Shown here: positions 1 through 64,000 of the stretch, one piece after another
Layout of the letters: every line of letters starts with the position of its first letter
Position numbering within the stretch: the stretch's first letter is position 1
NCBI GenBank assembly: GCA_901457705.2
Contig: LR590083.2
Coordinates: forward strand, 1,860,597 to 1,924,596
Source: Beijerinckiaceae bacterium RH AL1
GTDB taxonomy: Bacteria > Pseudomonadota > Alphaproteobacteria > Rhizobiales > Beijerinckiaceae
DNA: 64,000 nucleotides
Direction of reading: 5' to 3'
Program-made: the position numbers and the translations under genes
Notes under the pieces: generated by a model
The model's database searches: none
What the model saw: the letters and a program-made list of their open reading frames with translations, nothing else
Told to the model about the DNA's origin: nothing

Positions 1-312
<312 letters not shown>

Positions 313-316
313 GGCT

Positions 317-1393
317 CTAGAGCTTCGCGCGACCGGGGATGAGCCGGTCCCGCTGCAGCTCGCCGAACAGGTCGAAGAAGGCGTCGTCCGTCGCCTGGTA
401 GGCGGTGAAGCCGAGCTTGCGGCTCTTTGACATGTCGGTGACCACCTCGATCGGCCGGCCGAGGTCGGCATCGGTGTGCCAGGCCGAGACAAGGCGGTCG
501 ATGTCGGGCTCGGCGAGGGCGTGACGCTCGGCGATCTCGCGCCAGACGGGCGCGTCGCCCGCCATCTGCGCCTCGAGCGGCTGGATGCTGCCGTCGAAGG
601 GAGCCGGCTCGAGGCCGAAGTAGGCGGCAAGCCGCGCCCACATCCATTGCCAGCGGAAGATATCGCCGTCGACGACGTTGAAGGCCTCGTTTGCCGCCGC
701 CGGCGTCGTCGAGGCCCAGTGCAGGTGGCGCGCCAGCAGCCGCGCATCGGTCATGTCGGTGAGGCTCGACCACTGCGTCGGCGAGCCGGGGAAGCGGAAG
801 GGCCGTCCGGTCGCCTTGCAGATCGTGGCGTAGACGGCGAGCGTCGTGCCCATGTTCATCGCGTTGCCGACGGCCTTGCCGATGATCGTGTGCGGCCGGT
901 GCACGCTCCACGAGAAGCCGTCGCGCGACGCGGCGGCGAACACCTCGTCCTCCTGCGCATAATAGAAGTTCTCGAGGTCGAGACGCGGCTGGTCCTCGCG
1001 GAACGGCGTCTGCGGCAGGCTGCCCTTCCCGTAGGCCTCGAACGGCCCGAGGTAGTGCTTGAGGCCGGTGACGAGCGCGACATGCCGCACCGAGCCCGCC
1101 GGGCGCACGGCCTCGAGCAGGTTGCGGACCATGGCGGCGTTGACCCTGATGTTCTCGGCTTCCGTCGCCTGGCGCAGCCACGTGGCGAGGACGACGTGGG
1201 TCGGGCGCAGGTCTTTCAGCGCCGCGGCGAGGCTCGCGGGGTCCTGGAGATCGGCCGCGATCGGCGTGATGCCGGCCTCGTGCACCGGCCGGCGAGCGAG
1301 ACCGTAGACGGCGAAGCCCTCGGCGGCGAACCGGCGCCCCGCCGCGCTCCCGACGATCCCGCTCGATCCGACGATCAGCGCCGTGTCACCCAT
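317..1393 (-). CDS. SDR-superfamily reductase of the PRISE (progesterone 5-beta-reductase / iridoid synthase-like) type
   Basis: A 358-residue NAD(P)-dependent reductase. The N-terminus has a Rossmann nucleotide-binding motif (VGSSGIVGSA, residues ~8-17) and the middle has the PRISE hallmarks TGLKHYLGPFEAYGKG and NFYYAQED. The latter replaces the usual YxxxK site of classical SDRs. Plant members reduce enones; the bacterial substrates are mostly unknown, so the substrate here is not assigned. Length and start (a Rossmann strand directly after Met) fit the family. It converges on enolase and is followed on the same strand by a CoA-binding protein gene about 80 bp upstream, so it may be transcribed with it. 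Confidence 0.8.
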   Translation of the reverse strand: MGDTALIVGSSGIVGSAAGRRFAAEGFAVYGLARRPVHEAGITPIAADLQDPASLAAALKDLRPTHVVLATWLRQATEAENIRVNAAMVRNLLEAVRPAGSVRHVALVTGLKHYLGPFEAYGKGSLPQTPFREDQPRLDLENFYYAQEDEVFAAASRDGFSWSVHRPHTIIGKAVGNAMNMGTTLAVYATICKATGRPFRFPGSPTQWSSLTDMTDARLLARHLHWASTTPAAANEAFNVVDGDIFRWQWMWARLAAYFGLEPAPFDGSIQPLEAQMAGDAPVWREIAERHALAEPDIDRLVSAWHTDADLGRPIEVVTDMSKSRKLGFTAYQATDDAFFDLFGELQRDRLIPGRAKL

Positions 1394-1474
1394 GTCTCAG
1401 CTCCTGTTGCGACGGCTCATCTGGCGACGGCGGCTGCCGCGATCCAGGGCCGGACGCGAAAAGGGCCTGTGCGA

Positions 1475-1876
1475 TCAGGAGCGGGCGAGCTCGATCTTTG
1501 GACAGCGGTCCATCACGACGGTGAGCCCGGCGGCCTCGGCGCGGGCGGCCGCAGCATGATCGACGACGCCGAGCTGCATCCAGATCACGCGCGGGCGGGG
1601 CGTCAGGCTCAGCGCCTCGTCGACGATGCCGCCGACCGCGGCCGGCTCGCGGAAGATGTCGACCATGTCGATTGGGCGATCCACCTCGCCGAGCGAGGCG
1701 AACACCGGCGCGCCATGGATGCGCCGTCCGGCGATCCCCGGATTGACGCCGACGCAGTCGAAACCGCGGGCCAGCAGGAAGGCGAAGACCTCGTTCGAAG
1801 GACGCGCCGCATTCGCCGACAGGCCGACGACGGCGATGGAGCGGACCGAGGCGAGCAGGGCGACGAGATCGACCAT
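1475..1876 (-). CDS. CoA-binding domain protein (YccU-like)
   Basis: A 133-residue single-domain protein with the CoA-binding Rossmann fold of the YccU family. Seen: RSIAVVGLSANAARPS near the N-terminus, the GxNPG-type turn in CVGVNPGIAG, and IWMQLGVVDHAAAARAEAAG followed by MDRCPKIE near the C-terminus, all conserved in the family. Such proteins bind coenzyme A, and their cellular role is not established. An upstream in-frame extension exists, but the start chosen (ATG at 1876) places the family N-terminus normally. Confidence 0.85.
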   Translation of the reverse strand: MVDLVALLASVRSIAVVGLSANAARPSNEVFAFLLARGFDCVGVNPGIAGRRIHGAPVFASLGEVDRPIDMVDIFREPAAVGGIVDEALSLTPRPRVIWMQLGVVDHAAAARAEAAGLTVVMDRCPKIELARS

Positions 1877-2030
1877 GGCCGGATCAGAGCCGGGTTCGCC
1901 GCGGCGCGCCGAGGAGACCGCATCGATTTGGTCCCGGCATACATTCGCTCCATTGTGGTGATCTGGTCGGCCGCTTGATTTCAGGTGCGGCGCGACCTGC
2001 GGCGGCACGATTTTACGGGAAGAGCCTCTC

Positions 2031-3713
2031 ATGTCGACTGCGCCCGTAGACTTTGCCGTTTCGAAGCAGGCGCCGGCCGCGGCCGACCGCTGCACCGTGC
2101 TCCTCGTCTTTCCGCGCTTCAACCCGAACTCGTTCTGGGCCTTGAAGGACACCTGCGCGATCGCCGGCGCCAAGGCGCCGTCGCCGCCGCTCGGGCTGCT
2201 CACCGTCGCGGCGATGCTGCCGCAGCACTGGACGTTCCGGCTCATCGACCTCAACGGCGAGGCGCTCGGCGACGACGACCTCCGGTCGGCCGACATGGTG
2301 ATGACCGGGGGCATGCTGCCGCAGGCCGACAGCGCTGTGGAGGTCATCGAGCGCTGCCGCGCCGCGGGCGTGCCGGTCGTCGTCGGCGGCCCGGATCCGA
2401 CCTCGCGCCCGGAGATCTACGCGGAGGCGGATTTCCGCGTTCTCGGCGAGGTCGAGCCGATCATCGGCGACTTCGTCGCGGCCTGGCGTCGCGGCGAGCG
2501 TAAGGGGCATTTCGAGGCGCCGCGGTTCAAGACCGACGTCACGACGACGCCGATCCCGCGCTGGGATCTCATCAATCTCGAGGACTACCTCTACATCGGC
2601 GTGCAGTTCTCGCGCGGCTGCCCGTTCAACTGCGAGTTCTGCGACATCATCGAGCTTTACGGCCGGGTGCCGCGTGCAAAGACTAACGCGCAGATCCTCG
2701 CCGAGCTCGATCATCTCTACGCGCTCGGCAAGCGCGGCCATGTCGACTTCGTCGACGACAACCTGATCGGCAACAAGAAGGCGCTGAAGAAATTCCTGCC
2801 CGAGCTCACGGCCTGGCAGGCGGCGCGCGGCTATCCCTTCATGTTCTCGACAGAGGCCTCGCTAAACCTCGCCGACGACGACGAGCTGCTCGCGATGCTG
2901 GCCACGGCAAACTTCTTCATCGTCTTCATCGGCATCGAGAGCGGCGACACCGACACGCTCGTCTCGATGCAGAAAAAGCAGAACACGCGGCGCTCGATCG
3001 CCCAGAGCGTCAACAAGATCTACGGCGCCGGCATCCATGCCATTGCCGGCTTCATCATCGGCTTCGACACCGAGCGGGCGAGCGTCGCGCGGGACATGAT
3101 CGAGACGATCGAGGCGACCAACATCCCGATCGGCATCGTCGGGCTCCTGACGTCGCTGCCCAACACGCAGCTGCAGCGCCGGCTCGAGCGCGAGGACCGG
3201 ATCATCGAGGGCTGGGCGCAGTCCCCCGACGGCAGCGGCGACCAGTGCACGGCCGGCCTCAACTTCAAGACGCTGCGTCCGCGCCGCGACATCCTCGTCG
3301 ACTACAAGACCGTGCTCGAAAGCGTCTACTCGCCGGAGGCCTTCTTCGGCCGGCTGGAGCGGATGACGGCGCAGCTCGTGCGGCCGCGGCTCAAGGTGAA
3401 GCTCGAGCGCCGGCACTGGGCGCGCAACTTGCGCATCTTCGGGCGCCTCTGCGCGGAGATCACGCTGCGGCGGCGCGAGATGGCGCTGCTCTTCTGGCGC
3501 TATCTCGTCCGCACGCTGTGGCGGAACCCGCGCTCGATCGAGTTCGTGGTGATGAACATCATCATGTACCTGCACGTCGGCCGCTTCACGCGGTTCGTCA
3601 TCTCCGACATGGAGCGGCGCATCGGCGAGATCGACGCCGGGCTCGATCCGACGCGTCCGCGCCTGTCGGACGCCGACCTCGCACGCACGGCGGAGAAGCA
3701 GGTCGCCGCCTGA
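2031..3713 (+). CDS. B12-binding radical SAM protein with DUF4070 (HpnP-like)
   Basis: A 560-residue cobalamin-dependent radical SAM enzyme. Residues ~20-150 form a B12-binding domain (LLVFPRFNPNSFW, then MVMTGGMLPQ and VVVGGPDPTSRPE). The radical SAM cluster motif CxxxCxxC is at Cys197, Cys201 and Cys204 (RGCPFNCEFCDIIELYG), followed by DFVDDNLIGNKK and EASLNLADD. The C-terminal ~150 residues match the DUF4070 region. From memory the sequence closely resembles HpnP, the hopanoid C-2 methylase of Rhizobiales, but paralogues with the same layout exist and no hopanoid gene is nearby, so the exact substrate is inferred only. ATG 2031 is preceded by a GGAAGAG-like ribosome site. Confidence 0.8.
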   Translation: MSTAPVDFAVSKQAPAAADRCTVLLVFPRFNPNSFWALKDTCAIAGAKAPSPPLGLLTVAAMLPQHWTFRLIDLNGEALGDDDLRSADMVMTGGMLPQADSAVEVIERCRAAGVPVVVGGPDPTSRPEIYAEADFRVLGEVEPIIGDFVAAWRRGERKGHFEAPRFKTDVTTTPIPRWDLINLEDYLYIGVQFSRGCPFNCEFCDIIELYGRVPRAKTNAQILAELDHLYALGKRGHVDFVDDNLIGNKKALKKFLPELTAWQAARGYPFMFSTEASLNLADDDELLAMLATANFFIVFIGIESGDTDTLVSMQKKQNTRRSIAQSVNKIYGAGIHAIAGFIIGFDTERASVARDMIETIEATNIPIGIVGLLTSLPNTQLQRRLEREDRIIEGWAQSPDGSGDQCTAGLNFKTLRPRRDILVDYKTVLESVYSPEAFFGRLERMTAQLVRPRLKVKLERRHWARNLRIFGRLCAEITLRRREMALLFWRYLVRTLWRNPRSIEFVVMNIIMYLHVGRFTRFVISDMERRIGEIDAGLDPTRPRLSDADLARTAEKQVAA

Positions 3714-3722
3714 CGAGAAGGC

Positions 3723-3774
3723 CTTGCGGTATCAAGATACCGCAAGCAAGAAACGCTGTTCTGGCGGCGTTTTT
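3723..3774 (+). terminator. Hairpin plus weak intrinsic terminator after the radical SAM gene
   Basis: An 11-bp perfect inverted repeat (3723-3733 with 3736-3746, loop of two bases) is followed by a second short stem AAACGC/GCGTTT (3751-3756 with 3767-3772) running into a T tract. Together they probably end transcription of the radical SAM gene just before the rplM promoter. The first stem has no T run of its own. Confidence 0.5.
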
Positions 3775-3785
3775 GCGCATTGCGC

Positions 3786-3814
3786 TTGACATCCCGCCGC
3801 TTTCGCCCTCTAAG
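3786..3814 (+). promoter_or_regulatory. Sigma-70 type promoter of rplM-rpsI
   Basis: TTGACA at 3786-3791 is separated by exactly 17 bp from TCTAAG at 3809-3814, 30 bp before the rplM start codon. This is an unusually good -35 box and 4/6 -10 box for this GC-rich genome and fits a strong ribosomal-protein promoter. Confidence 0.7.
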
Positions 3815-3843
3815 GCCGGCCAGGATTTGTCACGGATCAAGCA

Positions 3844-4314
3844 ATGTACGGCAAGACGCACTCGACCAAGACGGCCGAGATCGAGAAGAAATGGGTGGTG
3901 ATCGACGGCACCGGCCTCGTCGTCGGGCGCCTCGCCTCGATCATCGCGATGCGGCTGCGCGGCAAGCACAAGCCGACCTACACGCCCCACATGGACGACG
4001 GCGACAACGTCATCGTCGTCAACGCCGAGAAGGTCGTCTTCACCGGCAAGAAGCGCGAAGACAAGGTGTACTACCACTACACCGGCTTCCAGGGCGGCAT
4101 CAAAGAGCGCACTGCGCGCTTCATCCTTGAAGGGCGCTTCCCCGAGCGCATCGTCGAGAAGGCCGTCGAGCGCATGGTCCCGCGCGGCCCGCTCGGCCGC
4201 AAGCAGATGGGCAACCTGCGCGTCTACAAGGGGCCCGAGCATCCGCACGAGGCCCAGCAGCCCGAGGCGCTCGACATCGCCAAGCTCAACCGCAAGAACA
4301 CGAAGGCTGCCTAG
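3844..4314 (+). CDS. rplM: 50S ribosomal protein L13
   Basis: A 156-residue L13, an early assembly protein of the large ribosomal subunit. It starts [17 protein letters not shown] and contains the family blocks [35 protein letters not shown] and [20 protein letters not shown]. Length is normal. It is the first gene of the universal rplM-rpsI operon, driven by the promoter just upstream, with rpsI starting two bases after its stop. Confidence 0.98.
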
Positions 4315-4316
4315 GA

Positions 4317-4796
4317 ATGGCCGAGACCCTCTCCTCGCTTCAAGACCTCAAGGGCGCCGGCGCCTCGCCGCAGCCCGAAGCGCCGGTCCATGTGCAGAAG
4401 CTCGACAAGCTCGGCCGCGCCTATGCCACCGGCAAGCGCAAGGACGCCGTCGCTCGCGTCTGGATCAAGCCCGGCTCCGGCAAGATCGAGGTCAACGGCA
4501 AGTCGTTCGAGGCCTATTTCGCCCGCCCCGTGCTGCGGATGATCCTGCAGCAGCCGCTCGGCATCACGAGCCGCGTCGGCCAGTACGACCTGCTGGTCAA
4601 CGTGTCGGGCGGCGGCCTCTCCGGCCAGGCCGGCGCGGTGCGCCACGGCTTGTCGAAGGCGCTCACTTACTACGAGCCGGACCTGCGGCCTATCCTTAAG
4701 AAGGAAGGCTTCCTCACCCGCGACTCGCGCGTCGTCGAGCGTAAGAAGTACGGCAAGAAGAAAGCCCGCCGCTCGTTCCAGTTCTCCAAGCGCTAA
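4317..4796 (+). CDS. rpsI: 30S ribosomal protein S9
   Basis: A 159-residue S9, a small-subunit protein whose C-terminal tail reaches the P-site tRNA. Seen: [21 protein letters not shown], the [23 protein letters not shown] core and the invariant basic tail ending SFQFSKR. The ~30-residue N-terminal extension before the core is typical of alphaproteobacteria. It is co-transcribed with rplM and is followed by a strong terminator. Confidence 0.98.
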
Positions 4797-4822
4797 GCCT
4801 GGATCAACACGCACACAGAAAA

Positions 4823-4846
4823 GGGCGGCTTCGGCCGCCCTTTTTT
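4823..4846 (+). terminator. Strong intrinsic terminator of rplM-rpsI
   Basis: A GC stem GGGCGGC/GCCGCCC closed by a short TTCG-type loop (4823-4840) is followed by six T residues (4841-4846), 27 bp after the rpsI stop. It is a textbook rho-independent terminator. Confidence 0.92.
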
Positions 4847-4891
4847 GTTGCCCACTAATCTTCGCGTTCTCGCCGACGCCGCTCGGCGACC

Positions 4892-5332
4892 TCAGTTCGT
4901 CGCGGCGGCCTTGGCGCGGTGGATCTTCGCCTTGCCCTTGCCGCCGCCGCCGACGCGCGCCTCGTTGTGGGCGATCGCCGCTTCCATCTCCGCCTTCAGG
5001 TCGTCGATTCCGGCGGCGTCGCGCGGGGTCGGCCGCACGGGGTCGGGCCCCAGCTGGCTCTGCAGCGGCGTGTACTTGAGCGTCTTCTTGTCGGGACGCG
5101 TCTCCTTCACGAAGTCCTGCGCCTCGGGCACGTCCGCGTGCAGACGAAACTGCATGATCGTCGCGAGCGGCGACTGATAGGGGTCGAACTTGTGGCGCTT
5201 CGGCTTGTTGACCGTAGGCTCCTCGGGGGCCGCGGCGGGCGCCGGGCTCGGTGGCGCGGTCTGAGCGACCGCCGCGCCGGCGGCGCCCGAGAGGGCAAGC
5301 CCGAGAAAGATCGCACGGAAGTCCAAGCGCAA
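4892..5332 (-). CDS. Secreted hypothetical protein
   Basis: A 146-residue protein with a clear signal peptide (hydrophobic IFLGLALSGAAGAAVAQ, cleavage probably after AVAQ or VAQT), then a Pro/Ala linker (~25-40) and a globular part with FDPYQSPLATIMQFRLHADVP. The tail is Gly/Lys-rich. I do not recognise the family. It is likely periplasmic. It runs divergently from phaC, with ~110 bp between the two starts, and convergently towards the rpsI terminator. Confidence 0.65.
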   Translation of the reverse strand: MRLDFRAIFLGLALSGAAGAAVAQTAPPSPAPAAAPEEPTVNKPKRHKFDPYQSPLATIMQFRLHADVPEAQDFVKETRPDKKTLKYTPLQSQLGPDPVRPTPRDAAGIDDLKAEMEAAIAHNEARVGGGGKGKAKIHRAKAAATN

Positions 5333-5440
5333 GAGATTCCATCCTGTCGAAAGGCCCGGGCCACCGGGTCGCGCGACTGAGATAGTCTCGTTTTATGACC
5401 GAAGCGGGACCTCGAGCCCGCCACCCAGGGAGGATATGGC

Positions 5441-7435
5441 ATGACGTCGTCGGCGCATCCGGACGATGCGAAGCCTGCCGACGCGCAGGCCTTTCCGAAC
5501 GCTTTTCCGACCGCCTTCGCGCAGCAGGCCGCCGCTCAGCAGGCGGCCGCGCAGGAAGCCTTCGCGAAGGCGCTGGCGAGCAACCCGCTGGCCCAGGGCT
5601 TGGCGCAGGCCCCGATGGCGGCGCTCGGCGCGATGAGCGGCGAGCAGGCGCCGCCGCCGCCCGACATCGAGCGGCTGGCGACGAACGCCGCCCGCTTCAT
5701 CGAGCAGGGCGGCCGCGCGCTCGCCGCCTACATGCAGCCCTACCAGAAGGGCGATGCCGGCGAGATCCAGCGCAACGACTTTTCCGATCTCGTCGCGGTC
5801 GCGCTGACCTCGATCGGCCGCGTCGCCGAGCATTGGACCAGTGACCCGGCGCGCCTCGCCGAGGCGCAGGCCGCGATCGCGACGCCGTTCCTGCAGCTCT
5901 GGGCGCAGACCTACCGCCGGATGCTGGGCGAGAAGGTCGAGCCCGTCGTGCCGATCCCCAAGGGCGACAAGCGCTACACCGCGCCGGAGTGGTCGAACCT
6001 GCCGCTCTACGACTTCTTGCGCCAGGCCCACGCGATCAGCGCGGAGTGGGCCGAAAACCTCGTCGAACGGTCGACGGAACTCGATCCGCGCACCCGCGCC
6101 AAGGCCAAGTTCTACCTGCGCCAGATCGCGAGCGCGCTGGCGCCGGCGAACTTCATCGCCACCAATCCGGAGCTTTTGCGCCAGACGCTGCAGACCTCGG
6201 GCGAAAACCTGGCGCGCGGCGCGCTGCATCTGGCCGAGGACATGGAGGCGGGCGGCGGCCAGCTCCGCATCCGGCAGACCGACCCGTCGTCCTTCAAGTT
6301 CGGCGAGAATGTCGCCGCGACCCCGGGCCACGTCGTGTTCCGCAACGAGCTGATCGAGCTGATCCAGTACACGCCGACGACCGAGAGCGTGCTGCGCCGG
6401 CCGCTGCTGATCATCCCGCCGTGGATCAACAAGTTCTACATCATGGACCTGTCGGCCGAGAAAAGCCTCGTGCGCTGGGTGGTCGAGCAGGGCGTCACGG
6501 TCTTCATGGTCTCGTGGGTCAATCCCGACGAGCGCCACCGCGACAAGACGTTCGCCTCCTACATCCACGAGGGCATCTTCGCGGGGCTCGACGCGGTGAA
6601 GGCGGCCACCGGCGAGGATCGGGTCAACGCGATCGGCTACTGCGTCGGCGGCACGCTGCTCGCGACGGCGCTCGCCTACATGGCGCAGACCGGCGACGAG
6701 CGCATCCAGAGCGCCACCTTCTTCGCCGCGCAGACCGACTTCTCCGACGCCGGCGACATCCAGGTCTTCATCGACGAGGAGCAGCTGCGCGCGCTCGAGG
6801 CCAAGATGGAAGGCAAGGGCTACCTCGAAGGCGCCAAGATGGCGATGGCCTTCAACATGCTGCGCCCGAACGACCTCGTCTGGTCCTACTTCGTCGACAA
6901 CTACATGCGCGGCAAGACGCCGGCCCCGTTCGACCTGCTCTATTGGAACTCGGATTCGACGCGGCTGCCGATCCGCAACCACACCTACTACCTGCGGAAC
7001 TTCTACATCGACAACAAGCTCGCCAAGGGCGAGATGGAGATCGGCGGCATCAAGCTCGAGCTCGGCAAGGTGAAGGTCCCCGCCTATTTCGTCGCCGCCA
7101 AGGACGATCATATCGCGCCGGCCGCCTCGGTCTATCGCGGGGCGCGGCTGTTCGGCGGCGAGGTGCGCTACACGCTGGCCGGCTCCGGCCACATCGCCGG
7201 CATCATCAACCCGCCGATCAAGAACAAGTACTTCTACTCGACCGGGCCGAAGCCGCATGGCGAGCTGAAGGATTGGGTCCCGCAATCGGTGAAGCACGAC
7301 GGCAGCTGGTGGCCGGACTGGATGGCCTGGCTGATCGAGCAGGCGCCGGAGCGGGTCGAGGCCCGCGTCCCCGGTGCCGGCGGCCTGCCGGTGCTGGGCC
7401 CGGCCCCCGGCGAGTACGTGCGCGTCAAGAGCTGA
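5441..7435 (+). CDS. phaC: Class I polyhydroxyalkanoate synthase
   Basis: PhaC polymerises (R)-3-hydroxyacyl-CoA into storage polyester at granule surfaces. At 664 residues it is longer than the usual ~590 because of an N-terminal Ala/Gln-rich stretch (residues ~20-50). The lipase-like box GYCVGG puts the nucleophile at Cys401; the other triad members fit Asp555 or 556 (AAKDDHIAP) and His584 (GSGHIAG). ATG 5441 has a strong GGGAGGA ribosome site at ideal distance. No phaE or phaR partner is present, in line with class I. phaA, phaB and phasin genes are not in the window. Confidence 0.96.
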   Translation: MTSSAHPDDAKPADAQAFPNAFPTAFAQQAAAQQAAAQEAFAKALASNPLAQGLAQAPMAALGAMSGEQAPPPPDIERLATNAARFIEQGGRALAAYMQPYQKGDAGEIQRNDFSDLVAVALTSIGRVAEHWTSDPARLAEAQAAIATPFLQLWAQTYRRMLGEKVEPVVPIPKGDKRYTAPEWSNLPLYDFLRQAHAISAEWAENLVERSTELDPRTRAKAKFYLRQIASALAPANFIATNPELLRQTLQTSGENLARGALHLAEDMEAGGGQLRIRQTDPSSFKFGENVAATPGHVVFRNELIELIQYTPTTESVLRRPLLIIPPWINKFYIMDLSAEKSLVRWVVEQGVTVFMVSWVNPDERHRDKTFASYIHEGIFAGLDAVKAATGEDRVNAIGYCVGGTLLATALAYMAQTGDERIQSATFFAAQTDFSDAGDIQVFIDEEQLRALEAKMEGKGYLEGAKMAMAFNMLRPNDLVWSYFVDNYMRGKTPAPFDLLYWNSDSTRLPIRNHTYYLRNFYIDNKLAKGEMEIGGIKLELGKVKVPAYFVAAKDDHIAPAASVYRGARLFGGEVRYTLAGSGHIAGIINPPIKNKYFYSTGPKPHGELKDWVPQSVKHDGSWWPDWMAWLIEQAPERVEARVPGAGGLPVLGPAPGEYVRVKS

Positions 7436-7531
7436 CGGAACGGATGGTCTTATCCGCAACCATCCCTTGACGCGGCCGCCTTCGCTGCCTCACGTGCGTG
7501 CCGCTAAGCTCGCACGGAAAGAGTCAACGAA

Positions 7532-8380
7532 ATGAAGCTGGTACGCTACGGGGCCGAGGGCCGGGAAAAGCCGGGCCTTATCGACATGGACGGCCGCGTC
7601 CGCGACCTCTCGGCGATCGTCGACGACATCGACGGGCACGCGCTGTCGCCGAAGATGCTGGCCCACATCGCCCGCGCCCGGGTGTCGAGCCTGCCGCTGG
7701 TGCGCGGCAAGCCGCGGCTCGGCGCGTGCGTCGCGTGGCCGGTCAACTTCATCGGCATCGGCCTCAACTACACCGACCATGCGGCGGAGATCGGCATGGA
7801 CCTGCCGACCGAGCCGGTGATCTTCCAGAAGGCGTCGAACTGCGTCTGCGGCGCCAACGATCCGATCCTTATGCCGAAACAGGCCGAGCGGCTCGACTGG
7901 GAGGTCGAGGTCGGCATCGTCATCGGCACGCAGGCCCACAACGTCTCCGAGCGCGCCGCGATGGATCACGTCGCCGGCTTCTGCCTCGCCAACGATCTCT
8001 CCGAGCGCGGCTGGCAGCTCGACCGCGGCGGCGCCTGGACCAAGGGCAAGAGCGCGCCGTCCTTCGGCCCGCTCGGCCCCTGGATGGTGACGAAGGACGA
8101 GATCGCCCAGCCGCAGCGCCTCGGTCTCTGGCTCGATGTCAACGGCGAGCGCCTGCAGGACGGCACGACGAAGAACATGGTCTTCACGATGAAGACGATC
8201 GTCTCCTACGTCTCGCGCTTCTTCGTGCTGGAGCCGGGCGACGTCATCGTCACCGGGACGCCGGCCGGCGTCGGGCAGGGCATGCACCCGAAGCGCTTCC
8301 TCAAGGCCGGCGACATCGTCACGCTCGGCGCCGACGGTCTCGGCGAGCAGCATCACGAGGTGGTCGCGATCAAGCGCTGA
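7532..8380 (+). CDS. Fumarylacetoacetate hydrolase family protein
   Basis: A 282-residue FAH-fold enzyme; the family cleaves or hydrates C-C bonds in 2-oxo acid substrates using a divalent metal. Seen: NFIGIGLNYTDHAAEIG, the metal-ligand block DWEVEVGIVIG, and PGDVIVTGTPAGVGQG near the C-terminus. The sequence resembles ureidoglycolate lyase-like or 2,4-diketo-3-deoxy-fuconate hydrolase-like members, but substrate cannot be told. The next gene is a cupin protein 54 bp downstream on the same strand, which suggests a two-gene operon. Confidence 0.88.
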   Translation: MKLVRYGAEGREKPGLIDMDGRVRDLSAIVDDIDGHALSPKMLAHIARARVSSLPLVRGKPRLGACVAWPVNFIGIGLNYTDHAAEIGMDLPTEPVIFQKASNCVCGANDPILMPKQAERLDWEVEVGIVIGTQAHNVSERAAMDHVAGFCLANDLSERGWQLDRGGAWTKGKSAPSFGPLGPWMVTKDEIAQPQRLGLWLDVNGERLQDGTTKNMVFTMKTIVSYVSRFFVLEPGDVIVTGTPAGVGQGMHPKRFLKAGDIVTLGADGLGEQHHEVVAIKR

Positions 8381-8434
8381 TCACGGGCGTGACGCGCCTC
8401 GCTCACGCCTTCGCGCCTGGGAGGAACGACCAAG

Positions 8435-8887
8435 ATGCCGAAGATCGACCTCGCCGCGGTGCCCGTCGCCAAGGGCTCCGGCTACCCACCTGCCTTCGCC
8501 GCTCCCTGCGCCGAGCGCACGCGGCAGCGGCTCGGCAAGGCCGGCGGCCTCGGCGACTTCGGCGTCAATCTCATGCGCCTGCCGCCGGGCGGCTGGTCGA
8601 GCCAGCGGCACTGGCACTCGCATGAGGACGAGCTCGTCTACGTGCTGGAGGGCGAGCTCGTGCTCGTCGAGGACGACGGTGAGACCCCGTTGCGGGCAGG
8701 CGACTGCGCGGCGTTCCCGAAGAACAGCGGCAACGGCCACCACCTCATCAACCGGTCCGCGGCGACCGCGACGTATCTCGAGGTCGGCTCGCGCTCGCCC
8801 GTCGACGTGATCACCTGCTCGGACATCGACATGATGAGCCCGTCGACAGACGGCCGCTTCCTGCACAAGGACGGCACGCCGTACTGA
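8435..8887 (+). CDS. Cupin domain protein
   Basis: A 150-residue single-domain cupin. The metal-binding pattern HWHSHEDELVYVLEGELVLVEDDGE (His residues ~66-70, Glu ~74) and the second motif NGHHLINRS are intact, so it probably holds a metal. A GGGAGGA ribosome site precedes ATG 8435. It follows the FAH-family gene closely and may act on the same pathway; the substrate is unknown. Confidence 0.85.
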   Translation: MPKIDLAAVPVAKGSGYPPAFAAPCAERTRQRLGKAGGLGDFGVNLMRLPPGGWSSQRHWHSHEDELVYVLEGELVLVEDDGETPLRAGDCAAFPKNSGNGHHLINRSAATATYLEVGSRSPVDVITCSDIDMMSPSTDGRFLHKDGTPY

Positions 8888-8899
8888 CGCGCCGGCGCC

Positions 8900-9811
8900 T
8901 CAAAGCCCGAGCATCAGCTCCATGTTCTGCACGGCGGCGCCGGACGCGCCCTTGCCGAGATTATCGAGCTTGGCGACGAGCACGGCCTGGCGGGCCGCCT
9001 CGTTGCCGAAGACGTGCAGCTCGAGATCGTTGCTGTCGTTGAGCGACTCCGGCTCGAGCTTGGCGACCTCGCTCGCCTTGGCGACGCGCACGTGGCCGGT
9101 CGGGCCGTAGTGCGCGGCGAGCGCCATGCTGAGGTCGGCCACCGTCGGCTTGCCCGGCAGCTCGTCGAGGAAGAGCGGGATAGAGACCAGCATGCCCTGC
9201 GCGAACTTGCCGACCGACGGCACGAACAGCGGCCGCCGCTCGAGCCTCGAGTAGCGCTCGATCTCGGGCAGGTGCTTGTGCCCGAGGTTCAGCGCGTAGA
9301 GCTCGAAGGCCGGGGCGCGGCCCGCCTCGTAGTCGGCGATCATCGCCTTGCCGCCGCCGCTGTAGCCGGAGACCGCGTTGATCGCGATCGGCGTCGACGG
9401 CGACAGCAGCTTCGCATCGACGAGCGGGCGCAGCAGCGCGATGGCGCCCGTCGCGTAGCAGCCCGGGTTGGCGACGAGCTTTGCCGCCGCGATCTTTTCC
9501 GCCTGGCCCGGCGCCAGCTCCGGGAAGCCGTAGACCCAGCTCGGCGCGACGCGATGCGCCGTGGAGGCGTCGAGCACCTTCGGGCCCTGCGCCATCTCCT
9601 GCACGAGCGCCACCGTCTCCTTGGCCGCGGCGTCCGGCAGGCAGAGGATCACGAGATCGACCTCGCCAAGCAGGGCGCGCTTGGCCGCGACGTCCTTCCG
9701 CGAATCGCCGGTGAGGCTTTTCAGCTCGACGTCGCTGCGGCCGGCGAGACGCTCGCGGATGCCGAGCCCCGTCGTTCCCGCTTCGCCGTCGATGAAGATG
9801 CGTGCCGTCAT
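8900..9811 (-). CDS. argC: N-acetyl-gamma-glutamyl-phosphate reductase, type 2
   Basis: ArgC makes N-acetylglutamate semialdehyde in arginine synthesis, using NADPH. The 303-residue length fits the short type-2 form. The N-terminal Rossmann motif is [15 protein letters not shown], the catalytic Cys lies in [10 protein letters not shown] (~residue 115) and [13 protein letters not shown] follows. In many alphaproteobacteria argC directly follows rpsI; here it is ~4 kb away and on the other strand. It converges on the cupin gene with a 12-bp gap. Confidence 0.95.
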
Positions 9812-10012
9812 GATCGTGATCCGTTTCCGCGCGCGAGCCCTTAGAGCAAATCACGACGAAACGAAATGCGGTTCGGCGCTCGGGCAGGGCAGAGATGCGG
9901 GCCCCGCCCACAAATCGCAACGGCCGGCCGCGTTCGTTGCCCCGCCCGGCGATTTCGGGCACAACGCACGAGCCCGATTGGGCTTTTCCTCTTCGAGCTT
10001 CGGAACAGCTTC

Positions 10013-11317
10013 ATGTCGCAACCCCTGCGCGTTGGGATCGCCGGCCTCGGCACCGTCGGCGCGGCCGTCCTCGGTGTTCTCGCCAATCGCGAGACGTCGC
10101 TGGCCGCGCGCTCGGGGCGCGCGATCGCGATCACCGGCGTCTCGGCGCGTCACCGCGACAAGTCGCGCGGCGTCGACCTCTCGCAGGTCGCCTGGCACGA
10201 CGACCCCGTCGCGCTGGCACGCAGCGGCGACATCGACTGCCTCGTCGAGCTGATCGGCGGCGAGGGCGGCCCGGCGCTCGAGGCGACGCGCGCCGCGCTG
10301 GCGAGCGGCAAGCACGTGGTGACCGCCAACAAGGCGATGCTCGCCCACCACGGCGTCGAGCTGGCCGAGCTGGCCGAGGGCAGGGGCGTCGCTTTGAAGC
10401 TCGAGGCAGCGGTCGCCGGTGGCATCCCAATCGTCAAGGCGATGCGCGAGGGCCTCGCCGGCAACGAGATCGACCGCGTCTACGGCATCCTCAACGGCAC
10501 CTGCAATTACATCCTCTCGCGCATGGAAGCCGAGAAGCTGTCCTTCGCCGACTGTCTCGCCGAGGCGCAGCGGCTGGGCTACGCGGAGGCCGACCCGACC
10601 TTCGACATCGGCGGCTTCGACACCGCGCACAAGCTCGCGATCCTCACCTCGCTCGCCTTCGGCACCAAGGTCGATGCGGCCGCCGTCGGCGTCGAGGGCA
10701 TCGAGTCGATCACGCTCGCCGACCTGCAGGCGGCGGAAGACCTCGGCTATCGCGTCAAGCTGCTCGGCGTCGCCAAGCGCACGGCGTCTGGCATCGAGCA
10801 GCGCGTGCACCCGACCATGGTGCCGAAGTCCTCCGCCATCGCGCAGGTGATGGGCGTGACGAACGCGGTCGTCGTGAACGCCGACGCGGTGCGCGAGATC
10901 ACGCTCTCGGGGCCCGGGGCCGGCGGCCTGGCGACGGCCTCCGCCGTCGTCGCCGACATCGCCGATGTCGCCCGCGGCGACCGCGCGCCGGCCTTCGGCC
11001 TCCCCGTTGCGGCGATGCGCAACCTGGAGCCGGCCTCGATCGAGGCGCACGAGGGCGGCTACTACGTCCGCTTCTCCGTCTACGACCGCCCGGGCGCGGC
11101 CGCCGCCATCGCCATGCGCATGGCGGAGAACGGCATCTCGCTGGAGAGCATCGTGCAGCGCTCGCGCTCGCGCGGCGTCGCCTCGAGCACGCCGGTGCCG
11201 GTGACCTTCATCACCCACGCGACACCGGAGAAGGCGATCCGCGAGGCGATCGCCGCCGTCGTCGAGGACGGGCACATCGCCGAGAAGCCGCAGGTGATCC
11301 GCATCGAGCGGGACTAG
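10013..11317 (+). CDS. hom: Homoserine dehydrogenase
   Basis: A 434-residue monofunctional homoserine dehydrogenase, which reduces aspartate semialdehyde for threonine, methionine and isoleucine synthesis. Seen: the Rossmann motif IAGLGTVGAAV (8-18), ANKAMLAHHG, the catalytic region YGILNGTCNYIL, EADPTFDIGGFDTAHKLAIL, and a C-terminal ACT domain (~residue 345 on, YYVRFSVYDRPGAAAAIA) for feedback by threonine. An upstream in-frame extension lacks homology, so ATG 10013 is chosen. No riboswitch is evident in the leader. Confidence 0.96.
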   Translation: MSQPLRVGIAGLGTVGAAVLGVLANRETSLAARSGRAIAITGVSARHRDKSRGVDLSQVAWHDDPVALARSGDIDCLVELIGGEGGPALEATRAALASGKHVVTANKAMLAHHGVELAELAEGRGVALKLEAAVAGGIPIVKAMREGLAGNEIDRVYGILNGTCNYILSRMEAEKLSFADCLAEAQRLGYAEADPTFDIGGFDTAHKLAILTSLAFGTKVDAAAVGVEGIESITLADLQAAEDLGYRVKLLGVAKRTASGIEQRVHPTMVPKSSAIAQVMGVTNAVVVNADAVREITLSGPGAGGLATASAVVADIADVARGDRAPAFGLPVAAMRNLEPASIEAHEGGYYVRFSVYDRPGAAAAIAMRMAENGISLESIVQRSRSRGVASSTPVPVTFITHATPEKAIREAIAAVVEDGHIAEKPQVIRIERD

Positions 11318-11336
11318 ATCGAAGCCGTCGCTTCCG

Positions 11337-12821
11337 TCAGCGGCTCGGGACGACGAAGACCTGGCCGGGATAGATCAGGTTCGGATCGCGGATCTGGTCG
11401 GAATTGGCGGCGTAGATCTGGGTGTAGCGCATCCCCTCGCCGAGCCGCGTGCGGCTGATGTTCCACAGGTTGTCGCCCGCCGTGACGCGCGCCGTGGCGA
11501 CCGTCTCGATGACCGCATCGGCGCCCGACGCGCCCGGCGCAGCGGCCGTCGGGTGCGCTGCGTCGGCCGCGGACGGTGCGCTGGGGCTGGGCTGCGTTTC
11601 GGCCGTGCGCGGCGCGGTGCCCACAGGCGGAGCGCCGGAGTTGGGCTGAGCATCAGCCGCGCGCGGCTCCGTGGCTGCAGGCGGAGCACCGGCGCCAGTC
11701 TGCGTCTCAGCCGCGCGTGGCGCGGCGGCCGCTGGCGGCGAGGAAGACACTGCAGGCGGCGACGAACGCACCGCGGGCGACGAAGGCATCGCAGCAGGCG
11801 GCGCGGCGCGCGGCGCTGCGGCTTCGGCCATGACGGAGGGTACGTCGAACGGCACCTCGGCGCGCGAGGCGACCTTGCCGCTGGGCGTGGCTGCGTCGGC
11901 GCGCACCGCGTAGTGGCCGCCGGTGAGCCCGTGCTTCACGCGCACGCTCCAGGCGCCGTCGGCGCCGGCGACGACGTCGGCGATGTGCGAATCGTTGAGA
12001 TAGACGTGCACGGATGTGCCCGCCTGCGCGGCGCCGGAGACGTAGAGCCCGCTGCCGTTCTCGAGCTCGGCCGAGCGGATCACCACCTTGCCGCCGGGCG
12101 CCGCCAGCGGGCTGCCGGAGGCCGCGCCGGGCGGCGGCGAGAGCAGCTTCGTCGCCTTGCCGGGCTCCGCCAGCGCGACCACGACCTTGCTCTTGGCCTG
12201 GCTCGGCTGCGGCACCGACACGGCGACGCTCTGCTTCGATTCGCTCGCCGGCTGGCCGTTCGGTGTCTGGCGAAGCGTCAGCGCATGGTCGCCGGGCGCG
12301 AGGCGCTCGGGCAGGATCACGAACTGCCCGTTCGCGTCGCTCGTCGCCTCGCCGACGACCTTGCCGCCGGAGAGCAGGGCGACCTTGGCGTCGGGCGCGC
12401 CCTTGCCCGCGACGACCGCGTCGCCCTTCGGCTCGACGCGCACGATGTCGAAGGTCGGCGTCTTCGCATCTGGCGCCGCCGGCTCGGGCTTCGTCGCCTC
12501 GGGCTTCGTCGCCTCGGGCTTCGTCGGGTCGGGCTTGGGCAGCGCCGCGACAACCGGCCCGGCGTCGCGCTTGGCCTGCTCGGTCGGCTGCACCGGCGCA
12601 GCCGGCGTGGGCGTCGAGGAAGTTACGGAGGTAGAGGGTGTCGAGGGCTGTCCCGGCACCGGGCTGGCCGGCTGGTCCGCCAGAGTCACGGCCTGCGGCG
12701 TGTGCGTGACATGCCAGTAATGCCCGCCGAGAATCCCGAGAAGAATCGCGAGCGGGATCATCACGACGGCTGCGACCCTGGTCCTCGTCACCACCTCTCT
12801 CCCTGCTGTCGCGGCCTCCAC
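11337..12821 (-). CDS. Membrane-anchored LysM protein with low-complexity linkers
   Basis: A 494-residue protein with one N-terminal membrane segment (VAAVVMIPLAILLGILGGHYW, ~15-35), probably leaving the rest in the periplasm. It carries a Pro/Ala linker with tandem PEATK repeats (~100-125), two Ig-like beta-sandwich stretches (~130-345), a second Ala/Pro-rich repetitive linker (~335-430) and a C-terminal LysM domain (DNLWNISRTRLGEGMRYTQIY...IYPGQVFVVPS) that binds peptidoglycan. Known relatives are LysM/BON-like envelope proteins; the exact role is unknown. The start could also be the Met at residue ~22. It converges with hom (20-bp gap). Confidence 0.8.
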   Translation of the reverse strand: MEAATAGREVVTRTRVAAVVMIPLAILLGILGGHYWHVTHTPQAVTLADQPASPVPGQPSTPSTSVTSSTPTPAAPVQPTEQAKRDAGPVVAALPKPDPTKPEATKPEATKPEPAAPDAKTPTFDIVRVEPKGDAVVAGKGAPDAKVALLSGGKVVGEATSDANGQFVILPERLAPGDHALTLRQTPNGQPASESKQSVAVSVPQPSQAKSKVVVALAEPGKATKLLSPPPGAASGSPLAAPGGKVVIRSAELENGSGLYVSGAAQAGTSVHVYLNDSHIADVVAGADGAWSVRVKHGLTGGHYAVRADAATPSGKVASRAEVPFDVPSVMAEAAAPRAAPPAAMPSSPAVRSSPPAVSSSPPAAAAPRAAETQTGAGAPPAATEPRAADAQPNSGAPPVGTAPRTAETQPSPSAPSAADAAHPTAAAPGASGADAVIETVATARVTAGDNLWNISRTRLGEGMRYTQIYAANSDQIRDPNLIYPGQVFVVPSR

Positions 12822-12962
12822 GTGTCGGGCGCGCGACGGTCATATTTCCATATGTCTTAGGGCCTAGATATCGCGCACGATAGGTCCGCGCCTCGGCTAA
12901 TGGTCGGAGGGCGCCGGTTCGCCGCAACAACCTCCGGGCACCACCGAGAGAGGAGACTGTTC

Positions 12963-13580
12963 TTGGGACAAGAGAGCGCGCCGCGCATCGCCAATGTCTG
13001 CGTCTACTGCGGCTCGGCGTCGGGCGCCGATCCCGCCTTCGAGCAGGCGGCGGTGACGCTCGGGCGGGCGCTGGCGGCCGCGGACGTCGGGCTCGTCTAC
13101 GGCGGCGGCGGCCGCGGCCTCATGGGCAAGCTCGCGCATGCCGTCCTCGATGCGGGCGGCCGCGTCACCGGCATCATTCCCGACTTCCTCACCGATCGCG
13201 ACAAGACGCTGCGCGAGGCGCAGGAGCACGTCGTCGTGCCGGACATGCACACGCGCAAGATGATGATGTTCGAGCGCGCCGACGCCTTCGTGGCGCTGCC
13301 CGGCGGGATCGGCACGCTCGAGGAGCTGGTCGAGCAGATGACCTGGGTCCAGCTCGCGCGCCACACCAAGCCGGTGCTCATCGCCGACATTTCGGGCTTC
13401 TGGCGGCCGCTCGTGGCGCTGCTCGCGCACATGCGCGAGCACGGCTTCATCTGGTCGCAGGCGGAGCTGAACTACCTCGTCGCCGACAACGCCGAGGACA
13501 TCCTGCCGATGCTGCAGGCGGCGGTGGCGCGCACGGCGGCTGCAGGGCTGACGCAGGACAAGGTCGACGAGCGGCTGTAG
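12963..13580 (+). CDS. LOG family protein (cytokinin riboside phosphoribohydrolase-like)
   Basis: A 205-residue Rossmann-fold protein of the LOG family (TIGR00730), members of which release the base from nucleoside monophosphates. Seen: VCVYCGSASGADPAFE, YGGGGRGLMGKLA and the signature LPGGIGTLEELVEQMTW. TTG at 12963 is preceded by GAGAGGAGA and places the family start correctly; the longer reading frame upstream has no homology. It is divergent from the LysM gene. Confidence 0.88.
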   Translation: MGQESAPRIANVCVYCGSASGADPAFEQAAVTLGRALAAADVGLVYGGGGRGLMGKLAHAVLDAGGRVTGIIPDFLTDRDKTLREAQEHVVVPDMHTRKMMMFERADAFVALPGGIGTLEELVEQMTWVQLARHTKPVLIADISGFWRPLVALLAHMREHGFIWSQAELNYLVADNAEDILPMLQAAVARTAAAGLTQDKVDERL

Positions 13581-13585
13581 CGGCC

Positions 13586-13807
13586 TCAGAGACCTTCGAG
13601 ATAGAGCCGGCCGAGCAGGGGGCCGAAGTAGATCGGCAGCACGTCCTCGCAGACCGGGTCGAAGAGCTGGTGCAGGTCGTCGCTTAGGCTCGCGACGAGC
13701 GAGGTCTCGATGTCGCGCGAGCCGAGGTCAACGAGGTCGGCGAGCCGGCCGGCCGTCGACGGCACCATCGCCTCGTCCTCCCGGTGAGCCAGGCTCGTTG
13801 CGGACAT
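13586..13807 (-). CDS. Small hypothetical protein behind a CtrA-type box
   Basis: A 73-residue soluble protein (MSATSLAHREDEAMVPS...GPLLGRLYLEGL) of no recognised family. A plausible AAGGGG ribosome site lies ~8 bases before ATG 13807. The codon use looks coding. A perfect TTAA-N7-TTAAC box lies 52 bp upstream of the start, so the gene may be under cell-cycle control. It converges on the LOG-family gene with a 5-bp gap. Confidence 0.6.
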   Translation of the reverse strand: MSATSLAHREDEAMVPSTAGRLADLVDLGSRDIETSLVASLSDDLHQLFDPVCEDVLPIYFGPLLGRLYLEGL

Positions 13808-13858
13808 CGGATCAACCCCTTCGGTTCGAGACCGTCGGGAGAGGCTAGCCGCCCATGG

Positions 13859-13873
13859 TTAACGAAGGCTTAA
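13859..13873 (-). promoter_or_regulatory. Putative CtrA binding site
   Basis: Read on the minus strand the site is TTAA, seven bases, TTAAC, the full consensus of the CtrA cell-cycle regulator of alphaproteobacteria. It sits 52 bp upstream of the ATG of the small gene ending at 13586. TTAA tetramers are rare in this GC-rich DNA, which makes a chance match less likely. Confidence 0.55.
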
Positions 13874-14123
13874 GCAAACCTTCGAGGCAAAGTTGGGCCG
13901 CCCCTCGTTGCTGCTTCGGGGCGGCCCTGCCGGCGATCGAGAAGGTGAGCCGCAGGCCGACACAATAAAACGACAGTTTTGTCGCAATTGCACTTGGCCT
14001 TTGGACTGGTCGTTTCGTCGTGCGGCGCAGCATCTAGACTGGCGCGCGGGCCAGCGCGGACCGGCGTCACTTGCTCGGCCGGGCGCCGAAGGCGTCTGCC
14101 GCGTCCATTGAAATGGTGGGAGT
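13874..14123. other. Non-coding stretch with a long hairpin before tRNA-Cys
   Basis: No gene is supported between the small gene at 13807 and the tRNA at 14124. A 10-bp perfect GC stem, GGGCCGCCCC (13895-13904) with GGGGCGGCCC (13918-13927), encloses a 13-base loop and has no T tract. A smaller imperfect stem CGAAGG/CCTTCG flanks the CtrA-like box. I see no other signal. Confidence 0.4.
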
Positions 14124-14197
14124 TGGAGGCCTCGCCCGGAATCGAACCGGGGTGCAAGGATTTGCAGTCCTCTGCGTAACCACTCCGCCACGAGGCC
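14124..14197 (-). tRNA. tRNA-Cys (GCA)
   Basis: The complement folds as a 74-base cloverleaf with encoded CCA: acceptor GGCCTCG/CGAGGCC, discriminator T, T-loop TTCGATT and anticodon loop CTGCAAA giving anticodon GCA. Confidence 0.95.
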
Positions 14198-14348
14198 TCG
14201 AGTGCCGGTGGCACCGCCGCGGCGTATAGCAAAGGGGATCGGGCCTGAGCAATGGCCGCTTGCCGTAAAAGGTTCACATCGCGGCGCGATCCCGGCCTTT
14301 GCAAGCGCGAACGAGCTTGCTATACGCCGCACCTCGCCTCGGCGGTGG

Positions 14349-14424
14349 TCCCTGATAGCTCAGCTGGTAGAGCAATCGACTGTTAATCGATCGGTCGCAG
14401 GTTCGAGTCCTGCTCAGGGAGCCA
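14349..14424 (+). tRNA. tRNA-Asn (GTT)
   Basis: A 76-base cloverleaf with encoded CCA: acceptor TCCCTGA/TCAGGGA, D arm AGCTCAGCTGGTAGAGC, anticodon loop CTGTTAA (GTT), T-loop TTCGAGT, discriminator G. Confidence 0.96.
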
Positions 14425-14542
14425 AGGTGCCATTCGGGACACGCCGGCCGCCGCCGCTGCCCGTCCACACGTCCCGACACTGGAGAGCGTCATCCCTTAT
14501 CTGTCTGTCCTCGCCGTTGCGGCGCTGGCCGCGACCGCGGGC

Positions 14543-14758
14543 TTGCCCTCCGCCGCGCAGGCTCAGTCCGACCCCTATCACATCACGGCCACCGAGAAGG
14601 CGGCGTGCACCGCCGATGCGGTGCGGCTCTGCTCGGATGCCTACCCGGACGAGCACAAGCTCATGAGCTGCATGGTCGAGAACCGCGCCTCGCTGACGAA
14701 GGTGTGCCTCGTCGTGTTCGAGGCCGGCCTCAAGCGCCGGCACCTCGTCTCGCGCTGA
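14543..14758 (+). CDS. Small exported hypothetical protein, start uncertain
   Basis: From the first standard start (TTG 14543) the product is 71 residues, LPSAAQAQSDPYHITATEKAAC-type mature region with four Cys. The frame continues upstream without stop and reads VIPYLSVLAVAALAATAG, which together with LPSAAQA is a perfect signal peptide. Upstream of it, however, no ATG, GTG or TTG exists in frame back to the tRNA; only CTG 14480 could initiate. So the true start is probably near 14480-14492. The family is unknown; the product is likely periplasmic. Confidence 0.55.
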   Translation: MPSAAQAQSDPYHITATEKAACTADAVRLCSDAYPDEHKLMSCMVENRASLTKVCLVVFEAGLKRRHLVSR

Positions 14759-14763
14759 CGCGC

Positions 14764-14949
14764 TTACTTGCCGTTCAAGATGTCGTCGATGGCATGGGCG
14801 AACCACGCCTTCTGCCGGGGCGTCAGCGGCCGCGCCGCGAAGGGCTGGTGCTGGCGCTCGATCCGATCGCCGGGCGGTGGGTCGCCGATGCGCGTCGCAT
14901 GCGGCTGGCTGAGCGCTGCGAGCACGACCAGAGCCATAAGGTTCACCAC
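14764..14949 (-). CDS. Small secreted or membrane hypothetical protein
   Basis: A 61-residue product starting at GTG 14949, preceded by a GGGGAGG ribosome site. The N-terminus MVNLMALVVLAALSQPHA looks like a signal peptide and the remainder contains LTPRQKAWFAHAIDDILNGK. It is convergent with the small exported gene at 14543-14758, leaving 5 bp. The family is not recognised. Confidence 0.5.
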   Translation of the reverse strand: MVNLMALVVLAALSQPHATRIGDPPPGDRIERQHQPFAARPLTPRQKAWFAHAIDDILNGK

Positions 14950-15135
14950 GGCGGCCTCCCCGGCTATCCGAACCCGATAGTTCGGTTAGCACGAGGTAGG
15001 GGCCCGCACCGCGCGGTTCAATAGCGACATTAGGCGCGAATCGCCGACGGCCGATGCGTCCTTGACCCGCCGGGCGATTTCCCCGACTCCACCGCCTCCA
15101 TCATCTCCGAGCCAAGCCCCGTCGAGCCAAGCCCA

Positions 15136-16383
15136 GTGTCCGCCCCATCCTCCGCGTTCCTGCAGGTCCTGACCGAGCGGGGCTTCATCCATCAGTGCTC
15201 CGACCTCGCCGGGCTCGACGCCAAGGCCGCAAGCGGCGAGCTCGTCGCCTACATCGGGTTCGACTGCACGGCGCCCTCGCTCCACGTCGGCTCTCTTTTG
15301 CCGATCATGCTCCTGCGCTGGCTGCAGAAGACCGGCGGCAAGCCGATCGTGCTCGTCGGCGGCGGCACCACGCGCGTCGGCGACCCCTCCGGCAAGGACG
15401 AGAGCCGCAAGCTCCTGACGCTCGAGACGATCGAATCGAACAAGCAGGCGCTGCAGCGCGTCTTCGCCAGCTTCCTCGCCTTCGGCGACGGCAAGGGCGA
15501 CGCGCTGATGGTCGACAACGCCGACTGGCTGACCAAGCTCGCCTACATCGACTTCCTGCGCGACGTCGGGCGGCATTTCTCGGTCAACCGCATGCTGACG
15601 ATGGATTCGGTGAAGATGCGGCTCGAGCGCGACCAGGAGCTGTCGTTCCTCGAGTTCAACTACATGTGCTGCCAGGCCTACGATTACGTCGAGCTGAACC
15701 GTCGCCTCGGCGTGACGCTGCAGATGGGCGGCTCCGACCAGTGGGGCAACATCGTCACCGGCATGGACCTCGGCCGCCGCATGGGCACGCCGCAGCTCTT
15801 CGCGCTGACCTCGCCGCTCCTGACCACCGCGTCCGGCGCCAAGATGGGCAAGACGGCGCAGGGCGCGGTCTGGCTGTCGGAGGAGATGCTGCCGGTCTTT
15901 GAGTATTGGCAGTATTGGCGCAACTGCGAGGACGGCGACATCGAGCGCTTTCTCAAGCTCTTCACCGAGCTGCCGATGGACGAGATCGCGCGGCTGGCGG
16001 CGCTCGGCGGCGCCGAGATCAACGAGGCGAAGAAGGTGCTGGCGACCGAGGCGACCGCGCTGCTGCACGGCCGCGCGGCGGCCGAGGCCGCCGAGGCGAC
16101 GGCGCGCAAGACCTTCGAGGAAGGCGCCCTCGCCGCCGACCTGCCGAGCGTGACGATTCCGGCGAGCGAGCTCGAGGCGGGGCTCGGCGTCCTCACCGCC
16201 TTCGTCAAGGCGGGGCTCGTCGCCTCGACCGGCGAGGCGCGCCGCCAGGTCAAGGGCGGCGGCCTCAAGGTCAACGATGCGGCTGTCGCCGACGAGCGCG
16301 GCACGCTCGGGCCGGCCGACCTGCGCGACGGCGCGATCAAGCTGTCGCTCGGCCGCAAGCGGCATGTGCTACTGAAGATTTAA
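15136..16383 (+). CDS. tyrS: Tyrosyl-tRNA synthetase
   Basis: A 415-residue class I synthetase that charges tRNA-Tyr. The HIGH-type motif is HVGS (50-53), the substrate pocket shows [15 protein letters not shown], the KMSKS-type loop is KMGKT (from Lys236), and an S4-like RNA-binding domain forms the C-terminus ([16 protein letters not shown]-like block). Start GTG 15136 gives the family N-terminus. The stop is followed within 10 bp by an AT-rich foreign gene. Confidence 0.96.
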
Positions 16384-16393
16384 CTGAGGTTTA

Positions 16394-17281
16394 GTGAGAG
16401 AAATCATGAATTGCAAAAATCAAGATTTTTTCGACACTGAAAAGAAAATTGCACGCAAATATGCGTGGTATATAATAAGTTTTGTAATAGTTGCTGTTTT
16501 TTTTATTGGGCTTACCCTTCTTATTTTTCCCAGCGCAGACTTTGCTTTAAAAAAACAATGGGATTATATTATTGTGTGGAGTATTTCGCTTGGCTCCTGC
16601 TTACTCGGACTTGGTTTATCATCCGTCCACAGTTGGTTAGATGATTATTATCCGCGCGCGGAGGCCGAGCAATCAAAATTATACCGTCGTGCGGTGCGAC
16701 TCGATAAAGAAGCAAGCATAGTTTTGCTAATCGTCTTCGTATTCGTCGTGGGTAGTTCGATCGTATTTTTCAAAGCGGCAGATTTTGTCGTCGACGATTT
16801 TCAGTCGATAGCAGGCGCAATCGTGCCTTCTTTGCAGATCGACGAGCAATGCAGAAGCGAGACAAACAGCTCGCGCCAAGATTTCGATATCAAATTAAAA
16901 GAGTGCAAAGATAAGGCAGAGGAGGCCGTTCTGCTTCAGATGGCTAAAGAAGCGAAAGCCGAGGATATAAAATACCTTTTGATTACCTCCATGTTGTCAA
17001 TCCGTCTTGGAGATATCGCCTTTGCAAGTTTTATAACATATATGTTTATTCGGATATATAGATATAAATTACGGCTTTCGGCGTTTTATCTTTCAAGAGC
17101 AGATGCGTTGTCAATCGGTGGCGTATCATCCATGTCCACAATCGCGCCAGAGCTGCTCCCGGTAGTACTTGATCCTAGCTTTGATTTCGGAAAGGACCAA
17201 CCAAGTCTAGCTCAACCAGTCGTCGACATGCTCCAGGCTGTTTTCTCGAAGCGCGGCGGGGCAGAAAAAAAGAGTGAGTAG
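16394..17281 (+). CDS. AT-rich, probably foreign four-pass membrane protein
   Basis: A 295-residue protein of unrecognised family. Base use is unlike all neighbours: 28% GC by hand count at 16441-16500, with many TTA, ATA and AAA codons, against about 70% around it. Four membrane segments are seen: ~24-46 (YIISFVIVAVFFIGLTLLIF), ~57-78, ~106-128 (IVLLIVFVFVVGSSIVFF) and ~195-222. Between the third and fourth lies a charged, possibly coiled or exported loop (~130-190) with two Cys. GTG 16394 has GAGG four bases upstream; ATG 16406 is an alternative start. It looks horizontally acquired at the tyrS 3' end. Confidence 0.75.
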   Translation: MREIMNCKNQDFFDTEKKIARKYAWYIISFVIVAVFFIGLTLLIFPSADFALKKQWDYIIVWSISLGSCLLGLGLSSVHSWLDDYYPRAEAEQSKLYRRAVRLDKEASIVLLIVFVFVVGSSIVFFKAADFVVDDFQSIAGAIVPSLQIDEQCRSETNSSRQDFDIKLKECKDKAEEAVLLQMAKEAKAEDIKYLLITSMLSIRLGDIAFASFITYMFIRIYRYKLRLSAFYLSRADALSIGGVSSMSTIAPELLPVVLDPSFDFGKDQPSLAQPVVDMLQAVFSKRGGAEKKSE

Positions 17282-17294
17282 TTGCCCCCATGAG

Positions 17295-17849
17295 CTAAAG
17301 CCGCTTGAACCAGCTCGAGACCGCGCCGCCGGCGTAGGTGAACGGCCGGCTCACCATCGACATGTCGGGCAGGTGGTTCAGCGGGTTCAGCATGCCGACG
17401 AGGCTGCGATGCGGGCGCTGCTTCTCCGCGGCGGCCGCCGCGGCCTGGCGGCGCACCGGCGTCGAGGTCGCGGCGAGCGCCTTCAGCGCGCAGGGCTGCG
17501 GCTCGACGCAGGGCCGCGGCTTCGGCGTGACCTTCGGCCCCATCGCCGACGGCAGGGCGAGCTGCGCCTTCGGGACCGTGAGGCTCGCGGACGTCATCGG
17601 CTCGGCCGGCGTCGGCGCCGCGGCGGGCGTCACCTCGGCGAGATGGCCGGCCCAGTCCTCCTGCGGGGTCGCGTCCTCGGCGACGAGCGCGACCTGGCTC
17701 GACGCCTGCGCGGCGACCTGGGCGTCGTGCTTGGAGTGGACGGCATACGACATCGCAAAGGTCATCGCCGTCGCGGCGGCTACGAGCCCCAGCGTCTCGC
17801 GGCTAGTGCGGATGACGATCGACTTGGAACCGCCGGCGAAACTGGCCAT
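17295..17849 (-). CDS. Single-pass hypothetical protein, Ala/Pro-rich
   Basis: A 184-residue protein with one membrane segment near the N-terminus (ETLGLVAAATAMTFAMSYAV, ~18-37), an Ala/Pro/Thr-rich middle with a PRPCVEPQPCAL Cys pair (~115-126), and a conserved-looking end, RSLVGMLNPLNHLPDMSMVSRPFTYAGGAVSSWFKRL. No family is recognised. It converges on the AT-rich gene (13-bp gap), and GC content has returned to normal here. Confidence 0.6.
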   Translation of the reverse strand: MASFAGGSKSIVIRTSRETLGLVAAATAMTFAMSYAVHSKHDAQVAAQASSQVALVAEDATPQEDWAGHLAEVTPAAAPTPAEPMTSASLTVPKAQLALPSAMGPKVTPKPRPCVEPQPCALKALAATSTPVRRQAAAAAAEKQRPHRSLVGMLNPLNHLPDMSMVSRPFTYAGGAVSSWFKRL

Positions 17850-18178
17850 GACCCGACCTTCTCAATCGGTCTACGGCGCCACATACGCCTGCGTTTGCGT
17901 CAAGACTCTGGCGATGCGCAAACGACGGGATGAAGTCGGCCCGACGCGGCATCGCGGCCACGGTGGCCCGCTGCGGCGAGTTGGAGGCGTTCCAACATTT
18001 CGCTTCGTTAACACTCCGTGTGTTGCCGCCTCCGGGCGCCGCGATATCAACGTCGCACCGGTCGCATTTCGATGCGTCGCGACGCAGCGCGTCACGATGC
18101 GACCCAGAAAATGCACAATTCGGCCTGCTTAAGGGACGGGGCGGTCCCGAGCCGGGTCATTGGGGGTTGAACGAGATC
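17850..18178. other. Intergenic region without a supported gene
   Basis: This 329-bp stretch separates two divergent genes. Open frames are present but are arginine-rich shadows. GTTAAC at ~18006 is half of a CtrA box only. I see no RNA gene, no repeat and no clear promoter. Confidence 0.5.
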
Positions 18179-19015
18179 ATGAGCGCCGCTGTCTTGAACG
18201 CGATGCCCAGCCTGCCGTGGTGGATGCCGCTGTCCGTCTTCGTCTGGGCCGTCCAGATGGTCGTGTTCCACGGCGTCGGCTACGGCTTCGAGTATTGCGA
18301 CCGCAACAAGCTGCTGCGCCGCTTCAAGGTCCGCGACATCGACCGCAAGAGCTACCGCCAGCTGCTGCCGCGCGTGCTCGCCAACCAGGTCTTCATCCTT
18401 CTGCCCTGCATGGTCGCCGCGCAGGCCATCGGCGTCTGCTTCGCCGGCACGCCGCACCTGCCGCTGTGGCGCTTCCTCGGCGGCATGCTGGTGATGGGCA
18501 TCGGCCACGACATCGTGCAGTACGCGACGCACCGCCACCTGCTGCATCGCCCGAGCCTCATCCGCAAGCTCAAGCACTCGATCCACCACTCGACCGGCGC
18601 CTCCAAGGGCATCTCGGCCTGCTACATGAGCGGCGCCGACTTCTTCCTCGAGATCGTGCTGCCCTACCTGCTGCCGCTCGCACTCATCGGCGGCGGCGGC
18701 TCCGACATCGTCTTCCACACGCTGATCGCCGGCCTCGGCGCCGTCGGCGGCGTCTACGAGCACTCGGGCTACGACTTCGCGGTGCTGCTGCCGAAGACCA
18801 GGCTCGCCGAGCGGGCGCCGTGGCTCGCCAAGATCCTGGCCGGGCAGATCACTAGCCACGCGCACGGCGAGCACCATGCCAAGGGCAACGTGTCGTTCTC
18901 CGACGGCTTCGGCAGCCCCGGCGTCTGCGATTCGGCCTTCGGCACGCGCTGGGACATCGTCGAGGCGCGGACCCGCGCCGCCGACGCCCACGCCGCCGCG
19001 ACGCCGGCGGAATAG
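18179..19015 (+). CDS. Fatty acid hydroxylase / sterol desaturase superfamily membrane protein
   Basis: A 278-residue integral membrane di-iron protein. His clusters of the superfamily are present: HDIVQYATHRHLLHR (~100-115), KHSIHHSTG (~125-133) and HAHGEHHAKG (~228-237). Hydrophobic segments lie at ~13-33, ~60-85, ~93-110 and ~155-190. The family oxidises lipid C-H bonds or desaturates them, but the substrate is unknown. ATG 18179 is the first start giving a membrane-protein N-terminus; an upstream frame extension is not coding-like. Confidence 0.82.
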   Translation: MSAAVLNAMPSLPWWMPLSVFVWAVQMVVFHGVGYGFEYCDRNKLLRRFKVRDIDRKSYRQLLPRVLANQVFILLPCMVAAQAIGVCFAGTPHLPLWRFLGGMLVMGIGHDIVQYATHRHLLHRPSLIRKLKHSIHHSTGASKGISACYMSGADFFLEIVLPYLLPLALIGGGGSDIVFHTLIAGLGAVGGVYEHSGYDFAVLLPKTRLAERAPWLAKILAGQITSHAHGEHHAKGNVSFSDGFGSPGVCDSAFGTRWDIVEARTRAADAHAAATPAE

Positions 19016-19133
19016 CCGGCGGGACCGCGTCCTCCCGAGCCGGGACGCACGTAACCCGCAAGCCGCAATGCAGCCGGAGTCTTGTGGTGTGTCCCGCCGG
19101 GCAGGGCATCAGGACCGCCCCACCGGACATGGC

Positions 19134-19784
19134 ATGACATCGAAGACGCTGATTCGGACCGCGTGCGCGGCCTGCTCGCTGATCGCGCTCGCGGCCCCCG
19201 CCCGCGCGGACCGCATCTCGCATCCGACCGCCGTCTTCTCCGGCCTCGACAAGATCACCGGCCGCATCATCTCGTTCGAGGTGGCGACCAACGAGACGGT
19301 GCAGTTCGGCTCGCTGCAGATCACCGAGAAGGCCTGCTACACGCGCCCAGCCACCGAGGCGCCGCAGACCACCACCTTCGCGCAGGTCGACGAGATCGAC
19401 GCCAAGAAGCAGTACAAGCGCATCTTCTCGGGCTGGATGTTCGCCTCGAGCCCCGGCCTCAACGGCATCGAGCACCCCGTCTACGACATCTGGCTGACCG
19501 ACTGTAAGGGCGGCAAGGAGATCCAGAAGACGCCGGAGACGGCGTCGACCGAGCCGGCGGCCGGCGACAAGGCCGCCGATGCGGCGAAGACCGGCGATGC
19601 CGGCAAGGCCGCCGACCAGACGCCGAAGCCCGAGCGCAAGCATCGCGTCGCCAAGCGCAAGCCCACGCCGCAGCAGGATGACGCCGCGGGCATGACGCCG
19701 GACGATGCGGCGCCGCGCCGCCAGCCGCCGGCGCGCAGCTTCTTCCCCGACGCCGCCAACAACCCCGACGGCGGCTTCTACTAG
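19134..19784 (+). CDS. DUF2155 domain exported protein
   Basis: A 216-residue protein with a signal peptide (ACAACSLIALAAPARA, cut after ~25), then the DUF2155 domain (~30-125): FSGLDKITGRIISFEV, ITEKACYTRP with its Cys, and FSGWMFASSPGLNGIEHPVYDIWLTDC. A charged, Lys/Pro-rich tail follows. The family is typical of alphaproteobacteria and its function is unknown; the two conserved Cys suggest a disulfide in the periplasm. Confidence 0.85.
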   Translation: MTSKTLIRTACAACSLIALAAPARADRISHPTAVFSGLDKITGRIISFEVATNETVQFGSLQITEKACYTRPATEAPQTTTFAQVDEIDAKKQYKRIFSGWMFASSPGLNGIEHPVYDIWLTDCKGGKEIQKTPETASTEPAAGDKAADAAKTGDAGKAADQTPKPERKHRVAKRKPTPQQDDAAGMTPDDAAPRRQPPARSFFPDAANNPDGGFY

Positions 19785-19813
19785 CGCGTAGCTCCTAGCG
19801 TCCCGCGCGTCCT

Positions 19814-20557
19814 TCAGATCAGCGGCCGCTTGCTCGACAGCGTCGTGTCGACCCGCCCGAGGCGGACGAGTCGCGCCTCGTCGAGCACGCGCAGGGCGCG
19901 ATCCTGGATCTCGATCGCGCGGTCCTCGCGGATCTTCTGCAGCGTCTTGTTGGTGTGCACGAGGGACAGGCCGAGCGTGTCGGCGATGTGCTGCTGGCGG
20001 ATCGGCAGGTGCACCGTGTTGTCGATGACGAGGCCGACGGTGCGGGCCCGGTCGAACAGGTGCCAGAGCAGATAGGCGATTCGCTCGAAGGCGGTGCGCT
20101 GGCCGAGCGTGAGCAGCTGCTCCTCGAACGAGCGTTCCTGGCGGGCGGCGATCCAGGTCATGTCGTAGGCGAGGCGCGGATGGTCGGCGTAGAGCGACCA
20201 CAGCTTGCTGCGATCGAAGTGGCAGAGCGTGACGTCGGTCAGCGCCTCGATGCCGTGGCTCGTGACGTCGTCGAGCGTGGCCTGCAGGCCGAGGAAGTCG
20301 CCCGGCAGGCCGTAGTTGATGATCTGGCGCCGGCTGCCGTCGAGGGTTCGGTAGTGGAACACCCAGCCGGACAGGACGGTGAACAGCGAGTCGTTGTGCA
20401 CGCCCTCGGTGACGATCGCCGTGCCGGCGGCCGCCGTCCGCTCGCCGTCCTTCAGCTGCTGGATGAACGCGACCTCGCTGTGCGACCGCTCCTTGAACAC
20501 CTCGAAGTCCCGCAGCGGGCACTCGGCGCAGGCGGTAGCGACGGCATTGCGCGTCAT
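19814..20557 (-). CDS. Crp/Fnr family transcription regulator
   Basis: A 247-residue regulator with a cyclic-nucleotide-type beta-roll (~25-140: GTAIVTEGVHNDSLFTVLSGWVFHYRTLDGSRRQIINYGLPGDFLGLQ) and a winged helix (IRQQHIADTLGLSLVHTNKTLQKI, ~185-210). Only two N-terminal Cys (CAEC, ~10-13) are present, fewer than the four ligands of oxygen-sensing FNR, so Fe-S binding is not supported. The start ATG 20557 is the first consistent with the family. It is convergent with DUF2155 and sits downstream of a hydrolase gene on the same strand. Confidence 0.85.
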   Translation of the reverse strand: MTRNAVATACAECPLRDFEVFKERSHSEVAFIQQLKDGERTAAAGTAIVTEGVHNDSLFTVLSGWVFHYRTLDGSRRQIINYGLPGDFLGLQATLDDVTSHGIEALTDVTLCHFDRSKLWSLYADHPRLAYDMTWIAARQERSFEEQLLTLGQRTAFERIAYLLWHLFDRARTVGLVIDNTVHLPIRQQHIADTLGLSLVHTNKTLQKIREDRAIEIQDRALRVLDEARLVRLGRVDTTLSSKRPLI

Positions 20558-20618
20558 GGACAGGTACCGAAGGAGGCAGGGCGGCCCGAGCGAGGAGCGT
20601 CGACCGGCCCGGTGCGCC

Positions 20619-21311
20619 TCAGTCGCGTTCGACGGCTGGCTCGCTCCGTGTCGGTGTCGGCAGCTTGGGCGGATTGCCGAGGCGCTTGTCAAGATATTGC
20701 CGGACTTCCTCGATCAGCGGCTCGACGCGGTTTTCGAAGAAGTGGTTCGCGCCGGCGACGACCGCGTGCTCGATGAGGATGCCCTTCTGCGTCTTCAGCT
20801 TCTCGATGAGGCCGGTCACCTCCTTAAGCGGCGCGACGCGGTCGAGATCGCCGTGCACGAACAGGCCCGAGGACGGGCAGGGCGCCAGGAACGAGAAGTC
20901 GAACCGGTTGGCCGGCGGCGCGACCGAGATGAAGCCCTCGATCTCCGGGCGGCGCATCAGGAGCTGCATGCCGATCCACGAGCCGAACGAGACGCCGGCG
21001 ATCCAGCAGGCGCGGGCTTCCGGGTTGATCGACTGCAGCCAGTCGAGCGCGGCCGCGGCATCCGACAGCTCGCCGGCGCCATGGTCGAAGCCGCCCTGGC
21101 TGCGGCCGACACCGCGGAAGTTGAAGCGCAGCACCGAGAAGCCACGCTCGGCGAACGCGTAATAGAGATTGTAGACGATCTGGTTGTTCATCGTGCCGCC
21201 GAACTGCGGGTGCGGATGCAGGATGATGGCGATCGGCGCGTTGCGCTTCGTCGCCGGATGGAAACGGCCTTCCAGTCGACCGGCCGGGCCGTTGAAGATC
21301 ACCTCGGGCAT
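20619..21311 (-). CDS. Alpha/beta hydrolase
   Basis: A 230-residue alpha/beta-fold hydrolase. Seen: IILHPHPQFGGTMNNQIVYNLYYAF, the oxyanion region LRFNFRGVGRSQGGFDHG, the nucleophile elbow GVSFGSW (Ser ~111), and a late acid and His (HGDLDRVAPLKEV; GANHFFENR). This matches a widespread bacterial family of small esterase-like proteins (COG2945 type) of unknown substrate. It lies divergently from the suf operon with the Irr-like box between the two. Confidence 0.85.
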   Translation of the reverse strand: MPEVIFNGPAGRLEGRFHPATKRNAPIAIILHPHPQFGGTMNNQIVYNLYYAFAERGFSVLRFNFRGVGRSQGGFDHGAGELSDAAAALDWLQSINPEARACWIAGVSFGSWIGMQLLMRRPEIEGFISVAPPANRFDFSFLAPCPSSGLFVHGDLDRVAPLKEVTGLIEKLKTQKGILIEHAVVAGANHFFENRVEPLIEEVRQYLDKRLGNPPKLPTPTRSEPAVERD

Positions 21312-21385
21312 TTCATCTCCTTGGAGCCGGGCCGATGCCGAGAGGGGCCCGCTCTCTTGACGCGCTTCCGCCGCGCGCTTAAACC

Positions 21386-21402
21386 GTTAGAATAATTCTA
21401 AC
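21386..21402. promoter_or_regulatory. Irr/ICE-type iron-control box upstream of the suf operon
   Basis: GTTAGAATAATTCTAAC is a perfect palindrome (8-base arms, one central base). It matches the iron control element TTTAGAA-N3-TTCTAAA bound by Irr in Rhizobiales and is among the few AT-rich motifs in the region. It lies ~185 bp before the first suf gene and 75 bp before the divergent hydrolase. Irr represses iron-using genes when iron or haem is short, which suits an Fe-S assembly operon. Confidence 0.62.
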
Positions 21403-21570
21403 ACCTTGCCGCGCCTAGCCGTCGCGTCATGCAGAAGCAGCGTCTCATACGATCTCGTGACCGGAATGGCGCGAGGCTTCTAGCACGCAGAGCAACGACG
21501 GGTGCAAATGTTTCGACGCGGATCCCCGCGACGAGCGGGCCGGCGCGCGAGGATGGAAAGCGCGAGACGA

Positions 21571-22761
21571 ATGAGGATCGACGCGCCGATGCGGCTGCGA
21601 ACCTACCTCGACCACAACGCCACGACGCCGCTGCATCCGGCTGCGCGCGCGGCCATGGTGGAGTCGTTCGACGTCGCCGGCAATCCGTCGTCCGTCCATG
21701 ACGAAGGGCGTCGCGCCCGCCGTGTCCTCGACGAGGCGCGCGAGGCCGTGGCGACGCTCGTCGGCTGCGCCCCCGAGGCGGTGGTCTTCACCTCGGGCGG
21801 CACCGAGGCGCTGAACATCGTGCTGACGCCCGAGCTCACGGTCGACGGCCGGCCCTTCGACGTGCTGCTCATCGGCGCCGGCGAGCACCCCGCTGTCCTC
21901 GCCGGTCATCGCTTCGGCCACGCAGCCGAGACCATCGCGCTCGACCGTCACGGCCGGCTCGATCTCGATGCTCTCGACGCGGCGCTCCTGCGGCATAGTG
22001 GCCGCCGGGTCATCCTGGCGCTGCAGGCCGCCAACAACGAGACCGGCGCGATCCAGCCCGTGCGCGCCGCCGCCGATCGCGTGCATGCGGCCGGCGGCTA
22101 CGTCGTCTGCGACGCCGTGCAGGCGGTCGGCAAGATCGAGGTCGACATGGCGGCGCTCGGCGCCGACGCGCTGGCCCTTTCCGCCCACAAGTTCGGCGGG
22201 CCCAAGGGGGTCGGCGCCCTTTGTTTCGCGCCCACCCGACACCATCTGTCGAGAGGCGTGGTGAGAGGCGGCGGCCAGGAGCGCGGCTTGCGCGGCGGCA
22301 CCGAGAATCTCATCGGCATCGCGGGCCTGGGTGCAGCATGCGCACCGGCGGCCGCGAGGGTACAGTCGGACACGGCCAACCTCGCGGCGTGGCGCAACGT
22401 TGTCGAGGATGCGGTGTTGGCCCAGGTGCCCGACGCGATCGTCTTCGGCCGCGAGGTCGAGCGGCTGCCAAACACGACGAGCTTCGCGCTGCCCGGCCTC
22501 GATGCGCAGGTTCTTCTGATGAACCTCGACCTCGCCGGCATCGCGGTCTCCGCGGGATCGGCCTGCGCGGCGGGCAAGAGCAAGCCGTCGCATGTGCTTG
22601 AGGCGATGGGCGTGCCGGCCGACGTCGCGGTCCGCGCGATGCGGGTGAGCCTGGGGTGGACGACGACAGACGCGGATGTCGCGCGGTTCGCCGACGCGTT
22701 CGCCGCGGCGATCAAGACGATGCGGCCGGGCCTGCGATCGCAGGCGATGGCGGCTGCTTAA
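21571..22761 (+). CDS. Cysteine desulfurase, first gene of the suf operon
   Basis: A PLP enzyme that moves sulfur from cysteine to Fe-S scaffolds. Seen: YLDHNATTPLHPAARAAM, FTSGGTEALN, the PLP lysine in LSAHKFGGPKG (Lys207 from this start) and the sulfur-carrying Cys in VSAGSACAAGKSKPS (Cys332). The long Cys loop is that of the NifS/IscS group, unlike the SufS at 26752. The start is uncertain: ATG 21571 or 21589 both leave a normal N-terminus. Such a paired desulfurase at the head of suf is common in alphaproteobacteria. Its stop is ~48 bp before sufB. Confidence 0.92.
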   Translation: MRIDAPMRLRTYLDHNATTPLHPAARAAMVESFDVAGNPSSVHDEGRRARRVLDEAREAVATLVGCAPEAVVFTSGGTEALNIVLTPELTVDGRPFDVLLIGAGEHPAVLAGHRFGHAAETIALDRHGRLDLDALDAALLRHSGRRVILALQAANNETGAIQPVRAAADRVHAAGGYVVCDAVQAVGKIEVDMAALGADALALSAHKFGGPKGVGALCFAPTRHHLSRGVVRGGGQERGLRGGTENLIGIAGLGAACAPAAARVQSDTANLAAWRNVVEDAVLAQVPDAIVFGREVERLPNTTSFALPGLDAQVLLMNLDLAGIAVSAGSACAAGKSKPSHVLEAMGVPADVAVRAMRVSLGWTTTDADVARFADAFAAAIKTMRPGLRSQAMAAA

Positions 22762-22808
22762 GGCAACGATTTCGACGCGCTCAGATGGGCGCGCCATGGA
22801 GAGAATAG

Positions 22809-24293
<1,485 letters not shown>

Positions 24294-24306
24294 CGCTCGC
24301 TGCCCG

Positions 24307-24440
24307 TCCGTCTCCCGCCTGCGGGAGACGGTGGCCCGCTCCTGTTGCGACGCCGGCACTTCCGACGCCGGCATGAGCGGGTCGATCCCTCATCCGACCC
24401 GACCGCGTCGGGCCACCTTCTCCCGCAAGCGGAAGAAGGG
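24307..24440. repeat. RIME-like palindromic intergenic element, copy 1 (sufB-sufC)
   Basis: An imperfect palindrome of ~134 bp. Each arm carries its own hairpin: CTCCCGCCTGCGGGAG on the left and TCTCCCGCAAGCGGAAGA on the right, with CGGTGGCCCG on the left answered by CGTCGGGCCACCT on the right and the CCCTCATCCGACCC core between. It is the same element as at 26587-26734. Such mosaic palindromes are known from Rhizobiales genomes. It fills the gap up to ~25 bp before the sufC start. Confidence 0.75.
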
Positions 24441-24465
24441 TCGACCCCGAAACCACTGGACGACC

Positions 24466-25221
24466 ATGATCGACATCAAGAACCTCACCGTCTCGATCGA
24501 CGGCAACAAGATCCTCGACGACTTCAACCTTTCCGTCCGCGACGGCGAGGTCGCCGCCATCATGGGCCCGAACGGCACCGGCAAGTCGACGCTCGCCTAC
24601 GTCATCGCCGGCAAGTCCGACTACGAGGTCGAGTCAGGCGAGGTCCTCGTCGACGGCGAGAACATCCTCGAGATGGAGCCGGACGAGCGCGCCGCGAAGG
24701 GCGTGTTCCTCGCCTTCCAGTATCCGGTCGAGATCCCCGGCGTCGGCACGATGACCTTCCTCAAGGCGGCGCTCAACGCGCAGCGCAAGGCGCGCGGCGA
24801 GGACGAGCTGACGACGCCGGCCTTCATGAAGCAGGTCAACGAGGCGGCCGACATGCTGGAGATCCGCCGCGAGATGCTGAAGCGCGCGCTCAACGTCGGC
24901 TTCTCCGGCGGCGAGAAGAAGCGCATGGACATCCTGCAGATGGCGCTGCTCGCCCCGCGCGTCGCCATCCTGGACGAGACGGACTCGGGCCTCGACATCG
25001 ACGCGATCCGCATCGTCGCCGAGGGCGTGAACAAGCTGCGCGACGGCAAGCGCTCGTTCCTGCTCATCACCCACTACCAGCGGCTGCTCAACTACATTGT
25101 GCCGGACTCCGTGCACGTGATGGCGGGCGGCAAGATCGCCCGCTCCGGCGGCAAGGAGCTCGCGCACGAGCTCGAGGAGTCGGGCTACCGCGACTTCGCG
25201 ACGAAGACGGCGGCGGCGTAA
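24466..25221 (+). CDS. sufC: Fe-S assembly ATPase SufC
   Basis: A 251-residue ABC-type ATPase that drives SufB-SufD. Walker A is GPNGTGKST (34-42), the signature [14 protein letters not shown] and Walker [15 protein letters not shown] are intact, as is the ITHYQRLL switch His. ATG 24466 gives the exact family start; the longer frame upstream reads through the repeat element and is not real. It has no strong ribosome site because the repeat ends just before it. Two bases separate its stop from sufD. Confidence 0.97.
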
Positions 25222-25223
25222 CC

Positions 25224-26579
25224 ATGGTCGCCCGCATCGTCTCCTCCCGCACCGACGCCGAGGTCGCGCTTTCCGACGCCTACGGCGCGCTGAAGGCCGC
25301 ACTTCCCGGCGGCGAGGCCGTGCGCCACCTGCGCGACGGCGCCTTCGACGCCTTCGCCAAGGCGGGGCTGCCGCACCGCCGCATCGAGGCTTGGCACTAC
25401 ACCGACCTGCGCAGCCTGGTGCCGGAGGTGCCGCCGGTCGCGCCGAAGCCCGACGACCACGCGCTCGCCGCCATCAACCAGGAGCTGGCCGGGCGTCCGG
25501 CACTCGGCGGTGGCCGGCTGGTCATCGTCGACGGCACCTTCGTGCCGGCGCTCTCCGACGCGCTGCCGGAGGGCGCCAGCGTCCGCGCGCTCGCCGACGT
25601 GCTCGGCGAAGGCCGCGAGGACCTCGTCGCGCTGCTCGCCGCCGCCGACTACGGCGAGGGCGACGCCATCCTCGCGCTCAACGCCGCGATGATGCAGGAC
25701 GGCGTGGTGATCGAGGTGGCTGCCGGCGCCGAGATCGCCGAGCCGATCGAGATCGTCTACGCCTCGACCCTCGACACGCCCGCCGCGACCTTCTCGCGCT
25801 CGCTCGTCGTCGTGGGGGCGGACGCCAAGTGCCGCATCGCCGAGTCGAGCCTCGGGCGCGGCGGCCGGTCCGGCCACACTTACGGCTGCCTCGTCATGAA
25901 GATCGGCGACCGCGCCGAGGTCGGCCATACTGTCGCGGCGACCCGCACCGAGGCCGGCAGCGTCCGCGTCGACTCCTTCATCGCCGAAGTCGGCCACGAG
26001 TCGCGCTTCGACAGCTTTGCGATGGTCACCGGCGCAGGGCTCGCGCGCCGCCAGCTCTTCGTGAAGCTGAAGGGCAACGACTCGGTCACGGCGCTGCGCG
26101 GCGTCTCGCTGCTGCAGGGCCGCGAGCATGCCGACACGACGCTCGACGTCGTCCACGAGGGCACGGGCTGCGAGGGCCGCGAGACCTTCCACGCCATCCT
26201 CGACGACGCCGCGACCGGCGTGTTCCAGGGCCGCATCCGCGTCCGCAAGGAGGCGCAGAAGACCGACGGCAAGATGATGAGCCGGGCGTTGCTGATCTCG
26301 GACGAGGCGGCGATGTACAACAAGCCGGAGCTCGAGATCTTCGCCGACGACGTCGCCTGCGGCCACGGCGCCACGTGCGGCGGCCTCAACGAGGACCAGC
26401 TCTTCTATCTCCAGGCGCGCGGCATCCCGAAGGCGGTGGCGGAGTCGCTGCTGCTCGAAGCCTTCGCCGCGGAGCTCGCCGACGACATCGGCCACGAGGC
26501 GCTGACCGCCGGCTTCCGCGCCGAGATCGCGCATTGGCTGGAAAACCGCGCCAAGGCCGGCAAGGTCGGCGCGGGGTAG
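25224..26579 (+). CDS. sufD: Fe-S cluster assembly protein SufD
   Basis: A 451-residue SufD, SufB paralogue and partner in the SufBC2D complex. Seen: LPHRRIEAWHYTDLRSL, VVVGADAKCRIAESSLGRG and the C-terminal core FADDVACGHGATCGGLNEDQLFYLQARGIP with the conserved Cys-Gly-His region. The much longer open frame running through sufC is an artefact; ATG 25224 fits the family. Tightly coupled to sufC. It is followed by the second repeat element. Confidence 0.96.
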   Translation: MVARIVSSRTDAEVALSDAYGALKAALPGGEAVRHLRDGAFDAFAKAGLPHRRIEAWHYTDLRSLVPEVPPVAPKPDDHALAAINQELAGRPALGGGRLVIVDGTFVPALSDALPEGASVRALADVLGEGREDLVALLAAADYGEGDAILALNAAMMQDGVVIEVAAGAEIAEPIEIVYASTLDTPAATFSRSLVVVGADAKCRIAESSLGRGGRSGHTYGCLVMKIGDRAEVGHTVAATRTEAGSVRVDSFIAEVGHESRFDSFAMVTGAGLARRQLFVKLKGNDSVTALRGVSLLQGREHADTTLDVVHEGTGCEGRETFHAILDDAATGVFQGRIRVRKEAQKTDGKMMSRALLISDEAAMYNKPELEIFADDVACGHGATCGGLNEDQLFYLQARGIPKAVAESLLLEAFAAELADDIGHEALTAGFRAEIAHWLENRAKAGKVGAG

Positions 26580-26586
26580 GGCCTTT

Positions 26587-26734
26587 CCTGCTCCCGCTTG
26601 CGGGAGACGGTGGCCCGACGAAGTCGGGTCGGATGAGGGGCCTCGCCGCCTCTCCTTCGACGCGAGTGCAGGCGGCAACGCCCCTCATCCGACCCCGCTT
26701 CGCGGGGCCACCGTCGCCCGCAAGCGGGAGACGG
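26587..26734. repeat. RIME-like palindromic intergenic element, copy 2 (sufD-sufS)
   Basis: A ~148-bp near-symmetric palindrome. The left arm has CTCCCGCTTGCGGGAG, CGGTGGCCCG, GTCGGGTCGGATGAGGGG; the right arm has the matching CCCCTCATCCGACCCCGC, CGGGGCCACCG and CGCCCGCAAGCGGGAG. It shares its blocks with copy 1 in the same operon. Folded as RNA it would form a very stable structure between sufD and sufS. Confidence 0.8.
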
Positions 26735-26751
26735 AGAGACCGGAGCACGAC

Positions 26752-27993
<1,242 letters not shown>

Positions 27994-28003
27994 GGATGAT
28001 TGG

Positions 28004-28387
28004 ATGAGTGCCGCCCCTGAGACGCTCGAGGTCCCGAACGCACCGAGCTGGTCGTTCGACGCGGCGATCGCCGAGGACGAGCGCACGCGCCTGCAGGACG
28101 AGATCGTCGCGGCCTGCAAGACCGTCTACGATCCCGAGATCCCCTGCGACATCTACGAGCTCGGCCTCATCTACAAGGTCGACGTGCCGGAGAACCGGCT
28201 CATCGCCGTGCAGATGACGCTGACCGCGCCGGGCTGCCCGGTCGCCGGCGACATCGTCGCCTCGGTCGAGGAGGCGGTCGGCGCCGTCGGCGGCGCGATG
28301 GGCGCCGAGGTCGACCTCGTGTTCGACCCGCCGTGGGACCAGGGCCGCATGTCCGACGAGGCCCGCATCTCGCTGGACATGTTCTAG
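28004..28387 (+). CDS. sufT: SUF system protein SufT (DUF59/MIP18 family)
   Basis: A 127-residue protein with the MIP18/DUF59 core: VAACKTVYDPEIPCDIYELGLIYKVDV, MTLTAPGCPVAGDIV (Cys ~78) and DPPWDQGRMSDEAR. Family members help insert Fe-S clusters into targets and usually close alphaproteobacterial suf operons, as here; ATG 28004 is 11 bp past the sufS stop with a GAGG site. An A-type carrier (SufA) does not follow. Confidence 0.93.
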   Translation: MSAAPETLEVPNAPSWSFDAAIAEDERTRLQDEIVAACKTVYDPEIPCDIYELGLIYKVDVPENRLIAVQMTLTAPGCPVAGDIVASVEEAVGAVGGAMGAEVDLVFDPPWDQGRMSDEARISLDMF

Positions 28388-28408
28388 CGCCCGCCGCGCC
28401 GGCGAGGA

Positions 28409-29686
28409 CTACGCCAGCGCCTGGTCGAGGTCGGCGATGATGTCGGCCACGTCTTCCAAGCCGACCGACACGCGGACGACGTCCGGGCCCGCGCCGGCAG
28501 AGAGCTTCTGCTCGTCGGCGAGCTGGCGGTGGGTCGTCGAGGCGGGGTGGATGACGAGCGAGCGCGTGTCGCCGACGTTGGCGAGGTGCGAGAATAGCTT
28601 CAGACGCTTCACGAGCGCGATGCCGGCATCGTAGCCGCCGACGCCGAAGGTGAAGACCGCGCCGGCGCCCTTCGGGCAGTAGCGCTGCGCCAGCGCATGG
28701 CCGGGATCGTCCTCGAGCCCCGCATAGTGCACCCACTTCACCTTCGGATGGCCCTTCAGATGGCGCGCGACGGCAAGCGCGTTGTCGGAGTGGCGCTGCA
28801 CGCGCAGCGGCAGCGTCTCGATGCCGGTGAGGATGAGGAAGGCGTTGAACGGCGACAGCGCCGCGCCGAGATCGCGCAGGCCGAGCACGCGGTTGGCGAT
28901 GGCGAAGGCGAAGTTGCCGAAGGTCTCGGCGATCACGAGGCCGCCGTAGCTCTCCGAGGGCTTCGAGAGGGCAGGGTAGCGCGGGTCGCCGACGAAGTTG
29001 AACGAGCCGCCGTCGACGACGAGGCCGCCGATCGAGTTGCCGTGGCCGCCCAGAAACTTCGTCGCGGAGTGCACGATGATGTCGGCGCCGTGCTCGAACG
29101 GGCGCACGAGGTAGGGGGTGGCGAGCGTGTTGTCGACGATGAGCGGCACCCGCGCCCGCCGCGCGACCGCGGCTATCGCCGCGATGTCGGTGACGTAGCC
29201 GCCGGGATTGGCGATCGACTCGATGAAGATCGCCTTCGTCTTGTCGGTGAGCGCCTCGACGAAGCTCTCGGGCCGCTCGCTGTCGGCCCACTTCACGTGC
29301 CAGCCGAAGCTCTTGAAGGCGTGGTTGAACTGGTTGATCGAGCCGCCGTAGAGCCGGCGCGCCGCGATGAACTCGTCGCCGGGCTGCAGCAGCGTGTGGA
29401 ACACGTTGACCTGCGCGGCATGGCCGGAGGCCAGCGCGAGCGCCGCGGTGCCGCCCTCGAGCGCGGCGACGCGCTCCTCGAGCACCGCCGTCGTCGGGTT
29501 GGTGATGCGCGTGTAGATGTTGCCGAAGGCCTGCAGGCCGAACAGCGAGGCGGCGTGGTCGACGTCGTCGAAGACGTAGCTCGTCGTCTGGTAGATCGGC
29601 GTCGCGCGCGCCTTGGTAGTCGGGTCGGGCTGTGCGCCGGCGTGGATCGCGAGCGTCGCGAAGCCGGTCTCGTGTGTCTCGCTCAT
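28409..29686 (-). CDS. metY: O-acetylhomoserine aminocarboxypropyltransferase
   Basis: A 425-residue PLP enzyme that makes homocysteine from O-acetylhomoserine and sulfide. Seen: [37 protein letters not shown], the PLP lysine in [13 protein letters not shown] (~210) and [11 protein letters not shown]-like [17 protein letters not shown] 29686 matches the family start; a 20-residue upstream frame extension is not conserved. It converges on sufT (22-bp gap). The ribosome site GGAGA lies inside a hairpin (see 29692-29712). Confidence 0.95.
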
Positions 29687-29691
29687 GGCTG

Positions 29692-29712
29692 TCGTCTCCG
29701 GGGCGGAGACGA
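29692..29712 (-). promoter_or_regulatory. Hairpin hiding the metY ribosome site
   Basis: An 8-bp perfect stem TCGTCTCC/GGAGACGA (29705-29712 with 29692-29699) with a 5-base GC loop ends six bases before the metY ATG. On the minus strand its 3' arm contains GGAGA, the only plausible ribosome site, so the stem could limit translation. Confidence 0.45.
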
Positions 29713-29795
29713 GCCTACGGCAAGCGGGGCGGAAAGTTCTTTCCATCTCGCGCCGACGAAAGGCAGAAGCCTTCCCGCGGCGCGGCGTGCGGAGC

Positions 29796-30083
29796 CTAAA
29801 GCTCGCAGGTGACCGTGCGGCCGCGCTGCTTGGCGCGGACCCGGACGAGGCGGCGGCGCACCGCGCGATGCTCGCCGAGAACCCGCACCGCCACGTCGCC
29901 GACGATCAGCGCCATCACCGACAGCGGCAGCAGGCTCGCATAGAGCGCCGACTTGATGAGCGAGGCGGTGCCCTCGTCGCTCGCCACGACGCCGACGATG
30001 AGCAGGCCGGCGATCGTCGCGTAGACGACGGTGATGCCGAGGTCGATGAAGCAGTCCCAGGCTATACGGGCGATGTTGGTCAT
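29796..30083 (-). CDS. Two-pass membrane hypothetical protein
   Basis: A 95-residue protein with two membrane segments (~13-33, LGITVVYATIAGLLIVGVV, and ~45-66, SALYASLLPLSVMALIVGDVAV) and a basic C-terminus (HRAVRRRLVRVRAKQRGR). I recognise no family. It lies between metY and the potassium channel gene on the same strand, about 70 bp from the latter's stop. Confidence 0.6.
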   Translation of the reverse strand: MTNIARIAWDCFIDLGITVVYATIAGLLIVGVVASDEGTASLIKSALYASLLPLSVMALIVGDVAVRVLGEHRAVRRRLVRVRAKQRGRTVTCEL

Positions 30084-30150
30084 GCCGTGCGTCCTTCGCG
30101 AAGCCCCCCGGCTCCGACGAGAGGGAAGCTACGTGGTAATTTTTCCCACG

Positions 30151-31212
30151 TCAAGCGCTTTGCGCGGGATCGCTCGGCTTCGGCGCGGCCGCGAAGATCG
30201 CCTGCATGGCGCCGACGCGCGTCGGGCGGCCCACCACAGCGACGCCGTCGCCCGCCGCAATGCGCAGCCCGAGCGGCGGCTGGAACACGGTCTTCTCGCC
30301 CTTCTGCTCGATGGCCGCGATCATGAAGGCGCCGGCGGCGCGCGACTCGATCTCGCCGACCGTGGCGCCGTCGGCCGCGCTGCCCCTCGCCGCCGCGACG
30401 ATCTCGAGATCGAGGCCGAGCCGGGCGAGCTCCTTGCCGATCGTGCTGAGCTTGCTGCCCTCGCGCAACCCGGTCATGTCCTTGAACAGGAGCAGCTCGG
30501 CGATGCGCTCGGCGCCGATATGGGCGGGCAGCACCACGCGGTCGGCGCCGGCCTGGATGAGCTTGCTCTCGGTCGACGGGATCTCTCCGCGCGCGATGAT
30601 GTCGAGGTTCTTGTTGAGGCTCCGCGCCGAGAGCGTGATGAAGACGTTGGCGGCATCGTCGGGCAGCACGGTGGTCAGCGCCCGCGCCCGCATGATGCCG
30701 GCCTTGCGCAGCGTCGCCTCGTCCGTCGCGTCGCCCAGCATGGCGAGGAAGCCGTGGCCGCGCGCCGATTCGACCCGCGCCTCGCTGCGATCGAGGACGA
30801 TCACGCCGATGCCCGCGGCCTCGAGGTCCTGGCCGAGGCTCTGCCCGATGCGCCCGTAGCCGCAGATGATGACGTGGCCGGCGAGCTGGTCGATGTCGCG
30901 TTGCATGCGGCGGACTCCCAAGAAGGCCTGGAGCTGGCTGACGGTGATGAGCTGGATCAGGCTGCCGGTGAGGAAGATCATGCCGGTGCAGCCGGTGACG
31001 ATGAGCGCGATGGTGATGGCGCGCAGCGCCGCGGTGTCGATCGGGCGCACCTCGTCGTAGCCGACCGTGTAGACGGTAAGCACGACCATGTAGAGCGCGT
31101 CGCCGAGGCTCCAGCCGTAGAGGCGATAGGCGAGCGTCGCCGTCGCCATGACGACGAGCATGAAGAGCGTCCCGCCGATGAGATTGCGGATCGGGGAGGC
31201 GAAGGCGTTCAT
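30151..31212 (-). CDS. Potassium channel with RCK (TrkA-N/TrkA-C) domains
   Basis: A 353-residue two-helix K+ channel. Membrane helices at ~12-32 and ~62-88 flank a pore loop with the selectivity filter TVGYDE (~47-52). The cytosolic RCK-N domain begins HVIICGYGRIGQSLGQDL (~113), binding a nucleotide, and a TrkA-C-type domain ends the protein (~270-340). It would gate K+ flow across the inner membrane in response to a ligand. The family (Kch/MthK-like) is clear; the ligand is not. Confidence 0.9.
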   Translation of the reverse strand: MNAFASPIRNLIGGTLFMLVVMATATLAYRLYGWSLGDALYMVVLTVYTVGYDEVRPIDTAALRAITIALIVTGCTGMIFLTGSLIQLITVSQLQAFLGVRRMQRDIDQLAGHVIICGYGRIGQSLGQDLEAAGIGVIVLDRSEARVESARGHGFLAMLGDATDEATLRKAGIMRARALTTVLPDDAANVFITLSARSLNKNLDIIARGEIPSTESKLIQAGADRVVLPAHIGAERIAELLLFKDMTGLREGSKLSTIGKELARLGLDLEIVAAARGSAADGATVGEIESRAAGAFMIAAIEQKGEKTVFQPPLGLRIAAGDGVAVVGRPTRVGAMQAIFAAAPKPSDPAQSA

Positions 31213-31270
31213 CTGATGGTGCGGCCGGGCGTCGGAGGGCGCGGGCTGCCCATCAAGATTCGCGCCGAGC

Positions 31271-32197
31271 CTAGGCGGGATGCTCCAGCCCCTTCGCCTC
31301 CAGCCAGGCGGCGAGGCGGGCGTTGACCTCGTCGGGCGCCTCCTGCTGCACCCAGTGCGAGACCTTGGGCAGGCGCTCGAGCGTGAACTCCTCGACGAGC
31401 GGCCCGTAGCCTTCGGTCAGCTCGAGGCCGAGCGCGGTGTCCTCCTCGCCCCAGATCATCAGCGTCGGCACGTCGATCTTCGGCGTCGGCTCGGCGGGGC
31501 GCGCCATGTCCGTGGCATTGGCGCGGTAGTAGTTGATCATCGCCGTAAGGGCGCCGGGCTTCATCGCGTTCTCGCGATAGCGCCGCGTGACCTCGTCGGG
31601 GAACGCGCTCTTGTCGACCGCCATGCCGCTGAAGGCGCGCCCGACCGCCGCGGCGCCGTTGGCCCGAAGCAGCAGCTCCGGCATGACCGGCATCTGGAAG
31701 AACGCCATGTACCAGGAGCGCCGCCGCTGCGCCCACGACCGGGCGAGCACCGCCCGGAAGACGTCGGGATGCGGCACGTTCATGACGACGAGGCCGTCGA
31801 GCGGCCGCGCACGGCGGATCGCGAAGGCCCAGGCGATCGCCGCGCCCCAGTCGTGGCCGATCAGCAGCCGCCGCCTGGCGCCGAGCGCATCGAACAGCGC
31901 GGCCGCGTCCTTGACGAGATGACGGATGCGATAGGCCTCGACCTCGTGCGGCCGCTCGCTGTCGCCGTAGCCGCGCAGGTCCGGCGCGACGGCGTGCCAA
32001 CCCATCGCGGCGAGCGGCTCGAGCTGGTGGCGCCAGGAGAAGCGGCTCTCCGGGAAGCCGTGCAGGCAGAGCGCGACGGCGTCGCCGCTGCCGGCCTCGT
32101 CGATCGTGAAGCGCAGGCCGTTGGCCGTCACGTCGCGTGTCGAAATCCCGCCCATCGGTGCCTCATCAAGGATCGTCCTGAAGGCTCCGCTAACCAT
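31271..32197 (-). CDS. Alpha/beta hydrolase, epoxide hydrolase-like
   Basis: A 308-residue hydrolase. HGFPES (oxyanion hole), GHDWGAAIAW (nucleophile Asp in place of Ser, the mark of epoxide hydrolases and haloalkane dehalogenases), a lid Tyr region YYRAN and a late His in VSHWVQQEAPDEVN are visible. The HGxPxS motif favours epoxide hydrolase. The Met at residue 15 (PMGGIST) is another possible start. It is divergent from the TAXI-like gene. Confidence 0.85.
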   Translation of the reverse strand: MVSGAFRTILDEAPMGGISTRDVTANGLRFTIDEAGSGDAVALCLHGFPESRFSWRHQLEPLAAMGWHAVAPDLRGYGDSERPHEVEAYRIRHLVKDAAALFDALGARRRLLIGHDWGAAIAWAFAIRRARPLDGLVVMNVPHPDVFRAVLARSWAQRRRSWYMAFFQMPVMPELLLRANGAAAVGRAFSGMAVDKSAFPDEVTRRYRENAMKPGALTAMINYYRANATDMARPAEPTPKIDVPTLMIWGEEDTALGLELTEGYGPLVEEFTLERLPKVSHWVQQEAPDEVNARLAAWLEAKGLEHPA

Positions 32198-32244
32198 GAA
32201 AGCACGGTCAAGTCCCCTCGCCGAACGGCGCGACGAATTTCGCC

Positions 32245-32259
32245 TTAATGGGTTCTTAA
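32245..32259 (+). promoter_or_regulatory. Putative CtrA binding site
   Basis: TTAA, seven bases, TTAA (32245-32248 and 32256-32259), matching the CtrA half-site spacing exactly. It lies 38 bp before ATG 32297 of the TAXI-like gene and 48 bp before the divergent hydrolase. It could overlap a promoter of either. Confidence 0.45.
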
Positions 32260-32296
32260 AGCTTCACCTTGTCTCGCGTGGGGGAGGGTGAAGTTC

Positions 32297-33268
32297 ATGC
32301 CCGCAGAAAGACGTCCGGCCGCTGCCAAGCTCGCCACCAAGGGGGTTCTGGCGGCCCTGATCTTGACGGCATCGCCCGTCGCCACGACCGCCGCCCGAGC
32401 CGACGATTGCTCCGGCATCATGTGCCTCTTCCACTCCAATGCGCCGCAGCAGCGGCAGCCCGCGGCCTCAGCCGCCCCGGTCGCCGCGCCGGCTGCGGGC
32501 GAGGCCGCCGCCGACCCCGCGCCCAAGGCGAAGCCCAGGGCCAAGCCGGTCCCCGTCGTGACCATCGCCGCCGATCCGAGCGAGGCCGCCCGCCTCAAGC
32601 CGATCGCCGCCGCCGTCTCGCGCCCGCGCGTAAAAATCGTCGACGCGAAGGCGGGCGAGGGGGCCGACTTCTCGCTCTCGACCTCGCTCGACCAGGGCGG
32701 CGGCGCCGGCAAGGCGCGGCTCTATCCCGAAGCGATGCACGTCATCGCCGGCGACAAGGTGCATTCGTTCGCCGACCTCAAGGGCAAGAACGTCAGCTTC
32801 GGCGCCGACGGCTCCGCCGGCCAGACGGTGGCGCGCAAGGCGTTCCAGGCGGCGGGCGTGAGCGTCGCCGAGACGCCGCTCGAGCTCGACAACGCCCTCG
32901 ACGGCCTCGCGACCGGCGACATCGACGCCGTGGTGGTGCTGGCGCCGCAGCCCGACGCGCGGCTCACCAAGCTGCACGCGCCGAACCTGCATCTCGTCGC
33001 CTGGCCCGAGGCCGCATCGCTGCCGGACGGCGCGAGCGCGACGACCATCGACGCGCAAGCCTATCCGGGCTTCGCCAAGCAGGAGCCGAAGGTCGCGGCG
33101 CTCGCCGTCGATGCCGTGCTGGTCGAGAGCCCGAAGGGCGCGCGCCAGCCGGCCGCAAAGGCCTTCCTCGGGGCGCTGACGCACCACGCCTCGGTGCTCG
33201 GCAAGCGCGGCTTCGCGCTGCTCGAGGCCGACGCCGGGCGCCGCGTCGCCAACAACGACCCCCGCTGA
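32297..33268 (+). CDS. Exported TAXI-like solute-binding protein
   Basis: A 323-residue exported protein: signal peptide (LATKGVLAALILTASPVATTAARA), an Ala/Pro/Lys linker (~45-90), then a periplasmic binding fold with LYPEAMHVIAGDKVHSFADLKGKNVSFGADGSAGQTVARKAFQAAGV. The block resembles TAXI-type TRAP receptors, but no TRAP membrane genes are near, so transport is not proven. A GTG at 32288 is also in frame, but it abuts the GGGAGG ribosome site, so ATG 32297 is preferred. A CtrA-like box lies upstream. Confidence 0.7.
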   Translation: MPAERRPAAAKLATKGVLAALILTASPVATTAARADDCSGIMCLFHSNAPQQRQPAASAAPVAAPAAGEAAADPAPKAKPRAKPVPVVTIAADPSEAARLKPIAAAVSRPRVKIVDAKAGEGADFSLSTSLDQGGGAGKARLYPEAMHVIAGDKVHSFADLKGKNVSFGADGSAGQTVARKAFQAAGVSVAETPLELDNALDGLATGDIDAVVVLAPQPDARLTKLHAPNLHLVAWPEAASLPDGASATTIDAQAYPGFAKQEPKVAALAVDAVLVESPKGARQPAAKAFLGALTHHASVLGKRGFALLEADAGRRVANNDPR

Positions 33269-33359
33269 GCGGGTCGGGGCTCGCAAGCGAGCGCGAGATC
33301 GGAAAGATTCGCCGGCGCGCCCTCTTAAAATCTTCACAATTAATTTCTAATCTCATCCC

Positions 33360-33446
33360 TGGAACGACGCGCGGAATGCGAGTGCCGATCGCCGCTTCCT
33401 CCCTGATCCGACACCTGAAAGCCCGGCCCCCAGCCGGGCTTTTTTT
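33360..33446 (+). ncRNA. Candidate small RNA ending in a strong terminator
   Basis: An AT-rich promoter-like pair, TTAAAA (33325-33330) and TAATCT (33348-33353), 17 bp apart, is followed by ~60 bases without a reading frame and a strong terminator. The transcript would be ~87 bases and carry CTTCCTCCC (33395-33403), complementary to ribosome binding sites, a trait of Rhizobiales trans-acting sRNAs. Alternatively this is only the distant terminator of the TAXI-like gene. Confidence 0.4.
33420..33446 (+). terminator. Strong intrinsic terminator
   Basis: AGCCCGGC (33420-33427) pairs with GCCGGGCT (33433-33440) around a five-base loop, followed by six T residues. It ends the candidate sRNA or the TAXI-like transcript, 150 bp after that gene's stop. 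Confidence 0.9.
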
Positions 33447-33566
33447 CGTCGCGCACGGTGCCGGGAAAACTCGGGCATATGCCGAATCGCCGCGGCGGGG
33501 GCGCTTGCGCGCGGCCAAGCCCGCCTTATCCTGCGGCGATTACGACCGCTGCAGGCTGAGGGTCCC

Positions 33567-34238
33567 ATGCGTCTCCTTGATCGATTCTGCCGTCGCTTTT
33601 CGCTCACCGCCTTCGGCGTCGCCGTCGGCCTCGCAACGCTAGCCCCCGCCGCGCAGGCCGAGAGCGAGATGAGCTTCCGCGTCATCCAGCTCGGCGAGCG
33701 CGGCTATGCCATCAGCGCGCGCGGCCAGATCACCAACGAGACGCCGGACCGCTTCACGGAATTCTTGAGCGAGAACCCGCAGGTGCGCGGCCGGCCGGTC
33801 GTGCTGCTCGATTCGCCGGGCGGCCGCGTGCTGGCCTCGATGGCCTTCGGCAAGGTGCTGCGCAGCGTCGGCGCGTCCGCCATCGTCGCCGGCGTCGCCG
33901 GGGACGGGCAGGGCGGCGTCGCGCTGACCAACGCGCAGTGCTTCTCGGCCTGCGTCTACGCGCTTATGGGGGCGAGCAAGCGGGTGATCCCGTCGTCGAG
34001 CATGATCGGCATCCACCGCATGTTCGCCTACGAGGCGGACGTCGATCCCTCCGGCGAGATCGAGTCGGTGCACCGCCGCTACGACGACGGCCGCATGCGC
34101 AGCTACCTGCAGGAATATTCGAGCGAGATGGGGGTCAGCCCCGGCCTGATCTCGGCCGCCGAGCACATCTCGTCGGATCACCTGAAGATCCTGTCGCGCG
34201 GGGAAATCCGCCGCTATCATCTCGGCGCAACGCGCTGA
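33567..34238 (+). CDS. Exported ClpP/crotonase-fold protein
   Basis: A 223-residue protein with a signal peptide (FGVAVGLATLAPAAQA, cut ~31) and a ClpP-like fold: RPVVLLDSPGGRVLASMAFGKVLR, CFSACVYALMGASKRVIPSSSMIGIHRM (Ser-Ala-Cys nucleophile-loop region) and a helical C-terminus. Periplasmic ClpP-like proteins of this type are common in alphaproteobacteria; whether it is an active protease is not clear. tRNA-Asp follows 88 bp downstream. Confidence 0.75.
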   Translation: MRLLDRFCRRFSLTAFGVAVGLATLAPAAQAESEMSFRVIQLGERGYAISARGQITNETPDRFTEFLSENPQVRGRPVVLLDSPGGRVLASMAFGKVLRSVGASAIVAGVAGDGQGGVALTNAQCFSACVYALMGASKRVIPSSSMIGIHRMFAYEADVDPSGEIESVHRRYDDGRMRSYLQEYSSEMGVSPGLISAAEHISSDHLKILSRGEIRRYHLGATR

Positions 34239-34326
34239 GCGCAAACGAGCCCTCAGGGCATGCCGGACTTCTTGACTTGCGCCGGTGCAATGCGTATCGC
34301 ACCGGTCTCGCCGCGACCGGCTTCGC

Positions 34327-34403
<77 letters not shown>

Positions 34404-34435
34404 CTCCCTTTGATCGCCGACGATCCAAGCGCCCG

Positions 34436-35533
34436 TCAGTAGACGACCGCTCCCGCGAGATGCCGGCGATGCGCCGCCTCGTGGGCTACCACGCCGGCTG
34501 CGCCGAGGCGCTGGCGATGCACCACCGCCATGCCCAGCACGACCATCGCGAAGGCCTGGTGCAGCATGCCGGCCCAGATCGGAACGACGAAGAGCAGCGT
34601 CAGGATGCCGATCGCCGCCTGCAGCGCGACCAGCCCGGCAAGCGCCCCGGCGCGCCGCGCCGCCGACGTGCCGGGCGCCACGCGCGCGGTCCAGATCGCC
34701 TGCGCGAGCGCCAGGGCGAGCACGAGATAGGCGGTCATCCGGTGCTGGAACTGCACCTCGGCGACGTTGTCGACGAGGTTGCGCCACCACGGCGACAGCG
34801 TGCCGAGGAGGTCGGCCGGCACGAGCTGCCCGGCCATCAGCGGCCAGGTGTTGAAGGCGTAGCCGGCGCGCAGCCCCGCGACGAGCGCGCCGAAGCCGAT
34901 CTGCACCAGCACCAGCGCGACGACGAGGCTCGCGAGCCGCCGCAGGGCAGGGGGCATGGCGGGCTCGCCGGCGGGCCGCTGCGAGGCGGCGATCCACGTC
35001 AGGGCCGCGAAGCTGAGCGAGGCGAGCAGGAGGTGGACGGCGAGCCGCTCCTGCGCGACCTCGACGCGGCCGGTGAGACCCGAGGAGACCATCCACCAGC
35101 CGACGAAGCCCTGCAGGCCGCCGAGCGCGAGGATCCCGAGCATCTGCAGGAGCAGGCGCCGGTCGAGCTTGCGGGCGATAAGGAAGCCGACGAGCGGCAC
35201 GACGAGCACGATCCCGAGCAGCCGGCCGACGAGGCGATGCGTCCATTCCATCAGGAAGATCGCCTGGAAATGGCCGAGCGTCATGTTGGGGAACATCACC
35301 GCGTACTGCGGGATGCGCTTGTACTTCTCGAAGGCCTCGAGCCACGCGGCCTGCGACAGCGGCGGGATGACGCCCGTCACCGGCTTCCACTCGGTGATCG
35401 AGAGGCCGGATTCGGTAAGGCGCGTCGCCCCGCCTAGAACGACCATCAGGAACACGAGCCCGGCGAGGCTCCACAGCCAGGCGGCGACAGCGGCCGAGCG
35501 GGGAGGGGCGGAAGTCGGGCTGGTCATGCTCAT
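34436..35533 (-). CDS. ctaA: Haem A synthase (COX15/CtaA)
   Basis: A 365-residue, eight-helix inner-membrane enzyme that oxidises haem O to haem A for cytochrome c oxidase. Seen: LVFLMVVLGGATRLTESGLSITEWKPVTGVIPPLS, the haem-ligand His in MEWTHRLVGRLLG and in VQFQHRMTAY, HLLLASL and MLHQAFAM. ATG 35533 is the family start; a repeat-derived extension upstream is not part of it. No other cta genes are nearby. Confidence 0.95.
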   Translation of the reverse strand: MSMTSPTSAPPRSAAVAAWLWSLAGLVFLMVVLGGATRLTESGLSITEWKPVTGVIPPLSQAAWLEAFEKYKRIPQYAVMFPNMTLGHFQAIFLMEWTHRLVGRLLGIVLVVPLVGFLIARKLDRRLLLQMLGILALGGLQGFVGWWMVSSGLTGRVEVAQERLAVHLLLASLSFAALTWIAASQRPAGEPAMPPALRRLASLVVALVLVQIGFGALVAGLRAGYAFNTWPLMAGQLVPADLLGTLSPWWRNLVDNVAEVQFQHRMTAYLVLALALAQAIWTARVAPGTSAARRAGALAGLVALQAAIGILTLLFVVPIWAGMLHQAFAMVVLGMAVVHRQRLGAAGVVAHEAAHRRHLAGAVVY

Positions 35534-35650
35534 GGGCGGGTCTTTGAATGCAGATCTAAGGCGAGGATCGCGTGCCGCGCTGGCAGGGCGATCGGGCAGG
35601 GCGCAGATAAAGCCCGCGCCGAGGTCGTGTCCATATCGCGCCGCCGCGAC

Positions 35651-35770
35651 CTGGCAACACATGGAGGTCGCCGGCGCGATTTCGCGCCACGTGGACGTCG
35701 CACGCGCGATCTGGCACCACACGCAAGCCGCGGTCGCGGCCTGGCAATTGAAGGAGGTCGCGCATGCGTC
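35651..35770. repeat. Degenerate tandem repeat of exactly 30 bp
   Basis: Four units start at 35651, 35681, 35711 and 35741. Each begins CTGGCAnnAC or a variant (TTCGCGCCAC) and carries a GGAGGTCG-like block at bases 13-20, then a GCGCGAT-type end. A poorer fifth unit may precede them. The last unit supplies the AAGGAGG ribosome site and start codon of the DUF2842 gene. The period is ten codons, and both strands stay open across it. Confidence 0.6.
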
Positions 35771-35991
35771 GGCGCGAACGCAAGCTCATTGGCGTCGTCG
35801 CGACGATCGTCTTCGTCGTCGTCTACGCGCTTGCCGCGATGGCGCTGGCCCAGCTCGAGGTCACCAAGGGCGCGCCGACGGTGCTGCAGTGGATCTACTA
35901 CGCGGTCGTCGGCATGGGCTGGATCCTGCCGCTGATGCCGTTGATCGCCTGGATGGAGCGCCCGGACCCGGACGGCCCACAGCAAAGCTAG
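35764..35991 (+). CDS. DUF2842 two-pass membrane protein
   Basis: A 75-residue inner-membrane protein of the alphaproteobacterial DUF2842 family: RKLIGVVATIVFVVVYALAAMALAQL (helix 1, ~8-30), LQWIYYAVVGMGWILPLMPLIAWMERPD (helix 2, ~42-64). Function is unknown. A very good AAGGAGG site precedes ATG 35764. Confidence 0.85.
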   Translation: MRRRERKLIGVVATIVFVVVYALAAMALAQLEVTKGAPTVLQWIYYAVVGMGWILPLMPLIAWMERPDPDGPQQS

Positions 35992-36142
35992 CGGTCGGCG
36001 GCCCGCTCATCGAGTAGTGGCGGCACAGTCACTGTGTTCCACACTGCGACAGCGTGCGGGAAGAACGTCCTGTTTTGTCATTGCAGCGCAGCATAACATG
36101 GATGTAGATTGGCCTTGAGTTGTACCAGGGTGGCTTCACTTC

Positions 36143-36382
36143 GTGAGCATGTACCGGCTATCGGCAACCCAGTCGCGGCGCAGCCCGCGTTGCAATAACG
36201 AATGCGTCAACGAAACGGTCGCCAGCGCGCACGACGCGCTCAGCGCGCTGCGGCGGCTCTCCCGGACCTACGAGATCGTCTACATCTACGACGAGGACGG
36301 CCACCGCGCCGATGTCCTCGACCTCCTGAAGGGCTCGTTCTCCGAGACGCGCGGCTGCGGGACGTCGGCCCGGACGAACTAG
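36143..36382 (+). CDS. Small hypothetical protein (weak)
   Basis: A 79-residue frame. The second half looks like a real protein (VASAHDALSALRRLSRTYEIVYIYDEDGHRADVLDLLKGSF), the first ~20 residues less so; the true start may be later. No family is recognised and no clear ribosome site is seen at GTG 36143 or ATG 36149. Confidence 0.35.
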   Translation: MSMYRLSATQSRRSPRCNNECVNETVASAHDALSALRRLSRTYEIVYIYDEDGHRADVLDLLKGSFSETRGCGTSARTN

Positions 36383-36481
36383 CGCAGGCGCCGATCGACC
36401 GATGCACTTTCGTCCGGATGTGCGAGACCCGGGCGCTTCTGTAATCGAACTGTCAGAAGGCGGCCTTATCTCGCCGTCGAC

Positions 36482-36730
36482 ATGGATTTGCAGAGGACAG
36501 TGCGGGTGACCCGCTCCTTCGACTTCGACGCCGCGCCCGACGAGATCGTGCCGCCGCCGCTCGACAACGACATCCCGTCCGACGACGAGCTGGACGCCCT
36601 GTGCGACGAGCTCATGCGCTTCGACGCGACGACGATGGGCGCGGCGACCGCGGTCGCGCCGAAGGTGGACGCTGCGACCACGCAGGCCGGCGCTGCCGTG
36701 CCGGCGCCTCAGAAGACGCCGATCGAGTAG
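36482..36730 (+). CDS. Small acidic hypothetical protein
   Basis: An 82-residue acidic product (DFDAAPDEIVPPPLDNDIPSDDELDALCDELMRFD in two halves) with an Ala/Thr-rich tail. Codon third positions are GC-rich as in real genes. The family is unknown. It is convergent with mazG, 12 bp apart. Confidence 0.45.
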   Translation: MDLQRTVRVTRSFDFDAAPDEIVPPPLDNDIPSDDELDALCDELMRFDATTMGAATAVAPKVDAATTQAGAAVPAPQKTPIE

Positions 36731-36742
36731 GGCGCCGCCGCC

Positions 36743-37696
36743 CTACAGCCCCGCGGCTTTGGCTTCGACCCAAAGCTCTTCCATCTCCTCGAGCGTCACG
36801 TCCTGCGCGGCCGAGCCCTTGGCGGCGAGCGCCGTCTCGATGTGCGCGAAGCGGCGCTCGAACTTCGCGTTCGCGCCGCGCACCGCCGTCTCCGGATCGG
36901 CGTTGACGTGCCGCGCCAGGTTGGCTACCGCAAACAGCAAGTCGCCGATCTCGTCGGCGACGGCCTCGCGCGAGGCGCCGTCGATCGCGCGCTCGATCTC
37001 GTCGATCTCCTCGCGGATCTTCGCCAGCACCAGCTTGGCGTCGCTCCAGTCGAAGCCGACGCTCGAGGCCTTGCGCTGCAGCTTCACGGCGCGCGTCAGG
37101 CCGGGCAGGGTGGAGGGCACGTCGGCAAGCAGGCCCTTCGGCTTCTGGTCCTTGCCCTTCGCCTTGCGCTCCTCGGCCTTGATCGCCTCCCACACCTCGT
37201 TCGACATGGTCGGCCTGGCGGCATCGGCGCCCGCGGCCATGGCGGCGAGCAGGCCGTGCACCGGCGTCGGCTCGGGCTGCGGCGGCTTGCCGAGCCTTGC
37301 TTCGCGCTTCAGGCGCATTGCCTCCCAGATCTTGTCGACGCCCGACGGCGGCAGCTTCTTCGGCTCGGCCAGGAAGACGTGCGGGTGGCGCCGCACCATC
37401 TTGTCGCAGACGCCGGCGGCGATGTCGGCGAAGCGGAAGGAGCCCACCTCCTCGCCGAGCCGTGCGTGAAAGACGACCTGGAGCAGCAGGTCGCCGAGCT
37501 CCTCGCGAAGATCCTCGAGGCTGCCGCGCTCGATGGCGTCGACGACCTCGTAGGCCTCTTCAAGCGCGTACGGGGCGAGCGTCTTGTGCGTCTGCTGCAG
37601 GTCCCAGGGACACCCCGTGCCGGGGGTGCGCAGAGACGCGACGATCTCGATCAGGCGGGCGATGCTGTCGGGCGATTGGCTGTCTGCGATGGGCAT
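36743..37696 (-). CDS. mazG: Nucleoside triphosphate pyrophosphohydrolase MazG
   Basis: A 317-residue MazG, which hydrolyses (d)NTPs to monophosphates. Both MazG repeats are present: the first with RTPGTGCPWDLQQTHKTLAPYALEEAYEVVDAIE and EELGDLLLQVVFHA (metal-binding E-E-x-x-D pattern), the second with KIREEIDEIERAI and ADEIGDLLFAVANLARH. A ~40-residue linker makes it longer than the E. coli form. ATG 37696 is preferred over GTG 37708. A terminator for the upstream csp gene separates the two. Confidence 0.93.
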   Translation of the reverse strand: MPIADSQSPDSIARLIEIVASLRTPGTGCPWDLQQTHKTLAPYALEEAYEVVDAIERGSLEDLREELGDLLLQVVFHARLGEEVGSFRFADIAAGVCDKMVRRHPHVFLAEPKKLPPSGVDKIWEAMRLKREARLGKPPQPEPTPVHGLLAAMAAGADAARPTMSNEVWEAIKAEERKAKGKDQKPKGLLADVPSTLPGLTRAVKLQRKASSVGFDWSDAKLVLAKIREEIDEIERAIDGASREAVADEIGDLLFAVANLARHVNADPETAVRGANAKFERRFAHIETALAAKGSAAQDVTLEEMEELWVEAKAAGL

Positions 37697-37762
37697 GGAC
37701 GGACACACTCTTGGCCACGTCCTGCAATCTTCGTCGCGATTCCGAGCGTTGGGAAGCCGCCC

Positions 37763-37792
37763 AAAAGAAAAGGCGCGCCGTTGAGCGCGCCT
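37763..37792 (-). terminator. Intrinsic terminator after the cold-shock gene
   Basis: On the minus strand AGGCGCGC (37785-37792) and GCGCGCCT (37771-37778) form an 8-bp stem with a 6-base loop, followed by TTTCTTTT. It lies 29 bp after the cold-shock gene's stop. Confidence 0.88.
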
Positions 37793-37820
37793 CCTTTTGT
37801 CTCATGTCCCTCGATATTGC

Positions 37821-38492
37821 TCAGGCGAGCGAGATCGAGAGCGCCTCTCGGCCCTTCGGCGTGTCGACGACGCGCATGTTGACCGCCTGGCCCTCGGCCA
37901 GGTGATGCACGCCCGAGGGGCCGAGGATCGAGATGTGGACGAAGACGTCCTTGCCGCCGTCGTTCGACTGCACGAAGCCGAAGCCCTTGTTGTCGTCGAA
38001 CCACTTCACGTTGCCGGAGACCGACACGGCGGTCGACGGGTCGGGCGCGCGGCGCTGCGGCCGCGGGCTGTCGCCGAACGAGGGGCGCTGCGGGGCGCGC
38101 TCGGCGGCGCCAGCGGTGTCGACCTCGAACACGCGGGTAACCTGCATGCCCTTCATGCCGCTGCCGACGGACACCTTGAGCTTCGCGCCCGGGGGCACCG
38201 TCTCGTAGCCGGCGGACTGGAGGGCACCGATGTGCAGGAAGGCGTCGCCCTGGCCGTTCGAAAGCTCGACGAAGCCGAAGCCCTTCTCGCCCTTGAACCA
38301 CTTGACCACGGCGTCGACCGTGGCGGCCGAGCCGCCCATGTCCGGCGCACCGCCGCCGAACCCACCACCTGGCGGCGTGCCGCCGAAGGCCGGACGCGGA
38401 TTGCGCGGGACGCGCGGCGCGTCGTACTGGAAGGGAGCATCGTCGTCGAAGCCACGCTTCTTCGGCCCCCTGAAATCTCTACCTTTATTCAT
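37821..38492 (-). CDS. Protein with two cold-shock domains
   Basis: A 223-residue RNA/DNA-binding protein. Two cold-shock domains are present at ~60-125 (VVKWFKGEKGFGFVELSNGQGDAFLHIGAL) and ~157-222 (GNVKWFDDNKGFGFVQSNDGGKDVFVHISIL), each with RNP1 (KGFGFV) and RNP2 (AFLHI, VFVHI). The Gly/Pro-rich N-terminus is likely disordered. This double form is typical of Hyphomicrobiales. It probably acts as an RNA chaperone. Confidence 0.93.
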   Translation of the reverse strand: MNKGRDFRGPKKRGFDDDAPFQYDAPRVPRNPRPAFGGTPPGGGFGGGAPDMGGSAATVDAVVKWFKGEKGFGFVELSNGQGDAFLHIGALQSAGYETVPPGAKLKVSVGSGMKGMQVTRVFEVDTAGAAERAPQRPSFGDSPRPQRRAPDPSTAVSVSGNVKWFDDNKGFGFVQSNDGGKDVFVHISILGPSGVHHLAEGQAVNMRVVDTPKGREALSISLA

Positions 38493-38927
38493 CGTCAGCC
38501 TGCTCGTTTCGCCTTACCGCCGCGCCTTTCGAACCAATCCGGAACCTTAAAACTCCGGCGAGACAACCTCACGACACAAAAGGCCAGCAGCATTCCGCTA
38601 CCAGCCTGTTCCGCCCGTGGGATCGAACCCGATACAAATGGAAGAAGCCCCGCGTATCTAAGTCGTATCAGCCCTTGAAAACATTGGCTACACGAATTGC
38701 GCCATTTCTGACGTCACTCGTGCCGAAATTGGCGCCGAAATCCGGGCAGGGTGAACGCGGCTGAGCCGCACCGTGCCAATCCGAGCCAGCGGCTAAGCGG
38801 CTGAAAGGTCGAACCAAGATCGCGGCGTCCGGCATTCTACGATTCGCATAATCAATATTATGGAACGCAAACCTCTCGACGCTCTGGAGAAGGCTGGGCC
38901 GTGCGAGCCTCAAGCCGGCGGCGAGCG
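38493..38927. other. Gene-free stretch around the putative dif site
   Basis: This 435-bp region has no supported gene. Frames crossing it on the minus strand lack homology. It is noticeably less GC-rich than its surroundings in places (for example around 38841-38870). It holds one KOPS-type octamer (38744-38751) pointing at the dif-like site at 38841. Confidence 0.5.
38841..38868 (+). other. Putative XerCD dif site (replication terminus)
   Basis: A 28-bp site laid out as 11-bp XerC arm (38841-38851), 6-bp centre (38852-38857) and 11-bp XerD arm (38858-38868). The central cores CGCATAAT and ATATTATG are identical to E. coli dif; overall 19 of 28 bases match. The outer part of the XerD arm (GAACGC) departs from the usual TTAAAT-like end. 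The surrounding GGGNAGGG polarity switches at this point, which supports the call. Confidence 0.7.
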
Positions 38928-39722
38928 TCAGGCCTCCGCCACCATCCCGTCGAACGCCGGCTCGATGCCGGCCGGCAGCGTGGCGGCCAGCGTCGCATAG
39001 TCCATGTCCGTGTGCAGATTGGTGAGGATGGCGCGGGCCGGGCGCATCCGCGCGATCCAGCCGAGCGTCTCCTCGAGCGAGAAATGGCTGGGGTGGCGCG
39101 TGTAGCGCAGCGCGTCGACGATCCACAGGTCGAGGTTCTCGAGCGCCGGCAGGCTCGCGTCGGGGATCGCGTTGAGGTCGGGCGAGTAGGCGACGTCGCC
39201 GAAGCGGAAGCCCAGCGCATCGATCTCGCCGTGGTGGACTCGGAACGGCAGGGCCTCGATCGCCCCGCCCGGCCCTTCCACCACCACGCTGCGGCCGGGC
39301 TCGAGTCGCGCCTCGTCGAGCAGCGGCGGGTAGCCGCTGCCGGGCGGCGTCTCGAAGATGTAGCCGAAGCCGCGCCGGACGACGGATGCCGTGTGATCGT
39401 CCATGTGGATGGTGATGCGGCGCTTGGCCTTCAGCACCAGCGGGCGCACGTCGTCGATGCCGTTGGTGTGGTCGGCATGCGGGTGCGTCATGAGGATCGC
39501 GTCGAGATGGTCGCTGCCCTGGTCGAGCAGCTGCTCGCGCAGGTCCGGCGAGGTGTCGACGAGCACCCGCGTCGTGCCGGCGGGTCCGGTGCGCTCGACG
39601 AGCAGCGAGCAGCGGCGGCGCCGATTCTTGGGGTTTTTCGGATCGCAGGCGCCCCAGCCCTGGCCGACCCGCGGCACGCCGCCCGAGGAGCCGCAGCCGA
39701 GGATCGTGATCTTGGTGCTCAT
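38928..39722 (-). CDS. MBL-fold hydrolase, PhnP-like cyclic phosphodiesterase
   Basis: A 264-residue metallo-beta-lactamase-fold enzyme. Seen: TILGCGSSGGVPRVGQGWGACD, the metal site THPHADHTNGIDDVRPL (HxHxDH, ~85), and late ligands in LTNLHTDMDY. It resembles PhnP (5-phosphoribosyl 1,2-cyclic phosphodiesterase), but no phn genes are nearby. Its ATG overlaps the TGA of tatD (ATGA), so the two are translationally coupled. Confidence 0.85.
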   Translation of the reverse strand: MSTKITILGCGSSGGVPRVGQGWGACDPKNPKNRRRRCSLLVERTGPAGTTRVLVDTSPDLREQLLDQGSDHLDAILMTHPHADHTNGIDDVRPLVLKAKRRITIHMDDHTASVVRRGFGYIFETPPGSGYPPLLDEARLEPGRSVVVEGPGGAIEALPFRVHHGEIDALGFRFGDVAYSPDLNAIPDASLPALENLDLWIVDALRYTRHPSHFSLEETLGWIARMRPARAILTNLHTDMDYATLAATLPAGIEPAFDGMVAEA

Positions 39723-40513
39723 GCGGCCTTCGCGAGCGGCGCCGGCATCTTGTCGAAGAGCCGCAGGACGTTGGCCGTCGTCGTCGCGGCGATCTCCTCG
39801 TAGGTGACGCCGCGCGTCGCGGCGAGGACGCGCGCCGTCTCCGTCACGAAGGCCGGCTCGTTGCGCTTGCCGCGATGCGGCACCGGCGCCAGGAACGGCG
39901 CGTCGGTCTCGACGAGCAGGCGGTCGGCCGGCACGCGGGCGGCGATCTCGCGCAGCGCGGCCGAGTTCTTGAAGGTGAGCACGCCGGAGAACGAGATCGT
40001 CAGGCCGAGCTCGAGGGCCGTCTCGGCAAGCGCGGCGCCGGCGGTGAAGCAATGGAGCAGGGCCTTGAAGGCGCCCTTCCCCATCTCGTCGACGAGGATC
40101 GCCGCGGTGTCTTCATCCGCATCGCGGGTGTGGATGACGAGCGGTAGGCCGGAGAGCCGCGCCGCCTGGATGTGTGTGCGGAACACCCGCGCGGCGACGT
40201 CCCGTGGCGGGCGATCGTAGTGGTAGTCGAGCCCGGCCTCGCCGATGCCGACGCACTTGGGATGGCGGGCCAGCTCGACGATCCGCTCGGCCGGCACCTC
40301 GGGGTCTTGGTGCGCCTCGTGCGGGTGCGTGCCGACGGTGAAGAACACGTCGTCGTAGGCCTCGGCGACCGCCCTCACCTGCTCGAACTTGTCGACCCGC
40401 GTCGAGATCGTGATCATCCGCGCCAGGCCGGCGGCGCGGGCGCGCGCCACCACCGCGTCGCGCTCTGGCGCGAAATCGGGGAAGTCGAGATGGCAGTGGC
40501 TGTCGATGATCAT
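39719..40513 (-). CDS. TatD family metal-dependent hydrolase
   Basis: A 264-residue TIM-barrel hydrolase of the TatD/YcfH family (a 3'-5' DNase activity is known for TatD). Metal ligands seen: IDSHCHLDFPD at the start, GIGEAGLDYHY, VIHTRDADED, LLHCFTAG and ETDAPFLAPVPHRGKRN. It sits between metG and phnP-like genes, the standard alphaproteobacterial order holB-metG-tatD-MBL hydrolase. Confidence 0.93.
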   Translation of the reverse strand: MIIDSHCHLDFPDFAPERDAVVARARAAGLARMITISTRVDKFEQVRAVAEAYDDVFFTVGTHPHEAHQDPEVPAERIVELARHPKCVGIGEAGLDYHYDRPPRDVAARVFRTHIQAARLSGLPLVIHTRDADEDTAAILVDEMGKGAFKALLHCFTAGAALAETALELGLTISFSGVLTFKNSAALREIAARVPADRLLVETDAPFLAPVPHRGKRNEPAFVTETARVLAATRGVTYEEIAATTTANVLRLFDKMPAPLAKAA

Positions 40514-40517
40514 CGGC

Positions 40518-42071
40518 TCAGGCTTCGACCTCTTTCTCCACGAAGCGCGGGAAGACCGGCGTCGGCGGCGGCAGCGCGTGCCCCGGCTTCAAGCCGAAGT
40601 CGTGGCCGATCGCCGCGATCGTGCGGTCCTCGGGCGCGATCGCCAGCCCGTCGAGCATCTTGGTCATCGCGTCCGGCATGAAGGGCTGCGCCAGGATCGC
40701 GACGATGCGCACGACCTCGGCCGTTACGAGCAAAACCGTCGCCATGCGCGCGGGGTCGGTCTTCTTCTTCGCCCACGGCTCCTCGCCGGCGAAGTAGCGG
40801 TTGGCGTCCGCCACCACCTTCCAGATCGCGGCGAGCGCCTGGTGGATCGCGAACTTGTCCATGTGCTCGCGGACGATGCCGGGCAGGGCCCGCGCGTCGG
40901 CGAGAACGGCCCTGTCGGCCTCGGTCAGCTCGCCCGGCTCGGGCGCCCTGCCCTCGCAGTTCTTGGCGATCATCGACAGCGAGCGCTGCGCGAGATTGCC
41001 GAGGTCGTTGGCGAGATCGGCGTTGGTGCGGTTGACGATGCCCTCGTGCGTGTAGTTGCCGTCCGAGCCGAACGGCACCTCGCGCAGGAAGAAGTAGCGG
41101 ATCTGGTCGGTGCCGTAGGTGTCGGCGAGCGAGGCCGGGGTGATGACGTTGCCGACCGACTTCGACATCTTCTCCCCTTTGTTGAAGAGGAAGCCGTGCA
41201 CGACGACCTGGCGCGGCAGCGGCAGCCCGGCCGACATCAGGAAGGCCGGCCAGAAGATGCAGTGGAAGCGCGTGATGTCCTTGCCGATCATGTGGACATC
41301 CATCGGCCAGAAGCGCGCGTTCGGCGCCTGCGGATCGGGCCAGCCCGTGCCGGTGAGATAGTTGGTCAGCGCGTCGACCCAGACGTACATCACGTGGCGG
41401 TCGTCGTCGGGCACCGGGATGCCCCAGTCGAAGGTCGAGCGCGAGATCGACAGGTCGTTCAGCCCGCGTTGGACGAATGCGACGATCTCGTTGCGGTACT
41501 TCTCCGGCACGATGAAGTCCGGCTGCGCCGCGTAGTGCGCGAGCAGCCGCTCGGCGTAGGCCGAGAGCCTGAAGTAGTAGCTTTCCTCCTCGACCCACTC
41601 GACCGGCGCGCCGCCGGGCGCCCGCTTCGTCCCGTCGGGCTCGATCGTCAGCTCGTCCTCGGCGAAATAGGCCTCGTCGCGCACCGAGTACCAGCCGGCG
41701 TAGGTGTCGAGATAGATGTCGCCGGCCTCGCGCATGCGGGTCCAGATCGTCTGCGCGGCGATCTTGTGGCGCGCCTGGGTCGTGCGCACGCGCTCGTCGA
41801 CATGGGCGCCGATCGTCGCCGTCATCGCCTCGAACTGCGCCGCCGTCTCGTCGGCCAGCGCTTGCGGGGTGATGCCGCGCCGCGCCGCCGTCTGCCGCAT
41901 CTTCTGGCCGTGCTCGTCCATGCCGGTCATGACGAGCGTGTCGAAGCCGTCGAGCGCCTTGAAGCGGCCGATCGCGTCGGTGGCGATCAGCTCGTAGGCG
42001 TGGCCGATGTGCGGCGCGCCGTTGGCGTAGGGGATCGCGGTCGAGATCGAGAAGGTGGGCCGGTCGGACAT
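40518..42071 (-). CDS. metG: Methionyl-tRNA synthetase
   Basis: A 517-residue class I synthetase. HIGH motif in NGAPHIGHAYE, KMSKS in GEKMSKSVGNVI, and the anticodon-binding helices at the C-terminus are intact. There is no C-terminal EMAP/tRNA-binding extension and few Cys in the connective peptide, as in the shorter MetG group. ATG 42071 gives the right start (MSDRPTFSISTAIPYANG); a much longer frame through holB is spurious. Confidence 0.96.
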   Translation of the reverse strand: MSDRPTFSISTAIPYANGAPHIGHAYELIATDAIGRFKALDGFDTLVMTGMDEHGQKMRQTAARRGITPQALADETAAQFEAMTATIGAHVDERVRTTQARHKIAAQTIWTRMREAGDIYLDTYAGWYSVRDEAYFAEDELTIEPDGTKRAPGGAPVEWVEEESYYFRLSAYAERLLAHYAAQPDFIVPEKYRNEIVAFVQRGLNDLSISRSTFDWGIPVPDDDRHVMYVWVDALTNYLTGTGWPDPQAPNARFWPMDVHMIGKDITRFHCIFWPAFLMSAGLPLPRQVVVHGFLFNKGEKMSKSVGNVITPASLADTYGTDQIRYFFLREVPFGSDGNYTHEGIVNRTNADLANDLGNLAQRSLSMIAKNCEGRAPEPGELTEADRAVLADARALPGIVREHMDKFAIHQALAAIWKVVADANRYFAGEEPWAKKKTDPARMATVLLVTAEVVRIVAILAQPFMPDAMTKMLDGLAIAPEDRTIAAIGHDFGLKPGHALPPPTPVFPRFVEKEVEA

Positions 42072-42091
42072 GCTTCCTGGGATGAACGGGA

Positions 42092-43153
42092 TCATGCGGA
42101 GGCGGCGCGAACCGCCGCCGCGAGGTCGGCGAAAAGGGACAGGATCAGCGGGCGCTTGTCGAGATTGAGGGCATCCGTCTCGCGGGCGTCGGCGGCGATC
42201 TTCTCCCACACCTCGGCATAGGGGGCAAGGCGACGCGGCTCGACCTGCCCGGTGTCCCGCACCCGGCGCGACAGCCAGTCGAAGATCGCGGTCGTGGCGA
42301 TCTCGAAGGCCTGCTCGCCGTCGCGCCCGGTGACCTGGTCGGCGAGCCGGTGCACCTGGCCCCAGTCGACCTGCGGCAGGCGCTCGAGCAGGCGGCCGAC
42401 CATGGCGTCGAGCTCGACGCCGCTGTGGCCGAGCAGGCGGAGCGCGTCGTGCACCGAGCCCTGCGCCTGCGCGCAGGCCGCCGCGATCGCGGCCTCGCCC
42501 GCCTCCGTCCACGGCGGCCCGAGCGTCCCGACGACCCGGGCGATCTCGTCGCCGGTCAGCGCCTTCAGCCGCACGAGGCGCGAGCGCGAGCGGATGGTCG
42601 GCAGGATGAGCCCCGGCCGGTGGGCGATCAGCAGGAACAGCGAGCGCGGCGGCGGCTCCTCGATGAGCTTGAGCAGCGCGTTCGCCGACGAGCGGTTCAG
42701 GTCCTCGGCCGAGTCGACGATGCAGATGCGGTAGCCCCCTGCCCCCGCGGCGCGCTGGAACAGCGAGATCGCCTTGCGCACGTCGTCGGCGCGGATCTCC
42801 GTGTAGAAGCGCTTGGTCTTCTCGTTCACCTCGCGGCGCAGCAGCGCGACGTCGGGATGCGACAGTGCCGCGACCTGCGCCGCCGCCTTCGCGCCGGGCG
42901 CCACCGACAGATCGCGCGCCTCCGCCACGGCGGGGGTCTGCGGCAGGGGATTCGTGAGAAGAAACTTGGCCAGACGCCACGCCAGGGTAGCCTTACCGAT
43001 ACCGGTAGGGCCACCGAAGATCATCGCATGTGGCAATCGGCCGGAGCGATAGGCGTCGAGCAGGTCGCGCTCGTGATCGGCGTGGCCGATAAGCGTCGTC
43101 GCCGCGCGCGGATGCGGCGTCCCCTCGATGCGATCGGCTTCGTCGGTGTCCAT
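42092..43153 (-). CDS. holB: DNA polymerase III delta' subunit
   Basis: A 353-residue clamp-loader subunit. Seen: MIFGGPTGIGKATLAWRLAKFLL (P-loop, ~45-66), VDSAEDLNRSSANALLKLIEEPP and the sensor SRSRLVRLKAL. A zinc-module Cys cluster is absent, as in many alphaproteobacterial delta' proteins. It is followed closely by metG. tmk, the usual upstream neighbour, is missing here. Confidence 0.92.
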   Translation of the reverse strand: MDTDEADRIEGTPHPRAATTLIGHADHERDLLDAYRSGRLPHAMIFGGPTGIGKATLAWRLAKFLLTNPLPQTPAVAEARDLSVAPGAKAAAQVAALSHPDVALLRREVNEKTKRFYTEIRADDVRKAISLFQRAAGAGGYRICIVDSAEDLNRSSANALLKLIEEPPPRSLFLLIAHRPGLILPTIRSRSRLVRLKALTGDEIARVVGTLGPPWTEAGEAAIAAACAQAQGSVHDALRLLGHSGVELDAMVGRLLERLPQVDWGQVHRLADQVTGRDGEQAFEIATTAIFDWLSRRVRDTGQVEPRRLAPYAEVWEKIAADARETDALNLDKRPLILSLFADLAAAVRAASA

Positions 43154-43312
43154 GGTTCTCCGGCCGTCGGTGCGCGCGACACGATCCACGTTCGCTTCGC
43201 GCGCAATCGCGCGGTCTGCAAGGGCTCGGGTGAAAGGAGAGCGGCCGAACGCCGCCTTGCCTCGGCGGCCAAAGCACCCGATGTCTGCCGCGCCCTGCCC
43301 CGGAGAGTCCGC

Positions 43313-44539
43313 GTGTCCGTCGAGCCTGATATCATCGTCTCGGGTGCCGGAGCCTCCGGCCTTGCCGCGGCCATCGCGCTCGCCAGGGCCGGCTTCTCCG
43401 TCGTCTGCGCCGGCGTGTCGGACACGACGCCCAACGGGCGGACGGTCGCCCTCTTCGAGGGCTCGCTGCGCCACCTCACGGCGATGGGCGTGTGGTCGCG
43501 CTTCGAGGCCGACGCTCAGCCGATCCGCGCGATCCGCATCGTCGACGACACCGGCGTCACGATCCCGGTGCCCCCGCTGACCCTCGAGGCGCGCGAGATC
43601 GGGCTCCCGGCACTCGGCGCCAACGTCGAGAACGACAAGCTCGTCGCGGGCCTGCTCGCCGAGGCGCAGAGCCTGCCGTCGATCCGGCTGACCGGCGCGA
43701 ACCTCTCAGACATCGCCTTCGAGGACGGCCGCGTCGTCGCGCGCGACGCCTCCGGCCCGATCTCGGCGCGCCTTCTGGTCGCCGCCGACGGCAAGAAATC
43801 GCCGGCCCGGCTCGCCGCCGGCATCGGCGCCCGCGCCTGGCGCTACAAGCAAGTCGCGCTCACCGCCCTGCTCTCGCACCGCAAGCCGCACGACGGGATG
43901 TCGGTCGAGTTCCACACCCGCGGCGGCCCCTGCACGCTCGTGCCGCTGCGCCCCACGGCCGATCACCCGCACCGCTCCTCGCTGGTCTGGCTGATGGACC
44001 CGCACGAGGCCGAGCGCCGGCTCGCGCTCTCCGACAACGCGCTGGCGATCGAGCTGCAGCACCAGACGCGCTCGGTGGTCGGGCGCATCGCCTTCGGCCA
44101 GGCGCGCGGGCATTTCCCGATGGGCGGGCTCAAGGTCAGCCGCCTCGTCGGGCCGCGCGTCGCGCTGATGGGCGAGGCGGCGCACGCCTTCCCGCCGCTC
44201 GCCGCGCAGGGCCTCAACCTTTCGCTGCGCGACCTCGCCGAGCTGGTCACCACCCTCGTCGCCGCCCGCGACGCCGGCATCGACATCGGCAGCCTCGAGG
44301 CGCTGCGGCCCTACGAGCGCGCGCGCCGGCGCGACATCGCGCTGCGCACCAGCGGCGTCGACGTGCTCAACCGCTCGATCATGACGGACTTCGCGCCCGT
44401 CGACGCGGCGCGCGGCGTCGGCGCGGTGGCGCTGCGGCTCGTCGGCCCGCTGCGGCGGGCGATCATGCGCGAGGGCATCCTGCCGCCGGGGCCGCAGATG
44501 CCGCTCGGCCCCATCATTCCATCGGTGCCCACAGCTTGA
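43313..44539 (+). CDS. UbiH/UbiF-family FAD monooxygenase
   Basis: A 408-residue flavoprotein hydroxylase. The FAD motif is IIVSGAGASGLAAAIALARAGFSVV; the DG motif VAADGKKSPAR (~160-170) and the second FAD motif GPRVALMGEAAHAFPPLAAQGLNLSLRDLAEL (GD box as GE) are clear. The family hydroxylates the ubiquinone ring; the position cannot be told. GTG 43313 follows GGAGAG. It is divergent from holB. Its last 26 bp overlap the end of the opposite gene. Confidence 0.88.
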   Translation: MSVEPDIIVSGAGASGLAAAIALARAGFSVVCAGVSDTTPNGRTVALFEGSLRHLTAMGVWSRFEADAQPIRAIRIVDDTGVTIPVPPLTLEAREIGLPALGANVENDKLVAGLLAEAQSLPSIRLTGANLSDIAFEDGRVVARDASGPISARLLVAADGKKSPARLAAGIGARAWRYKQVALTALLSHRKPHDGMSVEFHTRGGPCTLVPLRPTADHPHRSSLVWLMDPHEAERRLALSDNALAIELQHQTRSVVGRIAFGQARGHFPMGGLKVSRLVGPRVALMGEAAHAFPPLAAQGLNLSLRDLAELVTTLVAARDAGIDIGSLEALRPYERARRRDIALRTSGVDVLNRSIMTDFAPVDAARGVGAVALRLVGPLRRAIMREGILPPGPQMPLGPIIPSVPTA

Positions 44540-44987
44540 CGGCGAAGCCCCGCGCGTCGAGCGCCCAGGTCTCGCCGGTGATGACCGGCTGCCCGGCCTC
44601 GCATCTGTAATTGTACTGCGTATCGTGGCCGACGACGTAGAGCGGCACGAAGTCGGTGGCCTTCACCTCGGCGCAGTAGCGGGTGACCGCGGGGTTCTCC
44701 TTCGCGGCGACGATCTTGGCGCACGGCAGGTCGGCGCCGGTGAAGCAGGCGTAGAGCTTGCCGCCCATGCAGCGGTAGTTGGCGCCCGCCCGCATCATCT
44801 TGTCGGACTGGCCGCCCTTGGCGCCGGGGAACAGGGTCTTGAAGGCGCGCACGAAGCCCTGGCGCAGGGCGGGATCGTAGGGGCGGACGGTGTCGTCGTT
44901 GCCGGCCCGCGCGCAGGTCTCGGCCGGATCCGCGTTGGCGACGGTGGCCGAGAGGGCCAGAGCCAGCAGCAACACGAACCCGCGCAT
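44514..44987 (-). CDS. Exported Cys-containing hypothetical protein
   Basis: A 157-residue protein with a signal peptide (MRGFVLLLALALSATVANA) and six Cys in the mature part (CAR, YRC, YACF, PCAK, RYCAE, YRCEAG), suggesting disulfides in the periplasm. The family is not recognised. Its 3' end overlaps that of the monooxygenase gene tail to tail by 26 bp. Confidence 0.7.
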   Translation of the reverse strand: MRGFVLLLALALSATVANADPAETCARAGNDDTVRPYDPALRQGFVRAFKTLFPGAKGGQSDKMMRAGANYRCMGGKLYACFTGADLPCAKIVAAKENPAVTRYCAEVKATDFVPLYVVGHDTQYNYRCEAGQPVITGETWALDARGFAVKLWAPME

Positions 44988-45038
44988 GGCACCCTCCTGA
45001 CGGCCGCGCCCATCATAAGCGCGCGGCGGCGATCTCAG

Positions 45039-45919
45039 CTACTCGCCGAGCTTCGCGATCGTGTCGTCGAGCGGCGTCACGACCCGGAAGCCGATGAACG
45101 ACGTGCTGAGCGACCTCGGATACCAGTTGCGATCGGCGATCCGCAGGCCCGACGCGTCGTAGTTCCAGGCGCCCCCGCGCAGCAGCGCCATCGTCTCGTC
45201 GCCGCCCGGCCAGGCCGTGCCGTCGACGGGCGCGCCCGTGTAGTCGGGATGCCAGGCGTCCTCGCACCATTGCCAGACGTTGCCGTCGACGTCGTAGAGG
45301 CCCCAGTTGTTCGGCGCGTAGTGCCCGACGGCTGCGTGCCGCGGCGGCGGCCCGTCTTCGCGGCGCAGGACGAGCCGGGGCCGCCGTCGTAGCTCGCCTT
45401 CGTGCAGTCGATCGCGTCGCCCCAGGCATAGGTCGTCGTCGAGCCGGCGCGGGCCACGTACTCCCATTCCGCCTCGGTCGGCAGCCGGTACTCCCGTCCC
45501 GTCTTCTTCGAGAGCCAGGCAACGTACGCCTTGGCGTCGCGCCAGGTGACGTTGATCACGGGATGGCGCCCTCTGCCCCAGCCCTCGTCGGGCGGCGACG
45601 GGTTGCGCGTGCAGCCGCCGTCGCGCACGCAGGCCGCCCAGTCCTCGAAGGTGACGTCGAACCGGCCGACGGCGAAGGGCCGGCGGAACACGACTGTGTG
45701 CTGCGGCTGCTCACGCGCATACCGGCTCGAGCCCATGACGAAGGCGCCGGCCGGCACCACGACCATCGACGGGCAGCCGTCCTTGCAGTCCGCGAACGTG
45801 TCGCTGGGCTTCAAGGCGGCCGGCCGCGCGGCCTTGGCGGGCTCGGCGACGCAAGGCGCTGCCAGAGCGACGAGAGTGAGGGTGAGGGTAAGGGTGACGG
45901 CGCCAATGGAGACCCGCAT
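45039..45919 (-). pseudogene. SUMF1-domain exported protein, broken by a frameshift
   Basis: From ATG 45919: signal peptide ([16 protein letters not shown]), then a SUMF1/FGE-sulfatase domain ([56 protein letters not shown]). Near 45340-45360, in a GGC/CGG-rich run, the frame fails; the rest of the domain ([52 protein letters not shown]) continues in the -1 frame to 45039. The paired active-site Cys of true formylglycine enzymes are absent from the RGGAW block. It is either a pseudogene or a sequencing slip in the GC run. Confidence 0.75.
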
Positions 45920-45997
45920 GTCGCGACCTCGCCAGCTGCGTTCCGCGCCATCCCGGCGCGCGACACTCAAACGGCGTGATCCGCCCGACCCTACTGT

Positions 45998-46074
45998 TGG
46001 CGACCCCGGTAGGGCTCGAACCTACGACCTGCCGCTTAGAAGGCGGCTGCTCTATCCAGCTGAGCTACGGGGCC
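45998..46074 (-). tRNA. tRNA-Arg (TCT)
   Basis: The complement folds as a 77-base cloverleaf with CCA: acceptor GGCCCCG/CGGGGTC, anticodon loop CTTCTAA (TCT), T-loop TTCGAGC. Confidence 0.95.
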
Positions 46075-46093
46075 AAACTCTCGCGACCGGCCG

Positions 46094-46399
46094 TCAGTGG
46101 GTCCACATCCCGCGCCGGGTCGACTTGAAGTTGTCGGAATAGGCCAGGACCTTGCGCTCGATCGGCTTCTCCTCCTCGACGCGATAGGCGATGCCGTTGC
46201 GCTCGGCATAGGCCACCGCCTCGTCTCTCGTGGCGAAGCGCAGCGTGATCTGGCGGTTCATGTCGGACGACGAGGTCCAGCCCATCAGCGGCTCGACCTG
46301 CGGCGCGCTCGCCGGCTCGTAGACGAGCACCCAGAGCTTGGTCGCGCCCTTGCCGGACTGCGTCGCCGAGGGCGACGGCTTGTAGATGCGTGCGCTCAT
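46094..46399 (-). CDS. ETC complex I subunit family protein (NDUFS4-like)
   Basis: A 101-residue protein of the ETC complex I subunit family, the bacterial match of the 18-kDa NDUFS4 accessory subunit of NADH dehydrogenase. Seen: SARIYKPSPSATQSGKG, WVLVYEP, DPLMGWTSSSDMNRQ-like PLMGWTSSSDMNRQITLRF, FATRDEAVAYAERNGIAYRV and the end SDNFKSTRRGMWTH. It lies between tRNA-Arg and tRNA-Pro on the same strand. Confidence 0.92.
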   Translation of the reverse strand: MSARIYKPSPSATQSGKGATKLWVLVYEPASAPQVEPLMGWTSSSDMNRQITLRFATRDEAVAYAERNGIAYRVEEEKPIERKVLAYSDNFKSTRRGMWTH

Positions 46400-46463
46400 C
46401 GAGCCTTCCCGAACCCTTTGTCGAACCCAGTCGAACCGTTGTCGAACCCTGTGTGCGGCGGCC

Positions 46464-46540
46464 TGGTCGGGGCAGCAGGATTCGAACCTGCGACCTATAG
46501 TTCCCAAAACTATCGCGCTACCAGACTGCGCTATACCCCG
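46464..46540 (-). tRNA. tRNA-Pro (TGG)
   Basis: The complement is a 77-base cloverleaf with CCA: acceptor CGGGGTA/TGCCCCG, anticodon loop TTTGGGA (TGG), T-loop TTCGAAT. Confidence 0.94.
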
Positions 46541-46649
46541 CGGGCCGGGCCGCCGTCTCGGGTCGCATGAGGGGCGGAAGGCGTCAAGGTGGCGGGGTTC
46601 AAGGGGAGCGAACTTCTCGGAGATGCACCTTACCCCGGCGCGCGAGCCT

Positions 46650-47096
46650 TTACTCCTGCAGCGGCACGCTCTTGCGGTCGAGGCGTTCGCCAAGTGCATC
46701 GATCGATTTGGCGACCCGAAACAGCGGCAACGTCACGAGGTAGAGATAGGCGACCAGGGGAAGCGCATTGACCAGCAGGGTCTTCTCCCAGCTCTGCCCG
46801 TCCGCCGCGGCCGCCGGCGCGATGACGACGGCTACGCCGGACTGCGCCAGGCGCGTCGCGATCGCCGGATCGTGCGGCAAGGTGACGGAGAACGCCCGGT
46901 TCTGGTCGTCGTGTCCGGTTGCCTCGTCGCCACGGATGGTCACGTCCCGCACGTGCGGCTGCATTGTCAGGAAGTCAGTGTAATTGATCTTTTGGCCGAC
47001 GATCTTCTCGCGCGGGTCCTGGAACAGGATGATCAAGGCGAAGAGCAGCAGCACGGCAATGATGATGAGCGTGTAGATCCATCTTGATTTCGACAT
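46650..47096 (-). CDS. Free-standing FtsH N-terminal (membrane/periplasmic) module
   Basis: A 148-residue protein that matches only the N-terminal part of the membrane protease FtsH: helix (~7-26, YTLIIIAVLLLFALIILFQDP), the periplasmic domain with KINYTDFLTMQPHVRDVTIRGDEATG, FSVTLPHDPAIATRLAQSGVAVV, and a second helix (~108-125). It then ends with a short charged tail; no AAA+ or zinc-protease domain follows. It may be an inhibitor, an adaptor of the real FtsH hexamer or a relic. The start lies in an AT-rich upstream region with a 12-bp palindrome (GCTTTCGAAAGC, 47108-47119). Confidence 0.75.
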   Translation of the reverse strand: MSKSRWIYTLIIIAVLLLFALIILFQDPREKIVGQKINYTDFLTMQPHVRDVTIRGDEATGHDDQNRAFSVTLPHDPAIATRLAQSGVAVVIAPAAAADGQSWEKTLLVNALPLVAYLYLVTLPLFRVAKSIDALGERLDRKSVPLQE

Positions 47097-47325
47097 GAAA
47101 AGACCTCGCTTTCGAAAGCACGATTTTAGATAGAATACTGTATAACCTGGGCGATCCGATTGTGTGGCGCCACTTCGGCGAGGTGCCGAGCCTTGAGGCT
47201 CTTCTGGGCGGCGGGTGATAATCAGGTCGCCTGGTCGGCGCCTCGCCTTTGGCGCGCGACGATATGCATGCTCGCATCACTCTCGAGCGTCGTCGATGCT
47301 TCGGACGCAGCAACCGAGGCCGCCC

Positions 47326-47466
47326 ATGTCTCCCTTCCGCATTCTGCCGCGCCCAAGCCTCCTGACGAGCGCCGTCGTCGCCATGTCGATCGCCGGCGGC
47401 CTTGCCGTCGGCACGCTCGCCGGCGGCGCGCTCGTGCTCGCCGCTGCGGTCGGGCGCCGCGCATGA
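47326..47466 (+). CDS. Tiny membrane protein 1 of a coupled trio
   Basis: A 46-residue product (MSPFRILPRPSLLTSAVVAM...) with one long membrane segment SAVVAMSIAGGLAVGTLAGGALVLAAAV. GAGG precedes ATG 47326 by seven bases. Its TGA overlaps the next ATG (ATGA). The family is unknown; it is too short for most gene finders. Confidence 0.55.
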   Translation: MSPFRILPRPSLLTSAVVAMSIAGGLAVGTLAGGALVLAAAVGRRA

Positions 47467-47600
47467 TCTTCCTCTACCTCCCTGGGCTTAGCCTCGTGCA
47501 CTTCCTCTCCGCCGCTGCACTGGGCTTCATGTCCGTTTTGTCCGGCAAGGCGCTGCGCGACATGTTCCAAGACCGCTCGCCCGACCATCCCCTCCGATGA
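47463..47600 (+). CDS. Tiny membrane protein 2 of a coupled trio
   Basis: A 45-residue product (MIFLYLPGLSLVHFLSAAALGFMSVLSGKALRDMF in part) with one membrane segment (~3-28). It starts within the stop of the previous gene and ends within the start of the next (ATGA both times), implying coupled translation. The family is unknown. Confidence 0.55.
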   Translation: MIFLYLPGLSLVHFLSAAALGFMSVLSGKALRDMFQDRSPDHPLR

Positions 47601-48040
47601 TCAGGGCGCTCCTCCGGCGTTCGCTCGTCACGGGCTTGGCGGGTGCGGCCACGTCCACCGCAGCCTTGACTGTCGTCGCGAAGCTCGAAGGCCGCGGCGC
47701 GGTGCAGCCGTTGAACGCGACCAGCCACTGGCTGCACGGCGACCGCGCGGCGCGACAGCGCCAGGCCGATCTCGCCCGCACAGGCGTCGGGCTTGGGACG
47801 CATGTCGCGGCGACGATCTTCTGGGCCAGCCTGTTCGAGACCTGGATGCTCGACCGGCCGGCGCGCGACGCAAGCGAGGTTGCAGCGCGCGCGGCCGTCG
47901 TCGCCGGGCTCGCTGCCGTGGTCGACTACACCGTAACGCCCCGGCGCTTCACGCCTGGCTGGGAATTGGTCCTCTCCAAGCGCTCGATGGCGTTGGTCTA
48001 CGCGGCGATGGCGGTGGGCTTTGCCGCGTCGTCTCGATAG
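47597..48040 (+). CDS. Membrane hypothetical protein, third of a coupled trio
   Basis: A 147-residue protein with hydrophobic stretches at ~10-28, ~62-82, ~97-112 and ~128-145, and a conserved-looking PLNATSHWLHGDRAARQ block (~39-54). I recall similar proteins in Rhizobiales annotated as hypothetical. It starts within the stop codon of the preceding small gene. Confidence 0.65.
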   Translation: MIRALLRRSLVTGLAGAATSTAALTVVAKLEGRGAVQPLNATSHWLHGDRAARQRQADLARTGVGLGTHVAATIFWASLFETWMLDRPARDASEVAARAAVVAGLAAVVDYTVTPRRFTPGWELVLSKRSMALVYAAMAVGFAASSR

Positions 48041-48055
48041 CTGCTGTCGACCTGG

Positions 48056-48205
48056 TCAGTCCTCGAGGCCCTTGAAGCTCGCGTGACGCAGCTCGCCGGC
48101 CGTCGTCACGCCACGATAGGCGACGCGGGCGCGCAGGTCCGGCGAGCCGCTTGCGTAGCGCCGCGACGACAACGGTCGCAGCGGACCGTCACGCGCGCTC
48201 TTCTC
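48056..48205 (-). pseudogene. Relic: C-terminal end of an ATP-dependent DNA ligase (LigD type)
   Basis: The minus strand reads, in one frame up to TGA at 48056-48058, SGSPDLRARVAYRGVT, then TAGELRHASFKGLED, the typical last residues of NHEJ-type ATP-dependent DNA ligases (family pattern: V-x-Y/F-R-x-W/V-T-x-x-G-x-LRHASFKGLR/ED). There is no start or ligase core; an SDR gene begins where the rest should be. The matching N-terminal piece is at 49112-49297. Confidence 0.6.
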
Positions 48206-48217
48206 CGATAGCCGGCT

Positions 48218-48883
48218 TCAGCCGCCGAACACGATTTCCGCCGTGGCCGGGTCGGGCGCGGTCCGATGCAACGACAGCAGCGCCTGGGCGATGCGGTCTG
48301 GGTCGGATGTCGTGCCGGGAGCGACTGTCCCCATGACGGTCACTGTACCCACGCGAATGCCTTCGGGCGCCAGTTCCGCGGCCAGCATGAGCGCGAGCGC
48401 GCGCAGCCCGGCTTTGCCGATCGAGAGGGACGGTGCCTTACGCGAGGGATACAGTGCGAGCCCTTCGCCGGTGAACAGGATCGTGCCACGGCCTCGCCTG
48501 ACCATTTCCGGCGCGACGGCCTTGGCGGCGACGAGCGCACCGACCACGTCGACGCGGAAGTCTTCGACCAGATCCTCCGCCGTGGCTTGCAAGACGGGGC
48601 CCGGCCGCCAATGGGCTGCGTTGTACAACACGAGGTCCGGCGCGCCGAACGCTGCTTGCCCCATCTTTATAGCCCGTTCCAAAGCCGCAGCGTCGCCGGC
48701 GTCGGCTGCCACGCTCAAGGCGTAGACTCCTCGCTTGGAAAGTGCGGCGGCCGCGGCAGCCAGCTTGTCCTTATTGCGCGCAACCAGCACCAGCGGATGA
48801 CCCTCGACCACCATCTCGTTGACGAAGCTGGCGGCGATCCCTGCTCCATAGCCGACAATGATCGCCGGTCCTTTTTCATACAT
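48218..48883 (-). CDS. SDR family oxidoreductase lacking the usual Tyr
   Basis: A 221-residue short-chain dehydrogenase-like protein. The N-terminal motif is IIVGYGAGIAASFV (a variant glycine motif), then VLVARNKDKL and LVLYNAAHWRPG (NAA in place of NAG). At the active site the Ser region reads LFTGEGLALYPS and the YxxxK position reads LSIGK, so Lys is kept but Tyr is not. It may be a specialised subfamily. It sits between the two halves of a dead ligase gene, and its upstream region is less GC-rich (45% at 48901-48960). Confidence 0.75.
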   Translation of the reverse strand: MYEKGPAIIVGYGAGIAASFVNEMVVEGHPLVLVARNKDKLAAAAAALSKRGVYALSVAADAGDAAALERAIKMGQAAFGAPDLVLYNAAHWRPGPVLQATAEDLVEDFRVDVVGALVAAKAVAPEMVRRGRGTILFTGEGLALYPSRKAPSLSIGKAGLRALALMLAAELAPEGIRVGTVTVMGTVAPGTTSDPDRIAQALLSLHRTAPDPATAEIVFGG

Positions 48884-49111
48884 AATTGTTTTGTTCGCTG
48901 CTCTGAACTACCCTAGCGTTAGTAGCTCGACTACCTCATTGCCGCTCTTATGAAGAATATAATGACGAGTTGTTGTGCCTAGTTAGCCGGGCAGATTTGC
49001 AGCTAGCGCAACACGGAGTGCAGCTCGCGTATTCCCGGCGAAATGCCCCGTTAAGTTGTGCCCAATACTATCGGAGCGCTGAAGTTTGTTTCGGGCCCAG
49101 TCGAGGGCCGC

Positions 49112-49297
49112 TCAATGGTTTCGAGGACCGGGCGGCTTGTCGACGAGCGTCGGCAGGCACGGTCGGATCCACTTCGGCAGCGGCTCGTCGAATAAGCCAG
49201 ACTGGCGCGGATCGGCCGGTTTGGCGGGAACGGCGCGGTCGGCGACGGCGGCGCCTGGCAAGCCGGTCTTTCGCTTGCTGGGGCGCCGGGGGGCCAT
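49112..49297 (-). pseudogene. Relic: N-terminal end of an ATP-dependent DNA ligase (LigD type)
   Basis: A 61-residue frame: a basic Ala/Pro-rich head (MAPRRPSKRKTGLPG) followed by QSGLFDEPLPKWIRPCLPTL and VDKPPGP, which is how rhizobial ATP-dependent DNA ligases begin just before their HEIKWDGYR ligase core. Homology stops at PPGP and the frame closes three residues later. With the C-terminal relic at 48056-48205, it marks a ligase gene whose middle was replaced. Confidence 0.65.
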
Positions 49298-49330
49298 CTG
49301 GCAAGGATAACAGCCGGCGTTGAGGGCCGC

Positions 49331-49477
49331 CTACAGTTCCGTGCCGCCGGCTTCACGTTCCCGCTCGATCCGCTCCGCCACAACGCGCTTCATCTGCCGT
49401 CGCAGCCAGATGACGCCGCCGGCGAACACCCCCACGTTGATGAGGACGACGACGGCGATCGCGACGGGAGGGCTCAT
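49331..49477 (-). CDS. Small single-pass membrane protein
   Basis: A 48-residue product: MSPPVAIAVVVLINVGVFAG begins a membrane helix (~5-25), followed by a charged helix WLRRQMKRVVAERIERERE. The minus-strand start ATG 49477 is in good context. The family is unknown; it is below usual length cut-offs. Confidence 0.5.
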   Translation of the reverse strand: MSPPVAIAVVVLINVGVFAGGVIWLRRQMKRVVAERIEREREAGGTEL

Positions 49478-49532
49478 GCAGGATCTGCTTTGCGACGCTG
49501 GAAAACCGAACCCCGCGGGACCTTAAGATCCG

Positions 49533-49608
49533 TGGCGCGCCCAAGGGGAATCGAACCCCTGTTTTCGCCGTGAAAGGGCGACGTCCTAGACCGCTAGACG
49601 ATGGGCGC
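49533..49608 (-). tRNA. tRNA-Glu (TTC)
   Basis: The complement is a 76-base cloverleaf with CCA: acceptor GCGCCCA/TGGGCGC, anticodon loop CTTTCAC (TTC), T-loop TTCGATT. Confidence 0.95.
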
Positions 49609-49821
49609 GTGGGCGGTGCCTTTAGCACGGCGATCCGCGCGAGAACAGAGGCCCGCGACGTCGCGGCGGCGGCGGCGGAATGGCGGCATTAAGGCAACAC
49701 TGTTGCTCGATTGGGACAGACTTGCGCGACCTGCCGCAATCTGAAACATTTCGTGAGCTGATGCGGCGACGCCTCAGCACCGGCCGATCGGGGGATCGGC
49801 TCGCAAGAAGGGGGATCCATC

Positions 49822-50016
49822 TTGACGAACAGCAGCCACGCGCGCGCCACCCATCGCGCGCCCACGATCCGTGTCGCCGCCCACAACCTCACGGCCCTGG
49901 CCGAGGCGGGCGCCCGCGGCCATTCGCTGTCGCCACTCGAGGTGCGCGCAGTCTGCGAGGCCCTGCACACGCAGGCCCGTCGCGTCCCGACACAGTTCCA
50001 CAGCGGCGGGTCCTGA
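49822..50016 (+). CDS. Small hypothetical protein
   Basis: A 64-residue basic product starting at TTG 49822 after an AAGGGGG ribosome site. The middle, IRVAAHNLTALAEAGARGHSLSPLEVRAVCEAL, looks helical and coding. No family is recognised. It converges on the pirin gene. Confidence 0.45.
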   Translation: MTNSSHARATHRAPTIRVAAHNLTALAEAGARGHSLSPLEVRAVCEALHTQARRVPTQFHSGGS

Positions 50017-50032
50017 GCGGCACGACGCCGCT

Positions 50033-50731
50033 CTAGGCCGTCTCCACGAGCAGCAGCTCCGCATCGCCACCGGCCGTGATGCGGAGCTTTTTTTCGTCCG
50101 CGATCGCGGCGCCGTCGCGCTCGCCGAGCGCCACGCCGTTCACCTCGACGGCCCCGCGCGCCACGACGAGATAGGCGTGCCGCCCGACCTCGAGCGCGTG
50201 CTCGATCTGCGAGCCGGCGGCGAGCGTCGCGCCGGAGACGCGGGCGTCGGCGCCAATTTCCAAAGCCTCGCCGTCGCCCGCGAGGCCGCTCGCCAGCGCG
50301 ACGAAGCGGCCGTCGCGCGCCGCGCGCGGGAACGGACGCGTGCCCCAGCGCGGCGTGCCGCCGGCCTTGCGCGGGAACAGCCATAGCTGGAACAGCCGCG
50401 TCGTCTCGGCCTCGTGGTTCACCTCGGAATGAGTGATGCCGGAGCCGGCGCTCATCACCTGCACGTCGCCGGCGACGGTGCGGCCGGCGTTGCCGAGCGA
50501 ATCCTCGTGGGTGATCGCGCCCTGCCGGACGTAGGTGACGATCTCCATGTCGCGGTGCGGATGCATCGGGAAGCCGTGGCCGGCGGCGATCTCGTCGTCG
50601 TTGAGGACGCGCAGGTCGCCCCACCCCATCCGGTCGCCGTCGTGGTAGCCGGCGAAGGAGAAGTGGAAGCGCGCCTTCAGCCAGCCGTGGTCGGCGCCGC
50701 CGAGCGCGGCGAAGGGTCTGATCTCGATCAT
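50033..50731 (-). CDS. Pirin family protein
   Basis: A 232-residue double-cupin protein of the pirin/YhhW type; some members oxidise quercetin. The metal site is intact in the N-terminal cupin: GFPMHPHRDMEIVTYV (two His) and GSGITHSEVNHE (His and Glu). The C-terminal cupin is divergent. ATG 50731 is preferred; a TTG nine bases upstream is possible. Confidence 0.92.
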   Translation of the reverse strand: MIEIRPFAALGGADHGWLKARFHFSFAGYHDGDRMGWGDLRVLNDDEIAAGHGFPMHPHRDMEIVTYVRQGAITHEDSLGNAGRTVAGDVQVMSAGSGITHSEVNHEAETTRLFQLWLFPRKAGGTPRWGTRPFPRAARDGRFVALASGLAGDGEALEIGADARVSGATLAAGSQIEHALEVGRHAYLVVARGAVEVNGVALGERDGAAIADEKKLRITAGGDAELLLVETA

Positions 50732-50848
50732 CGGGGACAAGTCCGGGGCCGCCCATTTCCGGCCCGCGCGGCGCGCTGGGTCCGGAACCGGCCACTTCTA
50801 CGTTGGCGGAGAGGTGGGCGCGCCCCGGTCGTTTGTGAAGCCCCGTCT

Positions 50849-50990
50849 TCAATCCCTCATGGTGAGGAGCGCGGAGCGCGTCTCGAACCAGGAGGGTCCA
50901 AGTGACTCGATCCGTGGACCGCCTCGTGGTTCGACTCGCGCTTCGCGCGGCTCACCATGAGGCTACTGGGCGCGCGTCGCCCGATCCGGG
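50849..50990. repeat. 140-bp intergenic repeat, copy 1
   Basis: A 142-bp element with internal symmetry: CCCTCATGGTGAG near the left end and CTCACCATGAGG near the right, GCGCGGAGCGCG and TCGAACCAGG answered by CCTCGTGGTTCGA and CGCGCTTCGCGC. It is repeated at 51034-51169 with few changes and a 6-bp difference near the right end. It resembles palindromic elements scattered in Rhizobiales genomes. Short frames within are not genes. Confidence 0.8.
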
Positions 50991-51033
50991 CTATACGTGG
51001 GCGGGTCCCGAGCTTCCGCAATCAGGCCGCTCC

Positions 51034-51169
51034 TCAGTCCCTCATGGTGAGGAGCGCGGAACGCGTCTCGAACCAGGAGGGTCCAGGTGGATCGATCCGT
51101 GGACCGCCTCGTGGTTCGACACGCGCTTCGCGCGGCTCACCATGAGGCTACTGGGTCGCCCGATCCGGG
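51034..51169. repeat. 140-bp intergenic repeat, copy 2
   Basis: The second copy in direct orientation, 136 bp, 43 bp after copy 1, ending eight bp before the stop of glgX. Differences from copy 1 are single bases plus loss of a GCGCGC hexamer. Together the pair fill most of the pirin-glgX gap (50741-51176). Confidence 0.8.
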
Positions 51170-51176
51170 ATGCCCT

Positions 51177-53321
<2,145 letters not shown>

Positions 53322-53493
53322 GTTGGTCGGGCGGAACGAAATGCGGCGCCCGTGCGTCGCACGTAACGAGCGCCGGGCCAAGACGTTCACGCAGGTTGGG
53401 TGATCCGCCTGCGGCGGGACTCAAAGCCCGCCGGCAGGGCGTTGATACGCAACGCCTATGACGCTGTCATCATGGTCGGGCGCGGCGTCGCGC

Positions 53494-54303
53494 TCAGGCG
53501 GCGAGCGCGTAGACCGTGGCGGCGGCGAGCATCTCGGCGCGGCGGCGGGCGAGGCGCGCGAGCGCTTCCTCGTCGGCGCCCCACTGGCGCATCTGGTAGT
53601 CCTCGTCGACGCTGGCGGCTTCGAAGGCGGCCTCTGGCGTCATCGCGCCGTGCGCGACGGCGAGCGCGATCAGCACCGAGCCGGTGAGCGACGTCATCAC
53701 CGAGAGCGCGGCGAGCCGCAGCGCGCCGGCCGGCCCGTCGGCGATTGCCGACACCGCGGTGCGCACCGCCGCGAGCGACGGCGCGGGCTGGGTGACGAAC
53801 ATCACGGCCTGGGTGCAGATGAAGCTCGCGCCGAGCGTTTCGCGCGCGAAGGCGAGCACCGGGTCCCACGCCGCCTTCTGCGCGGCGACGAGGGTGGCGG
53901 GATCGGCGGCGCGATAGCAGACGAGGTCGCTCTCGGCGAACTTTTCGATCTCCGCCGCCGTCGCGGCCATGGTCTTCGCCACGCCGTCGAGCGCCGAGTT
54001 GACGAGGCGTGTCAGCGGCATCGTGCCGGGGTCGACGATCTCGCCCTGCCCTGCCCATTCCGCGGCGATCGCCTCGGCGAGCGCCTGCGTCGGCACGACG
54101 AGCGGCGCCTTGGCGGGCGTGCGCACCGGCTTGCCGTCGAGCACGGGGCCGAAGCCGCCGTCCTGCGCGGCGACGGCGACGTCCTTGTAGAAGCGGCGCG
54201 GCAGCGACCGCTGCAGGTCGCGGCGGGCCATGGCGACGGGGTCGATCGGCTCCCGCGCGCCAGGCGCGAGGTCGTCGCGGAGGGTCTTCGGCTCGTTGCT
54301 CAC
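53494..54303 (-). CDS. ATP12 family F1-ATPase assembly chaperone
   Basis: A 269-residue homologue of mitochondrial Atp12, which chaperones the alpha subunit of F1-ATP synthase. Seen: RRFYKDVAVAAQDGGFGPVLDGKPVRTPAKAPL, AAEWAGQGEIVDPGTMPLTRLVNSALDG, CYRAADPATLVAAQ and WDPVLAFARE. It starts GTG 54303, overlapping the TGA of the upstream HAD gene (GTGA), a pairing usual in alphaproteobacteria. Confidence 0.95.
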   Translation of the reverse strand: MSNEPKTLRDDLAPGAREPIDPVAMARRDLQRSLPRRFYKDVAVAAQDGGFGPVLDGKPVRTPAKAPLVVPTQALAEAIAAEWAGQGEIVDPGTMPLTRLVNSALDGVAKTMAATAAEIEKFAESDLVCYRAADPATLVAAQKAAWDPVLAFARETLGASFICTQAVMFVTQPAPSLAAVRTAVSAIADGPAGALRLAALSVMTSLTGSVLIALAVAHGAMTPEAAFEAASVDEDYQMRQWGADEEALARLARRRAEMLAAATVYALAA

Positions 54304-54968
54304 GCGGCTTCGCGATCCGCCGGCCGCGGGAGCTGCGCCTCGACCGCCTCAAAACTGTCGGCGACGCTCGTCGCGCCCGCGGCGAGGAGCGCGGCCGCCG
54401 GGTGGTAGCCCCAGGCGACGCCGAGCGGCCTGACGCCGGCCGCTACCGCCATTGCCATGTCGAAGCTCGTGTCGCCGATCATCGCGGTCATCGCCGGCGC
54501 GGCGCCCGTCTCCTCCATCGCGGCGACGAGCATCGACGGGTCGGGCTTTGACGGATGATCGTCGGCGGTCTGGATCGTGGCGAAAAGCGCCGCCCAGCCC
54601 TGCGCCTCGAGCAGCGCGGCAACGCCGCGCCGCGACTTGCCGGTGGCGATGCCGAGCAGCGTGCCGGGCACGGCGGCAAGCCTCGCGAGCGATTCGCGGG
54701 CGCCGGGAAACAGCGGCTCCTCGTGGGCGGGCTGCCGGCGCATCTGGTGCCAGGCATCCTTGTAGGCCTCCGCCAGGCCGTCGATCGGCGCGTCGTCGCC
54801 GGCGAGCACGCGGAACGCCTCGCGCAGCGACAGGCCGACGACCGAGAGCGCCGCCGCGCGCGAGGGCGGCGCCAGGCCGACGGCGGCGAAGGCCACCGCC
54901 TGCGCCGCCACGATGTGATGCTGGCTGTCGACGAGCGTCCCGTCGACATCGAACACGATCAGTCTCAC
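54300..54968 (-). CDS. HAD family phosphatase (phosphoglycolate phosphatase-like)
   Basis: A 222-residue HAD hydrolase. Motif I is FDVDGTLVDSQ (nucleophile Asp), motif II ATGKSRRG, motif III Lys in PSKPDPSM, motif IV MIGDTSFDMAMA. The helical cap at ~15-80 fits the Gph-like subgroup; the substrate is unproven. Translationally coupled to the ATP12 gene downstream. Confidence 0.93.
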   Translation of the reverse strand: MRLIVFDVDGTLVDSQHHIVAAQAVAFAAVGLAPPSRAAALSVVGLSLREAFRVLAGDDAPIDGLAEAYKDAWHQMRRQPAHEEPLFPGARESLARLAAVPGTLLGIATGKSRRGVAALLEAQGWAALFATIQTADDHPSKPDPSMLVAAMEETGAAPAMTAMIGDTSFDMAMAVAAGVRPLGVAWGYHPAAALLAAGATSVADSFEAVEAQLPRPADREAA

Positions 54969-55010
54969 ACACCCTCCAGAGGCGTGCGCCGGTTGGCGAA
55001 GCGCGATGCC

Positions 55011-55382
55011 TCAGCCGTGGTTCTTACCCCTGGCGCACGTCCTAACGTAGGACTTCATCTCGTCGCCGGACAACCCCTTGGCCTTGGCCTCGTCGCGGCA
55101 GGCCATGCGGCCGGCAAGCTCGGGATGCTCCTTGGCGACGCAATCCTCGATCGCCTTCTTCTTGTCCGGGCCCTTGAGGCCCTGCGAGGCGACCTCGGAG
55201 CGGCAGGCCTGCATCGCCGCCTTCATCTTGCCGCCCTTGCCGCCGCCCGCGCCGCCGGCACCGGCATCGGCAGGCGGAGCGCCTGCATCGGCGCCGGGCG
55301 GAGGCGCGCCGGCATCCTGGGCAAAGGCTGGGACCGCGAGCAGCATCGTGGCGGCGGTCAGGGCGATGACGAGTGATTTCAT
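55011..55382 (-). CDS. Exported PsiF-repeat-like protein
   Basis: A 123-residue protein with a signal peptide (LVIALTAATMLLAVPAFA), a Gly/Ala/Pro linker (~22-50) and two Cys-containing repeats, MQACRSEVASQGLKGPDKKKAIEDCVAKE and MACRDEAKAKGLSGDEMKSYVRTCARG, each Cys-x(~20)-Cys. This is like the PsiF repeat of phosphate-starvation proteins. Probably periplasmic; function unknown. Confidence 0.7.
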   Translation of the reverse strand: MKSLVIALTAATMLLAVPAFAQDAGAPPPGADAGAPPADAGAGGAGGGKGGKMKAAMQACRSEVASQGLKGPDKKKAIEDCVAKEHPELAGRMACRDEAKAKGLSGDEMKSYVRTCARGKNHG

Positions 55383-55553
55383 TGGTCGAACTCCTCCGGT
55401 CGGCGGGCCCCATCGCATGTTCGAGGGAACGACGCGCCAGCTCCGAAGCCACCGCGGGTCACATGAGCTTTTGTCTTTCTCTGGGCATCGCGTGGAAGTT
55501 TGTTCTCGCGCCCGGCCTGCGGCGATCACGCTTGCTTGATCATCCCGCCGTCT

Positions 55554-55943
55554 TCAGCCCGTCGTCTTGAGCCCGGGCCGATCGCGGCTGAGGCCGGCGG
55601 CGGCGAGCTCGGCCTCGTAGGCCGCCCACTTGGCGCCGAGCGCGCAGCCCATCTCGTGCAGGTAGCCCCACGTGTAGATGCCGGTGTCGTGGCCGTCGTC
55701 GAAGCCGAGCTTCACCGCGTAGCTGCCGACGGGATCGGCGGCGCGGATGGTCACGTCGCGCTTGCCGCCGGTGATCTTGCGCTCGCGCCGGCTGTGGCCC
55801 TGCACCTCGGCACTCGGGCTCATCACCCGCAAAAGCTCGGCCGGCAGCTCGAAGACCCGTCCGTCGTCAAACGAGACCTTGAGAATCCGGCCCTTGTCCT
55901 GCACCTTGAGTTCCGTCGGCCAGGCGACGTGCGCTTCCGGCAT
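55554..55943 (-). CDS. DUF971 domain protein
   Basis: A 129-residue single DUF971 (GBBH-like N-terminal) domain: [43 protein letters not shown], then [24 protein letters not shown]. Related domains occur in Mrp/ApbC ATPases and carnitine hydroxylases; alone, its role is unknown. A perfect GGAGGA site seven bases before ATG 55943 decides the start. Divergent from moaA (41 bp). Confidence 0.9.
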
Positions 55944-55984
55944 CTGCAATTCCTCCGGCTTCCAAGCCCGCCCATCACCGCTAT

Positions 55985-57052
55985 ATGAGCATCATGATTT
56001 CATCCAATGCGCTGGCCCCCGCTGCCGACGCCGACCCCGCCGCACGTGCCGGGGACGCGCCGCTCATCGACCCGTTCGGCCGCCGCATCAGCTACATCCG
56101 CGTCTCGGTGACCGACCGCTGCGACTTTCGCTGCGTCTACTGCATGGCCGAGGACATGCAGTTCCTGCCGAAGCGCGACCTGCTGTCGCTGGAGGAGCTC
56201 GACCGGCTGTGCTCGGCCTTCGTGCGCCGCGGGACGCGCAAGATCAGGCTGACGGGCGGCGAGCCGCTGGTGCGGCGCGACTTGATGTCCCTGGTGCGCA
56301 ACCTGTCGCGGCACCTCGACAGCGGCGCGCTGCAGGAGCTGACGCTCACCACCAACGGCTCGCTGCTGCATCGCTACGCACCCGATCTCGCCGCGGCCGG
56401 CGTGCGCCGCATCAACGTCTCGATGGACAGCCGCGAGCCGGAGAAATTCAAGGCGATCACCCGGCGCGGCGATCTGGCCGTGGTGATGCGCGGGATCGAC
56501 GCCGCGCAGGCGGCCGGCCTCGCGGTCAAGATCAACATGGTCGCGCTCAAGGGCGTCAACGACCACGAGATCGTGCCGATGATCGAGTGGGCGCACAGCC
56601 GCGGCATGGACCTCACGCTGATCGAGGTGATGCCGATGGGCGAGATCGGCGAGAACCGGATCGACCAGTACCTGCCGCTTTCGCGCGTGCGGGCGGACCT
56701 CATGGACCGCTTCACGCTCACCGACCTCGCCTACAAGACGAGCGGCCCGGCGCGCTACGTCAAGGTCGAGGAGACCGGCGGCCGGCTCGGCTTCATCACG
56801 CCGATGACGCACAATTTCTGCGAGAGCTGCAATCGCGTGCGCGTCACATGCACCGGCACGCTCTACATGTGCCTCGGCCAGGACGACGCGGCGGACCTGC
56901 GTGCGCCGCTGCGCGCCTCGAGCGACGACGCCCTTCTCGATGAGACGCTGACCCGCGCCATCGCCCGCAAGCCGAAGGGGCACGACTTCGTCATCGACCG
57001 CGGCTCCGATCGCCCGGCGGTGAGCCGCCACATGAGCGTCACGGGCGGCTGA
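55985..57052 (+). CDS. moaA: GTP 3',8-cyclase MoaA
   Basis: A 355-residue radical SAM enzyme for the first step of molybdenum cofactor synthesis. The N-terminal cluster motif is Cys46, Cys50, Cys53 (CDFRCVYC), the SAM motif [11 protein letters not shown], and the C-terminal cluster Cys279, Cys282 and Cys296 ([19 protein letters not shown]). It ends in the functional Gly-Gly. Its partners moaC, moaE and mobA are not in the window. Confidence 0.96.
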
Positions 57053-57128
57053 CGCGAGGGCGCTGCCCTGCCCCCGGCCACGGCTGCTTCGAGCCACCGT
57101 ATCTCCCAGTCTCCGCGCAACGCGCAAT

Positions 57129-57160
57129 GCTGCGATGCAACCTAAATATTGCATCGCAGC
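57129..57160. promoter_or_regulatory. 12-bp perfect inverted repeat, probable operator
   Basis: GCTGCGATGCAA (57129-57140) and TTGCATCGCAGC (57149-57160) flank an 8-base AT-rich spacer. The right arm holds a -35-like TTGCAT; a TAGCTA -10-like box follows 16 bp on (57171-57176), 22 bp before the next start codon. No T tract follows, so a terminator is unlikely. It fits a repressor or activator site for the gene at 57198. Confidence 0.5.
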
Positions 57161-57197
57161 GAAACGCGCTTAGCTATCTCCGCGGGAGATCTTTGAC

Positions 57198-57395
57198 ATG
57201 AACATGCACGCACACACCGGGATCGTCGTGCCGGAACGGGCGCCGTCGGCGTCCTCGCCGGTCGCCTCGGACCGCATCCGCGCCCTGGCGATCCGCGCCA
57301 TCGAGGGCGCGCCGGCGCTCACCGCCGGCGAGATGCGCGAGCTGGCGGAAGCCATCCTCGAGCACAACGCCCGCTCCGAGGCCGCCGAGGACTGA
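57198..57395 (+). CDS. Small hypothetical protein
   Basis: A 65-residue product (MNMHAHTGIVVPERAPSAS...) with a helical second half, RIRALAIRAIEGAPALTAGE and MRELAEAILEHNARSEAAED. A GGGAGA ribosome site lies before ATG 57198 and a large inverted repeat overlaps its presumed promoter. The family is unknown. Confidence 0.6.
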   Translation: MNMHAHTGIVVPERAPSASSPVASDRIRALAIRAIEGAPALTAGEMRELAEAILEHNARSEAAED

Positions 57396-57507
57396 TCGGC
57401 CGGCTAACGGACGCCTGGCGTACCGCCGCGCAGCACGCGGCGTATGCGACTACCAGCCGCGACCGCGAAGGCCGCGGCCGCCCTGCCCTACTTGATTGGG
57501 AATGCGG

Positions 57508-57735
57508 TCAGTTCAGCCCGCGCCACGCCGGCCGCTGGGTGGCGCCGGTCGCGGCCGCACACGACGAGCCCGTGATGTCGGCAATGCAGACCTCGCGATC
57601 CGCCATGCGGGTGCCGGTCTGGGTCTCGCCGCTCCGCTCGAAGCTGTAGACGCCCTTGATCGCGCGGTCGGCCATCGCGCCGCTCATCGTAAAGAGCGAC
57701 GCGGCGATGGCGACGGCAACTGCAAAAGTCCTCAT
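57508..57735 (-). CDS. Small exported hypothetical protein
   Basis: A 75-residue protein with a signal peptide (FAVAVAIAASLFTMSGAMA) and two Cys in the short mature part (REVCIADITGSSCAAATG). A GGAGAGAAAGAG ribosome site precedes ATG 57735. The family is unknown; periplasmic. Confidence 0.65.
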   Translation of the reverse strand: MRTFAVAVAIAASLFTMSGAMADRAIKGVYSFERSGETQTGTRMADREVCIADITGSSCAAATGATQRPAWRGLN

Positions 57736-57810
57736 CTCTTTCTCTCCTCTGTTCGTGCGGGGAGAATAGAGGCGTCGCAGGGCCCAGGTTTTTCCGCTCT
57801 GTAACAAAGC

Positions 57811-59439
57811 ATGTGGTCGAAGGCGCCAGGGCGGAGACTTGCTACGGCGGTCTGCGAGCGCGCATCTCATACCGTCGTTCTAAGACTTCGATCGCCTCGT
57901 ACTTTTCCACTCGCAGCGTATGGTGCTCGCAATTTCCGCGAGCGGCCCGCGGACGCCTCGACGGCCACGTCTTCGAGACCCGTAGTCGCAATTGATGCCC
58001 CGAGCTTCATTTCTCCCCGCCTGAAGCCGCTGCCTTTGTACCTTTGGTGCCGCCTGCTCATCCGTCGGCAGCGCCTGGCGCAGGCCGAGCTCAAGCTGTC
58101 GGATGCCATCGCGGACTATCCTTGCCATGCAGGGCTTTTGCGGGCGGCGGCCGTCGTTGCCCAGAACCAGGGGCGGTATGCGGAGGCGGTGGCGCGGTGG
58201 TGCGCTCTCTGCGACCTCCAGCCCGACCTGCACGTGGCCTGGGGCAACCTGGCCGCCTGCCAGCGCTTGCTGCATCGGCTTCCCGACGCGTCGCGCTCCG
58301 TCGCCAGGGCGCTTGCGCTGGCGCCTGAGAAGGCCTGGCTCAAGACGGAGGCGGCGCGCATTTTCGATCAGCTGGGCGAGCCGGAGCGCTCGGCGCCACT
58401 CTGGACGGAGCTGCTCGACCGGCCGGGCGCCTCCGCCGAGACATGGCAGGGCTTCATCGAGGCCGAGCTGCGGCTGGGTCATCTCGATGCCGCCGAACGC
58501 GCCCTGGCGACGGCCTCGTCGCGCTTTCCCGCCCACCGCAACATTCTCGCGGCGCGCGGCGCCGTCGCGATGTATCGCGACGACTGGGAAGCGGCCTCCG
58601 ACATCTGGTCGCGCTACGCGACGCTTTACCCCGACGATTGGGTGGGCGGCTTCTACCACGAGCGGGCCGCGACGATGCTGCAGTTCGAGCGGGCCGAGCG
58701 GCAGCTTCCGCAGCCCTCCTACGCCCCCGTCGCCGTCGGCCATGTCGAGGACGAGAGCCTCCGCCAGCTGATGCTGCGGTTCGAGAGCCTTGGCGAGGAT
58801 TGCGAGTTCGGCAGCGTGCAGCGCCGCTACGGCGCGGAGCCGCTCGGCCTGCTGCGCTGGAACGACACCAGCTATGCCAACCTCGCCGCGGCACTCGAGC
58901 AGGATTTCGCGGGCTGCGGCTCGCCCGAGACGACCGTGCTCGACTTCGGCGAGATCGACGAGGTCTACGTGCGCGATCGGCGCTGGGACCTCGGCATGCA
59001 CACGTTCCTGTTCGCCCGCGAGGTCTCGCTGGACGCCCTGTTTCCGAAGATGTGCCGGCGGCTCGTCTTCCTGCGCGACAAGTTCATCGACGATCTCGCG
59101 GAAGGCTCGAAGATCCTGGTCTTCAAGTCGGATGCCATCAACATCCGCGAGCTGCAGCACCTGCACAGCCTCCTGCGGGCGACCGGGCCGGCGCGGTTGC
59201 TGCACGTGCGGCACGGCCACTGGGCCGGCCTGCAGGGCTGGCCCCGCGGCGAGCCTGGCGAGGTCAAGGCGATCTCGCGCGACCTCTTCGTCGGCTACAT
59301 CAGCCGGATGGGCGATCTCGAGGACATCTGCTTCGACGAGTGGGTCGGCCTGTGCCGAAGCGCCGTCGAGGCGACGACGCGCGACGCGCAGCGCCTCGAA
59401 GGCGTGGCCGACGCTACTCCGAGATGTTCCCCGCCCTGA
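57811..59439 (+). CDS. TPR protein with a C-terminal GEDCEFG domain
   Basis: A 542-residue protein. TPR-like helical repeats cover ~90-290 (AELKLSDAIADYPCHAGLL, YAEAVARWCALCDLQPDLHVAWGNLAACQRLL and so on). The C-terminal ~220 residues open with RFESLGEDCEFGSVQRRYG and GLLRWNDTSYANL, a domain I have seen in alphaproteobacterial proteins linked to polysaccharides and glycosyltransferases but whose function I do not know. The first ~60 residues are poorly coding-like, so the real start may lie downstream of 57811. Its last 26 bp overlap the convergent regulator gene. Confidence 0.7.
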   Translation: MWSKAPGRRLATAVCERASHTVVLRLRSPRTFPLAAYGARNFRERPADASTATSSRPVVAIDAPSFISPRLKPLPLYLWCRLLIRRQRLAQAELKLSDAIADYPCHAGLLRAAAVVAQNQGRYAEAVARWCALCDLQPDLHVAWGNLAACQRLLHRLPDASRSVARALALAPEKAWLKTEAARIFDQLGEPERSAPLWTELLDRPGASAETWQGFIEAELRLGHLDAAERALATASSRFPAHRNILAARGAVAMYRDDWEAASDIWSRYATLYPDDWVGGFYHERAATMLQFERAERQLPQPSYAPVAVGHVEDESLRQLMLRFESLGEDCEFGSVQRRYGAEPLGLLRWNDTSYANLAAALEQDFAGCGSPETTVLDFGEIDEVYVRDRRWDLGMHTFLFAREVSLDALFPKMCRRLVFLRDKFIDDLAEGSKILVFKSDAINIRELQHLHSLLRATGPARLLHVRHGHWAGLQGWPRGEPGEVKAISRDLFVGYISRMGDLEDICFDEWVGLCRSAVEATTRDAQRLEGVADATPRCSPP

Positions 59440-59761
59440 TGTTGCGCGCCCGCACCGCCGCCTCAAGCCGGCGGCGACGGCGTCCGTAGAGCGAGCGCGC
59501 CTCGCGCATCTCGGCATCGGCGGTGAGGACGATCGTCCACTTCGGCGGATCGGGCGCGCGCCTGGCGACGAGGTCGATGCCGAGCGCCTCGAAGGCGCGC
59601 AGCACGTGGCCGATCTCGAGCGTCGCCTTGCCGTTCTCGAGCGACGAGATCCATTGCCGCGAGACGCCGGCGGCGCGGGCGACGTCGCTCTGCTTCAGCC
59701 GCAGGTAGCTGCGGCAGGCCGCCGCCTCGCGACCGATGTCGCGCGGTGTCCTGATGTCCAT
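59414..59761 (-). CDS. HipB/Y4mF-like XRE helix-turn-helix regulator
   Basis: A 115-residue XRE-family DNA-binding protein. The HTH spans ~22-60: LRLKQSDVARAAGVSRQWISSLENGKATLEIGHVLRAFEALGI. This layout matches HipB-type antitoxins (y4mF group), which normally pair with HipA; no hipA lies on either side. GGGAGGGTGAC before ATG 59761 decides the start. Palindromic GTGTCG...CGACAC motifs are clustered upstream. Confidence 0.85.
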   Translation of the reverse strand: MDIRTPRDIGREAAACRSYLRLKQSDVARAAGVSRQWISSLENGKATLEIGHVLRAFEALGIDLVARRAPDPPKWTIVLTADAEMREARSLYGRRRRRLEAAVRARNIRAGNISE

Positions 59762-59788
59762 GTCACCCTCCCTCGGTGGCGGATTGCG

Positions 59789-59998
59789 GTGTCGAGCGCC
59801 GACACGGCCGCGCGCTTCGGCGGCTCGGTGCCGACGCGGCGCGGACCCGCGTCCGCGAACGGCGACGCCGGCGCGACCGCGTGTCGTCGTGCGGCGACAC
59901 CTGTGTGGTCGGTGCCGGCGAGCGACGACGGGAGCTGGGCCCGTGTCGCCGTGCGGCGACCGCGCGAAGGCAGCCAACCTCTTGCGGCGACACGTGTA
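59789..59998. promoter_or_regulatory. Cluster of GTGTCG-N-CGACAC palindromes
   Basis: Site 1 (59789-59805) is GTGTCG, 5 bp, CGACAC; site 2 (59881-59900) is GTGTCG, 8 bp, CGACAC; site 3 (59943-59962) is GTGTCG, 8 bp, CGACCG; a half site GCGGCGACAC lies at ~59984-59994. Site 1 is 28 bp before the HTH gene start. They are candidate operators for the regulator itself. Confidence 0.45.
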
Positions 59999-60094
59999 TT
60001 TCGATCGGGCCATTCATCGGCGGGCTTGCAAGGCTGTCGCGGATCAGGTAATACTACCGAGATCGCGGAAGGCCGGCAAGCGAGGCGGCGCGAC

Positions 60095-61192
60095 CTACTC
60101 CACGACGATGCGGGGCGCCTGGCGCTGCCTTGCGCCTTCGAGCCCGGCGCGGACGCGGCCGGCGATCTCGCGGTAGGCCTGCCCCGCGGCGCTGTCGGGC
60201 GCCACCGCCACCGTCGGGCGGCCGGCGTCGGCCTGCTCGCGGATCTGCAGGGCGAGCGGCACCTCGCCGAGGAAGGGAACGCCCATCGCCTCCGCCTCGT
60301 GGCGGGCGCCGCCGTGGGCGAAGATGTCGGAGCGGCCCTGGCAATGCGGGCAGACGAAGTAGGACATGTTCTCGACGACGCCGAGGATCGGCACGCTGGT
60401 CTTCTGGAACATCGTGACGCCGCGCCGTGCGTCGATCAGCGCGAGGTCCTGCGGCGTCGAGACGATGACCGCGCCGGCGAGCGGCACGCTCTGGGCGAGC
60501 GTCAGCTGCGCGTCGCCGGTGCCGGGCGGCATGTCGACGACAAGGCAGTCGAGCTCGCCCCAGTCGACCTCGCGCAGCAGCTGGTTGATGGCGCTCATCA
60601 CCATCGGCCCGCGCCAGATCATCGCCTCGCCCTCGGGCACCAGGAAGCCGATCGACATCGCCTTGAGGCCGAAGACGTAGAGCGGCTTCAGCATCTTGCC
60701 CTCGAGCTCGGGCTTGACGCCGTCGAGCCCGAGCAGGCGCGGCAGCGAGGGGCCGAAGACATCTGCATCGAGAAGGCCGACCCGCCAGCCCGAGGCGACG
60801 AGGCCGAGCGCGAGGTTCACCGCCGTCGTCGACTTGCCGACGCCGCCCTTGCCCGACGCGACCGCAATGATGCGGGCGACGCCGGGGACGGCGAGGTTTT
60901 TTGGCGCCGCGGGGCGGTGGCCCTGCGCCGGGCGCGTGGGAGCATCGGGCTTCTCGGCCGTCAGCGTCACCACGGCGCGCTCGACGCCGGGCAGCGCGGC
61001 GACCTGCTTCTCGGCCTCGGCGCGCATCGTCTCCATCGCCTCGGCGAGGCGCGGATCGCCGGTGAGCGCCAAGAACACCTTGCCTTCACGGATGGTGAGG
61101 CCGGCGATGCCGTTGCTGCGCGACACGCAGGTCCGCCCGTCCGGCCCCGCGACGGTGCTCAAGGCCTCGAGCACTTCCTGTTCGGTGATCAT
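60095..61192 (-). CDS. apbC: Mrp/NBP35 family Fe-S carrier ATPase (ApbC)
   Basis: A 365-residue P-loop ATPase that carries Fe-S clusters to targets. An N-terminal MIP18/DUF59-like domain (~1-85) precedes ASGKGGVGKSTTAVNLAL (deviant Walker A), VGLLDADVFGPSLPRLLG, VVDMPPGTGDAQLTL and the cluster-binding VENMSYFVCPHCQGR (CxxC). The ATG chosen sits 14 codons inside a longer frame and fits the family. Confidence 0.95.
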   Translation of the reverse strand: MITEQEVLEALSTVAGPDGRTCVSRSNGIAGLTIREGKVFLALTGDPRLAEAMETMRAEAEKQVAALPGVERAVVTLTAEKPDAPTRPAQGHRPAAPKNLAVPGVARIIAVASGKGGVGKSTTAVNLALGLVASGWRVGLLDADVFGPSLPRLLGLDGVKPELEGKMLKPLYVFGLKAMSIGFLVPEGEAMIWRGPMVMSAINQLLREVDWGELDCLVVDMPPGTGDAQLTLAQSVPLAGAVIVSTPQDLALIDARRGVTMFQKTSVPILGVVENMSYFVCPHCQGRSDIFAHGGARHEAEAMGVPFLGEVPLALQIREQADAGRPTVAVAPDSAAGQAYREIAGRVRAGLEGARQRQAPRIVVE

Positions 61193-61328
61193 TCCTGCAA
61201 CGCAATCCCGGGCCGGTGTGACGACGCACGTCATATAAGGGGAACCGGCGTCCCGCGCACCCGCCGGGCCGGCGATCGCGCCCCGCCGTCACGAGAGCGA
61301 CGGAATTCGCGCTTAGGCGCCACCGCGC

Positions 61329-62129
61329 ATGTCGAACTCGAAAGAACGCCCGCGCGCATCGCGCCGTGCCTGTATGGCTGTGATGCTCGCCGCGGTCATC
61401 GGCGCCCTTCCCTGCCGGGCTTCCGAGGTGCCGCAGCACCTGACGATCGCCAGCGAGGGGGCGCGGCCGCCCTACAACTACTTCGACGGCGACAAGCTGG
61501 CGGGCTTCGAGATCGACCTCGGCCACGACCTCTGCCGGCGCATGGCGGTGACCTGCACCTTCGTGCCGGAGAGCTGGGACGACCTGATCCCCGGCCTCGT
61601 CGCGCGGCGCTACGACGCCTTCATGGCGGCGATGGAGATCACGCCGGCGCGCGAGGCGCTGATCGACTTCTCGGCGCCCTACGTGCGGATGCCGTCGGCC
61701 TTCCTGGTGCGCAAGGACACCGACCTCAGGGACGCGACGCCCGACGCGCTGGCCGGCCGCCGGATCGGCGTCGAGAAGGGCGGCACGCACGAGACCTTCC
61801 TGCGCAAGATCTACCCGGCCTCGAAGATCGCCACCTACGGGTCGTTCGCGGACGCGGTGCTCGACCTCGAAGCCGGCCGCGTCGATGCGGTGATCGGCGA
61901 CAAGGACGCGGTCGTGGCCTTCCTCGACACGCGGCGCGACGCCAGCTGCTGCAAGGTGCTGGCCGACGTGCCGCGCTACCCCGCCTTCTTCGGCAACGGG
62001 ATCGGCATCGGCCTGCGCAAGGGCGATACGGCGCTGAAGACCGCCTTCGACAGGGCGCTCGTCGCCAGCATGGCCGACGGCACCTTCACCAAGATCCGCG
62101 AGCGATATTTCAAGTTTTCGATCAACTGA
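61329..62129 (+). CDS. Polar amino acid-type periplasmic binding protein
   Basis: A 266-residue exported binding protein (SBP_bac_3 fold): signal peptide with LAAVIGALPCRASEVP, then LTIASEGARPPYNYFDGDKLAGFEIDLGHDLCRRM, RYDAFMAAMEITPAREALIDFSAPY and GRRIGVEKGGTHETFL. It is like lysine/arginine/ornithine receptors, but there is no permease or ATPase gene nearby. It lies ~145 bp before the carrier-protein operon on the same strand; a link to amino acid loading there is only a guess. Confidence 0.88.
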   Translation: MSNSKERPRASRRACMAVMLAAVIGALPCRASEVPQHLTIASEGARPPYNYFDGDKLAGFEIDLGHDLCRRMAVTCTFVPESWDDLIPGLVARRYDAFMAAMEITPAREALIDFSAPYVRMPSAFLVRKDTDLRDATPDALAGRRIGVEKGGTHETFLRKIYPASKIATYGSFADAVLDLEAGRVDAVIGDKDAVVAFLDTRRDASCCKVLADVPRYPAFFGNGIGIGLRKGDTALKTAFDRALVASMADGTFTKIRERYFKFSIN

Positions 62130-62273
62130 TTGGAATGTTGGTTAATACGAATTAAGCATCCAAGCTTCAAGCCGTTTGCAAACGAGCTACCATGAACGCT
62201 TAAAGTCCGACCTTTCGGCGAGTGTTACTTGATTCGTTACGGCTCCGGCGTTTTCTGTTGGGCGTTGGAGGCA

Positions 62274-62522
62274 ATGATGTTGCAGACTATCCGAGCCCTT
62301 ATCGCCGACCATGGCCGGCTTCCCGTCGCCGTCGAGACGCTGTCGAACGGCCAGGATCTCTACGCCGCCGGTCTCACGTCGTTTGCGGCCGTGCAGCTGA
62401 TGCTCGCTCTCGAGGACGCGTTCGACGTCGAGTTTCCGGAGCAGATGCTGAACCGTCGCTCGTTTGCGAGCATCGACGCGATCGCCGGCTGCCTCCAGCA
62501 GCTCGTGCCGGAGGCGGCATGA
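62274..62522 (+). CDS. Acyl carrier protein-like carrier protein
   Basis: An 82-residue carrier domain: MMLQTIRALIADHGRL, then LSNGQDLYAAGLTSFAAVQLMLALEDAFDVEFPEQML. The Ser of AAGLTS is the expected phosphopantetheine site (usual DSL/GLTS motif). GGAGG precedes the ATG pair at 62274. It overlaps the next gene by ATGA. By position next to an amino acid:CP ligase it is most likely the aminoacyl carrier protein of that pair. Confidence 0.88.
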   Translation: MMLQTIRALIADHGRLPVAVETLSNGQDLYAAGLTSFAAVQLMLALEDAFDVEFPEQMLNRRSFASIDAIAGCLQQLVPEAA

Positions 62523-63706
62523 TGACCGTCCAGACGACCGCCGACAGTGGCAAGAAGCTCGCCGAGCGTGGCGCCGAGGCGGCCGCGATCGCCGCCAGGC
62601 ACGCCGGCGACGTCGACGCGAACCGGCGCTTCCCGCGCGAGGCGATCGACGCGATGAAGCAGGGGCGCCTTCTCGGCGCGATGATCCCCGTCGATCTCGG
62701 CGGCGAAGGCGCGAGCCTCGCCGACATCGCCGAGATCTGCTCGCTGCTTGGCCAGCAGTGCTCCTCGGCCGGCATGGTCTACGCGATGCACCAGATCCAG
62801 GTGTCGAGCCTCGCGCTGCACGCGCAGACGAGCGAGTGGCACCGCACCTTCCTGCGCCGCGTCGCCGAGGAGCAGCTGCTGCTCGCCTCCGCGACGTCGG
62901 AGGCCGGCGTCGGCGGCGACCTGCGCACCTCGCTCTGCGCCGTCGAGCGCGACGGCGACACCTACCATCTCGAGAAGAACGCCTCGGTCATCTCGTATGG
63001 CCAGGACGCCGACGCGATCCTCGCAACGGCGCGCCGCGAGCCGGACTCGCCGACCTCCGACCAGGTGCTGGTCGTGGTGATGAAGGAGCACTGCTGGCTT
63101 GAGCGCACGACCCAGTGGGACACGCTGGGCATGCGCGGCACCTGCTCGGAGGGCTTCAAGCTGAAGGCGACGGGGCCCGCCTCGCACATCCTGCCGAAGC
63201 CGTTCGCCGAGATCGCCGCGCATTCGATGCTCGCGACCTCGCACCTCCTCTGGGCGTCGCTTTGGTACGGCATCGCGCTCTCGGCGGTGCACAAGGCGCA
63301 GGCCTTCGTGCGGGCCGAGGCGCGCAAGAAGCCGAACGAGAAGCCGACCGGCGCGATCCGCATCGCCGAGGCCGCAAGCCAGCTGCAGATGATGAAGTCG
63401 ATGGCCCGCGACGGGCTCAACCGCTACGAGACGGCGCAGGCCGATGCCGACGAGCTGACCTCGGTCGGCTTCGCGGTGGCGATGAACAACGTCAAGGTCG
63501 CGACGTCGCAGATCGCGATCGACATCGTCAACAAGGCGATGATCGTCTGCGGCATCGCCGGCTTCCGGAACGACACGCCCTACTCTCTCGGCCGTCAGTT
63601 CCGCGACATCCTCTCGGCGCAGGTCATGATCAACAACGACCGCATATTCGGCAACACGTCGAACCTGCTGCTCGTGCATCGGCTCGACAACCGCCTCGTC
63701 GCCTGA
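62519..63706 (+). CDS. Acyl-CoA dehydrogenase family protein
   Basis: A 395-residue protein of the acyl-CoA dehydrogenase flavoprotein fold: N-terminal helices (FPREAIDAMKQGRLLGAMIPVDLGGEGASLADIAEICSLLGQQCSSAG), a beta-domain with LASATSEAGVGGDLRTS and MRGTCSEGFKLKA, and a C-terminal helical domain (CGIAGFRNDTPYSLGRQFRDILSAQVMINNDRIFGNTSNLL). It is coupled to the carrier protein by an ATGA overlap, so it may oxidise an amino acid held on that carrier; this is inference. Confidence 0.88.
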   Translation: MMTVQTTADSGKKLAERGAEAAAIAARHAGDVDANRRFPREAIDAMKQGRLLGAMIPVDLGGEGASLADIAEICSLLGQQCSSAGMVYAMHQIQVSSLALHAQTSEWHRTFLRRVAEEQLLLASATSEAGVGGDLRTSLCAVERDGDTYHLEKNASVISYGQDADAILATARREPDSPTSDQVLVVVMKEHCWLERTTQWDTLGMRGTCSEGFKLKATGPASHILPKPFAEIAAHSMLATSHLLWASLWYGIALSAVHKAQAFVRAEARKKPNEKPTGAIRIAEAASQLQMMKSMARDGLNRYETAQADADELTSVGFAVAMNNVKVATSQIAIDIVNKAMIVCGIAGFRNDTPYSLGRQFRDILSAQVMINNDRIFGNTSNLLLVHRLDNRLVA

Positions 63707-63760
63707 GCGGCGCGACGCGCGAGACCAAACCTTTTTTGCAAGCGAAAGCGAGCCCTTGCC

Positions 63761-64000
63761 ATGTGCATGGTGTGCGGTGATTTCCTGGACGGCCTCATGA
63801 CGAAGGGGCTCTTGTTCGACATGGGCGTGCCCGGCCTCTACGGCCGCTCCGGCACGTTCGAGGACGTGGTCGAGCGCTTGACCGCGTTGATCACCCGCCT
63901 CGGCGCCGACGCCAAGCCCGAGGTGCTGCGCTTCCCGCCCGGCATGAACCGGGTCGACCTCGAGCGCTCGGGCTACCTCAAGAACTTCCCGGACATGGCG
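63761..64000 (+). CDS. Amino acid--[carrier protein] ligase, N-terminal part (runs off the right edge)
   Basis: The open frame begins at ATG 63761 (MCMVCGDFLDGLMTKG) and is uncut to the window end, 80 codons. Seen: VPGLYGRSGTFEDVVERLTALI, PEVLRFPPGMNR and LERSGYLKNFPDMA. From memory these match the class II synthetase-like aa:CP ligases of Bradyrhizobium (Bll0957) and Agrobacterium (Atu2573), seryl-tRNA synthetase homologues that load Gly or Ala on a carrier protein instead of tRNA. The Met at residue 13 is another possible start. Confidence 0.8.
   Translation, partial: MCMVCGDFLDGLMTKGLLFDMGVPGLYGRSGTFEDVVERLTALITRLGADAKPEVLRFPPGMNRVDLERSGYLKNFPDMA

Follow-up and report, generated by a model that had tools for sequence, protein, structure and literature searches.

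Two ends of a stand-alone LigD-like ligase gene on either side of a probably imported SDR gene in Beijerinckiaceae bacterium RH AL1

Bacterial NHEJ relies on Ku and the three-domain LigD, whose ligase domain belongs to the same family as the stand-alone LIG-domain, LigD-like ligases (TIGR02779) encoded by ligD genes of rhizobial plasmids. Published work already describes LIG domains as present in multiple copies and borne by plasmids (PMC7719229, PMC10932983), and five ligD copies are given for S. meliloti (PMC10932983). A decayed copy is an expected leaving of such a multi-copy family. Here we describe a locus that is very probably a pseudogene of an accessory ligase of the stand-alone type, in which 743 bp have been lost and 983 bp of foreign-looking DNA bearing a gene of the SDR family lie in the gap. 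It is located in a window (the whole stretch of 64,000 nucleotides that was analysed) corresponding to positions 1860597-1924596 of contig C1 in a genome (G000) of 4,353,888 bases in two contigs; positions without a contig are those of the window.

The features of the locus lie on the minus strand, bounded by a tRNA gene and by the plus-strand frame 47597-48040. The 5' ligase remnant (49112-49297; 61 codons, with sure similarity at 49129-49291) is followed by a spacer of foreign composition (48884-49111), by an intact gene for an SDR-family oxidoreductase of 221 aa (48218-48883), and by a tail frame that ends at 48056, comprising a junction stretch (48146-48217) and, in frame with it, the 3' ligase remnant (48056-48145; 29 codons and a stop), i.e. 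the end of the OB/C-terminal domain. The tRNA-Glu (ttc) gene identified by ARAGORN and Rfam (49533-49608, minus strand) adjoins the 5' remnant, with a 48-aa frame (49331-49477) between them. The plus-strand frame 47597-48040 encodes a small protein that matches no Pfam or NCBIfam family; it has matches in 11 of 149 family genomes, its own among them (E <= 0.001), and a partial second copy at C1:2465327-2465443. The minus-strand frame 46650-47096 (148 aa) resembles the FtsH extracellular domain alone, without the ATPase or protease part (PF06480, E = 4.3e-5, 24.1 bits, below the cut-off of 25.5). On the other side of the locus, a dispersed repeat at 51001-51180 matches at least seven other places in the same genome with 81-88% identity, and 50855-51156, within the repeat region 50850-51180, has further matches on both strands (71-74%). 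The gene at 51177-53390 (minus strand), which we take to be GlgX-like, has two further relatives in this genome, with 75% and 70% DNA identity.

A DNA search of the genome itself, to which the E-values of the two fragment matches below refer, with the segment 47900-49660 as the query, returned two matches besides the segment itself and another tRNA-Glu, and both of them fall within one place, an intact ligase gene (C1:308674-309681, 336 aa) located 1.6 Mb from the locus and referred to below as the sister. The 5' fragment (49129-49291) matches C1:308689-308851 with 75% identity over 163 bp (E = 5.9e-24), in an open frame, on the right strand and in the right place, and the preliminary description had correctly read 49112-49297 as the start of a LigD-type ligase. 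The 3' fragment (48060-48145) matches C1:309595-309680 in 78 of 86 bp (91%; E = 5.8e-27). The end of the ligase, which had been placed at 48056-48205, is confirmed for 48056-48145; the junction stretch beyond it shows marginal similarity to the sister gene, with 9 of 300 shuffles reaching its score (56-243 of 300 in the case of four other ligases), and its assignment as possibly decayed ligase is insecure. Order and orientation of both fragments agree with the sister gene. Measured between their outer ends, the two matches span 992 bp in the sister and 1232 bp at the locus, and the inner ends are separated by 743 bp and 983 bp (48146-49128), respectively. A single stand-alone gene for a LigD-like ATP-dependent ligase has left both of these fragments as its two ends, and in structure the window copy corresponds to a pseudogene: a disrupted relative of an intact gene, with both ends colinear. 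The 5' break falls right after the residues KPP and before HEIKWDGYR of the intact protein, a stretch that we take to be the lysine motif of ligases, and the entire nucleotidyl-transferase domain is gone. Its profile, PF01068, has no match in the window and matches three places in the genome, all of them elsewhere, which makes the window copy a remnant and not a ligase.

Both fragments do align with ligases at the protein level, as had been anticipated. Among six ligase frames compared, the sister is the closest both to the 5' fragment (41/61 residues; others from 23/48 to 37/61) and to the 3' fragment (26/29 residues; others at most 22/29, the low values of 7/28 and 3/12 belonging to frames cut by assembly gaps), with the best frames of the congener G001 attaining at most 37/61 and 22/29. 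Since the sister is the closest relative of both, one source gene is enough to explain them. The differences from the sister gene in codon positions 1, 2 and 3 number 9, 11 and 21 in the N-terminal fragment and 1, 1 and 6 in the C-terminal one; the prevalence of third positions (21 of 41 and 6 of 8) is expected of a gene under selection until recently and suggests that the copies diverged while coding, and that the window copy broke afterwards. In profile scans, the 3' fragment alone matches only the last 27 positions of PF04679 (DNA_ligase_A_C; E = 7.8e-4, 20.2 bits, cut-off 27.5) and TIGR02779 with E = 2.8e-4, while the 5' fragment has no family match because it lies ahead of the part that the models cover: in the intact protein, TIGR02779 begins at residue 49.

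Neither fragment reaches a family cut-off, and the one from the 5' end is an open frame that terminates in its own stop, as might be the case if the two frames were independent small genes that resemble ligase ends by chance or due to domain recruitment. We find this hardly credible, given DNA E-values of about 1e-24 and 1e-27 to one and the same gene, in the right order, and given the arrangement of the homologous sequences in G001, the only one of the three congeners compared (G001-G003) with matches to the ligase ends. They occur there at nine N-type and six C-type places (E <= 0.001; one N-type match, in C204, is only 42 bp long) and form five N-type/C-type pairs 850-973 bp apart, a spacing as in ligase genes; the outcome that the preliminary description had named as refuting a split ligase, close relatives with the two short frames as independent genes, was not seen.

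G001 has nine PF01068 places, compared to three in the genome studied here, two in G002 and one in G003. Its copies in C9 and C199 are open over their full length, the first copy in C125 has an altered N-terminus, and the second copy in C125 as well as those in C114 and C132 are broken or fragmentary without internal assembly gaps. The notion that every partial copy in G001 is decayed had to be rejected in part: assembly gaps (runs of N) interrupt those in C3, C154 and C162, which were not counted. Y-family DNA polymerase genes (IMS; L031 3655-4971 and L030 7876-8976) are found about 0.9-1.3 kb from two of the G001 ligase copies, and polymerase and stand-alone ligase possibly form a small travelling repair cassette. 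In the family sample (149 genomes), the sister ligase is matched in 52 genomes at E <= 1e-60, many of these matches being LIG domains of long LigD frames. At the same threshold, 368 of 72,556 plasmid records carry a relative, all with less than 60% identity; among the 20 of these that were listed, identity to the sister protein is 45-47%.

The ligase core is replaced by a complete SDR gene (adh_short, E = 1.3e-26, 93.7 bits, above the cut-off of 26.6) and by a foreign-looking spacer, as the preliminary description had it. SDR enzymes usually exhibit the motif YxxxK; in an alignment of the window protein with five compared relatives, all of them lack the tyrosine that would stand four residues ahead of the lysine, and they represent a divergent SDR group. 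Matches to the SDR are confined to its own genome and G030 (38% identity) among the 149 family genomes at E <= 1e-30, and to its own genome and G480 (39% identity) among 385 genomes of the class at E <= 1e-40; G001 has none at E <= 1e-30. Nine loci were found in named genomes, the best three with 58-59% identity in two Sphingomonas MAGs and in Blastomonas natatoria, and the other six with 23-30%. A plasmid source was considered and rejected, as the plasmid records contain no match at E <= 1e-30. The GC3 content of the SDR gene is 76.6%, compared to 90.1-97.0% in five genes that serve as the native reference (those for LigD, the cisplatin-response ligase and Ku, and two that are presumably pirin-like and GlgX-like), and the spacer has 52.2% GC (43.3% in its SDR-proximal 97 bp), compared to 68.7% for the window. 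We infer that the SDR gene was probably imported together with its upstream DNA. Lower GC3 is also found in the ligase remnants (79.0 and 86.7%) and the sister gene (80.4%), compared to 90.1-90.8% for LigD, the cisplatin-response ligase and Ku, and therefore the ligase may likewise have been imported, and its fragments could in principle have moved in with the SDR gene.

The spacer exhibits no similarity to five ligases, with 90-249 of 300 shuffles reaching its score, and was rejected as a ligase remnant. It was also rejected as a remnant of a known protein, as five spacer-side peptides have no Pfam match; a sixth peptide, from 47949-48188, matches only ACC_epsilon (E = 0.31). In the 149 family genomes the spacer has, besides itself, only two matches of 20-25 bp (E 0.005-0.009), none of them convincing. 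When the SDR gene was subjected to the same comparison with five ligases, 12, 57, 0, 70 and 15 of 300 shuffles reached the score; homology between SDR and ligase was rejected, and the low counts are read as the shared codon periodicity of two GC-rich coding sequences, which the shuffles do not keep. The SDR is likely the only part of the locus that works, assuming that it is expressed, while the ligase ends would have no function.

The ancestral gene would have encoded a ligase of about 336 aa with a LIG domain only, from a family that exists in multiple copies and is often carried by islands or plasmids. Loss of about 743 bp would then have removed the catalytic domain together with most of the OB domain, and foreign-looking DNA of about 983 bp, the SDR gene with its upstream region, would have come into the gap in one or more steps; we infer this order of events, and a joint that would be illegitimate and not homologous. 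No repeats were found at the edges of the exchange, which favours an illegitimate deletion/insertion, at least as likely as recombination. The replacement by recombination proposed in the preliminary description is not borne out, in the absence of both flanking repeats and a donor with ligase arms. Recombination between the resident ligase gene and an incoming segment with ligase ends around the SDR gene would agree with the clean order and orientation of both ends, and the unequal identity to the sister (91% at the 3' end vs 75% at the 5' end) could mean two sources. However, the C-terminal end is also the better conserved one when compared with those G001 copies whose frames run on to the C-terminus, which explains the difference. 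Besides, no ligase-flanked SDR locus was found: in the adjacent DNA examined, none of five SDR loci (the three sphingomonad ones and those of G480 and G030) has a match to the ligase, nor to four other proteins of the window. Thus, we regard such a homologous replacement as quite unlikely. As for the origin of an illegitimate deletion/insertion, there is a small chance that the NHEJ machinery itself captured the foreign SDR fragment into a break in its own spare ligase gene; if so, repair itself would offer genomes that possess Ku and LigD a way of acquiring genes and shedding spare ligases, with insertions that lack repeats.

Comparison of gene order was based on a very noisy tblastx scan, of which only high-scoring matches were used, alongside other comparisons. 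The two flanks of the locus are not seen together in any of the three congeners, i.e. synteny is broken, and neither an intact ligase at the same site nor an SDR-free state of this site was found in them. G001 has kept the tRNA-Arg/tRNA-Pro block from the left of the locus (L120), and the 17 kb examined there contain no ligase, SDR or membrane gene; the pirin-like gene from the right of the locus is found elsewhere in G001 and G002 (L122, L123), without tRNA or ligase; and the G003 contig breaks off about 0.4 kb past tRNA-Pro (L121).

The sister is an intact enzyme by its domain content. Its frame (L005:8645-9685) has 346 aa from the first start, or 336 codons if read from 8675, and the protein contains a full LIG domain, scores 289 bits against TIGR02779 (NHEJ_ligase_lig; cut-off 227.75) and also matches PF01068 and PF04679. 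The other two PF01068 places in this genome are a cisplatin-response ligase (604 aa, TIGR04120) and a LigD of 904 aa with PE, LIG and POL domains; there is also one Ku (324 aa). The PE and POL models have no match among six frames of the window or sister scanned, and were found only in this LigD. The preliminary description had concluded that an NHEJ-type ligase was lost. This holds for one spare LIG-only paralogue, which is dead; as far as gene content tells, NHEJ would not be lost, with the sister, LigD and Ku all retained. The sister gene has a phage-type integrase at about 3.8 kb, an ISL3 transposase gene at 6.8 kb and an AAA ATPase in its neighbourhood, and on its other side what we read as an arsenic cluster, with FMN_red, SBF and LMWPc domains encoded there; by its look, this is an island.

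The sister resembles the known stand-alone LigD-like ligases: it scores above the cut-off of the family model, and plasmid-borne copies annotated as ligD in Rhizobium, Agrobacterium and Sinorhizobium can be aligned with it from end to end. The window copy, in contrast, has no core and cannot act as an enzyme. The three-domain LigD with Ku is present as a complete set in the same genome, but neither the remnant nor the sister shows its PE or POL domains. The SDR resembles divergent sphingomonad adh_short proteins over 219 residues, and differs from them in having ligase sequences beside it, whereas theirs has none in the adjacent DNA examined. As a whole, the locus reflects the usual birth and death of accessory genes, in a ligase family that is already known. 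It provides one clear example of this process in a multi-copy accessory repair ligase, at a locus that is otherwise ordinary, and a warning that a dead ligD-like remnant is uninformative about the NHEJ capacity of its host, which here keeps the complete set.

Follow-up and report, generated by a model that had tools for sequence, protein, structure and literature searches.

A conserved five-gene operon of Beijerinckiaceae bacterium RH AL1 as a candidate carrier-protein-based aminoacyl transfer pathway

The window analysed here, a stretch of 64,000 nucleotides (G000:C1:1860597-1924596) from the 4.35-Mb genome of Beijerinckiaceae bacterium RH AL1, ends within a compact operon of five genes on the + strand. 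These encode, in order, an aminoacyl carrier protein (CP), an ACAD-like flavoprotein, an amino acid:[carrier protein] ligase, a DUF1839 protein and a GH2 glycosidase. All three features described in the window by an earlier note on this DNA were found again, including the ATGA overlap of the CP gene with an acyl-CoA dehydrogenase-type gene, whose product scores above cut-off for both the N- and C-terminal Acyl-CoA_dh domains of Pfam. The ligase had been placed 55 bp further on; its ATG at 63761 was confirmed, and the spacing after the flavoprotein stop codon is 54 bases. The remaining operon, expected past the window, was read from the same contig (locus L005; window position = L005 position + 59403) and comprises the DUF1839 and GH2 genes. 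The features are the following, with L005 coordinates in brackets:

62274..62522, + strand (2871/2874-3119): CP gene, 82 aa from ATG 62274 or 81 aa from the in-frame ATG 62277; stop codon 62520-62522
62379..62381, + strand: Ser35 codon TCG of the CP, in DLYAAGLTSF; expected phosphopantetheine site, from the sequence and the alignment to the Atu2571 serine
62519..63706, + strand (3116/3119-4303): ACAD-superfamily flavoprotein gene, from ATG 62519 or 62522; ATGA overlap with the CP gene
63242..63244, + strand: His241 codon of the flavoprotein, family-invariant, adjoining the IVD-type catalytic Glu position
63629..63631, + strand: Ile370 codon of the flavoprotein (numbered from 62522), at the MCAD-type catalytic Glu position
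63761..64000, + strand (4358-5269 for the whole gene): first 80 codons of the ligase, 303 aa in full, ending at window-equivalent 64672
Window-equivalent 64680-65654, past the window end, + strand (5277-6251): DUF1839 gene, from its ORF and family match
Window-equivalent 65694-68114, past the window end, + strand (6291-8711): GH2 glycosidase gene, from its ORF and family match

The CP gene is preceded by genes for an ABC-transporter substrate-binding protein and an Mrp-type ATPase, and the GH2 gene is followed by a DedA-type gene on the opposite strand (names read off the translations). An NRPS cluster was considered and rejected, as the operon is without adenylation or condensation domains.

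The CP matches NF005480 (PRK07081) with 110 bits against a cut-off of 72, and the PP-binding family PF00550 with 33 bits. Its closest solved relative is Atu2571 (4h2w_C, E 2e-23), with whose corresponding serine Ser35 aligns, and phosphopantetheine would be attached at this residue. The ligase matches NF005479 (PRK07080) with 483 bits (cut-off 357), and both family matches agree with the earlier assignment of a ligase accompanied by a cognate-type carrier; its nearest solved relative is Bll0957 (phmmer E 9e-97). The protein consists of a catalytic core only, without a tRNA-binding domain, and the CP gene lies two genes upstream. The earlier reading depended on class II motifs 2 and 3 being encoded in the remainder of the ligase gene. 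Both are present (FRNEPSRDPDRMQMFRQRE and GFGMERLTLAMF, respectively), with key residues that do not vary across an alignment of 11 sequences (R150, E152, F163, R164, R166, E167, G272-G274, E276 and R277), and with these motifs intact a broken ligase was rejected. Also invariant in the same 11 sequences are C122, E167 and C270, which we take to be the counterparts of the Cys, Glu and Cys that bind zinc in atypical SerRS. One stretch of the ligase, GRAGRMLKASQRDQELKFE, resembles not native Bll0957 but the variant ligase solved with an Atu2571-type carrier (4h2w), a variant reportedly engineered towards Agrobacterium.

The ligases Atu2573 and Bll0957 with the carrier Atu2571 have reportedly been characterised by Mocibob (2010, 2013), and the substrate of the characterised relatives is glycine. 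The present operon shares the ligase and CP families of these systems and, in one carrier-specific stretch, the Atu type, but its sequences are clearly diverged and come from another organism. Its gene content equals that of the Agrobacterium gene set implied by PMC2922099. Since 2010 no biological role has been assigned to amino acid:[carrier protein] ligases, and a 2022 review still called their role unknown (PMC9437257).

The ligase alignment, scanned against 84,980 species genomes, confirmed 547 relatives, and 80 loci among the matches listed were compared. Exactly the order CP, flavoprotein, ligase, DUF1839, GH2, with all genes on the same strand, is shown by 69 of these 80 loci, all from other genomes, which led us to reject a chance neighbourhood. 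The 11 inexact loci comprise two in which a stray hit accompanies the five genes, three with frameshifts, the Vineibacter and Reyranella loci without GH2, one with CP and ligase only, and otherwise operons cut by contig ends. The five-gene order was seen in Hyphomicrobiales, Azospirillum, Burkholderiales and others, so that the conservation across Hyphomicrobiales sought by the earlier note extends beyond that order. At L082, L095 and L107 the gene for the flavoprotein, for DUF1839 or for GH2 appears frameshifted or truncated, through either decay or sequencing error.

Among 299 genomes of the phylum, the ligase scores above cut-off in 21. The operon described here, type A, is present in 12 of the 299, and DUF1839 occurs in exactly those 12. 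The other nine carry a type B set without DUF1839, which has a flavoprotein of its own and a Bll0957-like ligase; a divergent CP is usual in it, and a GNAT-like gene frequent. The genome of the window carries both types, its type B ligase (L006:7395-8309, 450 bits) lying about 60 kb from the other type B genes (L007:2207-6642), at about 3.127 and 3.19 Mb of G000:C1; the latter encode a carrier, a flavoprotein, a GNAT-like protein and an acyl-CoA-synthetase-like enzyme. In the type B sets of relatives the carrier, flavoprotein, ligase and GNAT-like genes adjoin, and the GNAT-like protein may be the transferase of this type. In a phaR mutant of Bradyrhizobium diazoefficiens the type B ligase gene bll0957 and its flavoprotein neighbour bll0958 change three-fold (PMC10888616). 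More distant relatives of the ligase from other classes of the phylum (L058-L067), most of about 400 aa and scoring 100-175 bits, have no carrier or DUF1839 gene nearby.

The flavoprotein has the three-domain fold of the ACAD superfamily. PF02771, PF08028 and PF00441 are above cut-off and the middle domain is under its Pfam cut-off; the structural model (pLDDT 92) resembles acyl-CoA dehydrogenases and flavin monooxygenases alike, and a fold search did not separate the two (Z 39-42 for both). Class D flavin monooxygenases such as DszC, MsuC and KijD3 (Z 39-41) possess the ACAD fold without the catalytic Glu, and oxygenate in dependence on reduced flavin. Alignment with four dehydrogenases of the same genome, all of which keep the Glu of the MCAD-type YEG motif, revealed that this residue is missing from the flavoprotein; the sequence there is M-I-N-N, and its Ile370 is nearly invariant among 41 type A relatives. 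The IVD-type Glu is likewise missing from these 41 sequences, which have a variable small residue at that position followed by His241, invariant among them and also across types A and B together. In the tree, the flavoproteins of both types form a single clade (100/100) on a long branch, apart from the dehydrogenases; the nitrososynthase KijD3 appears as its neighbour, a weak placement among long branches.

Since the catalytic Glu is absent at both known positions, the flavoprotein fails one defining feature of acyl-CoA dehydrogenases; simple dehydrogenation is thereby left unsupported and oxygenation slightly favoured. The proposal of the earlier note, that a dehydrogenase oxidises the carrier-bound aminoacyl group, can accordingly be kept in part: the flavoprotein likely acts on that group, but with both Glu missing the name dehydrogenase is not sustained. 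We give about even chances to an oxygenation of the group, for example on its nitrogen, which is a little likelier than dehydrogenation; dehydrogenation using another base would be about as likely. In its plain form, dehydrogenation would convert the carrier-bound amino acid into an imino- or dehydro-aminoacyl thioester, either as an endpoint or for later transfer, and we regard this as a serious possibility of somewhat less than even probability. RedW, PigA and ColB1 are precedents for such chemistry, and the ACAD-superfamily fold of the flavoprotein compares well both with true dehydrogenases (Z 41-42) and with ColB1, which dehydrogenates an assembly-line-tethered cysteine (Z 40.8). Distant matches to the RedW and MbtN models of carrier-protein dehydrogenases point the same way, but all dehydrogenase model matches are far under their cut-offs, and both the empty glutamate positions, filled in the dehydrogenases of the same genome, and the separate long-branched clade argue against this reading.

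The DUF1839 protein (PF08893, 393 bits) yielded a structural model (pLDDT 93, pTM 0.91) built from 39 relatives. A search of PDB sequences gave no matches, and the only Foldseek matches with E < 1e-3 were AziU3/U2, CtaG and CcbD. In VIA-align comparisons the model matches CcbD with Z 18.3 (rmsd 3.6, 277/311 residues), AziU3 with Z 16.8 and CtaG with Z 16.2, while the next fold, that of papain-like peptidases, reaches a Z of at most 6.6. As far as we found, this structural identification of DUF1839 with CcbD, CtaG and AziU3 is new support for its function. Cys27, His122, Lys124 and His143 are invariant in the 39 relatives. Profile comparison with BtrH_N gave a weak match (probability 2.6%, with E 0.018 for a single comparison); in this alignment Cys27 and His122 pair with the Cys and His of BtrH, and the acid position of the Cys-His-acid triad falls on His143-Asn144. 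CtaG and AziU3 illustrate that the same fold also serves non-sugar acceptors, a diamine in the case of CtaG, or works without an acceptor.

DUF1839 had earlier been recognised as papain-like, a C-(T/S)-H site being suggested for it along with a guess at acyl-CoA-dependent work on glycans, and the papain-like BtrH is an acyl carrier protein:aminoglycoside acyltransferase (PMC10318531). DUF1839 resembles BtrH (butirosin) and CtaG (closthioamide), papain-like enzymes of carrier-protein pathways; the acceptor of BtrH is an aminoglycoside. CcbD binds CP-tethered proline to its own Cys as a thioester, from which the amine of a thiooctose sugar receives it (PMC12945683). Because CcbD, a full-length fold match, moves a carrier-bound aminoacyl group onto a sugar amine, DUF1839 probably provides the transfer step. 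That it moves a group off the carrier we consider very probable, and its fold, residues and neighbours together suggest an aminoacyltransferase. A close parallel is the lincosamide synthetase CcbC/CcbZ-CP/CcbD, in which a carrier-loaded amino acid likewise reaches a sugar amine through a Cys enzyme of the same fold (PMC12945683, PMC4351081). This system differs, however, in employing an adenylation-domain enzyme rather than a synthetase-like ligase, in having no such flavoprotein at this step, and in making an antibiotic. A second DUF1839 copy was observed in one genome, at a contig end (G255:C159:127-1047).

The GH2 protein scores above cut-off for PF22666, and its best solved relative is the beta-mannosidase 5n6u (E 1e-46). 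Both catalytic Glu are invariant (E395 and E476 in alignment A6). Inspection of the translation gave no evident signal peptide, which suggests a cytoplasmic role, and the few loci without GH2, those of Vineibacter and Reyranella, suggest that the enzyme is dispensable for the chemistry. The usual sixth gene, present in 58 of the 80 loci listed (e.g. L068:4816-6594), encodes a protein of about 590 aa with two alpha/beta hydrolase units in tandem; it resembles exosortase A-associated hydrolases 1 and 2 fused, with scores under their cut-offs.

Many copies of the operon lie among polysaccharide genes. At least one of Wzz, a bacterial sugar transferase, a flippase and an O-antigen-ligase-type protein is encoded at 37 of the 67 full-length loci among the matches listed, as against one of 40 stretches of 20 kb taken at random from related genomes (Fisher p 4e-9, kinship being ignored), and by record titles the link spans about 17 genera. 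In a Shinella sp., for example, GumC, an O-antigen ligase and a cellulase-family gene lie a few genes upstream. About 45% of the full-length loci listed are not in a polysaccharide locus, and the copy in the window has no polysaccharide-gene neighbours at its locus.

We propose the following pathway. The class II synthetase-like ligase would activate a small amino acid, possibly glycine as in its characterised relatives, and load it on the phosphopantetheine arm of the CP, where the flavoprotein would oxidise the aminoacyl group. DUF1839, as a cysteine acyltransferase of the CcbD/CtaG/BtrH fold, would then accept the carrier-bound aminoacyl group on its own cysteine and hand it to an amine. 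The likeliest bearer of this amine is an amino sugar or other glycan precursor, perhaps a surface sugar, and GH2 may afterwards trim or release the glycoside. Sequence and structure prediction speak for the five genes with their conservation, the family of each protein, the DUF1839 fold, the lost glutamates and the polysaccharide link; the identities of the amino acid, redox product and acceptor, as well as the role of GH2, we infer. The full model of carrier-protein-based aminoacyl transfer, with a sugar-type amine as acceptor, seems to us the favoured reading, held with moderate confidence. Its more specific form, a widespread surface modification in which an exopolysaccharide or amino-sugar precursor is decorated with oxidised (e.g. 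N-hydroxylated) glycine by way of CP, ligase and DUF1839, is tentative. The small amino-acid modification route of the earlier note is supported as regards ligase and CP and a flavoprotein likely to act on the carrier-bound group, but is incomplete, as DUF1839, with the fold of a carrier-protein:amine acyltransferase, and GH2 follow. Envelope glycylation and alanylation by AlmEFG and Dlt likewise combine a ligase, a carrier protein and transfer to an envelope molecule; these systems differ in ligase fold, in their membrane transferases and in leaving the amino acid unoxidised.

Alternatively, the product of the operon could be small and diffusible, an aminoacyl amide made on the carrier and acting, for example, as antibiotic or signal, to which the closeness of polysaccharide genes would be incidental. 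In its favour, antibiotic biosynthesis is the setting of CcbD, CtaG, AziU3 and BtrH alike, nearly half of the loci listed, among them that of the window, lie away from polysaccharide genes, and some copies adjoin nif genes on rhizobial plasmids. Against this stand the recurrence of the polysaccharide link across genera, the resemblance of the usual sixth gene to exosortase/polysaccharide-associated hydrolases, and a conserved operon without an export or resistance gene in the loci listed; we therefore judge a diffusible product rather unlikely. Ordinary fatty-acid type metabolism, with an acyl carrier protein and an acyl-CoA dehydrogenase by chance near a tRNA-synthetase fragment, would suit the generic annotation of the first two genes but is ruled out for practical purposes by the conserved operon with its fixed gene order, the match of CP and ligase to dedicated aminoacyl families, and the lost dehydrogenase glutamates.

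The proposed transfer to a sugar amine has a precedent. In a note in proof, Iyer et al. 2010 (PMC2922099) listed an ACP, a redox enzyme, Atu2574, a glycosidase and polysaccharide genes as neighbours of the Mocibob ligase, and proposed that an amino acid, modified 'probably via monoxygenation', is linked by Atu2574, through an amide, to an amine on a sugar of the cell surface. The position of Atu2574 next to Atu2571-2573 identifies it as the DUF1839 gene. The present operon is a new example of the kind then predicted, with the same genes and the same proposal, at which the two analyses arrived independently. The 2010 prediction rested on gene-neighbour inference; beyond it go the match of DUF1839 to CcbD, CtaG and AziU3, the lost dehydrogenase glutamates, and the counts with a random control. 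The downstream pathway, which the earlier note called not known, had therefore been predicted, and the remark is right as regards experiment: the literature searched contained no experiment on the predicted pathway and, besides the 2010 prediction, mentioned the locus tags of the operon only in passing. Should DUF1839 prove to be the transferase, five genes would cover the whole way from ligase to product, and the route could be rebuilt with purified proteins. The model, if true, would tie a synthetase relative to the surface chemistry of plant- and soil-associated bacteria, including the plasmid copies after nif genes in nodule isolates.

In Rhizobium gallicum, R. acidisoli and Rhizobium sp. 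C104 (L228, L232 and L235), conjugative plasmids of nodule isolates carry the type A operon directly after nif genes and a gene with the annotation of an exopolysaccharide-production repressor; a symbiotic role is possible there. On plasmid p3 of Rhizobium sp. NLR16a (L231), it follows efp, epmA and a lysine-2,3-aminomutase-like gene, a set that constitutes another synthetase-relative aminoacylation system.
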